From NCBI GenBank assembly GCA_026004535.1, contig BPJI01000001.1, positions 388,523-431,423 on the forward strand: a DNA stretch of 42,901 nucleotides, given 5' to 3'. This stretch comes from Candidatus Parcubacteria bacterium. GTDB taxonomy: Bacteria > Patescibacteriota > Minisyncoccia > UBA6257 > HR35. Each line of letters begins with the position of its first letter. The first letter of the stretch is position 1. Below, piece by piece: positions 1 to 42,901 of this stretch. The notes below the pieces were generated by a model. That model was not told the origin of the DNA. It saw nothing but the letters and a program-made list of their open reading frames with translations, and ran no database searches. Position numbers and translations under genes: made by a program.

Positions 1-180
1 GATACTGATTTGGGAACGAATAAATACGGATTATTGAAGCCACTTGTTAACACGGATAAAAATAGACCACGGATTGTCGCGGATCATTACTGGGAAGAGG
101 CAAGAAAATTAGGAATAATTAAAAATAAAGGTCGCGATGCTAAAGTTGAGGAAAATGAAATAATTTTTGTTAAAATATAG
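1..180 (+). CDS. C-terminal fragment of an unidentified protein containing a repeat-derived segment (TDLGTNKYGLLKPLVNTDKNRPRIVAD)
   Basis: Open in frame 1 from the window edge to TAG at 178-180; the first ~110 nt match the repeat segment inside the KefB-like ORF. Confidence 0.6.
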   Translation, partial: DTDLGTNKYGLLKPLVNTDKNRPRIVADHYWEEARKLGIIKNKGRDAKVEENEIIFVKI

Positions 181-185
181 ATAAA

Positions 186-202
186 CCGCCGACAGCTGCT
201 GA
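186..202 (+). repeat. Left arm (CCGCCGACAGCTGCTGA) of an outer inverted repeat enclosing CCGGAT island 1
   Basis: Reverse complement TCAGCAGCTGTCGGCGG resembles the TCAGCGGCTGTCCGCG words at 411-483. Confidence 0.55.
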
Positions 203-213
203 AATGTTTTAAC

Positions 214-400
214 TACCCGGATAACCAACCGGATATAACTACCCGGATTAATATCGGATTTATTTTACCCAGATAAACTACCGGATTAAAAATATTTTAT
301 GAATCATCCGGTCTAAATCCGGGTAGCTATTATCCGATTTACATCCGGGTAGTTATATCCGGTTTGAATCCGGGTAGTTCTATCCGGTTATAATCTGGGT
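214..400. repeat. CCGGAT island 1: ACCCGGAT..CCGGATA words, then an AT-rich centre, then inverted ATCCGGT..ATCCGGGT words
   Basis: Direct reading; centre GGATTAAAAATATTTTATGAATCATCCGG. Confidence 0.9.
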
Positions 401-410
401 AAAAATATTT

Positions 411-483
411 CCCGCTGCTGTCTGCGTGATAATATTATCAGCGACTGTCTGCGGTAAATGTTCTATCAGCGGCTGTCCGCGTC
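411..483 (+). repeat. GCTGTCTGCG-word array (right arm of outer repeat)
   Basis: CCGCTGCTGTCTGCG, ATCAGCGACTGTCTGCG, ATCAGCGGCTGTCCGCG. Confidence 0.7.
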
Positions 484-492
484 TAATAAAAA

Positions 493-786
493 ATGAAAAA
501 ACAAATTTATGAATTATCATATTGGTTAAAGAGTGAAGTTGAAGAAAATAAAAACTTGAAAGAGTTATTAGAAAAATTTGGTTTTGAATTGATTCACGAA
601 AACCCACTAAAAATTAGAAATATGGCTTATCCAATTAATAAAGAAAAAATTGGTAAATTTGGAACTTTTTATTTTTACGCTACTCCGGAAAGAATTGAAG
701 AATTTAAAAATAAGCTTAAAGGTTTAAGTGAAATTTTAAGATTTATTGTTCTAAAAAGAAAACAATTAAAATTAAATAATAAATGA
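493..786 (+). CDS. rpsF: 30S ribosomal protein bS6
   Basis: S6-like sequence (YELSYWLKSE..., AYPINKEKIGKFGTFYFYA) directly upstream of ssb. Confidence 0.85.
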   Translation: MKKQIYELSYWLKSEVEENKNLKELLEKFGFELIHENPLKIRNMAYPINKEKIGKFGTFYFYATPERIEEFKNKLKGLSEILRFIVLKRKQLKLNNK

Positions 787-1217
787 ATTTAAATAAAGTT
801 TTTTTAATCGGCCGATTGACTCAAGAAATTGATTTTCGCTATTTACCTTCAGGAACTTCAATTGCCACTTTAAATTTAGCTACAAATCGTGTGTATAAAG
901 ATCGAACAGGCAATTTAAGAGAAGAAACAGAATATCATAAAGTTATTGCCTGGGGGAAATTGGCGGAACTTTGTCGTCAATATTTAAGCAAAGGAAGATT
1001 AGTTTTTATTGAAGGAAGAATTAGATCACGAAATTGGCTAGATGCTCAAGGAAATAGAAGAATTGCCTATGAAATTATTGCCGAAAATATAAGATTTGGT
1101 CCAAGACCAGGATCAGCTGAAACAGAAAAAGAATTAGAAACATTAGAAGCAGATCTAGATTTTTATAAACCTTCGGAAGGTCCTGATGAAATTAATGAAC
1201 TTGAAATTCCATATTAG
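783..1217 (+). CDS. ssb: Single-stranded DNA-binding protein
   Basis: [36 protein letters not shown]...[13 protein letters not shown]-fold SSB. Confidence 0.95.
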
Positions 1218-1222
1218 AAAAG

Positions 1223-1429
1223 ATGAGTAAGGAAGTTATTAAAGGAAGAATAATTGAAGCATTGCCAGAATTAAGTTTTAGAGTGAGACTAGAGGATGGA
1301 AGAGAGATTTTGGCTTATCTGTCTGGAAAAATGAGGCTTAATTTCATTAAGGTTATTCCCGGAGATGAAGTAATGGTGGAGATTTCACCGTATGATAAGA
1401 ATAAAGGAAGAATTATAAAAAGATTGTAA
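1223..1429 (+). CDS. infA: Translation initiation factor IF-1
   Basis: Short S1-fold protein, [46 protein letters not shown]. Confidence 0.92.
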
Positions 1430-1435
1430 TAAGTT

Positions 1436-1776
1436 ACCCGGATGTGAACCGGATATAATTACCCAGATGTAAATCGGATATAATTACCCGGATATGAACC
1501 AGATAAGCCACCCGGATATAAACCGGATTATTAATTACCCAGATGTACACCGGATGAATTTACCCGGATTATAACCGGATGATTTATAAAATATTTTTAT
1601 CCGGTATTTATCTGGGTAAAATAACCCGCTATTCATCTGGGTAGATATTTTTATCCGGTAAGCATCCGGGTGAAATAATCCGGTTGGCTATCCGGGTTAT
1701 ATTTTAATATCCGGTATTCATCTGGGTAAAATATCCGGTAAGCTATCCGGGTAATGTATCCGGGTATTCATCCGGT
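1436..1776. repeat. CCGGAT island 2
   Basis: Centre CCGGATGATTTATAAAATATTTTTATCCGG near 1575-1605; inverted halves either side. Confidence 0.9.
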
Positions 1777-1786
1777 TAATATATTA

Positions 1787-2338
1787 ATGAAATATTTCAC
1801 TGGTAAAGGCGACAAAGGCAAAACAACGATAGCTGAAAAGAAAATTTCTAAAGATAATTTTGTTTTTGAAGTTTTGGGAGAATTAGACGAGCTTAACTCT
1901 TTAATTGGTTTAGCTAAAAATTATTTGCCTAAAAAATTTTACTTAGATTTAACTAAGATTCAAAATAATCTTTTTATCATTCAAGCTAATGTTGCTTATT
2001 TTCTTTACAAAAAATTTGAACCACCAAAATTAAAAAAAGAAGAGATTTTGAATTTAGAAGAAGAAATTAAAAAAATTGAAACAAAAGTGCCTTCTCATAA
2101 ATTTATTATTTATGGTAGTAATAAAGATTCTGCTTGGCTTGATTATTTAAGAGCAGTAACAAGAAGAGTTGAAAGAAGAATAGTGAAATTTCTTAGCCAC
2201 GGATTTACGCGGATTCCTAAACAGATTAACACTGATGATATTTTAGCTTATCTTAATAGGCTTTCAAGTTATTTTTATGCTTTAGCAAGATTTATCTGTT
2301 ATAATAAGAAAATTAAAGAAAAAGAACCTTGGTACTAA
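1787..2338 (+). CDS. PduO-type ATP:cob(I)alamin adenosyltransferase
   Basis: MKYFTGKGDKGKTTIAEKKIS...ELDELNSLIGLA, RAVTRRVERRIV, YLNRLSSYFYALARF; start moved from 1754, which lies inside the repeat island. Confidence 0.85.
   Translation: MKYFTGKGDKGKTTIAEKKISKDNFVFEVLGELDELNSLIGLAKNYLPKKFYLDLTKIQNNLFIIQANVAYFLYKKFEPPKLKKEEILNLEEEIKKIETKVPSHKFIIYGSNKDSAWLDYLRAVTRRVERRIVKFLSHGFTRIPKQINTDDILAYLNRLSSYFYALARFICYNKKIKEKEPWY
2193..2237 (+). repeat. In-frame CACGGATT-word insert in the adenosyltransferase gene
   Basis: agccacggatttacgcggattcctaaacagattaacactgat, translated SHGFTRIPKQINTD. Confidence 0.65.
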
Positions 2339-2383
2339 AATAGAAGGTCGAATTTTATAAAGAAAAATTAAAACCTCAGAAAA

Positions 2384-2947
2384 ATGAATATAGTTTATAT
2401 CGTCTTAGGCGTTTTATTTTTGTTTATTATTTATTTGATTTATATCTATAATCGACTTGTTAGTAAAAGAGAGCAAGTTAAAGAATCTTCTTCTGATATT
2501 GAAGTTCAACTTAAAAGAAGAGCAGATTTAATTCCTAATTTAGTTGAAACTGTTAAGGGTTATGCTAGTCATGAAAAAGAGGTTTTCGAAAAAGTAACTC
2601 AAGCACGAAGTAAAATCTTGGAAGCAAAAACAGTTAAAGAAGGACTGGAAGCAGATAACATGTTAACCTCAGCTTTAAAAACCCTATTTGCAGTGGCTGA
2701 AAACTATCCAGATCTAAAAGCTAATCAAAATTTCTTACATTTGCAGCAAGAATTAGTTGATGCTGAAGATAAAATTCAAGCCTCAAGGAGATTTTATAAT
2801 GCTGTTTTAAGAGAATATGAAGCTTTCAAACAATCTTTTCCAAATGTTATTATTGCCAATATGTTTAAATTCCCAACTTTTGAATATTATGAACTCGAGG
2901 AAGAAGAAAAAACAGCCGCCCAAAAACCTCCTGAAGTAAAATTTTAA
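2384..2947 (+). CDS. lemA: LemA family protein
   Basis: N-terminal TM helix followed by YNRLVSKREQVKESSSDIEVQLKRRADLIPNLVETVKGYASHE. Confidence 0.95.
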   Translation: MNIVYIVLGVLFLFIIYLIYIYNRLVSKREQVKESSSDIEVQLKRRADLIPNLVETVKGYASHEKEVFEKVTQARSKILEAKTVKEGLEADNMLTSALKTLFAVAENYPDLKANQNFLHLQQELVDAEDKIQASRRFYNAVLREYEAFKQSFPNVIIANMFKFPTFEYYELEEEEKTAAQKPPEVKF

Positions 2948-2952
2948 AAACT

Positions 2953-2981
2953 TGACAAAGAAAAATTTTTATGATACTATT
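2953..2981 (+). promoter_or_regulatory. Sigma-70-like promoter
   Basis: TTGACA, 17 nt, TACTAT upstream of the 3012 ORF. Confidence 0.6.
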
Positions 2982-3011
2982 TTATTAGAATTCTTAAAAG
3001 AGGTGTAAGCG

Positions 3012-3194
3012 ATGAAAGGTAAGATTTTGCATCGAACAGTAAGATGTGTATGTGGCAACGGCCCCATGGCTCTAGAGTGCCTCATTGGTTCACCGGACAA
3101 CAAAGGAGTTTACCGATCCTATTGGTACCGATGCGATGAATGCGGCAACTGGGCTTTTGTTCGGTTGAACCTTTCGGAGGTATATTATGGATAA
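3012..3194 (+). CDS. Small putative zinc-ribbon protein, unknown
   Basis: 60 aa; CxC (RCVCGNG) and CxxC (RCDECGNW); RBS-like agaggtg upstream; raised GC. Confidence 0.6.
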   Translation: MKGKILHRTVRCVCGNGPMALECLIGSPDNKGVYRSYWYRCDECGNWAFVRLNLSEVYYG

Positions 3195-3317
3195 ATCATT
3201 GAGCTCAAGCAAAATCCGATGCAGCTATCCAGGCTGGCGTGGATATTGGGTTGTCAATTCTTTCTCAGTTGTTTAATAGGAAAGGAGGTAAGAAGAACAA
3301 GAAATAAAAATTTAAAG

Positions 3318-3345
3318 CGGAAGGGATTCCTCTCCGTTTTTTGTA
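3318..3345 (+). terminator. Rho-independent-like terminator
   Basis: CGGAAGGGATTCCTCTCCG followed by TTTTTTG. Confidence 0.6.
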
Positions 3346-3425
3346 AAGAAAAAGTTTGCTAAATAAAAATAATAATTCAAAATCTTAATATGAAGCAAAT
3401 TTTAAACAAAATCTTTTAATAAATT

Positions 3426-3454
3426 TTGACAAATTGCAAATTTTATGATATAAT
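3426..3454 (+). promoter_or_regulatory. Perfect-consensus sigma-70 promoter
   Basis: TTGACA (3426-3431), 17-nt spacer, TATAAT (3449-3454). Confidence 0.8.
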
Positions 3455-3541
3455 ATATAATATTTGTAGGACTCTTAAAATAAAAAAGAAAAGCCGACCC
3501 CCCTTAAATGGGGGCTCTGGCCGGAAAGGAGGTGAACAGTG

Positions 3542-3787
3542 ATGGAAGTAGCGATTGCATTGGCGGTAGTTAGCTTGGCCGCCCTGGCCTTTCTGGGGGT
3601 TTATCTTGCCACCAGGAGAAGGCCTGAGTCTATCGAAACTGGTTTCTGGTTCTGGGGAGAGCCCCAAGGCCAATTCCATGAGATCGTAGCTGGCCTCTGG
3701 GACCCCCAGCAGGGAGTTCTGGAGGGTCGGCTGGAAGCACGTCATGGTGCCTCGACCCTCAGGGAGTCTATCTCCCGGAGGGTCTGA
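3542..3787 (+). CDS. Small membrane-anchored protein, unknown
   Basis: Ideal SD AAAGGAGGTGA, then GTGATG; hydrophobic N-terminus VAIALAVVSLAALAFLGVYLATRRR; high GC versus surroundings. Confidence 0.6.
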   Translation: MEVAIALAVVSLAALAFLGVYLATRRRPESIETGFWFWGEPQGQFHEIVAGLWDPQQGVLEGRLEARHGASTLRESISRRV

Positions 3788-3814
3788 TTGGTCTGACCCT
3801 CGGCCCGCCACGAT

Positions 3815-3846
3815 GGGGTGAGTCTTATGACTCACCCCTTTTTGTT
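3815..3846 (+). terminator. Strong rho-independent terminator
   Basis: GGGGTGAGTC TTAT GACTCACCCC TTTTTG. Confidence 0.85.
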
Positions 3847-3932
3847 TTTTAAAAAATTTGGGTTAAAATTAATATTGAACCACTTAGGGCTCGGGGTTAT
3901 CTTCAACCCCCACGTGATTTGGGATAAAATAA

Positions 3933-5153
3933 ATGAGTCCAGAAGGTTTGCAAATGAAATCAGTAGAGACATTAGAGAAAGAAAAAAGATTAGAGATTTT
4001 GCCAGAAAGACAAAGAAGAATTTACGAGACTTTTTTAGATTCTATAGATAAAATAAAAACAAAAGCACATCAAAAAATAATTGAGTTTAAAAGGATAAAC
4101 AATCGAGAACCAACACGTGATGAATTAAACTCCCTCTTTTATGAAAATCCTGAGTTTCAAAAATATTACAATTTTACAAAGAATGTTTTATTAATTTTAG
4201 ATGTTCCAGCAGAAAGCATTATTCGGGATTTAGTCATGGAAGGCAAAATTGAAACAACAGCTTTATCAAAAGATTATAAAAAGGCTGTTGATACTTTCTA
4301 TTATTTACTTTTGACTTCAACGACAACTGGAGAAATCAATGAAGATGAAATAAAAAAACAATTACGCAACTTAACACCAGAAACCATGGAAAGGATCGGA
4401 AATATATGGGAAAACAATTCTGAAGGTTTATTATTTAATTTTTCTGATCTACCCGATGAAGAAGTTAAAAAACTAAAAGAAAGCGCAGGAGAAGTGAAGA
4501 TGTCAATAGAAACTGACAAGGATTTTATTTTTTTAGAGCCAAAAGCTGATTTTTGGTTAGTAAGATGGAAATTAGAGAAAGAACCTGAAGAAGCATCTTT
4601 TGCTACTGAATTACTTAAAGCAGCTGAAAAAATGAGACAATTAGATGAGAGATTAAGTAAAGTTAAGTTTCCTAAAGAAGTCAGGGATGTTTTATTAGAA
4701 AAAGATGAAGTAAGAAGAAATGAAAAACTGGAAAATATTAATAAGGAAGATGCTGGTTTGGGTGCTTTGATTAGAATTATCTTAAACATAGAAGGCAATT
4801 TAAAAGAAATATTTGAAAAGATTAAGAGTCTAAAAGAATTAGAGAAGACAACATCGCCTGAGGAACTCGCTCGTTTAAGAGAGGATATAAGAAATAAATT
4901 TCAAAAAGAGATAGAAAGTTATGAAAAAGCCATAGAAGAATTAGAGAAAAGATACGGAACATCTTATCAACTGGATAAAGAAATTTCTAAGAGATTGCAT
5001 GAAAGAATAGGTAGTTGGTTCAAAGAAAAAGGTCCAATAATTTTAAGTGGTTTAGGACTTTGGGGATTGGCAATTGGTTGGTTTTTACCGTTGGGTATAA
5101 TAGCTGTTTTGAATAAATATATAAGTGAAAATCTTTTAAAAGAGAAAAGATAA
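3933..5153 (+). CDS. Charged, helical protein with C-terminal hydrophobic segment, unknown
   Basis: 406-aa ORF rich in K/E; C-terminal GPIILSGLGLWGLAIGWFLPLGIIAVL. Confidence 0.75.
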   Translation: MSPEGLQMKSVETLEKEKRLEILPERQRRIYETFLDSIDKIKTKAHQKIIEFKRINNREPTRDELNSLFYENPEFQKYYNFTKNVLLILDVPAESIIRDLVMEGKIETTALSKDYKKAVDTFYYLLLTSTTTGEINEDEIKKQLRNLTPETMERIGNIWENNSEGLLFNFSDLPDEEVKKLKESAGEVKMSIETDKDFIFLEPKADFWLVRWKLEKEPEEASFATELLKAAEKMRQLDERLSKVKFPKEVRDVLLEKDEVRRNEKLENINKEDAGLGALIRIILNIEGNLKEIFEKIKSLKELEKTTSPEELARLREDIRNKFQKEIESYEKAIEELEKRYGTSYQLDKEISKRLHERIGSWFKEKGPIILSGLGLWGLAIGWFLPLGIIAVLNKYISENLLKEKR

Positions 5154-5230
5154 TCGAAAATAATTTTTATAAAAAATAAAAAGGCAGTTCATGATACTAT
5201 AAATTTTTATTTTTGTCAAGAGATGTGAAT

Positions 5231-5304
5231 TCGGGGCAGTGGGACTCGAACCCACAACCTCTGGCTCCCAAAGCCAGTGCGCTAACCAATTGCGCTATGC
5301 CCCG
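5231..5304 (-). tRNA. tRNA-Pro(TGG)
   Basis: Minus strand CGGGGCA...CTGGC-TTTGGGA-GCCAG...GTGGGTTCGAGTCCCACTGCCCCGA; C1-G72 pair typical of tRNA-Pro. Confidence 0.93.
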
Positions 5305-5368
5305 TAATCAGCTTCTCAGCTTATTATCTTCGTAGCTTTTAATTTTTTAATTATACCATAAATTTTTA

Positions 5369-5392
5369 GTTAACGAATTCCAGTTAACGAGT
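5369..5392 (+). repeat. GTTAACGAATT-family direct words
   Basis: gttaacgaattccagttaacgag. Confidence 0.5.
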
Positions 5393-5424
5393 TTATTTTT
5401 TGTGATATAATTTTAATAATAAAA

Positions 5425-6318
5425 ATGAAAACAGCTTATAGTGTGGTGGCAGAAAATAATTTTAGAACTTTGTTTTTGATGACAATGTTTTTGGTTTTAG
5501 TTTTTGGTTTAGGTTATATTTTTAGTTATTTACTACAAAATAGAGAAATTTTTTATGGTGCAGTAATTTTTGGTGTTTTAGTTAATTTGTTTTCTTTATT
5601 GTGGGGAGATAAAATAACTTTAGCTTTAACTGGTGCTAGAGAAATTAAAAAAGAAGATTTGCCTGAAGTTTATCGACTGGTTGAAAATTTAGCAATTACT
5701 GCTGGGCTGCCAACAACACCAAAAGTTTATTTAATTGATTCACCTGCTTTGAATGCTTTTGCAACTGGTAGATCACCAAAAAATTCGGTCGTTGCTTTAA
5801 CTACGGGAATCATTGAAAAATTAAACAAAGAAGAGCTTGAAGGAGTGATTGCTCATGAAATCTCTCATATTAAAAATTTAGATATTCGAGTAATGATGAT
5901 AGCTACGATTTTAGCGGGAATAATTGCCATTATGGCCGATTTATTTCTAAGAATGACTTTTGCGGGAAGTAGAGATAGAGACAAAAGTAATGCTTTATTT
6001 CTCTTAATTGGTTTTGTTTTGGCTATATTAGCACCAATTTTTGCTCAATTAATTACCTTGGCAATTTCAAGAAAAAGAGAGTTTATGGCTGATGCTTCTG
6101 GAGCATTACTAACGCGAAATCCAGAAGGTTTAGCTTCGGCTTTAGAAAAAATTTCAGCTTCAACAATATCTCTAGATACTTCACCAGCAACTGCTCATTT
6201 ATTTATTGTTAATCCATTTAAGGATAAAAAAGGGTTTATTACTTGGTTAGGCAATTTATTTTCAACCCACCCACCAGTTGAAGAAAGAATTAAAGTTTTA
6301 AGAGGAATGATTATTTAA
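5425..6318 (+). CDS. htpX: HtpX-like M48 metalloprotease
   Basis: HEISH zinc motif, membrane segments, SRKREFMADASGA, FSTHPPVEERI. Confidence 0.95.
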   Translation: MKTAYSVVAENNFRTLFLMTMFLVLVFGLGYIFSYLLQNREIFYGAVIFGVLVNLFSLLWGDKITLALTGAREIKKEDLPEVYRLVENLAITAGLPTTPKVYLIDSPALNAFATGRSPKNSVVALTTGIIEKLNKEELEGVIAHEISHIKNLDIRVMMIATILAGIIAIMADLFLRMTFAGSRDRDKSNALFLLIGFVLAILAPIFAQLITLAISRKREFMADASGALLTRNPEGLASALEKISASTISLDTSPATAHLFIVNPFKDKKGFITWLGNLFSTHPPVEERIKVLRGMII

Positions 6319-6321
6319 AAG

Positions 6322-6412
6322 TGTTACAGAATTTACGCAGAACCCTCAGGAAAATTCAGCAAGTTCAACGTCGGTTCTGCGCAGTTCCGTGTCAGTTCAG
6401 TTAGTTCTGTGA
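6322..6412. repeat. CAGAAC-word array with inverted right half (intergenic)
   Basis: acagaatttacgcagaaccc ... ggttctgcgcagttccgtgtcagttcagttagttctgtg. Confidence 0.75.
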
Positions 6413-6421
6413 TTAAAAATA

Positions 6422-9400
6422 ATGAATTTACCCGAGATAGAAAAAAGGATAATAAATTTTTGGAAGTCAGCTGAGATATTCGAGAAATCATTAAGAAAGA
6501 ATTTTAAAAAGAAAAGATTTAATTGGATCGAAGGACCTCCTTATGCTAATGACAAACCTCATATGGGTCATTTTTTGACTCGTATTTATAAAGATTCAAT
6601 TTTAAGATTTTTCTCAATGCTTGGTTATTATGTGCCTCGAAGAGCTGGCTGGGATACTCATGGGCTTCCAATTGAAGTTGCAACTGAAAAATTGTTAGGT
6701 TTTAGAGATAAAAAAGAGGTTATCAGTTATGGTATTGATAAATTTAATGAAAAATGTAAGGAACTAGTGATGAAATTTAAAGATGCTTGGGAGAAGATGG
6801 ACGAAAGAATGGGATTTTGGCTTGATCATAAAAATGCTTATGTAACCTATGATCCATTTTATATGGAAAGCGCTTGGTGGATTATTAGAGAAATTCATAG
6901 AAAAGGATTATTAAAAGAAGAATATCGAGTTGCTCCCTACTGTCCAAGATGTGAAACTGTTTTAGCTCAAGCAGAATTGGGTATGCCAGATGCTTACAAA
7001 GAAGTAAAGGATCCAAGTGTTTGTGTGAAATTTAGAATTGCTCAGAACTACTCAGAACTAACACGGAACTTACAGAACAATAAAAATGTAAAACTTAAAG
7101 AATCAACGCAGAACTCGCAGAAATACTCTGTTAGTTCTGTGTTATCTTCTGCTAGTTCTACGAAAGATGAGTATTTGCTTGTTTGGACAACTACGCCTTG
7201 GACATTACCAGGAAATTTAGCCTTAGCTGTTCATCCAGATTTTGATTACTATTTGTACGAAACTCCCAAAGGAAAAATTTGGACTCATCAAAAATTAGAA
7301 GAATTTAAAATTTTAAAACAAGTAAAAGGTAGAGACTTGGTTGGTTTAAAATACGAGCCTCTTTTTAAGATTGAAAATTTTGATATAAAAGAAAATCATT
7401 ACAAGGTGTATCCAGCAACATTTGTTAAAGAAGATGAAGGAACCGGTATTGTTCATATTGCTCCATCTTATGGTGAAGAAGATTTTGAATTAGGCGAAAA
7501 ACATAAGTTAGGGATTATTAATTATTTAGATGAAAAAGGAAGATTTAAAGAAGAAATAATACCGAGTATAAGAGGATTATTCTTCAAGGAAGCAGATAAA
7601 TTAATTTTTGAAAATTTAAAAGAAAGAGGTTTAATTTTTGAAGGAAGTTTAGATGGCTATCTACATGACTATCCTCATTGCTGGCGCTGTAAAACTCCTC
7701 TGATTTATTATGCTACTAAATATTGGGTTATTAAGGTTTCAGAAATAAAAAATAAAATTATTGAAAATAATAAAAATGTAAATTGGTTACCATCATCAGC
7801 TGGCAATCGTTTTTATGAATGGATTAAAGAAGGAAAAGATTGGAATTTATCGCGGACAAGATTTTGGGGTATTCCGCTTCCAATTTGGAAATGTGATCAA
7901 TGCAATCAACTAAAAGTAATTGGCAGTTTAAAAGAATTAGCCTTTTATAAAAAAGCTAATAATAATTATTATTTAATGAGACATTGTGATGCTTTGTCAA
8001 CTCAGAAAAATTTTCTTTCTGGTTATCCAGAAAATGTTTTTAACCCTTTAACTCGTAAAGGTGTTTTAGACGCTAAGCAAAAAGCAAAAAGTTTAAAAGG
8101 CAAAATTGATTTAATTTATGCTTCACCAATCCTAAGAGCTAAACAAACAGCAATGATTATTGCTGATGAATTAAAAGTACCTTTGTTTATTGATGAAAGA
8201 TTAAGAGAAATTGATATGGGGATTTTGCAAAATAAGCCTTATGAAGAATTTGATAAATATATTGTTGATAAAATAACTGGTAAAAGAGATTTGACAAAAA
8301 AAATTGAAAATGGAGAAAGTTTGGAAGATGTTAGAAAAAGAGCGATTAATTTTGTTTTAGACTTAGAAAAAATTTATCGAGGTAAAAATATTTTAATTGT
8401 TTCCCATGGTGGTGTTTTGTGGATGTTAGAAGGAGAAATGAAAGCTTTAAGTTCTGAACAGATTAGAAATTTTGAAGTTAAAAATTATGAATTGGGAGAA
8501 ATAAGAAAAGTTGATTTATTAATTGTCCCTCGCGATGGAGAAGGGAAGATAAATCTTCATCGTCCTTATGTTGATGAATTTGTTTGGCAGTGTAAATGTG
8601 GTGGTTGGTATAAGAGAATTCAAGAAATAGCAGATATTTGGTTTGATTCTGGTTGCGCTTCATTTTCTGCTTATCATTATCCATTTGAAAACAAAAAAGA
8701 AATTGATCAAGGAATGATTTTTCCTCAAGATTTTATAATTGAAGGCATCGATCAAACCCGAGGTTGGTTTTATACTTTATTAGTAATCAGTAGTTTAATA
8801 AAAAACAAAGCTCCTTATAAAAATGTTTTAGCAACCGGTCTTGTTTTAGATGAGAAGGGAATAAAGATGTCAAAATCTTTGGGTAATGTTGTTGACCCAA
8901 TGGAAATAATGGAAAAATATGGCGCTGATGTTTGTCGTTTTTATTTGTTTTATCTAAATGAAGTTGGTGATAATAAAAGTTTTAATGAGGAAGAAGTTAA
9001 AAAATTAAAAAATGAATTTTTTGACTTATTATTTAATGTTTTGAGGTTTTATAAATTTTATTACCAGGAAATCAATCTTAAACAATCGGTAAACTTGTCG
9101 GGAAATGTTCTTGATTTATGGTTTAACGCTCGCATAAAAGAAAGTTATGCTAAATATTATGAAGCAATGACGAATTATAATCTTCATAAAGCTTCAAGAT
9201 TTTTAGTCGAGCTTTTAAATGATTTTTCTCGCTGGTGGTTAAGAAGGTCAAGAGAAAGATTTCAAAATCCAAAAGATAAAAAAGAATTACAAATTGCTTT
9301 AATTAATTTTGAAAATTTATTTTATCAATTTTTAAAAATGTTAACTCCTCTTTCACCATTTATGAGTGAATATCTTTATCAAGAAATTAAAGATGAATTA

Positions 9401-9985
9401 AGAAAAAGAATGCCAGTTGAGGAAAGTATTCACTTGGCTAATTTAGGTAAACCAATTAAGCTTTCAGCTAAAGAAAAATTATTATTAATCGAAATGGAAA
9501 AAATAAGAGAATTAGCAAGTGAAGTGCATAGGTTAAGAAAAGAAAAGGGAATTAAAGTGAGACAGCCATTAAAAACATTAATTTTAAAAACTAAATTTTC
9601 TCCAGAAGTTTTAGAAGTTTTAAAAGATGAAGTTAATGTTTTAGAAATAAAGATTAATCCTAAGCAAATAGAAGAAATAATTTTAGATTTTGAAATTACT
9701 CCTGAACTCAAAGAAATTGGGATTTTAAATGATTTTGTCAGATTTATTCAAGATTTAAGACAAAATGCCGGTTTGACTCCTAAAGAAATTGTTAAGGTAA
9801 AAATTGAAGCAAATAAAATATTGATGAATATTTTAAATAAAAGAATGAAAGAATTAGAAAAAAGGACAAAGGTTGTTTTTCTGCATAAGTCAGCGTCTAG
9901 CCTACGTAAGTCAGCGTTATTATCAGAAAAAGAATTTAATTATGAAAATTTTGGTAAAGTAAAAATTAATTTATTTCGAAAATAG
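6422..9985 (+). CDS. ileS: Isoleucyl-tRNA synthetase with an internal histidine-phosphatase domain
   Basis: GPPYANDKPHMGH (HIGH-type), WTTTPWTLPGN, WFDSGC, GIKMSKSLGNVVDP; internal LMRHCDA...ASPILRAKQTA...REIDMG...VSHGG. Confidence 0.95.
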   Translation: MNLPEIEKRIINFWKSAEIFEKSLRKNFKKKRFNWIEGPPYANDKPHMGHFLTRIYKDSILRFFSMLGYYVPRRAGWDTHGLPIEVATEKLLGFRDKKEVISYGIDKFNEKCKELVMKFKDAWEKMDERMGFWLDHKNAYVTYDPFYMESAWWIIREIHRKGLLKEEYRVAPYCPRCETVLAQAELGMPDAYKEVKDPSVCVKFRIAQNYSELTRNLQNNKNVKLKESTQNSQKYSVSSVLSSASSTKDEYLLVWTTTPWTLPGNLALAVHPDFDYYLYETPKGKIWTHQKLEEFKILKQVKGRDLVGLKYEPLFKIENFDIKENHYKVYPATFVKEDEGTGIVHIAPSYGEEDFELGEKHKLGIINYLDEKGRFKEEIIPSIRGLFFKEADKLIFENLKERGLIFEGSLDGYLHDYPHCWRCKTPLIYYATKYWVIKVSEIKNKIIENNKNVNWLPSSAGNRFYEWIKEGKDWNLSRTRFWGIPLPIWKCDQCNQLKVIGSLKELAFYKKANNNYYLMRHCDALSTQKNFLSGYPENVFNPLTRKGVLDAKQKAKSLKGKIDLIYASPILRAKQTAMIIADELKVPLFIDERLREIDMGILQNKPYEEFDKYIVDKITGKRDLTKKIENGESLEDVRKRAINFVLDLEKIYRGKNILIVSHGGVLWMLEGEMKALSSEQIRNFEVKNYELGEIRKVDLLIVPRDGEGKINLHRPYVDEFVWQCKCGGWYKRIQEIADIWFDSGCASFSAYHYPFENKKEIDQGMIFPQDFIIEGIDQTRGWFYTLLVISSLIKNKAPYKNVLATGLVLDEKGIKMSKSLGNVVDPMEIMEKYGADVCRFYLFYLNEVGDNKSFNEEEVKKLKNEFFDLLFNVLRFYKFYYQEINLKQSVNLSGNVLDLWFNARIKESYAKYYEAMTNYNLHKASRFLVELLNDFSRWWLRRSRERFQNPKDKKELQIALINFENLFYQFLKMLTPLSPFMSEYLYQEIKDELRKRMPVEESIHLANLGKPIKLSAKEKLLLIEMEKIRELASEVHRLRKEKGIKVRQPLKTLILKTKFSPEVLEVLKDEVNVLEIKINPKQIEEIILDFEITPELKEIGILNDFVRFIQDLRQNAGLTPKEIVKVKIEANKILMNILNKRMKELEKRTKVVFLHKSASSLRKSALLSEKEFNYENFGKVKINLFRK
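7046..7165. repeat. In-frame CAGAAC-word array inside ileS
   Basis: cagaactactcagaactaacacggaacttacagaac ... ctctgttagttctgtgttatcttctgctagttctacg. Confidence 0.85.
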
Positions 9986-10014
9986 GAACTTATTATGTAG
10001 TGTTATTTATAATT

Positions 10015-10275
10015 TACCCGGATAACCAACCGGATAGATTACCCGGATGAATACCGGATAAAAATATTACCCGGATGAATATCGGATTAAAAATATTTTA
10101 TGAATCATCCGGTCTAAATCTGGGTAGCTATTATCCGATTTACATCCGGGTAATTATATCCGGTTTAAATCCGGGTAACCTATCCGGTAAAAATCCGGGT
10201 GATATTATCCGGTTATAATCCGGGTAACTTATCCGGTTATAATCCGAGTAGTTCTATCCGGTTTATATCCGGGTA
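10015..10275. repeat. CCGGAT island 3
   Basis: Same orientation as island 1; centre GGATTAAAAATATTTTATGAATCATCCGG. Confidence 0.92.
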
Positions 10276-10288
10276 AAAATTTAAAATA

Positions 10289-11047
10289 ATGGATTTTGAT
10301 ACTAAATACAATTTAATGAAGACAGCAGGAGCGATATTAGCTGAAATATTATTTAATCTAGAAAAAGAAGTTAAAGAGGGTGTTGAACTTAAAAAATTAG
10401 ATAATTTAGCAGAAGAAATGATAAGAAGTTATAATGCTGAACCAGCTTTTAAAAATTATAAAGCCCCATTTGCTAAAAGTGTTTATCCTTATACTCTCTG
10501 CATTTCTTTAAATGATGTTATTGTTCATGGTTATCCTCAAGAAAAAGTTTATTTTAAAAATGGTGATGTTGTTAAATTAGATCTTGGTCTTAAATATCAA
10601 GGAGTGTATGTCGATTCAGCTTTAACAACCTATGTTGGCGAAGTTGGCGAAGAAATAAAAAATTTAATTTTAGTAACTAAAAAAGCCTTAAAAAATGCTA
10701 TTGATGTTGCTTTACCTGGAAGAACCTTAGGAGACATTGGTTGGTGTATTGAAACAACAATTGAGGATGCTGGTTTTAAAGTTATAAAAAATCTTTGTGG
10801 TCATGATATTGGAGAATTTTTGCATGGAGAACTGCAAGTCTTAAATTTTGGTGATCCAGGAAAAGGTAAAAAAATTTTACCAGGAATGTTCTTTACAATT
10901 GAACCAATGGCATCAATTAATAGCGAAAATGCTATTGCTGACGATGATTATGTCTATAAAACAGAAGATGGAAACATAGGTACTCATTTTGAAGCAACGA
11001 TTGTTATTCTAGAAAACAAAAATGAAATTTTAACTCCGATTATTTAA
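10289..11047 (+). CDS. map: Methionine aminopeptidase, type I
   Basis: ISLNDVIVHGYP, GDVVKLDLGLKYQGVYVDSALT, CGHDIGEFLHG, FTIEPM. Confidence 0.93.
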   Translation: MDFDTKYNLMKTAGAILAEILFNLEKEVKEGVELKKLDNLAEEMIRSYNAEPAFKNYKAPFAKSVYPYTLCISLNDVIVHGYPQEKVYFKNGDVVKLDLGLKYQGVYVDSALTTYVGEVGEEIKNLILVTKKALKNAIDVALPGRTLGDIGWCIETTIEDAGFKVIKNLCGHDIGEFLHGELQVLNFGDPGKGKKILPGMFFTIEPMASINSENAIADDDYVYKTEDGNIGTHFEATIVILENKNEILTPII

Positions 11048-11360
11048 TTTTTTCTCCAACAAATACCTGTTCCAAAGGAACAATAAGCACTGGACCATTT
11101 TGCGAATCAACTGCTAAAAGCATTCCTTCACTTTTTATACCCTTTATTTCTTTTGGTTCTAAATTAACAACAACAATAATTAACTGTCCGACTAATTCTT
11201 CGGGCGAATATTTTTCGCCAATTCCAGCAACAATTGTTCTTTTTTCTTGGCCTAAATCAATTTCTAATTTAATTAATTTATTAGAATTTTCAATTCTTTC
11301 GGCCTGTAAAATCTTTGCTACTCTCAAATCAATTTTTTGAAAATCTTCCAAAGTTATCAT
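11040..11360 (-). CDS. tRNA-binding-domain protein (MetG C-terminal / CsaA-like)
   Basis: DFQKIDLRVAKILQAERIENSNKLIKLEIDLGQEKRTIVAGIGEKYSPEELVGQ; only clear minus-strand protein gene. Confidence 0.88.
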   Translation of the reverse strand: MITLEDFQKIDLRVAKILQAERIENSNKLIKLEIDLGQEKRTIVAGIGEKYSPEELVGQLIIVVVNLEPKEIKGIKSEGMLLAVDSQNGPVLIVPLEQVFVGEKIK

Positions 11361-11382
11361 TTAAAGTATTTAATTATAGAAC

Positions 11383-11726
11383 TACCCGGATATGAACCGG
11401 ATAATACTACCCAGATATAGACCGGATAGAACTACTCGGATTATAACCGGATAAGTTACCCGGATTATAACCGGATAATATCACCCGGATTTTTACCGGA
11501 TAGGTTACCCGGATTTAAACCGGATATAATTACCCGGATGTAAATCGGATAATAGCTACCTGGATTTAGACCAGATGATTCATAAAATATTTTTATCCGG
11601 TATTCATCCTGGTAATATTTTTATCCGGTATTTATCCGGGTAAAATAATCCGGTATTAATCTGGGTAATCTATCCGGCTGACTATCCGGGCAAAATAATA
11701 CGATAATTATCTGGTAATTATCCGGT
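11383..11726. repeat. CCGGAT island 4 (opposite orientation to island 3)
   Basis: GGATTTAAACCGGATATAATTACCCGGATGTAAATCGGATAATAGCTACC is the reverse complement of island 3's right half. Confidence 0.92.
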
Positions 11727-11748
11727 TAAATCAATTATAAATTTTTAA

Positions 11749-11790
11749 CCCGTTAACTCGTTAATTCGCTAACTAAAGAATTGGTTAATT
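11749..11790. repeat. GTTAACTCGTTAATTCGCTAAC-type words
   Basis: cccgttaactcgttaattcgctaactaaagaattggttaa. Confidence 0.5.
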
Positions 11791-11809
11791 TTTAGTATAT
11801 AATAATTAT

Positions 11810-12365
11810 ATGTTAAAACATTCAGATTTAAAGCCAGGGATAAAATTTATTTTAGATGGCGAGCCCTATGAAGTAATTGATTCGACTTTCATTTTTAAGG
11901 GTCGAGGCAGTTCAACTATTCAAGCAAAAATTAGAAACCTAATTAATAACAAAGTTTTAACTAAAACATTTCATCAAAATGATGAATTTGAAGAAGCAGA
12001 AATTGATAAAGAAAAAATAATTTTTTTGTATTCAAAAAATAATAAGTTTTATTTTTTACATGGAAATCAGAAAATTGAAATCGATAAATCTATTCTTGGT
12101 AATAAAAATTTATTTCTTAAAGAAAAGGATGAAGTTATTGGCATATTCTTTAATGAAAAACTTATCGGGATTGAACTTCCATTAAAAATGCAATTTAAGG
12201 TGATTTCTGCTCCTCCAGGAATAAAAGGGGGTAGAGAAACCCCCGGAACAAAACCAGTTATAATTGAAACCGGAGCAACTATTCAGGTGCCCTTTATTTA
12301 TTGAAGAAGGAGATGTAATTGAAGTTAATACTGAAATAGGAGAATATGTAAGAAGAATTTATTAA
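11810..12365 (+). CDS. efp: Elongation factor P; frame 0 stops at 12302-12304, +1 frame restores the conserved C-terminus
   Basis: Frame 0 ends ...TGATIQVPFIY*; +1 slip at CCC-T (12290-12293) gives ...VP-LFIEEGDVIEVNTEIGEYVRRIY*. Confidence 0.88.
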
Positions 12366-12412
12366 TGGGTTCGCGAGTTGGCGAATTAACGAATTCACGA
12401 GTTAAAGAGTTC
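12366..12412. repeat. GAATTAACGAATTC-type words
   Basis: gttcgcgagttggcgaattaacgaattcacgagttaaagagttc. Confidence 0.45.
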
Positions 12413-12438
12413 AAATTTATATGATATAATAAATAAAT

Positions 12439-12523
12439 CCAGGGGTGGCAGAGTGGACAATTGCACCTGGCTGTAGACCAGGCGGCCTTTGTGCCTGCGG
12501 GGGTTCGAATCCCTCCCCCTGGA
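12439..12523 (+). tRNA. tRNA-Tyr(GTA)
   Basis: CCAGGGG...CCTGG-CTGTAGA-CCAGG, long variable arm, GGTTCGAATCCC, CCCCTGG A. Confidence 0.93.
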
Positions 12524-12624
12524 CATTGTTAATGGACAGGGGGAGGATGAGAACCCCCTACAACCTAACGGGCAATTTAGTGATTAACAGGAACGAAAGC
12601 GTTGGAGCTTTATTTTTTAACACA

Positions 12625-12668
12625 GAACATCGAGTTTACCGTTTTCGAATCCCCCTGGACATTGTTAA
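12625..12668 (+). repeat. Truncated duplicate of the tRNA-Tyr T-arm/acceptor end
   Basis: gaacatcgagtttaccgttttcgaatccccctggacattgttaa; matches tRNA-Tyr 3' end plus its downstream CATTGTTAA. Confidence 0.8.
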
Positions 12669-12679
12669 AAAATAAAAAT

Positions 12680-13531
12680 ATGAAAAAAATAGATATAAAA
12701 ATTACTAATAAGATTCTATTTCAACCTCTGACCAAAACCATAATTGTTGATTTAATAGATAAATACCATATTAAAGATATGAATGATTGGTACAATGTAA
12801 ATGCAGATTTAATTATCACCGATCCACCATTCGGTATAGGTTTTAGTGGCAAAAAGGGGAATTATCATCGAGATGAATCATATGTTGTGGATGGTTATGT
12901 AGAATGGGATGTTAATGAATATGATAAGCATATAAGAAACTTATTAGATGTAATTTATAGGAATTTAAAAGATAATGGACAATGTTTAATATTTTCTGGT
13001 TGGAATAATAGTTATATAATTCATCAAGAAATTAAAAAATTTAAAAAGCTGGAGCTTAAGGGTAAACTTTATTGGATATACAATTTTGCTCCAGCATCTT
13101 TTCGCCGGCCCTCCCATAATATATACGAGATTTTCTGGTTAACAAAAGGAGATAAATGGACATTTCATAAACGCTGTTCTACCCATCATTGTCTTGAGGG
13201 TGAGCCAAATCTAACCTCTCTTATATTCAAAAGAGATTATAAAGTCAAAATGCCTAAATACCCCACAAGATTACCATTTAAACTTTTACAATGTCTGATC
13301 GAACATTTTTCAAATGAAAAAGATTTAATATTTGATCCTTTAGCTGGTAGCGGAATGGTTGGAATTGTGGCCTATTATTTAAATAGAGATTTTATTTTAG
13401 GAGATTTAAATCCAAATGGAAAAATCGTCTTTGAATCTTTATTAGATTATTATTTTAATAAAAATGGTTTAGAAAAAGATAAACAAATTTTACTATGGTG
13501 GAAAAAGAAACTTATGAAAAAGCAAGATTGA
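12680..13531 (+). CDS. DNA methyltransferase (amino-methylase, permuted motif order)
   Basis: Motif IV TDPPFGIGF near N-terminus; FDPLAGSGMVGIVAYYLNRDFILGD near C-terminus; start moved from 12602. Confidence 0.88.
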   Translation: MKKIDIKITNKILFQPLTKTIIVDLIDKYHIKDMNDWYNVNADLIITDPPFGIGFSGKKGNYHRDESYVVDGYVEWDVNEYDKHIRNLLDVIYRNLKDNGQCLIFSGWNNSYIIHQEIKKFKKLELKGKLYWIYNFAPASFRRPSHNIYEIFWLTKGDKWTFHKRCSTHHCLEGEPNLTSLIFKRDYKVKMPKYPTRLPFKLLQCLIEHFSNEKDLIFDPLAGSGMVGIVAYYLNRDFILGDLNPNGKIVFESLLDYYFNKNGLEKDKQILLWWKKKLMKKQD

Positions 13532-14139
13532 TATTTTTGGATTTTAAAAAAGAAGCAGAATCTGCCCGAAACAAAGAAAAAATAAAAGAATTTAAATTAG
13601 CTGCTAATGAACTAATTAAAGAATATAATACCGCTAATCGCGAAAACAGATTTATAGTAGGTGGGGCAATAGAAATTTTGTTTTCTGTGCTCCTTAAATC
13701 ATTAAATTTTAGAGTCAAATGGTTAAGTGGAGAAATGAGATATGATTTAATGATTGATAATATTGGTTTTTCTTTAAAAACGAATTTCACAGGTAATGGA
13801 GATATAAGACTTATTAATATTTTAGGTAATAAAGAGGCAAAATGGGAGGAGCCAACAATTTTCTTAATAAGCGGTATAGGAATGTGTTATTCTGATCCTG
13901 AGATAGGAAATTTTCAAACTAAACATACAAACGATGCCTTGACAATTAATGTTAAACAAATTATAAATTTTGTTAAAAATCATCCTCAATTTTTGATAAA
14001 GATTATCTTGAAGAAAAAACAAAGAGATATACAAAATAGTACTAAAACTGCAAGCATGGATGTTGCTAAGGTTATTTTAGAAAAAATTCAAAGTAGACAT
14101 TTGATAAAATATATTAAAGACATTATAAAAAATAGGTAA
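13495..14139 (+). CDS. Putative type II restriction endonuclease partner
   Basis: Overlaps the methylase gene; possible PD-(D/E)xK-like YDLMIDNIGFSLKTN. Confidence 0.6.
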   Translation: MVEKETYEKARLIFLDFKKEAESARNKEKIKEFKLAANELIKEYNTANRENRFIVGGAIEILFSVLLKSLNFRVKWLSGEMRYDLMIDNIGFSLKTNFTGNGDIRLINILGNKEAKWEEPTIFLISGIGMCYSDPEIGNFQTKHTNDALTINVKQIINFVKNHPQFLIKIILKKKQRDIQNSTKTASMDVAKVILEKIQSRHLIKYIKDIIKNR

Positions 14140-14140
14140 G

Positions 14141-14833
14141 ATGAAAACTGGGGTGGCGACAATTCCTTTAGATTATGGTAAATGTCCTCCTTGGCTCTTT
14201 AAAAGAATCAAAACCCTTGGTGGAATAATGGCTGAATTAATGATTGAAGAATTTGGTGTTGATGAATTTTTAAAAAGACTTTCTCATCCAGCTTGGTTTC
14301 AATCATTTGGTTCTTTACTTGCCTTTGATTGGAATTCTTCAGGACTTTCGGTTGTTTTAACTGCTGCTTTAAAAGCCTCTTTTAAAGAAAGAAATTTAGG
14401 AGTTTACGTTGCTGGCGGCAAAGGAAAAACTTCAAGGAAAACACCTGACGAACTTTTAATTATTGGTGAAAAAATTGGTCTTAATGGTGCAAAATATGCT
14501 CAAATTTCAAAATTGGTTGCTAAAATTGATAATTCATTGATTCAAGATGGATTTAGTCTCTATCATCATACTTTTTTTGTTACTGAAAAAGGGAATTGGG
14601 CTGTGATTCAACAAGGAATGAATACAGGATCGAGTAAAGCAAGAAGATATCATTGGCTAAGCCACGGATTACCACGGATTAATAAAAGCCACGGATTAAC
14701 ACGGATGGATATGAACCACGGATTCACACAGATTAATAAAAGCCACGGATTAACACGGATGGATATGAACCACGGATTCACACAGATTAATAAAAGCCAC
14801 GGATTAACACGGATAAATAAAACCACGGATTAA
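14141..14833 (+). CDS. DUF763 protein, N-terminal part ending in a repeat array
   Basis: MKTGVATIPLDYGKCPPWLFKRI...QSFGSLLAFDWNSSG...QQGMNTGSSKARRYHWLS then (SHGLTRMDMNHGFTQINK)n. Confidence 0.8.
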   Translation: MKTGVATIPLDYGKCPPWLFKRIKTLGGIMAELMIEEFGVDEFLKRLSHPAWFQSFGSLLAFDWNSSGLSVVLTAALKASFKERNLGVYVAGGKGKTSRKTPDELLIIGEKIGLNGAKYAQISKLVAKIDNSLIQDGFSLYHHTFFVTEKGNWAVIQQGMNTGSSKARRYHWLSHGLPRINKSHGLTRMDMNHGFTQINKSHGLTRMDMNHGFTQINKSHGLTRINKTTD

Positions 14834-15024
14834 CACAGACAGATATTTGTCAATCTATGGATAATTATCCACATACAGTGTCTCAATATAATCCGCGTGA
14901 ATCAGTGGACCAATATAATTCGTGCAAATCCGTGGACGAATATAATCCGTGCAAATCCGTGGACGAATATAATCCGTGTAAATCAGTGGACCAATATAAT
15001 CGGCGCAAATCCGTGGATTTAACT
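14654..15024. repeat. CACGGATT-word array with 54-bp and 24-bp periods and inverted right half
   Basis: Left: ccacggattaacacggatggatatgaaccacggattcacacagattaataaaag repeated; right: aatccgtggacgaatataatccgtgc repeated. Confidence 0.93.
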
Positions 15025-15540
15025 GAAGAGCCTCATTCAGGTATTGCTTCTGATATTTTTTTGAAAAAAGTTTTGAATTTAACTGCTAAAGAAAGTAAAG
15101 GAAATAAAGAAGGGATGATTAAAGTCTTAAATGAAGAACCAAAAATTGAAAAAGAGATTGTTAAAATTTTTGGGCAACCAGAAAAAACATTATTCTTGCC
15201 TAATATTGAATTTCATTACCACCCAGTTGTTGAAGAAAAATTCGACTTAAAAAGATTAAATAAAATAATTGCCAAGGCAAAATTTTTACAACCAAAAACA
15301 ATGGAAGAAATTTTATTAATTGAAGGAGTTGGACCAAAAACAATCAGAGCCTTATCTTTAGCTTCAGAATTAATTTATGGAGCCAAACCTTCTTTTGAAG
15401 ATCCAGCTCGTTATACGTTTGCTCACGGTGGCAAAGACGGAACTCCTTACCCAGTTGATCGTCAAACCTATGATGAAACAATAAAAATTTTTAATAGAGC
15501 TTTATTGATTTCCAGACAAAAGAAACTATTCATAAATTAA
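14857..15540 (+). CDS. DUF763 protein, C-terminal part (different frame)
   Basis: LTEEPHSGIASDIFLKKVLNLTAKES...LLIEGVGPKTIRALSLASELIYGAKPSFEDPARYTFAHGGKDGTPYPVDRQTYDETI. Confidence 0.8.
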   Translation: MDNYPHTVSQYNPRESVDQYNSCKSVDEYNPCKSVDEYNPCKSVDQYNRRKSVDLTEEPHSGIASDIFLKKVLNLTAKESKGNKEGMIKVLNEEPKIEKEIVKIFGQPEKTLFLPNIEFHYHPVVEEKFDLKRLNKIIAKAKFLQPKTMEEILLIEGVGPKTIRALSLASELIYGAKPSFEDPARYTFAHGGKDGTPYPVDRQTYDETIKIFNRALLISRQKKLFIN

Positions 15541-15555
15541 GACGTCGTACGTCTT

Positions 15556-15782
15556 AAATACAGAAGGGACAGAAACTGACACTTAATGAACGGAACAGAT
15601 AGAAATAAATACGTAACAAACAGAAACGGACACGGAAAAAACGGAATGAATGGAAGCGGACATGGAAGGAATAGAACGAACGGAAATAATTCTTCCGTTC
15701 GTTCCGATGATTCTGTGTCCGTTTCCGATTATTCCGCTTTAATTTCTAATAGGTCTGCGTTAATTACGTATTTTTCTGTGTT
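15556..15782. repeat. ACGGAA/ACGGAC-word array with inverted right half
   Basis: ...aacggaatgaatggaagcggacatggaaggaatagaacgaacggaaataattcttccgttcgttccgatgattctgtgtccgtttccg. Confidence 0.85.
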
Positions 15783-15785
15783 TTA

Positions 15786-16520
15786 ATGAAATTGAAAAGA
15801 GATTTTTTTACTCAACCAACTCTCAAAGTGGCTAAAAAACTTTTAGGCAAATATATTGTTAGAAAATATAGAGGTAAATTATTAATCGGTAAAATTGTTG
15901 AGACCGAAGCTTATATTGGACCAAAAGATAAAGCTTCTCATGCTTACTCAAACAAAGAACAGCCTGAAAAAGAGAAATTAAAAATTATTGATCAAAATTG
16001 GCAAAGAATTAAAAATTATGTTGAAAATAGAGAAAGATTTATCAAAAGAATTTTAAAACTTAAAAATGCTAAAGTAACCAAAAGAAATTTAGCTGAATAT
16101 TTAAAAGGAGGACATATTTATATTTACTTAGTTTATGGTAATTATTATCAATTAAATATAACTACTTATAAAGAAGGCTATCCTGAATGTGTTTTAATTA
16201 GAAGTTTGGAGCCAGTGGCCACAGATTTACACGGATTAAATATGGCCACAGATTTACACAGATATAAACGACGATTATTAAAGGTTAATATAATACCCAA
16301 TGGTCCAGGTAAATTATGTCAATATCTAAAATTAGATTCTTCTTTTTGGGGTGAAGATGTCTATCAAAGTGAAAGAATTTGGTTAGAAGATAATTCATCA
16401 TTAATTTCTTCAAGTGATATAATTAAAACAAAAAGAATTGGCATTGATTATGCTGGTGATGATGCTAATTTACCTTGGAGATTTTACCTTAAAAATAATA
16501 AATGGATATCAAAAAAGTAG
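15786..16520 (+). CDS. 3-methyladenine DNA glycosylase (AAG/MPG family) with CACGGATT-word insert
   Basis: RDFFTQPTLKVAKKLLGKYIV...GKIVETEAYIGPKDKASHAYSNK, YLVYGNYYQLNI, NGPGKLCQ. Confidence 0.88.
   Translation: MKLKRDFFTQPTLKVAKKLLGKYIVRKYRGKLLIGKIVETEAYIGPKDKASHAYSNKEQPEKEKLKIIDQNWQRIKNYVENRERFIKRILKLKNAKVTKRNLAEYLKGGHIYIYLVYGNYYQLNITTYKEGYPECVLIRSLEPVATDLHGLNMATDLHRYKRRLLKVNIIPNGPGKLCQYLKLDSSFWGEDVYQSERIWLEDNSSLISSSDIIKTKRIGIDYAGDDANLPWRFYLKNNKWISKK
16214..16266 (+). repeat. In-frame ACAGATTTACACGGATT insert
   Basis: gccacagatttacacggattaaatatggccacagatttacacagat. Confidence 0.7.
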
Positions 16521-16531
16521 ATAAGTTCTAA

Positions 16532-17899
16532 ATGATTATAAAAAATTTTAATCAATTGGCAATTAATAAAGAAAGAAAAATTGCTTTGGCAATGATTGAG
16601 AATGGTTTAAAAGCTTTGAATTATAGAAAAGTTATTCAAGAAAAATTCTTCAATAAATATTTAGATAAAGTTAAAAAATATAAAAATGTCTATTTAATTG
16701 GTTTTGGAAAAGGCTCAGCTCAGGTCGCTAACATTCTAAAAAGGAAAATTAAATTTAGAGAAATTTATGTTATTGATGTCATTGGTAAATATTATCGAGG
16801 AACCCATCCTCTGCCTTCATTAAAGAATTATCAATTTACAAAAAAAATTATTGAAAGATTTTCAGGACAATTAACAAAAAATGATTTAGTAATTGTTGTC
16901 GTTTGTGGCGGTGGTTCAGCAATGTTAGTTCAGCCAAAAATTTCATTGAAACAATATATTCAAATTAATCAACAACTTTTAAAATCGGGAGCGAATATTT
17001 ATGAAATGAATACAATTAGAAAGCATTTGGATTTGGTTAAAGGTGGGGGTTTGGCAAAGATTTTATATCCAGCAAAACTTATAAGTTTAATTTTTTCTGA
17101 CGTGCCAGGTAATGATTTAAGTTTTATTGCTTCGGGGCCAACGGTTAAGGATAAAACAACAATTAAAGATGCTTTAGGAATAATAAAAAAATATAAATTA
17201 AAAATAAAAAAAGAAGACTTAATTGAGACGCCGAAAGAAAATAAATATTTTCAAAATATTAAAAACTTATTAGTTTTGAGTAATTTAACGGCTTTAAGAA
17301 CAATGAAAGAAAAAGCAGAAAGATTAGGCCTGAAAGCAAAAATTTTAACTGATAATTTAAGAGGCGATGTTAAAGATGTAGCGAAATTTTTATTAACGGA
17401 AATAAAAAATTTTAAAGGAAATATTTTATTAGCTGGAGGCGAAACAACTGTTAAGGTAAAAGGACAGGGAAAGGGAGGAAGGAATCAAGAATTAGTAATA
17501 TGGTTTTTAAAGTACTTAGCGGAAGAAACGGACTTAACGCGGAATGTGCGGAATTATCGGAACATCAATAACAATTTAGGCCAAAATATATCTATCTATT
17601 CCGTTTCTTCCGTTCGTTCCGTGTCCGTTTCCGGTATTTCCGTACCATCTTCTATTTTAATTATTTCAATTAATTCTGATGGTTGGGATAACACTCCTTT
17701 TGCTGGAGCAATTGGTGATAAAATTACTTTAGAAAAATTAAAAAGATTAAATTTAGATGTTGATTATTTTTTAAACAATAATAATAGTTATGCTTTTTTT
17801 AGAAAGGTTAAAGATGGGATAATAACAGGCAGATTATCAATTAATGTTTCTGATTTAATTCTGGTCTATAATTTAAACAATGATCGAGGAACTTCATGA
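16532..17899 (+). CDS. Glycerate 2-kinase (MOFRL family)
   Basis: GKGSAQ, GTHPLP, VVCGGGSAML, NTIRKHLDLVKGGGLA, FSDVPGNDL, AGGETTVKVKGQGKGGRNQEL. Confidence 0.9.
   Translation: MIIKNFNQLAINKERKIALAMIENGLKALNYRKVIQEKFFNKYLDKVKKYKNVYLIGFGKGSAQVANILKRKIKFREIYVIDVIGKYYRGTHPLPSLKNYQFTKKIIERFSGQLTKNDLVIVVVCGGGSAMLVQPKISLKQYIQINQQLLKSGANIYEMNTIRKHLDLVKGGGLAKILYPAKLISLIFSDVPGNDLSFIASGPTVKDKTTIKDALGIIKKYKLKIKKEDLIETPKENKYFQNIKNLLVLSNLTALRTMKEKAERLGLKAKILTDNLRGDVKDVAKFLLTEIKNFKGNILLAGGETTVKVKGQGKGGRNQELVIWFLKYLAEETDLTRNVRNYRNINNNLGQNISIYSVSSVRSVSVSGISVPSSILIISINSDGWDNTPFAGAIGDKITLEKLKRLNLDVDYFLNNNNSYAFFRKVKDGIITGRLSINVSDLILVYNLNNDRGTS
17520..17648. repeat. In-frame CGGAA/CGGAC-word insert with inverted right half
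   Basis: gcggaagaaacggacttaacgcggaatgtgcggaattatcggaac ... tattccgtttcttccgttcgttccgtgtccgtttccggtatttccg. Confidence 0.85.
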
Positions 17900-18743
17900 T
17901 GAAAAGGTGAAATTTTTAGAAGAGAAAGCAAATGAAATAAGACAATTGATAATTGAAATGCTTTTAGAGGCTGGTTCTGGTCATTCTGCTGGACCATTAG
18001 GAATGGCTGATATTTTTTCAGCTTTTTATTTTCATATTTTACGTCATGATCCTCAAAATCCTGATTGGCCTGATAGAGATAGATTAATTTTATCTAATGG
18101 TCATATTTGTCCTGTTCGCTATGCAGCAATGGCACTTGCTGGTTATTTTCCGATTGAAGAATTAAAAACTTTAAGAAAAATAGATTCTCGTCTTCAAGGT
18201 CATCCTCATCGAACAACACTTCCAGGAGTAGAAACCAGTTCAGGTCCATTAGGCGAAGGAATTTCTCAAGCAATTGGTATTGCTTATGCTGGAATTTTAG
18301 ATAAAAAAGATTATCATGTTTATTGTCTTACTTCTGATGGTGAGCATCAAGAGGGAAATACCTGGGAAGCCTATATGTGGCTTGGCAAAAATCCTTTACC
18401 TAATTTAACAATAATAATTGATCGAAACTACATTCAAATTGATGGAGTAACTGAAGATGTTATGCCCCTTGAACCATTAAAACAAAAACTAGAATCTTTT
18501 GGACTCCATGTTTTAGAAGTTGATGGTCATAATATTCGTTCTTTTGTTGATGCAATTAGAGAAACTAAATCAGAATGGAGAAGAACTTCAGTTATTATTG
18601 CTTATACAATTCCAGGAAAAGGAGTAAGTTTTATGGAAAAGAAATTTGAATGGCACGGTAAGCCACCAAACAAAGAAGAAGCCAAAAAAGCTTTAGATGA
18701 ATTAAGAACATTAGGAGGAAAAATAATTAGTGAGCATCAGTAA
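17880..18743 (+). CDS. Transketolase, N-terminal subunit
   Basis: GSGHSAGPLGMADIFSAFYFHIL, LSNGHICPVRYAAMA, TSDGEHQEGNTWEA. Confidence 0.92.
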   Translation: MIEELHDEKVKFLEEKANEIRQLIIEMLLEAGSGHSAGPLGMADIFSAFYFHILRHDPQNPDWPDRDRLILSNGHICPVRYAAMALAGYFPIEELKTLRKIDSRLQGHPHRTTLPGVETSSGPLGEGISQAIGIAYAGILDKKDYHVYCLTSDGEHQEGNTWEAYMWLGKNPLPNLTIIIDRNYIQIDGVTEDVMPLEPLKQKLESFGLHVLEVDGHNIRSFVDAIRETKSEWRRTSVIIAYTIPGKGVSFMEKKFEWHGKPPNKEEAKKALDELRTLGGKIISEHQ

Positions 18744-19947
18744 AATGTTAAATAATTTTAAAAAAATTTTAATTACAGTAATTATTGTCTCAATTTTATT
18801 TTCTTTTTTAAACGTTAATTTAACTATTTCTGAAGAAATGGTTAAATGTCAATTTAAAAGACATCTTTTCCCTGGCTTAAAAGGTGACGATGTTAAGTGC
18901 TTACAAACTTTTTTAAAACAATCAGGCTATTTTAGTGGTCCTGTTACTGGCTATTACGATGATTTAACTAAAGAAGCTGTAATAGAATGGCAGAAGACAA
19001 ACAATATATTTCCTGCTCATGGTTATTTTACTTTAGCTTCTAGAAAATTCTATCTAAATTTAATTAATAAACAGCAATTAACAAATCAGATTAAACAACA
19101 AGAACAATATAGATTGGTTTTACCGGAAATCAAAGATGACGAAATAATAATTGATAACGATGATGGTTTTAATCAAATAGATCTTTATTTTAAACATATT
19201 TTTATTGATAATATTCCTAAAATTGATTATAATGAATTAGAACGACTTTTTAAAACAGAACCTTTTTCTTTAGAATTTTTAATTGATAAGACATTAAATA
19301 ATGAAAATTTTGATAAACAGTTGATTAAACAAAAAACAGAACTATTTGAAAATTTTTATAAACAAAGATTATCAATTCTCAAAAAAGTATCAATTAGTAA
19401 AAATTTAATAGATTTACACAAAACCTTCATAGTAAGTGATATTCTTTCACAAGAGTTAGTTACTAAATTTAATGATTATTTGGATGGAAAAGTATCCAAA
19501 GAAGACTTTGATAAATATTATAAAGAATACAAGGAAAAAATCAATTTTCTCAAAACTTCATTTAATTTAGCTTCGGTAAAATATTCCAATAATACAAAAG
19601 ATTTATTGTCTTTATTAATGGGTTTTTTGATTAAACCAGCTTTTGCTCAAACCAGTTTGGTTTTTAAACCTTTTGGCGGACGTATCTTATTTACTCTAAT
19701 CTGTTCTTGTAACCTTGGGCGATTAATTTATGTTGGCCCACCAAGGCTAATTACATTATTTGTTCCACTTGGCTTTGAAGCCTCTCCTCTGGTATATTTA
19801 TGGAAAAATACATATACGCCTGGTGTTTGGTTATTAGGCTTAACTTTTCATATCCCAGTTTCGTGTCTTATTATTACATCATCTGCATGTGCTCCTGTGG
19901 GCTCAGGATCATTAATTTATATGACCGGAACAAGTTTAATACCGTAA
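18730..19947 (+). CDS. Secreted protein with peptidoglycan-binding domain
   Basis: N-terminal hydrophobic segment; LFPGLKGDDVKCLQTFLKQSGYFSGPVTGYYDDLTKEAVIEWQ. Confidence 0.8.
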   Translation: MSISKMLNNFKKILITVIIVSILFSFLNVNLTISEEMVKCQFKRHLFPGLKGDDVKCLQTFLKQSGYFSGPVTGYYDDLTKEAVIEWQKTNNIFPAHGYFTLASRKFYLNLINKQQLTNQIKQQEQYRLVLPEIKDDEIIIDNDDGFNQIDLYFKHIFIDNIPKIDYNELERLFKTEPFSLEFLIDKTLNNENFDKQLIKQKTELFENFYKQRLSILKKVSISKNLIDLHKTFIVSDILSQELVTKFNDYLDGKVSKEDFDKYYKEYKEKINFLKTSFNLASVKYSNNTKDLLSLLMGFLIKPAFAQTSLVFKPFGGRILFTLICSCNLGRLIYVGPPRLITLFVPLGFEASPLVYLWKNTYTPGVWLLGLTFHIPVSCLIITSSACAPVGSGSLIYMTGTSLIP

Positions 19948-19958
19948 CATATTTAATA

Positions 19959-20978
19959 ATGCTTAATCCCAAACTAAAATTAAATCCCAAAATTTTTGAT
20001 CAAGAGGTTGAACAAAAACCAATCAGAGATGGTTATGGTGATGCTTTAGTTGAACTTGGTGAAAAAAATCCTAATGTTGTTGTTTTAACTGCTGACTTAA
20101 CTGAATCAACTCGATCTAATAAATTTGCTGAAAAATTTCCCCAAAGATTTATTGAATGTGGCGTAGCTGAACAAAATATGGCTGGAATTGCTGCTGGTTT
20201 AGGTGTAAGTGGAAAAATTGCTTTTATTTCTTCTTATGCAGCTTTTTCTCCTGGTAAAAATTGGGAAACAATCAGAACAACAATAGTTTATAATGATTCC
20301 AATGTAAAAATTGCTGGTCATCATTCAGGTATTGTCACTGGTCCTGATGGTGCTACTCATCAAGCAACTGAAGATATTGCTATTACCAGATGCTGGCCAA
20401 ATATAAGGGTTATTTCTCCTTGTGACTATTGGGAAGCAAAAAAAGCAACATTATATTCAGCAGAAGTTTATGGTCCGTTTTATATCAGATATGTAAGAGA
20501 TAAAACACCAATAATAACAACAGAAGAGACTCCTTTTAGATTCGGTAAGATTGAAGAATTCTGGGTACCACAGACTAACGCAGACAAAAATTTAGTTGCA
20601 GTGTTTGCAACTGGCCATTTAGTCTATCAAGCACTTTTAGCTGCTAAAGACTTGGAAGAGGAGGGAATAGATGTTTATGTTTTAAATGTTCATACAATCA
20701 AACCACTTGATGTTGAAAAAATTTTTGAAATTACTAAAAAAGTTAAAGGAATCATTACTTTAGAAGATCATCAAGTTCAAGGTGGAATGGGAAGTGCTAT
20801 TGGTGAAGCTTTAATGAATATTGATTTTCAAAGACAATATGGATTTTTTTCTATTCCACCAATAAAATTTTTAGGACTTCAAAATACTTTTGCTGAATCA
20901 GGCAACCCTGATGAATTAATTCAAAAATATGGAATGAATAAAGAAGCAGTAAAAAGGGCTGTCAAAGAACTTATTTAA
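19959..20978 (+). CDS. Transketolase, C-terminal subunit
   Basis: RDGYGDALVELGEKNPNVVVLTADLTEST, ECGVAEQNMAGIAAGL, GPDGATHQATEDIAI; start moved from 19800. Confidence 0.92.
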   Translation: MLNPKLKLNPKIFDQEVEQKPIRDGYGDALVELGEKNPNVVVLTADLTESTRSNKFAEKFPQRFIECGVAEQNMAGIAAGLGVSGKIAFISSYAAFSPGKNWETIRTTIVYNDSNVKIAGHHSGIVTGPDGATHQATEDIAITRCWPNIRVISPCDYWEAKKATLYSAEVYGPFYIRYVRDKTPIITTEETPFRFGKIEEFWVPQTNADKNLVAVFATGHLVYQALLAAKDLEEEGIDVYVLNVHTIKPLDVEKIFEITKKVKGIITLEDHQVQGGMGSAIGEALMNIDFQRQYGFFSIPPIKFLGLQNTFAESGNPDELIQKYGMNKEAVKRAVKELI

Positions 20979-20992
20979 AATTAATATAACTA

Positions 20993-22813
20993 ATGTGTGG
21001 AATAGTTGGCTACTTGGGAAAAAGAAATGCGTTAGAAATTATTCTTAAAGGATTAGAAAAATTGGAATATCGAGGTTATGATTCCTGCGGGATTGTTGTT
21101 TATGGTGAAAAATTGATTTTGAAGAAAACTGTTGGTATGGTGAAAGATTTAAAAGAATTATTTAAAGAAAAAATTAAAGCTGATATCGGCATTGGGCATA
21201 CTCGTTGGGCAACTCACGGAGGAGTAACTGAATTTAATGCTCATCCTCATTTTGATTGTCAAAAAAATATTTTTATTGTTCATAATGGAATCATTGAAAA
21301 TTATCAAGAACTAAAAAAAATCTTAGTTAATAAAGGACATCTATTTAATTCAGAAACTGATAGCGAAGTTATTGCTCATTTAATCGAAGACTTTATTAAT
21401 CAGGGTGATAATTTTGAAGCTTCTGTTCATAAAACTTTAAATTTAATTCAGGGAACTTTTGCTCTTTTAATTTTTAATAAAAATGAACCGAATAAGATAA
21501 TTGCTGCTCGTTTTTCAAGTCCATTGGTTTTAGGGATTGGTAAGAATGAATTTATCTTGGCTTCAGATCCTTTGCCAATTTCACTTATTACTGATAGAAT
21601 GATTTTTTTAGATGATAGCGAAATGGCTATTGTTAATAAAGAAGGTTATGAAATTAAATCTTATGTTAATAATTTAAAAATTGATAAAAAGACTGTTGGT
21701 TTAGATTTAAAAGTTAAGACAACTGAGAAAGAAGGTTTTAAGCATTATATGATTAAAGAAATTTTTGAAGAACCAATAGCAATTGAAAATACGTTACGAG
21801 GAAGGATTTTAAAAGATAAAACAGGAACAAAAATAAGGGGCTTGGAAGAGATTTATCATAAATTGAAAAATTTAAAAAGAATAATTTTAACTGGCTGCGG
21901 CACTGCTTATTATGCTTGTTTATATGGTAAATACTTATTTGAAGAATTTCTGCCTTATATTATTGAAGCTGAGATTGCTTCAGAATTAAGGTATCGAAAG
22001 ATAAATTATGATCAAGAGACCTTGGTAATTGCTATTTCTCAATCAGGCGAAACAATTGATACTTTAGAAGCTCTTAAAGAAGCAAAAAATAAAGGAGCGA
22101 TAACTTTTGGAATTATTAATGTTCCTGGTTCAACAATTGCTAGGACAGTTGATGCTGGAATGTATACTTATGCTGGTCCAGAAATGGCAGTTGCTTCAAC
22201 TAAAGCTCTAATTTCACAAATAACTGCTTTAATTTTAATAATGATTTATTTAGCAAGGAAGAATTTAATGAAACCAGAGGAAGCAAAAAATATTTTAGAA
22301 GAATTAGAAAAGATTCCTGATAAAATTCGTTATATTTTAGGTCAAGAAAGTTTAATTATTGATTTGGCCAAAAATTTAATCAATTATAAGAATTTTTATT
22401 TTTTGGGCAGGAAATTCTCTTTACCAGTTGCTTTAGAGGGCGCTTTGAAATTAAAAGAAATAAGCTATGTTCATTCAGAAGCTTATCCCGCTGGAGAGAT
22501 GAAACATGGGCCAATTGCTTTAATTGATGAGAATTTCCCTGTTTTTGTCATTGCCCCTAATGATTCTTTGTATCAAAAAACGATTTCTAATTTAGAAGAA
22601 ATCAGAGCAAGAAAAGGAAAAGTTATTTTAATTAGCGATAAATTTCCAGAAAATAAAATTGATTATTTAATTTCAATTCCTTCGAGCTTAGAAATTCTTT
22701 ATCCTTTATTAACAATACCATCACTGCATCTTTTTGCTTATTATTTTGCCAATCTACTTGATTTATCCATTGATCGACCAAGAAATTTAGCTAAATCAGT
22801 GACAGTTGAATAG
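20993..22813 (+). CDS. glmS: Glutamine--fructose-6-phosphate aminotransferase
   Basis: MCGIVGYLG, GHTRWATHG, SETDSEVIAH, SQSGETIDT, C-terminal PRNLAKSVTVE. Confidence 0.97.
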   Translation: MCGIVGYLGKRNALEIILKGLEKLEYRGYDSCGIVVYGEKLILKKTVGMVKDLKELFKEKIKADIGIGHTRWATHGGVTEFNAHPHFDCQKNIFIVHNGIIENYQELKKILVNKGHLFNSETDSEVIAHLIEDFINQGDNFEASVHKTLNLIQGTFALLIFNKNEPNKIIAARFSSPLVLGIGKNEFILASDPLPISLITDRMIFLDDSEMAIVNKEGYEIKSYVNNLKIDKKTVGLDLKVKTTEKEGFKHYMIKEIFEEPIAIENTLRGRILKDKTGTKIRGLEEIYHKLKNLKRIILTGCGTAYYACLYGKYLFEEFLPYIIEAEIASELRYRKINYDQETLVIAISQSGETIDTLEALKEAKNKGAITFGIINVPGSTIARTVDAGMYTYAGPEMAVASTKALISQITALILIMIYLARKNLMKPEEAKNILEELEKIPDKIRYILGQESLIIDLAKNLINYKNFYFLGRKFSLPVALEGALKLKEISYVHSEAYPAGEMKHGPIALIDENFPVFVIAPNDSLYQKTISNLEEIRARKGKVILISDKFPENKIDYLISIPSSLEILYPLLTIPSLHLFAYYFANLLDLSIDRPRNLAKSVTVE

Positions 22814-22858
22814 TTTTAGGTTAAAATTATATTAGTCGTAGTTAAAAATTATTTCATA

Positions 22859-23146
22859 ATGCCAACCAGAGTTCAAAAAAGAAAAGGATTTCAGGAGGAA
22901 TTTAAGGTCGAAAAGTTAAAAGCTTCGATTGAAAAAGCTGCCAAAGAAGCAGGCTATCCCGAAGATCAAATTTTTCGAGTTGTTGAGGAAATAAGTTCCT
23001 ATGTTTTAGAAACTCTAAATGGCATGGATTCTGTTGATACTCAATCAATGAGAACTTTGATTTTAAATAAACTTGACGAAACTTATCCCGAGATCTCTGT
23101 TGCGTGGCGAAAATATGATCGAGAGGTAAAAGGTAGAGAGGACTAA
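22859..23146 (+). CDS. ATP-cone domain protein
   Basis: VQKRKGFQEEFKVEKLKASIEKAAKEAGY... ATP-cone pattern. Confidence 0.75.
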   Translation: MPTRVQKRKGFQEEFKVEKLKASIEKAAKEAGYPEDQIFRVVEEISSYVLETLNGMDSVDTQSMRTLILNKLDETYPEISVAWRKYDREVKGRED

Positions 23147-23228
23147 TAAATTGCAAATAACTGGATAAAAATTTTCGGGGAGCAGATGGCTGTTGAAACA
23201 TATTCTTCAGCTGTTTGCAGTAAAAATA

Positions 23229-24884
23229 ATGGATTTATCAGAAATTTTAAAAGATTTTGACTTTTCAGTTGATGATAGAGTTTTAGAAGAATATTCTCAA
23301 GATACAAGTATTTTTAAGATTAAACCAAAAGCTGTTGTTTTTCCTAAAAATTCTGAAGAAATAAAAAAATTAATAAAATTAGCTAAAGAAAATAATTTTA
23401 GTCTAACTTGTCGGGCCGGTGGTACCGATATGTCTGGTGGTCCATTGACTGACTCAGTTTTGATTGTTTTTACTAAATATATGAATAAGATTTTAGAAAT
23501 TAATCCTCAAGAAAAATATGCAGTAGTCCAACCAGGAGTTTACTTTAGAGACTTAGAAAAAGAATTGAATAAATATAATTTAATGTTTCCTTCTTATCCC
23601 GCTTCAAAAGAAATTTGTGCTATTGGTGGTATGATTGCTAATGATTCTGGTGGAGAAAAGAGTTTAAAATATGGCAAAACTCATAATTATGTGATTGATC
23701 TTAGAGTTGTTTTAAGTGATGGTGAGGAGTATAATTTAGAATTGCAGACTAATGCAGAACTAATACAGAACTTGCAGAAAAATTCGATAAGCTCTGCGTC
23801 AGTTCAGCTTAGTTCTGCGTCGATTAAAAATACCGACTTTTATCAAAGAACATACCAGCTTTTAAAAGAAAACTATGAATTAATTCAAAAAACGAAACCT
23901 AAAGTAAGTAAAAATTCCTCTGGTTATAATATTTGGGGTGCATTGGATGGTGAAAATTTAGATTTAATTAAATTATTTGTTGGTTCACAAGGAACGTTGG
24001 GAATTATTACTGAGATAAAAATTAAATTGGTTGAGAAGGAAAACTTCTCTCAACTTTTGACTATTTTTATTAAAGATTTAAAGAATCTACCTCATTTTAC
24101 TCAAGACGTTTTAAAACTCCAACCAACATCTTTGGAAATTACTGATGATCATACTTTTAAAATTTTTCTTAGGTTTGCCAAAGAGATGGCAAGTTTACTA
24201 GGAGCAAAAGGAATTTTTTCAACAATAAAATTATTTTTACCTGAAATTTTTATTATTTTAAAAATAGGGCTTCCGAAATTAATTGTTTTAACTGAATTTA
24301 CTGGGAATAATGAAAAAGAAATTTATGAAAAGATAGAGCAAACAAAAGAGATCGCTAAGAAATATAAATATCTTTATCGTCAGCCAAAAAATGAAAAAGA
24401 AGCAGAAAAATATTGGCGATTAAGAAGAGATACTTATAAACTTTTAAGAGAAAAAATCAAAGATTTAACTGCTTCACCTTTTATTGATGATTTTATAATT
24501 TTACCCCAGTATTTACCGGAATTTTTGCCCAAGCTTTATCAAATTTTAGATGAATATAAATTAATTTATACAATTTCAGGTCATTTAGGTGATGGTAATT
24601 TACATATTATTCCTTTGGTTAATTTGAAAGACGAAAACCAAAGAAAAAATATTTTAGCAATAACGGATAAGGTTTATGACTTAGTTTTAGAGTACAATGG
24701 TATTTTAACTGCTGAGCATAACGATGGCTTGATCCGTGGTCCTTATTTAGAAAAAGAATTTGGTCAAGAAGTTTATAATATTTTTAGAGAAATAAAAAAT
24801 ATTTTTGATCCTCAAAACATTTTTAATCCTTATAAAAAAATAACAGCTAGAAAAGAAAATATTGAAAAATTTATGATTAAATGA
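23229..24884 (+). CDS. FAD-binding oxidase (GlcD / D-lactate dehydrogenase type)
   Basis: VVFPKNSEEIKKLIKLAKENN, CRAGGTDMSGGPL, GSQGTLGIITEIKIKL, HLGDGNLHIIPLVN. Confidence 0.92.
   Translation: MDLSEILKDFDFSVDDRVLEEYSQDTSIFKIKPKAVVFPKNSEEIKKLIKLAKENNFSLTCRAGGTDMSGGPLTDSVLIVFTKYMNKILEINPQEKYAVVQPGVYFRDLEKELNKYNLMFPSYPASKEICAIGGMIANDSGGEKSLKYGKTHNYVIDLRVVLSDGEEYNLELQTNAELIQNLQKNSISSASVQLSSASIKNTDFYQRTYQLLKENYELIQKTKPKVSKNSSGYNIWGALDGENLDLIKLFVGSQGTLGIITEIKIKLVEKENFSQLLTIFIKDLKNLPHFTQDVLKLQPTSLEITDDHTFKIFLRFAKEMASLLGAKGIFSTIKLFLPEIFIILKIGLPKLIVLTEFTGNNEKEIYEKIEQTKEIAKKYKYLYRQPKNEKEAEKYWRLRRDTYKLLREKIKDLTASPFIDDFIILPQYLPEFLPKLYQILDEYKLIYTISGHLGDGNLHIIPLVNLKDENQRKNILAITDKVYDLVLEYNGILTAEHNDGLIRGPYLEKEFGQEVYNIFREIKNIFDPQNIFNPYKKITARKENIEKFMIK
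23742..23826. repeat. In-frame CAGAAC-word array with inverted right half
   Basis: gcagactaatgcagaactaatacagaacttgcag ... agctctgcgtcagttcagcttagttctgcg. Confidence 0.8.
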
Positions 24885-24894
24885 AATATAAATT

Positions 24895-25210
24895 TACCTG
24901 GATTTAGACCGGATAATGTTTTATTATTTTACCCGGATATTAACCGGATATACTACCCGGATTTAGACCGGATATAATACCCGGATGTGAACCGGATTAT
25001 TAATTACTCAGATGTACACCGGATAAAGTTACCCGGATTTAAACCGGATGTAAAATTCCCCAAAATAGAATCTGATTTTCTAAAATATAATCCGGTTAGT
25101 TATCCGGGCATATATTATCCGGTAATCATCCGGGTGAATAATCCGGTATTCATCCGGGTAATCTATCCGGTAATCATCCGGGTAATCTATCCGGTAAGTT
25201 ATCCGGATAG
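24895..25210. repeat. CCGGAT island 5
   Basis: acctggatttagaccgg ... ggtaatcatccgggtaatctatccggtaagttatccggat; divergent centre. Confidence 0.9.
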
Positions 25211-25216
25211 TCCGTA

Positions 25217-26149
25217 ATGAAAATAATTAAAAATAAAAAATTAGCACCACTGACAAGTTTTAAAATTGGAGATCGAGCTGATTATTTTGTAGAAATTCAT
25301 AATTTAGATGAATTTTTAAAATTTCATTCATGGCAAAAGAAAAAGAATTTGCCTATTTTTGTTTTAGGCGGTGGAACAAACTTACTAATTGATTCTTTCC
25401 CCGGAATAGTTTTAAAACCAGAATTTAAATATATTTATAAAATTGACCAGGGCATTTTAAAAGTTGGAGCTGGAGTTTCAGTTAGTGAACTTTTAGATTA
25501 TGTTATTGGTTTAGGTTATCGCGGGCTTGAATGGGCTGGAGGACTTCCAGGAACAGTTGGTGGAGCAATTGAAGGTGGTGTTGGTTGTTTTGGTGGAGAA
25601 TTTAAAAATTTAGTTTCAGAAGTTTTAGCTGTTAATTTAAAAACTGGTGAAGACAGAATTTTTAAAAAAGAAGAATGTCAGTTTGAATATCGTGGTTCTT
25701 TTTTCCGGCGAAATAAGGATTGGTTGATAGTTGAAACTACTTTAATTTTTGAAACTGGTCATAATGAAGAAGAATTAAAAAAAATTGCTAAGGAAAAAAT
25801 TGATTATCGCAAACAAAAACATCCTCTAGAATATCCTAATGCTGGCAGTATTTTTAAAAATGTTCCTTTTGACAAAGCACCAAAATTTATTCAAGATTTG
25901 GCTTTAGAAAAAAATAAAATTAAGAATGATCCCTTTTTAATAATTCCAACAGCTTTTTTGATTTCTGAATTAGGACTTAAGGGAAAAAGAATTGGTGATG
26001 CTCAAATTTCTGAAAAACATTCTAACTTTATTATTAATTTGGGCAAAGCGACATTTGCTGACGTTTATAATTTAATTTACTTGGCAAAAAAAACTTTGGA
26101 GGATAAATTTTTAATCGAACCTGAAATTGAAATAAAAATTATAAAATGA
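25217..26149 (+). CDS. murB: UDP-N-acetylenolpyruvoylglucosamine reductase
   Basis: VLGGGTNLLID, GLEWAGGLPGTVGGAIEGGVGCFGGE, YRGSFFR, PNAGSIFKN. Confidence 0.95.
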   Translation: MKIIKNKKLAPLTSFKIGDRADYFVEIHNLDEFLKFHSWQKKKNLPIFVLGGGTNLLIDSFPGIVLKPEFKYIYKIDQGILKVGAGVSVSELLDYVIGLGYRGLEWAGGLPGTVGGAIEGGVGCFGGEFKNLVSEVLAVNLKTGEDRIFKKEECQFEYRGSFFRRNKDWLIVETTLIFETGHNEEELKKIAKEKIDYRKQKHPLEYPNAGSIFKNVPFDKAPKFIQDLALEKNKIKNDPFLIIPTAFLISELGLKGKRIGDAQISEKHSNFIINLGKATFADVYNLIYLAKKTLEDKFLIEPEIEIKIIK

Positions 26150-26167
26150 ATTTTTTATAACTTTTCT

Positions 26168-26196
26168 CTTGACTTTAGTGAAAAAAATATGTATAA
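26168..26196 (+). promoter_or_regulatory. Sigma-70-like promoter
   Basis: TTGACT, 17 nt, TATAAT. Confidence 0.65.
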
Positions 26197-26313
26197 TTAA
26201 AATATAATCTCAGCTGTAATTGATAAAAAATCTAAAACTAAAATCTTATAAAGTTAGATTGCATATTAAAGGGGGTTGGTCGGTCCCCTGTAAAAAAAAT
26301 TAAGTAAAGAGAG

Positions 26314-26376
26314 ATGGCAAAGGCAAAAGCAAAGACAAAAGCAAAGGCAAAAGCAAAAAAAGGTGGTCGAAGATAA
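26314..26376 (+). CDS. Lys/Ala-repeat micropeptide MAKAKAKTKAKAKAKKGGRR
   Basis: ATG...TAA with purine-rich region upstream; between a good promoter and a strong terminator; too short for the ORF track. Confidence 0.5.
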   Translation: MAKAKAKTKAKAKAKKGGRR

Positions 26377-26387
26377 GCCACCAAAAC

Positions 26388-26415
26388 CGCCGGCATCAGT
26401 CGGCGGTTTTTATTT
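26388..26415 (+). terminator. Rho-independent terminator
   Basis: ACCGCCGGCATCAGTCGGCGGT TTTTATTTT. Confidence 0.85.
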
Positions 26416-26551
26416 TAACCACAAATTATTTATTTTTAAAAAAAACATTAATTTAATCAATTATAATGGACTTATACAGATACATCTAAACAGCGATTAA
26501 AATAATTTTATATTATATCTTTTTGTTAAAAAATTGTGAAAATAATTAATT

Positions 26552-26579
26552 AGCCTGCGTAAAAGCAGGTTTTTTTTAT
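26552..26579 (+). terminator. Rho-independent terminator/attenuator upstream of mraZ
   Basis: CCTGC GTAAAA GCAGG TTTTTTTT. Confidence 0.75.
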
Positions 26580-26625
26580 TAGGTAAAAATTTTTAATTGA
26601 TTTAAAAATTGTATAAATTTAAATT

Positions 26626-26676
26626 AAAGTGGTAAAAAGTGGTGATATGTGGAAAAATATGTGGAAATTGTGGAAA
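26626..26676 (+). promoter_or_regulatory. Putative MraZ operator: five GTGG boxes
   Basis: GTGG at 26629, 26639, 26649, 26661, 26670 (steps 10, 10, 12, 9) just upstream of mraZ. Confidence 0.65.
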
Positions 26677-26688
26677 AACAAAAAATAA

Positions 26689-27120
26689 ATGTTAATAGGA
26701 GAATTTCATTACAACATTGATCAGAAAGGGAGATTAATGATTCCGTCAAAATTTAGACAAAGATTTGGTTTAGAAGCAATAGTTACTAAGGGTTTAGAAA
26801 ATTGTTTATTTGTTTTTCCTAAAGATGAGTGGGAGAAAGTGGTGGAAAAAATTTTGAAATTACCACTAAGCCAAGCTAATTCAAGAGCCTTTGCTAGATT
26901 GATGCTTGCTGGTGCTTATGAAACTTCAATTGATAATCAAGGTCGAATATTAATACCAGAATATTTACGTCAATACGCGAAGTTAACTAAAAAAGTAGTT
27001 ATTGTTGGTCTTTATTCTCGAATTGAAGTTTGGGATGAAAAGTTATGGGAGGAATATAAACAACAAAGCGAAGAACAAGCACAAGACATTGCTGAAAAAC
27101 TTAGTGATTTAGGGATATGA
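26689..27120 (+). CDS. mraZ: Transcriptional regulator MraZ
   Basis: GEFHYNIDQKGRLMIPSKFRQRFG, SIDNQGRILIPEYLR. Confidence 0.96.
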   Translation: MLIGEFHYNIDQKGRLMIPSKFRQRFGLEAIVTKGLENCLFVFPKDEWEKVVEKILKLPLSQANSRAFARLMLAGAYETSIDNQGRILIPEYLRQYAKLTKKVVIVGLYSRIEVWDEKLWEEYKQQSEEQAQDIAEKLSDLGI

Positions 27121-27165
27121 CGCAGAATTTACATAACTAACGGAGAACTTACAGAAATATATTGA
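27121..27165 (+). repeat. Short CAGAA-word array between mraZ and rsmH
   Basis: cgcagaatttacataactaacggagaacttacagaa. Confidence 0.5.
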
Positions 27166-27175
27166 CTTAGATATA

Positions 27176-28051
27176 ATGCATCAGCCAGTACTCTTAAAAG
27201 AAATAATTGAAATCTTAGAACCAGGAGAAAATGAAAACTTTATTGATGCAACTTTTGGCGAAGGTGGTGTGAGTTTTGGGATCTCTCAATTAACGGGACC
27301 AAACGGTAAAATTCTTGCTTTCGAATGGGATCCAGAACTTTATAAGTTAGGAGTCAAAAAAATTAAAAACTTAAAAATGGAGAAAAGGATAAAACTCGTC
27401 AATCAAAATTTTAAAAACATCAAAAGAGTTGTTAAGCAAGAAGGTTTTAGTCAAATCAAAGGTATTGTTTTTGATTTAGGAATTTCTAGTTGGCATTATG
27501 AAAAATCAAGTCGAGGATTTTCCTTTAAATATGATGAACCACTTGATATGAGAATTAACCCTAATATTAAAATTACTGCTTTTGAGGTTATTAATTATTA
27601 TTCTTATAAAGATTTGGTTGAAATTTTTAAAAATTATGGCGAAGAAAGAAATGCAGAAAAAATCAGTCGGACAATTATTGATCGTCGCAAAAAAAAGAAA
27701 ATTGAAACTTCAAAAGAATTAGCTGAAATTGTTGCTGAAGTTTTGCCAACAACAAAAAAAATTCATCCAGCAACAAAAATTTTTATGGCGCTTCGAACTT
27801 TTATTAACAGTGAATTAGAAAATCTTGAACAAGGCTTAAAAGACTCTTATGATGTTTTAGATAAAGGAGGCAAAATTATTGTTCTAAGTTTTCAAGGATT
27901 AGAGGATAAAGTTATTAAAAAAATTTTTAGGATGTTGAAAGCTAAAGGAGCTAAAGTTATTACTAAAAATGTTGTTCGCCCAACTAAAGAAGAAATTTTA
28001 AAAAATCCTAAAGCAAGGTCGGCCAAATTAAGAGCTATTCATAAACAATGA
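27176..28051 (+). CDS. rsmH: 16S rRNA (cytosine1402-N4)-methyltransferase
   Basis: MHQPVLLKEIIEIL, FIDATFGEGGVS, DLGISSWHYEKSSRGFSF. Confidence 0.96.
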   Translation: MHQPVLLKEIIEILEPGENENFIDATFGEGGVSFGISQLTGPNGKILAFEWDPELYKLGVKKIKNLKMEKRIKLVNQNFKNIKRVVKQEGFSQIKGIVFDLGISSWHYEKSSRGFSFKYDEPLDMRINPNIKITAFEVINYYSYKDLVEIFKNYGEERNAEKISRTIIDRRKKKKIETSKELAEIVAEVLPTTKKIHPATKIFMALRTFINSELENLEQGLKDSYDVLDKGGKIIVLSFQGLEDKVIKKIFRMLKAKGAKVITKNVVRPTKEEILKNPKARSAKLRAIHKQ

Positions 28052-28335
28052 AAAGAAGAAAATATAAAACACTCTCACCGCCAATTGATTATTGGTTCTT
28101 GTTGACACTTTTTTTAGCCTCTATTTTGCTCATTTTTTCGCTTCTCTTGATTAAAGAGAGAATATTTTTAGCCAATATGCAAATTATTTTAGAAAAATAT
28201 AAATTAAGCATTAACGGGTTTCTAAATTTTAATGCCAAAATAAATTCTAATAGCCATCTCTCTTTACCGACCAATCCTTCGTCTTCATCTCAAATAATTT
28301 ATATTGCTCCCGAAAGCTTTACTTTTTCTCGTTAA
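28048..28335 (+). CDS. FtsL-like small membrane protein
   Basis: 95 aa, single TM, located between rsmH and ftsI. Confidence 0.55.
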   Translation: MKRRKYKTLSPPIDYWFLLTLFLASILLIFSLLLIKERIFLANMQIILEKYKLSINGFLNFNAKINSNSHLSLPTNPSSSSQIIYIAPESFTFSR

Positions 28336-28341
28336 AATTAT

Positions 28342-28462
28342 TAAATTCTTCAATTCCGAATTGCGAATTACGAATTCAATTATAAAAACTCATTTAATTA
28401 AGATTTAATTAAGAAATAATAAAAAGAATTCGTTAACTCGTAATTCGTTAACTAATGAATTA
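28342..28462. repeat. GTTAACTCGTAATTCGTTAAC / GAATTGCGAATTACGAATTC array
   Basis: attccgaattgcgaattacgaattc ... aattcgttaactcgtaattcgttaactaatgaattaagaattaag. Confidence 0.6.
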
Positions 28463-28482
28463 AGAATTAAGAGTAATAAATA

Positions 28483-30165
28483 ATGAAAATCAAAAAACTT
28501 AAAACCGATGGATTAATAATTTTCTTTTTTATTTTGATAGTTGTTGTTTCTTTTTCTCTTTTGATTTTAAAATTTTATCAACTCCAAATTGTTAAAGCAG
28601 TAGCTAATAACAATCTAAGCAAACTAATAAAAATTCCTCCTTTGCGTGGAAATATTTATTTAAAAGATAAAGATGGCAATTTATTTTTAGCGGCGACTAG
28701 TTATTATCTTTATGATTTATATTTTTATCCACCCAAAGCAAAAAACATCGAAGAAGAAATAAAAACAATCAGTCAATATGTTGATATCCTAAATCCATAT
28801 ATTGAAGAATTGAAAAAGTCTCAAAAAAGTTTTTTATTGGCAAAAAATTTAACAAATGAAGAAAAGAAAAAAATTGAAAATTTAAAATACGATTCTGTTT
28901 TCTTTGAGGAAAAAGTCTATCGTGATTATCCTTTAAAAGATCTTTTAGGAACAATAATTGGTTTTACTCGTTTTAACGAAGAAACAGGACTCTTAGAAGG
29001 ACAATATGGTTTAGAAAAATATTATGACGAGCTTTTAAAAGGAGAGGTTGGTTATCGAAATAATTTACAAATAATTAAAAATCCTAAAAAAGGTGCTGAT
29101 CTTGTTTTAAATCTCGATTACTATATTCAAAGAAAAATAACCGAAATTTTAAAGGAAGCAGTTAATAATTTCTATGCTGCTGGTGGTTTAATTATTGTTG
29201 CTGAAACTAAAACTGGCAATATTTTAGGCGTGGCTGAATTGCCTAATTATGATCCTAACAACTTTTATCAACAAAAAGATTACTCAATTTTTATATCTCG
29301 TTTAAGCAAAAATTATGAACCAGGTTCAGTGATGAAACCATTTTTTTATGCTGGTGCTTTTCAAGAAAATTTAATTAAACCAGAAGATACTTATGAAGAT
29401 AAAGGCTATGTAGTATTAAATAATTGGAAAATTGAAAATTTTGATAAAAAGGGAAGAGGGGTTATTGATTTTAAAACTGCTTTAGAGCAATCATTAAATA
29501 CTGGTTCTGTTTATATTTCTCAACTTTTAGGTAAAATAAGATTTTTAAAATATATTGAAGCCTTTCGCTTAAATAACAAGGCTGAAGTTGATTTCCCAAT
29601 TTTAGAAGAACCCAATTTTAAGAACTTAAAAGATCCAGGAAAGGAAGTAAATTTTGGTACAGCAAGTTTTGGTCAAGGTATTGCTTTATCGCCCTTGAGT
29701 TTAATTCAGAGTTTCAATGCTTTTAGCAATCAGGGCAAAATTATCAAATTAAATTTTGTCAGTCAGATTATTTATCCTGATAACACTTTCAAACAAACTC
29801 AACCCCAAATTATTGCCCGAGTCTTAAACCAAAAATCATTAGAAACAATAGTGCCAATTTTAGAAGGAGTTGTTGAAAATCAAGCTAAAAAAGCAAAAAT
29901 TCTAGGATTTAGAATTGCCGGTAAAACTGGTTCGGCTTTAATTCCGGCAGCTAAAGAAACTCCCGAAAAACCATCTGGTTATACTAATGATGTAATTACA
30001 ACTTTTATAGGTTTTTTGACCGTTTCTAATCCTCAATATATTGTTTTAGTTAGATTAGATAAGCCAGCCAAAGGACTTTTAGCTTTTGGAACAGCCGCAC
30101 CAACATTTAAAAAAGTCGCTGAATTTTTAATTAATTATTATAATATTGAACCAGATAAATTATAA
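28483..30165 (+). CDS. ftsI: Peptidoglycan transpeptidase (FtsI/PBP2 family)
   Basis: PPLRGNIYLKDKDG, YEPGSVMKPF (SxxK), KTGSA. Confidence 0.9.
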   Translation: MKIKKLKTDGLIIFFFILIVVVSFSLLILKFYQLQIVKAVANNNLSKLIKIPPLRGNIYLKDKDGNLFLAATSYYLYDLYFYPPKAKNIEEEIKTISQYVDILNPYIEELKKSQKSFLLAKNLTNEEKKKIENLKYDSVFFEEKVYRDYPLKDLLGTIIGFTRFNEETGLLEGQYGLEKYYDELLKGEVGYRNNLQIIKNPKKGADLVLNLDYYIQRKITEILKEAVNNFYAAGGLIIVAETKTGNILGVAELPNYDPNNFYQQKDYSIFISRLSKNYEPGSVMKPFFYAGAFQENLIKPEDTYEDKGYVVLNNWKIENFDKKGRGVIDFKTALEQSLNTGSVYISQLLGKIRFLKYIEAFRLNNKAEVDFPILEEPNFKNLKDPGKEVNFGTASFGQGIALSPLSLIQSFNAFSNQGKIIKLNFVSQIIYPDNTFKQTQPQIIARVLNQKSLETIVPILEGVVENQAKKAKILGFRIAGKTGSALIPAAKETPEKPSGYTNDVITTFIGFLTVSNPQYIVLVRLDKPAKGLLAFGTAAPTFKKVAEFLINYYNIEPDKL

Positions 30166-30167
30166 TT

Positions 30168-30635
30168 ATGATAATGAAAATTTTTATAGGCGCTGATCAT
30201 CGAGGTTTTGAATTAAAGGAATATTTAAAAGAAAAATTAAAAGAGAATAATTACCACGTTGAGGACCTTGGTAATTTTGTTTATGATCCAAATGATGATT
30301 ACCCAGATTTTGCTCTTGAAGTCGGAGAAAGAGTTGCTTCAGAGAAGGGAAATGTTGGAATTTTGATTTGTGGTTCAGGTGCTGGCGTTTGTTTTACTGT
30401 CAATAAAGTTAAAGGAATAAGAGGATCATTGGCTTTCAATTCTGAAATGGCAAAAAAGATGAAAGCAGATGATGATATAAATGTTTTATGTTTGGCAAGT
30501 GATTTTATAGATGAAGAAAATGCTTGGGAAATTGTTAAGGCTTTCTTAGAAACAAAATTCAAAAACGAAGAAAAATATTTAAGAAGAATTAAAAAAGTTA
30601 ATGAATATGAAAATAAAAATTATACCGGCGATTAA
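30168..30635 (+). CDS. rpiB: Ribose-5-phosphate isomerase B
   Basis: IFIGADHRGFELKEYLKEKL, CGSGAGVCFTVNKVKGIRGSLAF. Confidence 0.95.
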   Translation: MIMKIFIGADHRGFELKEYLKEKLKENNYHVEDLGNFVYDPNDDYPDFALEVGERVASEKGNVGILICGSGAGVCFTVNKVKGIRGSLAFNSEMAKKMKADDDINVLCLASDFIDEENAWEIVKAFLETKFKNEEKYLRRIKKVNEYENKNYTGD

Positions 30636-31293
30636 TGCTCAAAGTTTTGAGGAGATAAAAGAAAAATTAGATTTATTAAAAGATCTAGTTGATCATTTTC
30701 ATTTAGATGTTGCGAGTTTGGAATTTACTGGTTATCAAACTTGGCAAAATCCTGAAGATTTAGATAAAATACAGAACTATGAAGAACTTACGCAGAACTT
30801 ACTGAAAAATAAAATAACTTTTGATCTTCATTTAATGATATCTTTAAAGCCTCAAGAAATTTTAAAGTGGAATAAAGAAAATGTAAAAACTTTTATTTTA
30901 CATTTAGAAGCAAGTCCTAATCCTGATAGCTTATTGAAAATGGCAAAAAAGACAAAAAAGAAAATTTTTATAGCTTGGTCACCAACGGTTGAATTTGAAT
31001 TTATTGAAAAATATTTAAATTACATTGATGGTGTTTTAATATTAGGCGTTAATCCCGGTAGAGCAGGGCAGGAGTTTTTAGAAGAAACTTATAATAGAAT
31101 TAACCAGCTTCAAAGCTTATTAGCTTCTCAGCGAAAATTGAACAAAATTAAATTAATGATTGATGGAGGAGTTAATGAAGAAAATTTTAAGAAAATTTTA
31201 AGTTATAAACCAGATTTTATTGTCATGGCAAGTGCTATTTATAATTCCCCTAATCCCAAAGAAACTTATTTAAAATTTAAAAATATGGTATAA
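30601..31293 (+). CDS. Ribulose-phosphate 3-epimerase-like protein
   Basis: HLDVAS, FDLHLMI, NPGRAGQEF, IDGGVNEEN. Confidence 0.85.
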   Translation: MNMKIKIIPAINAQSFEEIKEKLDLLKDLVDHFHLDVASLEFTGYQTWQNPEDLDKIQNYEELTQNLLKNKITFDLHLMISLKPQEILKWNKENVKTFILHLEASPNPDSLLKMAKKTKKKIFIAWSPTVEFEFIEKYLNYIDGVLILGVNPGRAGQEFLEETYNRINQLQSLLASQRKLNKIKLMIDGGVNEENFKKILSYKPDFIVMASAIYNSPNPKETYLKFKNMV

Positions 31294-31312
31294 ATTGTAA
31301 TAAAGATAAAAA

Positions 31313-31478
31313 TACCCGGATCGGCACCGGATACATTACCTCGATAGCTTACCGGATATATCCTGTTAATATCCGGGCAGTTCCATCCGGTTTATATCCG
31401 GGTAACTTATCCGGTAAAATCCGTGTAGTATTATCCGGTTTAAATCCGGGTAGTATTATCTAGTTTAAATCCGTGTAA
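31313..31478. repeat. CCGGAT island 6 (short, degenerate)
   Basis: acccggatcggcaccggata ... tccggtttaaatccgggtagtattatc. Confidence 0.85.
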
Positions 31479-31484
31479 ATATAT

Positions 31485-32108
31485 ATGATCCAAAACAATC
31501 AAGAATTAGTCAAATATTTAATTGAAGAAAAAAAAGTTTTGAAAACAAAGGAAATTATTGATGCTTTTTTGAAAATTGATCGGCAAGATTTTGTCAGGGA
31601 AGAATATTTAACTGAAGCTTATAATGATTATCCTTTGCCTATCGGCTACGGACAAACAATTTCTCAACCTTTTACTGTTGCTTTTATGTTAGAGCTTTTA
31701 CAACCTCAAAAGGATAATAAAATTTTAGATATTGGCTTTGGTTCTGGTTGGACAACTTGTTTATTGGCTGAAATTTCTCAAAATAAAGTTTATGCAATTG
31801 AAGTCGTACCTGAGGTTTTTGAATTTGGCAAGAAAAATATTGAAAAATATAATTTTTTTAAAGAGGGTGTTATTGAGGTTTTTTTAATGGATGGTTCTAA
31901 GGGATTTTTAGAAAAAGCGCCTTTTGACAGAATTTTAGTTAGTGCTGCAGCTAAAAAAATTCCCGAAGAATTGATTCAACAATTAAACGAAAATGGTGTT
32001 TTGGTCATTCCTGATTTTGAAGGTATCTATAAAATTAAAAAATTTAATGGTAAAATTGAAAAAGAATATTATTATGGGTTTATCTTTGTGTCTTTAGTTT
32101 CAAAATGA
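31485..32108 (+). CDS. pcm: Protein-L-isoaspartate O-methyltransferase
   Basis: IGYGQTISQPFTVAFMLELL, ILDIGFGSGWTTCLLAEI. Confidence 0.92.
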   Translation: MIQNNQELVKYLIEEKKVLKTKEIIDAFLKIDRQDFVREEYLTEAYNDYPLPIGYGQTISQPFTVAFMLELLQPQKDNKILDIGFGSGWTTCLLAEISQNKVYAIEVVPEVFEFGKKNIEKYNFFKEGVIEVFLMDGSKGFLEKAPFDRILVSAAAKKIPEELIQQLNENGVLVIPDFEGIYKIKKFNGKIEKEYYYGFIFVSLVSK

Positions 32109-32746
32109 ATAAAGAATTCTCTTGTGTGATACCTGCTTACAATGAGGAAGGAAGAATAGGTAATGTTGTAAGGGTGGCAAAGCGACATCCGTTAATTAAA
32201 GAAGTTATCGTAGTTTCTGATGGTTCAATAGATAGAACTGTTGAGGAAGCAAGACTTAATGGTGCCGATAAAGTAATTGAATTAAAGAAAAATATTGGTA
32301 AAGGCGGAGCTGTTTTTATTGGTTCAAATTTAGCTAAATCAGATTGGATACTTTTATTAGATGGTGACCTGATAGGAATTGAGCAAAAGCACATCGATCT
32401 ACTTTTAGAGCCAATTTTATCTGATAGAGCAGATATGACTATTGGTGTTTTAATCGACGAGCCATTAATTAAGATTTTTCCGGTAATTTCGGGTCAGAGA
32501 GTAGTCAAACGAGAATTAATTATTAAACACCCTGAATTAAAAGAAAGTCGTTTCCAATTAGAACTTCTCTTAAATAAATATGCCAAACAATTAGATTATA
32601 GAATCATTAATGTAAATTTACCAAATCTTAGTCATGTCAAAAAAGAACAGAAATATAACTTCTTAACTGTTTTGTCGCAAAGACTCTATTCATCTTCCGG
32701 TTACCTTCTTTATTTTTTTAAGAAAATAAAGACTTTAATAAAATGA
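32105..32746 (+). CDS. Family 2 glycosyltransferase
   Basis: CVIPAYNEEGRIGNVV, VVSDGSIDRT, WILLLDGDLIG. Confidence 0.88.
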   Translation: MNKEFSCVIPAYNEEGRIGNVVRVAKRHPLIKEVIVVSDGSIDRTVEEARLNGADKVIELKKNIGKGGAVFIGSNLAKSDWILLLDGDLIGIEQKHIDLLLEPILSDRADMTIGVLIDEPLIKIFPVISGQRVVKRELIIKHPELKESRFQLELLLNKYAKQLDYRIINVNLPNLSHVKKEQKYNFLTVLSQRLYSSSGYLLYFFKKIKTLIK

Positions 32747-34542
32747 CACCATTTTTAGAATTAACAATTATTTTTCTTTTTACTGCTTTGATCGCTTTTC
32801 TTTTCCGTCTTTTAAAACAGCCATTAATTATTAGCTATATTTTTGCTGGTCTAATCTTAAGTAATTATTTATTTAAATTTACCGAAACTAAAGCTTTAAT
32901 TGAAATATTTAGTGATTTAGGTATTGCTTTTTTGCTTTTTATTGTTGGTTTAGAACTTAAGTTAAATTCTTTAAGAGAAATTGGCCGTCAAGCAATTATT
33001 ATCGGTACTCTTCAAGAAATTTTTACCATCATAGCTGGGTTTTTGATTGCTAAGATTTTAGGTTTTGGTACCACTCCAGCTTTATATTTAGGAGCAGCAC
33101 TTTCATTTTCAAGCACGATTATTATGGTAAAATTAATTTCTGATAAGGGTGATATTGAAAAATTATATGGAAAATTAGCAATTGGTTTTTTGCTCGTTCA
33201 AGATTTAATTACAATCTTAATTTTGTTTTTGCTCCCATTTTTTAAAAAAGAAATTTTTAGCCAAGAAGCTTTTTTGCAATTATCTTTAGGCTTAATCGCT
33301 ATTCCTTTAATTCCTTATTTAGCTTATAGATTCCTACCGCGAATAGAAAAATTTTTAACTCGATCAGAGGAATTTTTATTTTTATTTGCTCTTGCTTTTG
33401 GTTTGGGTATTAGTTCCTTATTTAAATATTTAGGTTTGGGAATTGAAGCTGGTGCTTTGATAGCTGGTATTAGTCTTTCTAATTTAATTAGTTCAACTGA
33501 GATTGCCTCTAAATTAAAACCCCTGAGAGATTTCTTTTTAATTTTGTTTTTCATTTTAATTGGTTCGAAAATTTTTATTTTTCATTTTGATCAATATTTA
33601 TGGCAGGTTATAGTTTTGTCTTTGTTTGTTCTAATTGGTAATCCGTTGATTATGCTTTTGCTGCTCGGCCTTTTAGGTTATAAAAGCAGAACTTCTTTTC
33701 TTTTGGGTTTAACTTCAGCTCAGATTAGTGAATTTTCATTTATTTTAATTAGTTTAGGTATTAAATTTGGTCATTTATCAGAAGAAATTTTGTCAATTAC
33801 TGCTCTAGTTGGTTTAATTACAATTTTTCTCTCAACCTATTTTTTTGCTTATGCTGAAAAAATTTATCTTTTGTTAGAAAGATATCTTAAGATTTTTGAA
33901 AGAAAAAAAACAAGAGAGGAAAAAGAAGAAATCCCCAGTTATGAGGTGATATTATTTGGCTGTGATCGAATTGGTTATAGTTTTTTGAATGTTTTGAGAC
34001 CACGGATTAACACGGATTTAAGAACGAATCAACACGGATTATTTAAACCACGGATTGAGATGGATAAAAATAGATCACGGATTAACGCGGATGTAGGAAC
34101 AGATAAACGTGGATTAGCAATTAAAAATTTTCTGATTGTTGACTATAATTTCGAATTGATTAAAAAATTAAAAAAAGAGGGGTTTAATGTTATTTATGGA
34201 GATGCTGAGGAAATTGATTTTTTGCAAAGCTTAAATTTAACAAAGACAAAATTAATTATTTCAACTATACCCGATTTTGAGACTAATTTATTAATCTTGC
34301 AAGAGTATAAAAAAGAAAATCCTGAAGGAATTTTTATAGCTACTGCTTATCGACTCAATGATGCTTTGGATCTATATAAAAATAATGCTGATTACGTAAT
34401 AATGCCACATTTTCTTGGCGGAGAATTTGCCAGTAATATTATTGAAAAATTTGGTTTCAATAAAGATGAATATTTGAAACTAAAAGAAAAATCAATAGCC
34501 CATATCCAACAAAGATACCGACTTGGACATGAACATCCATAA
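32743..34542 (+). CDS. KefB-type cation:proton antiporter with TrkA-N domain carrying a repeat insert
   Basis: Many TM helices; GCDRIGYSFLNVL + insert + FLIVDYNFELIKKLKKEGFNVIYGDAEEIDFL. Confidence 0.9.
   Translation: MTPFLELTIIFLFTALIAFLFRLLKQPLIISYIFAGLILSNYLFKFTETKALIEIFSDLGIAFLLFIVGLELKLNSLREIGRQAIIIGTLQEIFTIIAGFLIAKILGFGTTPALYLGAALSFSSTIIMVKLISDKGDIEKLYGKLAIGFLLVQDLITILILFLLPFFKKEIFSQEAFLQLSLGLIAIPLIPYLAYRFLPRIEKFLTRSEEFLFLFALAFGLGISSLFKYLGLGIEAGALIAGISLSNLISSTEIASKLKPLRDFFLILFFILIGSKIFIFHFDQYLWQVIVLSLFVLIGNPLIMLLLLGLLGYKSRTSFLLGLTSAQISEFSFILISLGIKFGHLSEEILSITALVGLITIFLSTYFFAYAEKIYLLLERYLKIFERKKTREEKEEIPSYEVILFGCDRIGYSFLNVLRPRINTDLRTNQHGLFKPRIEMDKNRSRINADVGTDKRGLAIKNFLIVDYNFELIKKLKKEGFNVIYGDAEEIDFLQSLNLTKTKLIISTIPDFETNLLILQEYKKENPEGIFIATAYRLNDALDLYKNNADYVIMPHFLGGEFASNIIEKFGFNKDEYLKLKEKSIAHIQQRYRLGHEHP
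33998..34122 (+). repeat. In-frame CACGGATT-word insert in the TrkA-N domain
   Basis: ccacggattaacacggatttaagaacgaatcaacacggattatttaaaccacggattgagatggataaaaatagatcacggattaacgcggat. Confidence 0.88.
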
Positions 34543-34561
34543 GGTGTTATAATTTAACTAT

Positions 34562-34649
34562 GGAGGGGTGGCCGAGTGGTTAAGGCAAGGTCCTGCTAAG
34601 ACCTGCCCGGTTAAAAGCTGGGCCGTGGGTTCGAATCCCACCCCCTCCG
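34562..34649 (+). tRNA. tRNA-Ser(GCT)
   Basis: GGAGGGGTGGCCGAGTGG...AGGTC-CTGCTAA-GACCT, long variable arm, GGGTTCGAATCCCAC, CCCCTCC G. Confidence 0.93.
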
Positions 34650-34830
34650 TACGCAAGCATATAAAAATGAGCGAATGAATATAAAGCAAGGCAAACAAGG
34701 GGTGGTTTCGAATACGGTAATATCCAAGTCGATTATACAAAACAAATTTTTTTTATTTCATCATTGATAATTAGTTAAAGATTGTTTAATTGCTGTGGCA
34801 TTCAGCCACACGACACAGCAGACAAATAAA

Positions 34831-34872
34831 GAACATGGAGTTTATCGTTTTCGAATCCCACCCACTCCGCAT
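34831..34872 (+). repeat. Truncated duplicate of the tRNA-Ser T-arm/acceptor end
   Basis: gaacatggagtttatcgttttcgaatcccacccactccgca. Confidence 0.8.
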
Positions 34873-34928
34873 TCGCCCTATGTAGCACAAACGAAGAAGG
34901 TCATGTGAATTTTTAAAGAAATATTTTT

Positions 34929-36362
34929 ATGAATAACTTAATTCCTAAAATTGGGTTAGAGATTCATTTAGAGTTAGGTACTAAAACAAAACTTTTTTGT
35001 GCTTGTAAAAACGATCCTGAAGAAACTGAACCTAATAAAAATATTTGTCCTATTTGTACTGGTCAGCCAGGGGTTTTACCTGTTTTGAATAAACAAGCAG
35101 TGATTTATGCTTATTCGTTGGCTAAAGCTTTGAAAATGAAAATCAATCAAAAAAGTTTATTTGCTCGTAAACATTACTTTTATCCTGATCTGCCAAAAAA
35201 TTATCAAATTTCTCAATACGAACATCCTTTGGCAGTTGAAGGTGAAGTTTTGGTTATTCGGGAAAATTTTAGAAAAAAAGTCCGAATTCGCAGGCTTCAT
35301 TTAGAAGAAGATACAGCCAGCAATATTCATTTTGCTAATTATAGTTTGATTGATTTTAATCGCTCGGGTATTCCTTTAGTTGAAATTGTAACTGAACCGG
35401 AGTTAAATTCGGCTGAAGAAGTTGAAGCTTTTGCCGAAGATCTGGTTCTTTTAATTAGATATTTAAAAATTTCTGATGCTTCAGCCGAAAAGGGCCAGAT
35501 AAGGTTTGAAGCTAATATTTCTTTGGGCAAAGGTGAGGAATTAGGTACAAAAGTTGAAATTAAAAATATCGCCAAAATAAAATCTTTAAAGAATGCTGTT
35601 TTAACCGAAATTGAGAGACAAAAAGATTTAATTAGCAAAGGAGAAAAAATTATTCAAGAAACAAGAGGTTACGATGAAATTAAAAATATAACTTTTACCC
35701 AAAGAGCTAAAGAATTTGAAGAAGATTATCGTTATTTTCCTGAACCTGATTTACCACCTTTAATTATCGATCAAGAAATAGAAAATTCCGCTGTTTATGT
35801 TGAAACACCTTGGGATAAAAGATTGAGATTAGAAAAAGAATATAATTTAGATTATCAAACAATCATTTTATTGACTCAAAATCCATTTTTATCTCATTTC
35901 TTTGAAGAAAGTTTTTCTGAGCTTTATAAATTTACTTCCAATTTTGAAGAAACAAAAAAATTAATTGTTAATTTTATGATCAATGATTTACTTGGGCTTT
36001 TGAGTAAATTTAGGGTTGAATTGAGTGAAAAAATAATCCATCCTCATGAATTTGCTCATCTTTTATTTAATTTTTATCAAGAAAAAATCTCGTCTAAGGT
36101 TGTCAAGGAGGCGTTAGAAAAAACTATTAAAGGAGAGGGAATGATAGAAGATATTATTAAAGAAAAAGAAAAAATCAGTGATGCTCAGGTTTTAAGTAAT
36201 ATTATCGATGAAGTTATAAAGGAGAATCAAAAAATCGTTCAAGACTACTTAGCCGGTAAGGATAAATCTTTGGAATTTCTAATTGGCGAAGTGATGAAAA
36301 AAACTAAGGGCAGAGCAGATCCAAAATTAACTAGAGAAATTTTAATAGATGCACTACGATAA
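34929..36362 (+). CDS. gatB: Asp/Glu-tRNA amidotransferase subunit B
   Basis: [63 protein letters not shown]. Confidence 0.97.
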
Positions 36363-37065
36363 CAATCCTGCAATTTTAAATATTTATTCAGGAGTGGGAG
36401 GTAAAGATGCTGAAGATTGGGTTGGAATTTTAAAAAGAATGTATGAAAAATTTTTTAAAAGAAAAAATTGGAAATTTATTTTAGTTGATGAAGATCCTAA
36501 TGAATTTGGAGGTTATAAATTTGTCAGCTTTCAAATTAATACCCCTGGTGCTTATGGTGTTTTAAAAAATGAAAAAGGAGTTCATCGATTAGTGAGAATT
36601 TCGCCCTTTTCGGCCAAAAGATTAAGACATACAAGTTTTGCTTATGTCGATGTTTTGCCTTTAATTGAAAAACCTCAATTTAAAATAGATGAAAAAGATT
36701 TGGAAATTCAAACTTTTCGGGCTGGTGGTCGAGGTGGTCAAAATGTTAATAAGGTTGAAACAGCAGTAAGGCTTATTTATAAACCTTTAAATTTAGTTGT
36801 AACTTGTCAAAGTGAAAGATCTCAATTTCGTAATAAAGAAATTGCTTTAAGTATTTTATACTCTAAAATTCAAAATTTATTAGAAGAAAAGCGCAAAAAA
36901 GAAATTGCCGAACTTAAAGGTGAAAAAATTGAAATTGGTTGGGGCAATCAAATTAGGTCTTATGTTCTTGATCCTTATAAATTAGTTAAAGATTTAAAAA
37001 CGGGCAAAGAAACAAACAAGATTGAGGAGGTTTTAGATGGCAAGTTAGAATTAATCATGGTATAA
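36349..37065 (+). CDS. prfB: Peptide chain release factor 2-like, lacking N-terminal domain 1
   Basis: SPF motif ([17 protein letters not shown]), [10 protein letters not shown]; 238 aa starting at domain 2. Confidence 0.88.
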
Positions 37066-37072
37066 TTAAAAA

Positions 37073-37756
37073 ATGCTAGTCGTTAAGAACATTACTAAGA
37101 TTTATTCTCCTAATATCATTGCTTTAGATAATATTAGTTTTGAGATTAATGCTGGTGAATTTGTTTTATTAATTGGTCGTTCGGGAGCAGGGAAGACAAC
37201 TATTTTAAAAATTTTAAGACGAGAAGAGGAGCCTACTCGAGGCCAAATTTATTTTAAAAATAGAAATTTATTAGAACTTTCAAGAAGAAGATTAGGTGAA
37301 ATTAGAAGAAAAATTGCTGCTATTCATCAGGGCTTTAAACTTTTAAACAAGAAAACAGTTTACGAAAATATTGCTTTACCATTAGAAATTTTAAATAAAT
37401 CAGCTAAGGATATCAAAAATGAAGTTTACCAAGTTGCCGAAAAATTAAAAATCAAAGCTAAATTAAACCAATTAGTTGAAACTTTATCTGGTGGTGAAAA
37501 ACAAAAAGTATGTTTAGCTAGATGTTTAGTGGCTAAGCCAGAAATTATTCTAGCTGATGAACCAACGGGTAATCTCGATCCAATTGCAACTTATGAAATT
37601 ATCAATATTCTTAAAGAGATAAATAAAGAGGGAATAAGTATTATTTTAGCAACTCATAGTAGGGAAATTGTTGAAAGTTTAAAAACAAGGACCTTAACTT
37701 TAAATGATGGTCGTTTGATTAGAGACGAAAATCCTGGTAAATATACTTTGGTATAA
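37073..37756 (+). CDS. ftsE: Cell division ATP-binding protein FtsE
   Basis: Walker A GRSGAGKTT, LSGGEKQKVCLARCLVAKPEIILADEPTGNLD. Confidence 0.93.
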   Translation: MLVVKNITKIYSPNIIALDNISFEINAGEFVLLIGRSGAGKTTILKILRREEEPTRGQIYFKNRNLLELSRRRLGEIRRKIAAIHQGFKLLNKKTVYENIALPLEILNKSAKDIKNEVYQVAEKLKIKAKLNQLVETLSGGEKQKVCLARCLVAKPEIILADEPTGNLDPIATYEIINILKEINKEGISIILATHSREIVESLKTRTLTLNDGRLIRDENPGKYTLV

Positions 37757-38661
37757 TGTCTAAGCTGAAAAAAATTTTAAAATACGGCTATGATTTATTT
37801 TGGCAGGAAAAAATTATTTCTTTAATTAATATTGGCACAACCATTTTGGTTGCTCTTTTTCTTTGGTTTGGTTTCTTGAGTTTTTATTTTTTTAATCAAA
37901 TGATTGCTTATTTACAAGAAAGATTGGATTTTTCAATTTATTTCAGGTCAAATATTAATCGTGAAGAAATTTTAAAATTACAAAAAATTTTGCAAAACTT
38001 TCCTGGAGTTAAAGAGGTTGAATTCGTACCTCAAGAAGTTGCTCTAAAAAAATTTCAACAAGAGGCAAGAGCAAACCCAGTTATTACCAGAGCCTTAAAA
38101 GAACTTCAAACTAATCCCTTAGTTGATTATCTGATTGTTCGAACTGATAATTCTGAAATTTATCCTCAAATTGCTGATTATATTGAAAAGTCTACCTATA
38201 GAGCGTATATTGATTATATTAGTTATTTTGAAAATCAAAAAGTAATTAAAAAAATTATTTCTATTTCAAATCAGACAAAATTTTTAATTTCGATTTTACT
38301 TATTGTTATTTTGATTTTTTCAGCTTTAATAATTTTTAATACTATTTTAGCTTCAATTTATTCTCAAAGAGAAGAAATTGAAGTATTAAGAATCATTGGA
38401 GCAGGGAATTGGTTTATTCGAGTCCCATTTTTTATTTATATCTTGATTTTTTCTTTCTTAGGTTATATAATTGCTTTAGGAACTTTGATACTATTTTTAA
38501 TGAAAACAGAAGACTTTTGGCCCACAATTGTTTCTAATTTTCAACCATCAATTTTTATTGCTGATAATTTTTTTGTTTTAAATGGAATTGCTTTCGGTTT
38601 AATTTTGTTAATCAATTTTGTTTCAGCTTTTATTGCCATGGAAAAATATATTAAAATATAA
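37756..38661 (+). CDS. ftsX: Cell division protein FtsX
   Basis: Four predicted TM helices; FPGVKEVEFVPQEVALKKFQ; follows ftsE. Confidence 0.92.
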   Translation: MSKLKKILKYGYDLFWQEKIISLINIGTTILVALFLWFGFLSFYFFNQMIAYLQERLDFSIYFRSNINREEILKLQKILQNFPGVKEVEFVPQEVALKKFQQEARANPVITRALKELQTNPLVDYLIVRTDNSEIYPQIADYIEKSTYRAYIDYISYFENQKVIKKIISISNQTKFLISILLIVILIFSALIIFNTILASIYSQREEIEVLRIIGAGNWFIRVPFFIYILIFSFLGYIIALGTLILFLMKTEDFWPTIVSNFQPSIFIADNFFVLNGIAFGLILLINFVSAFIAMEKYIKI

Positions 38662-38669
38662 TAATTATC

Positions 38670-38968
38670 TACCCGGATAATCAACCGGATAGATTACCCG
38701 GATGAATACCGGATATTAAAATGTTTACCCAATAAATGCCGGATTATTTTACCCAGATGATTACCGGATAAATCCGGGTTCATATCCGGGTAGTATTATC
38801 CAGTCTAAATATGAGTAAATTCATCCGGTGTGCATCTGGGTAGTTAATAATCCGGTTTATAATCCGGGTAACCTATCCGGTAAAAATCAGGGTAACTTAT
38901 CCGGTTAATATCCGAGTAGTTCTATCCGGTCTAAATCCGGGTAGCTGTATCCGGTTTAGATCCGGGTA
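38670..38968. repeat. CCGGAT island 7
   Basis: Left end acccggataatcaaccggatagattacccggatgaataccggata homologous to island 3 left end. Confidence 0.92.
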
Positions 38969-38978
38969 AAATATATAA

Positions 38979-39533
38979 ATGGAAAAAACATTAGTTTTAA
39001 TTAAGCCAGATGGAGTTGAAAGAGGTTTAGTTGGTCAAATAATTTCTCGTTTTGAAAGGGCTGGTCTTAAAATTATCGGTTTAGGCATTGTCAAGCCTAA
39101 TAAAAAATTGATTGACAAACATTACCCCAAAGACAGAGCTTGGATCGAAAATTTGGGTTATAATTTAATTAGAACGGCTGAAGAAGCAAAAGTAAAAATT
39201 GATTTGAAGAAGGATTATGGAGTTAATAACGTTTATGAGTTGGGTCTTAAAATCAGAAATTGGCTGATTGATTTTATGTCTTCAGGACGAGTTGTAAAAA
39301 TTGCTCTCGAAGGACCACAAGCAATAATGGTTGTAAGAAAATTAGTTGGCAAAACAATTCCTTTCTTAGCCGAACCAGGTACAATTCGAGGAGATTTTTC
39401 AATTGATAATCCTTTGTTGGCTAATCTAGAAAAAAGACCAATTAAAAATTTAGTTCATGCCTCAGGAAATAAAAAAGAAGCAGAATATGAATTAAAATTA
39501 TGGTTTAAAAAGGACGAATTAATTAAATATTAA
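38979..39533 (+). CDS. ndk: Nucleoside diphosphate kinase with internal insertion
   Basis: MEKTLVLIKPDGVERGLVGQIISRFERAGLKI, PGTIRGDFS, NLVHASGNKKEAEYEL. Confidence 0.93.
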   Translation: MEKTLVLIKPDGVERGLVGQIISRFERAGLKIIGLGIVKPNKKLIDKHYPKDRAWIENLGYNLIRTAEEAKVKIDLKKDYGVNNVYELGLKIRNWLIDFMSSGRVVKIALEGPQAIMVVRKLVGKTIPFLAEPGTIRGDFSIDNPLLANLEKRPIKNLVHASGNKKEAEYELKLWFKKDELIKY

Positions 39534-39542
39534 AAATATAAT

Positions 39543-39675
39543 TACCCGGATTTAAACCGGATAGGACTACCCGGATTTTTACCGGATAAGTTACCGAGAT
39601 TTAAACCGGATGATTTATAAAATATTTTTAATCCTGTTGGTTATCCGGGTAGATATATCCGGCAATCATCTGGGT
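39543..39675. repeat. CCGGAT island 8
   Basis: Centre CCGGATGATTTATAAAATATTTTTAATCC. Confidence 0.9.
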
Positions 39676-39703
39676 AAATATAATATCTGTCTAGGGAATT
39701 ATC

Positions 39704-39916
39704 ATGGTAGTTCCAACAAAAAAACTTTCAAAAGCAAGATATCGAAAAAGAAGATTTCAAAAAGAAAGAGTAAAAAATTTACAACTTCAGCCTTGTAAAA
39801 ATTGCAGTGCTTTGGTTTTAGCTCATCGAGTTTGTCCTGAATGTGGTTTTTATAAAGGAAAAATAATAAGACATATTGAAGGTAGGAAGTCAAAAACTGA
39901 AAAGCCAAGAAGCTGA
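39704..39916 (+). CDS. rpmF: 50S ribosomal protein bL32
   Basis: VPTKKLSKARYRKRR, CKNCSALVLAHRVCPECGFYKG. Confidence 0.93.
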   Translation: MVVPTKKLSKARYRKRRFQKERVKNLQLQPCKNCSALVLAHRVCPECGFYKGKIIRHIEGRKSKTEKPRS

Positions 39917-39927
39917 GAAGCTTAATA

Positions 39928-40371
39928 ATGAGCACCCGCCATCTTTGCCGTATAATTGTTCTTCAATCACTTTATGAATGGAGTTTCTGGAATTATCCTC
40001 AAGATAAATGGCTTGATTTTCTAGAAGAAAACTTAAAAGAATTTGGAGAAGATGTTGATGAACCTGATTTCGCTCGCAAATTAATGGAAGGAGTTGTGAC
40101 CAATTTAGAATTTATAGATGAATTAATTAAAAGAAATACTAAAAACTGGCCATTTGAACAGATTTCTTTAGTTGAAAAAAATATTCTAAGAATCGCCATC
40201 TATGAAATTTATTTTCAAAATCATGAAGAAGTACCGATAAAGGTCAGTATTAATGAAGCAATAATTTTAGCCAAAAGTTTTGTTAATGATTCAGCCGGTA
40301 GATTTATTAATGGAGTTTTAGGTACGGTTTATGAAGAGTACTTACAGACTACTCAAAATAAAAGAGATTGA
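39928..40371 (+). CDS. nusB: Transcription antitermination factor NusB
   Basis: CRIIVLQSLYEWSF, LVEKNILRIAIYEIYF, VSINEAIILAKSFVNDSAGRFINGVLGTV. Confidence 0.94.
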   Translation: MSTRHLCRIIVLQSLYEWSFWNYPQDKWLDFLEENLKEFGEDVDEPDFARKLMEGVVTNLEFIDELIKRNTKNWPFEQISLVEKNILRIAIYEIYFQNHEEVPIKVSINEAIILAKSFVNDSAGRFINGVLGTVYEEYLQTTQNKRD

Positions 40372-41026
40372 AGAAATTTTAGGAGTTAAAATTAAAAATA
40401 AAAATATTTGGTTAACAGCAATTACTCATAAATCATGGCTATTTTTTCGTCCGGAAGTTAAACTGCCTCATAATGAAAGATTAGAATTTTTAGGCGATTC
40501 TGTTTTGCAACTTATTACTTCCTGGTATTTATATTTAAACTTCCCCCACTTAGGCGAAGGTGAATTAAGTCTAATTAGAGCTGCCTTAGTTAATCGACAG
40601 AGATTAGGAGAGATTGCTCAAAAATTAAAAATTGAAAAATTTATACTGTTAGGCAAAAATTTAAACGATAAGGGTTTAAAGACAATTTTAGGTGATAGTT
40701 TAGAAGCAATTATCGGAGCAATTTTTTTAGATTTAGGTTTTGAAAAAGCAAAAGAGTTTGTTGAAAAAAATATTTTAGCTGAGGCCGAAAAAATTGTTAA
40801 AGAAAAAAAATATAAAGATCCAAAAAGTTTATTGCAAGAAATTTTTCAGCAAAAGTATAAGCAGAAACCCGAATATAGATTAATTGAAATAACTGGACCA
40901 CCGCATCAAAGAAATTTTAAAGTTGCCCTTTATTTTAAAAATAAAAAATTAACAGAAGGGCAGGGAAGTTCTAAAAAGGAAGCTGAAATTAATGCCGCGA
41001 TTGAAGCATTGAGATTGCTTTATTAA
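40331..41026 (+). CDS. rnc: Ribonuclease III
   Basis: NERLEFLGDSVLQLITSWYL, LGDSLEAIIGAIFLDLG, C-terminal dsRBD. Confidence 0.96.
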   Translation: MKSTYRLLKIKEIEEILGVKIKNKNIWLTAITHKSWLFFRPEVKLPHNERLEFLGDSVLQLITSWYLYLNFPHLGEGELSLIRAALVNRQRLGEIAQKLKIEKFILLGKNLNDKGLKTILGDSLEAIIGAIFLDLGFEKAKEFVEKNILAEAEKIVKEKKYKDPKSLLQEIFQQKYKQKPEYRLIEITGPPHQRNFKVALYFKNKKLTEGQGSSKKEAEINAAIEALRLLY

Positions 41027-41101
41027 TTAAATATTAATAAAGATATATTACTTATCGTTTCCCACTTAAAGAAATGTACCATAATTTTTATTAAAATAAA
41101 T

Positions 41102-42901
41102 ATGGAAAATTTTAAAAAATTAGCCAAATTTGATGTTAGATCCGTTATTGAACAAAAACCATTTAAGAATCCAGCAGTCCAATATTTTTTTGAAAAATGG
41201 TTTAAGGTAAATGATTTTATTGAGCTACAAGTTATAAGTAGAGAAAAATGGATTGAATACAAGGAAAAAGGAATTTTAGAAGCAAAACCAGATGGTAAAA
41301 AATTATTATTCATACCAGATGATTTGCAACTTTGGGAAATAATTGGTATTATTGAAGCTATTGATAGGGATACGTTTAAAAATAATCCTGAAAAAGTAAA
41401 AGAAGCAAAAGAAAAATTACTCGAGCTCGGAAAAATTTTTAAAAATGCTGGAATTTATATTGCTCAAAGACTTAATAATATTCAGGAAGGTAGAGAAATA
41501 GCTGAAGCTTTAGCCTTAGAATTTTATCAATATGGACAATTACTTTCTCAAGAAGAAACCCAAGAAGAATTAAAAATTGAAGATATTTCTTCTCATCAAT
41601 TAACACTCAAAGAAACTGAAGAAGTAGATTTTTTTTTAGCTGGAAAAACATTATATGAATCAAGAAAACAAAGAATTGACAAAGAAATCCAGAAAAATCA
41701 AACAATAAATAAAGAAAAGTTATATGAAGAGCAAAGACAAAAAACATTAGCTCAATTCTTCAGAGCAGCTGAAAAGGCATTTATTATTAAATATAAAACC
41801 GAAAAAGGAGGATTAAAAGAAATTCAATCTGAACTAAAACCATGGCAAACTCCTATTCATGATGATTTTTTAAGAAGAATTGAAAAAGCGCTCAGCCGAA
41901 AAATCGAAGCTCCTAAGCAAGAACTTATAGCCTCAATTTTTAGACATGGCATGGAACTCTTAAAAAATAGTATGCTATTTGATAAACTTCCAGATTATGT
42001 TAAGGATTACATTATTTACTGGCAAAATGGCGAAAGAACCCTTAGAGAAGCAATTAAAATTGATGAACTTAAAAAAGAATTAGCTGCAATGAGAAAAAAT
42101 AATGTTGATCCAGAAGAAATAGCTAAAAAAGAATTAAAAATAGCTGAAAAAATTCAATTAGTTATCTCAAGTTTTCCACAAGAAAAAGGGTCAGATAAAC
42201 CATTGGGAATAATTGTAACTCAAGCTATTAATTGTGTTGGTGCCTCATTACTTGGTGGAGCATTATTTGAAGAAGTGGGTTTGAAATATTTAGTAGTTAG
42301 CGTACCAGGACATTCTGTTCTTTTCCTTATAACAAGTAATGGACAGGTTTGGTGGTTTGATATGCTTAATGCAGAAGCTAATAAAATTTTAACTGATGAT
42401 ATGATAGAAGGTAAAAGAAAAGATGGTAAATCTCTAACTGTAAAAGATATCATTGATTTTAGTCAAGACATAGGTTCTGAAGAATTAATATTTGATTTGA
42501 AATTACCATCAGAATTATATAAAGAACTTCTACCCGAGATAATAGATCAATATATAAAAATTAATATTTTTAAACCAGAACGTGGGCACCAAATTCAAGT
42601 GTTATTTAATTTAGGATTAGCTCTTTTTGAACTCAATCGTTATGAAGAAGCAATCGAGGTCTATAAACAAGTTATTGCTCTTAGTCCTAAATATGCTAAT
42701 GCCTATAATAATTTAGGATTTTTTCTTTCTGAATTCAGTCTTCGTGAAGAAGCAATCGAAGCCTACAAACAAGCTATTACTCTTAATCCTAAATATGCTA
42801 CTGCCTATAATAATTTAGGAAATGCTCTTTTTGAACTCAATCGTTACGAAGAAGCAATCGAAGCCTACAAACAAGCTATTGCTATTAATCCTAATTTTAC
42901 T
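41102..42901 (+). CDS. Putative SirB1/transglutaminase-like plus TPR protein, 3'-truncated by window edge
   Basis: ATG at 41102 open to the end (absent from ORF track); AINCVGASLLGG / PGHSVLFL / WWFDML; TPR units EEAIEAYKQAIALNPKYATAYNNLG. Confidence 0.85.
   Translation, partial: MENFKKLAKFDVRSVIEQKPFKNPAVQYFFEKWFKVNDFIELQVISREKWIEYKEKGILEAKPDGKKLLFIPDDLQLWEIIGIIEAIDRDTFKNNPEKVKEAKEKLLELGKIFKNAGIYIAQRLNNIQEGREIAEALALEFYQYGQLLSQEETQEELKIEDISSHQLTLKETEEVDFFLAGKTLYESRKQRIDKEIQKNQTINKEKLYEEQRQKTLAQFFRAAEKAFIIKYKTEKGGLKEIQSELKPWQTPIHDDFLRRIEKALSRKIEAPKQELIASIFRHGMELLKNSMLFDKLPDYVKDYIIYWQNGERTLREAIKIDELKKELAAMRKNNVDPEEIAKKELKIAEKIQLVISSFPQEKGSDKPLGIIVTQAINCVGASLLGGALFEEVGLKYLVVSVPGHSVLFLITSNGQVWWFDMLNAEANKILTDDMIEGKRKDGKSLTVKDIIDFSQDIGSEELIFDLKLPSELYKELLPEIIDQYIKINIFKPERGHQIQVLFNLGLALFELNRYEEAIEVYKQVIALSPKYANAYNNLGFFLSEFSLREEAIEAYKQAITLNPKYATAYNNLGNALFELNRYEEAIEAYKQAIAINPNFT

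Follow-up and report, generated by a model that had tools for sequence, protein, structure and literature searches.

The sequences behind tRNA-Ser(GCT) and tRNA-Tyr(GTA) in the window (the whole stretch of DNA analysed here, 42,901 nucleotides) are copies of one non-coding element, E, of approximately 105 to 125 bp. A profile search of the 844-kb host genome found 15 significant copies, distributed over 13 of its 45 tRNA genes and in every case at most 300 bp away on the 3' side; the well-preserved copies mostly have the last 20 bases of their own tRNA repeated at the border. E, which measures about 105 bp without its target-derived ends, is probably a lineage-specific, non-autonomous mobile DNA element. 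It would enter tRNA T loops by means of a trans-acting enzyme, the tRNA tail being re-copied and fold-back template switching giving an inverted arm and dimers.

The preliminary description of this DNA had reported that two different tRNAs are followed by the same non-tRNA flank, each flank carrying the acceptor end of its own neighbour. Both observations held: the window contains two matches to the flank (positions 34831-34859 at the Ser locus and 12625-12653 at the Tyr locus) compared with none in each of 100 shuffles, and the tRNA-end copy is 95% identical at Ser and exact (TCCCCCTGGACATTGTTAA) at Tyr. Across the genome, 10 of the 11 flank matches allowing up to 3 mismatches are found immediately 3' of a tRNA, so the flank is neither confined to these two sites nor placed at random. 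The features of the Ser locus are as follows:

34561..34650, plus strand: tRNA-Ser(GCT), intact host gene (ARAGORN, Rfam)
34630-34649, plus strand: duplicated stretch T, the tRNA-Ser(GCT) tail from T loop to discriminator (repeat pair)
34693..34813 (genome C1:423215-423335), minus strand: E_inv, inverted element copy (covariance/profile match 60 bits, E 6e-11; alignment)
34795..34809, no strand: hairpin GTGGC-ATTCA-GCCAC, centre of a head-to-head dimer (sequence and alignment)
34794..34869 (C1:423316-423391), plus strand: E_fwd, forward element copy (profile match 37.6 bits; alignment)
34841..34854, plus strand: conserved end motif TTTATCGTTTTCGA (conservation across copies)
34850..34869, plus strand: T', copy of the tRNA-Ser(GCT) 3' end (19 of 20 positions identical to 34630-34649)

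Those of the Tyr locus are:

12439..12524, plus strand: tRNA-Tyr(GTA), intact host gene (ARAGORN, Rfam)
12512..12546, no strand: fold-back palindrome consisting of the tRNA tail plus CATT, a 3-nt loop and the reverse complement, arm A (repeat pair)
12538..12661 (C1:401060-401183), plus strand: short copy of E (profile match 103 bits, E 1e-20)
12635..12648, plus strand: conserved end motif TTTACCGTTTTCGA (flank pattern match and conservation across copies)
12644..12668, plus strand: T' plus flank, copy of the tRNA-Tyr end (sequence repeat)

The third tRNA of the window, tRNA-Pro(TGG) (5231-5304), has no element, and an Rfam search of the window returned tRNAs only. Downstream of the Ser(GCT) element, gatB follows after a gap of 60 bp. 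On the other side, repeats of the CACGGATTAACACGGAT type occupy positions 34000-34110 within an ORF (32743-34542) whose frame they leave unbroken; its product resembles a cation/proton antiporter that has a regulatory domain.

The host genome is a single metagenome-assembled genome (16 contigs, 97% complete), whose small size and gene content would suit an organism of the Patescibacteria type, and it was searched with a profile made from ten copies of E at a threshold of E < 1e-3. The statistics given here were largely chosen after the pattern had been seen, and the loci are partly non-independent. The host tRNAs are Ser (four), Leu (three), Tyr, Met, Cys, Trp, Val-TAC and Pro-CGG; their loci are dispersed, with distances of up to 400 kb, and no significant match was found away from tRNAs in this genome. 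A sense-oriented copy is present at each locus, the forward copy at Trp being recognised from the alignment only. tRNAs with a GTGGG/CCCAC T stem are hosts in 10 of 14 cases, as against 3 of 31 for the others (p = 6e-5). Class II tRNA structure was considered as the target cue, as the corresponding bias is real (8/10 versus 5/35); T-stem sequence explains the distribution at least as well, and a preference for the DNA sequence of the GTGGG T stem also accounts for the excess of Ser and Leu tRNAs. The suggestion in the preliminary description of a family of minimal elements targeting T loops therefore extends to the whole genome as far as location and T-stem preference are concerned, and active targeting, that is, movement of E to these sites, is what we infer from the sequences alone.

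Reading outward from the tRNA, the order is tail T, a leader, arm A, a hairpin GTGGG-N6-CCCAC, the interior, a variable stretch, the right end TTTAYCGTDTTCGA, and T'. The leader mostly measures 2-12 nt, with about 50 nt at Leu-TAG and at three of the Ser loci, and the interior is conserved but unstructured (UACAACCYAAC, then AAACAGGAACGAGAGC). Short elements have a near-constant length of 119-127 bp from A through the end of T'. No genes, and no integrase, are contained in the elements (120-265 bp).

At 8 loci, 12-20 nt of the locus's own tRNA 3' end are repeated directly after the right end of E, the junction lying at the T loop. The host tRNA is complete upstream; a distal tail copy was recognised by eye at 9 loci, and in 8 of these the tail of the tRNA concerned is the single best match. 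The near side of the element also carries the tail in inverted form, a feature on which the preliminary description was silent and which is clear at Tyr, where the arms (12512-12527 and 12531-12546, 16 nt) are 88% complementary. Such an arm A, the reverse complement of its own tRNA end, is present at about 5 loci; its own tRNA is the sole best match in four cases (Leu-TAA, Met, Tyr and Trp) and tied in others. For T' and for A alike, none of 200,000 label shuffles reached the observed sum of own-tRNA matches, and only tRNAs that bear an element have arms complementary to their own tail. The state of preservation runs from fresh (Met and Leu-TAG, with identical tails) to decayed (Val, Leu-CAG and Pro-CGG). 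The gene following the tRNA-Met element (L084; G000 C1:350285), which looks like trmD (protein start MFFDIITLFPEAFSY), begins only 4 nt past T', so that the element forms its entire 5' flank. In addition, a 21-bp palindrome of the GTAAGACATCGTATGTCTTAC type adjoins the element-bearing tRNA-Met, tRNA-Cys and tRNA-Pro(CGG) loci (C1 near 350555, 321637 and 369911; L006, L008 and L019).

Two further features had been pointed out at the Ser(GCT) locus: a T-loop-like motif (GTGGTTTCGAATACGG, 34702-34717) and the GTGGC-ATTCA-GCCAC hairpin. Both are present, but rather than being separate features, they are the far end and the centre of an inverted second E, whose outer end faces tRNA-Ser(GCT) and reads GGATATTACCGTATTCGAAACCACCCC on the minus strand. 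The hairpin aligns with the GTGGG-N6-CCCAC hairpin of the short elements. Opposite-strand profile matches were obtained at Ser-GCT, Ser-GGA and Trp (60, 60 and 32 bits, respectively), showing that each of these three loci consists of two copies in head-to-head arrangement, with GTGGC-ATTCA-GCCAC at the centre. Among the three inverted copies the similarity is 82-88%, and the forward copies at Ser-GCT and Trp have a 41-nt internal deletion in common. In the tree, the Trp copy falls within the Ser copies (support 0.88), yet its left arm A best matches tRNA-Trp. Taken with the common deletion, this suggests that E moved and took up target-derived sequence.

Outside this genome, E was looked for in 245 genomes of the order, including 16 of the host's family, and in an evenly drawn set of 384 from the phylum, and it occurred in none of them; the two sets overlap partly and amount to about 600 genomes. 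When GTDB genomes and viral contigs were scanned for exact patterns, only one near-identical strain contig (L064, BPGX01000023.1) was recovered, apart from chance matches. This contig carries tRNA-Met with its element and is filed under a Bacteroidia metagenome-assembled genome with a KatS3mg name; it probably comes from a strain of the same organism and was mis-binned. Its tRNA and element are identical to those of the host genome, so no variation is visible there, and a divergence of about 5% is confined to the following gene, which is probably a recombined or divergent allele. Weak model matches in three genomes (G044, G068 and G181) are not accompanied by a tRNA (the nearest is over 1 kb away) and look like chance. 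Apparent tail pairs in genomes of the family proved to be tandem tRNAs, with the exception of a different cassette of about 1.1 kb in G002, behind tRNA-Leu(TAA) (L073, 1660-1748, minus strand; G002:C51:9300-11500). It contains one ORF of about 244-266 aa with no Pfam or NCBIfam match and has an exact copy of about 35 bp of the tRNA 3' end at its border; an ORF of unknown kind follows, and no further copies are found in the next 9.4 kb.

In the host genome no transposase or integrase of E was identified. The only protein of the Phage_integrase family is a remote, chromosomal XerA/XerD-like recombinase (L078:1447-2328, minus strand), and Cas1 gave no match. The Y1 transposase domain (PF01797) is also absent, control genomes being positive; the Y2 transposase domain (PF04986) of IS91-type HUH elements, whose target is GTTC, matched neither the host genome nor any control genome.

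We propose that an enzyme acting in trans, either a site-specific recombinase or a strand-transferase, would recognise the palindromic T arm GTGGG-TTCRAAT-CCCAC and join an end of E at the T loop, the palindromic centre of which is TTCGAA. Repair synthesis primed from the tRNA side would then re-copy the tail, and the tRNA would thereby stay functional. This tail-copying step is a conjecture, as a standard integrase would not leave each of many different tRNAs with a copy of its own tail. The palindromic dimers and the inverted arm might result from fold-back template switching, which would act on the tail and on E itself and has been documented for DNA replication in general (PMC8794818, PMC10766183). 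Collapse of long palindromes would then give the short form, and decay would affect the old copies (Val, Leu-CAG and Pro-CGG). The best reading is that the family is mostly decaying.

One alternative, which we regard as unlikely, is that the repeats are a feature of the tRNA trailer RNA, with T, the antisense A and T' forming a three-part switch of tRNA 3' processing or of expression of the next gene (trmD or gatB). The layout does resemble an RNA switch, all forward copies are sense-oriented just 3' of a tRNA, and A complements its own T' better than other T' sequences (permutation p = 0.003). The end motif is strongly conserved as well, departing from the consensus at 2.7% of positions compared with 14-37% elsewhere (8 copies) and changing less than T' in the same copies (3/112 versus 12/120, p = 0.03), which hints at constraint in place and leaves room for a function there. 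However, RNAalifold predicted no pair and no consensus structure for E, the interior folds no better than shuffles in any of the ten copies tested (z near 0), and good folding of complete elements is limited to the pairing of A with T'. Changes that arose after the duplication, in T' (Ser-TGA, Ser-GCT, Ser-GGA and a Tyr deletion) and in A (Leu-TAG), are mostly uncompensated, as judged by eye for the arms listed. T' or A has been lost from several copies whose tRNA is intact. Moreover, the direct repeat runs on past the tRNA end into non-tRNA flank at three loci, Tyr, Ser-CGA and Cys (p = 5e-5); at Tyr it extends for 9 nt (CATTGTTAA), a 4-nt deletion lying immediately before the exact repeat. 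The flank duplication, the Tyr fold-back, the uncompensated changes and the unfolded interior argue for DNA duplication with template switching rather than for a selected RNA, and the "tRNA-tail module" of the preliminary description, understood as an RNA, is thus disfavoured. DNA insertion at the T loop would be the better fit. Other RNA and recombination-site identities were rejected: for a structured RNA, ribozyme or group I intron there is no Rfam match in addition to the missing consensus fold; a guide RNA with the tRNA tail as guide, similar in its scaffold-then-variable-tail layout, was discarded in view of the pairing between the tail and the near arm; and in a possible integron attC site (GTTGGGC...ACCCAAC) the core motifs are, by eye, in the wrong order.

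An equally doubtful explanation is that the copies are relics of ordinary tyrosine-integrase islands, one per tRNA, with attL/attR remnants left after the cargo was deleted. A T-loop crossover, a restored tRNA and a displaced 3' fragment marking the far border are the classical signature of islands that target the 3' part of a tRNA (Islander, PMC4383910), and one attP could account for the left hairpin GTGGG-CGAGAA-CCCACTACAACC as attL and for the right end TTTACCGT-TTCGAAT-CCCAC as attR. Independent deletions would hardly yield the near-constant length of the short copies, however, and one attP would bring one tail instead of the many different own tails present; the inverted arm A also falls outside that scheme. 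Unlike such islands, E comprises only about 105 bp, carries no integrase or cargo, occupies many tRNAs as one family and has its host's tail in both orientations. The least probable account, in which the host itself spread one trailer sequence between similar T arms by template switching and gene conversion, draws on the GTGGGTTCRARTCCCAC common to T arms, on the visible fold-back structures and on the ability of template switching to create and maintain hairpins (PMC8794818), but it has to contend with 13 dispersed loci, a well-defined right end of E and a tree that departs from the tRNA family for Trp.

Compared with known mobile elements, a non-autonomous DNA element of this kind has partial counterparts. 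Casposons (Cas1 transposons) also insert at tRNA 3' ends with target duplication, their duplications being 14-15 bp long and both borders carrying inverted repeats (PMC6977970). In E the repeat is 20-48 bp and the near border has no conserved inverted repeat; with Cas1 missing from the genome and this geometry misfitting, insertion of the casposon type was rejected. MITEs, small mobile repeats and REP-BIME palindromes (PMC2229807, PMC3733652) are likewise short, non-coding, palindromic or head-to-head, and limited to one lineage, but are not, as E is, found strictly at tRNA 3' ends with copies of the host tail. E resembles MITEs in being short and non-coding and in having 15 copies in one genome and none in the relatives sampled; its inverted ends occur only in dimer copies, and no autonomous partner was found. 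A REP/RAYT system was rejected given the absence of the Y1 transposase. Rickettsia palindromic elements are lineage-specific, about 100-150 bp long, and reside in many genes and intergenic sites. E is similar in size and lineage restriction, and it alone lies exclusively behind tRNAs with copies of the target tail.

A bolder version of the mobile-element reading would make E a new kind of mobile element, in which target-primed synthesis and hairpin template switching re-copy the tail of any tRNA entered, in both orientations, so that a unit of about 105 bp could colonise many essential tRNAs without disabling any. We consider this rather improbable, though somewhat less so than the RNA and island explanations. 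Most tRNA-targeting elements carry the 3' end of one tRNA to spare an essential gene, and are hence bound to one target. E is found at 13 different tRNAs with the host's own tail in most intact copies, which means that the tail is either copied at insertion or kept matched by something equally unusual. If insertion does copy the tail, E would represent compact targeting of multiple tRNAs and offer, in a streamlined genome, a recombination system that is small and testable.
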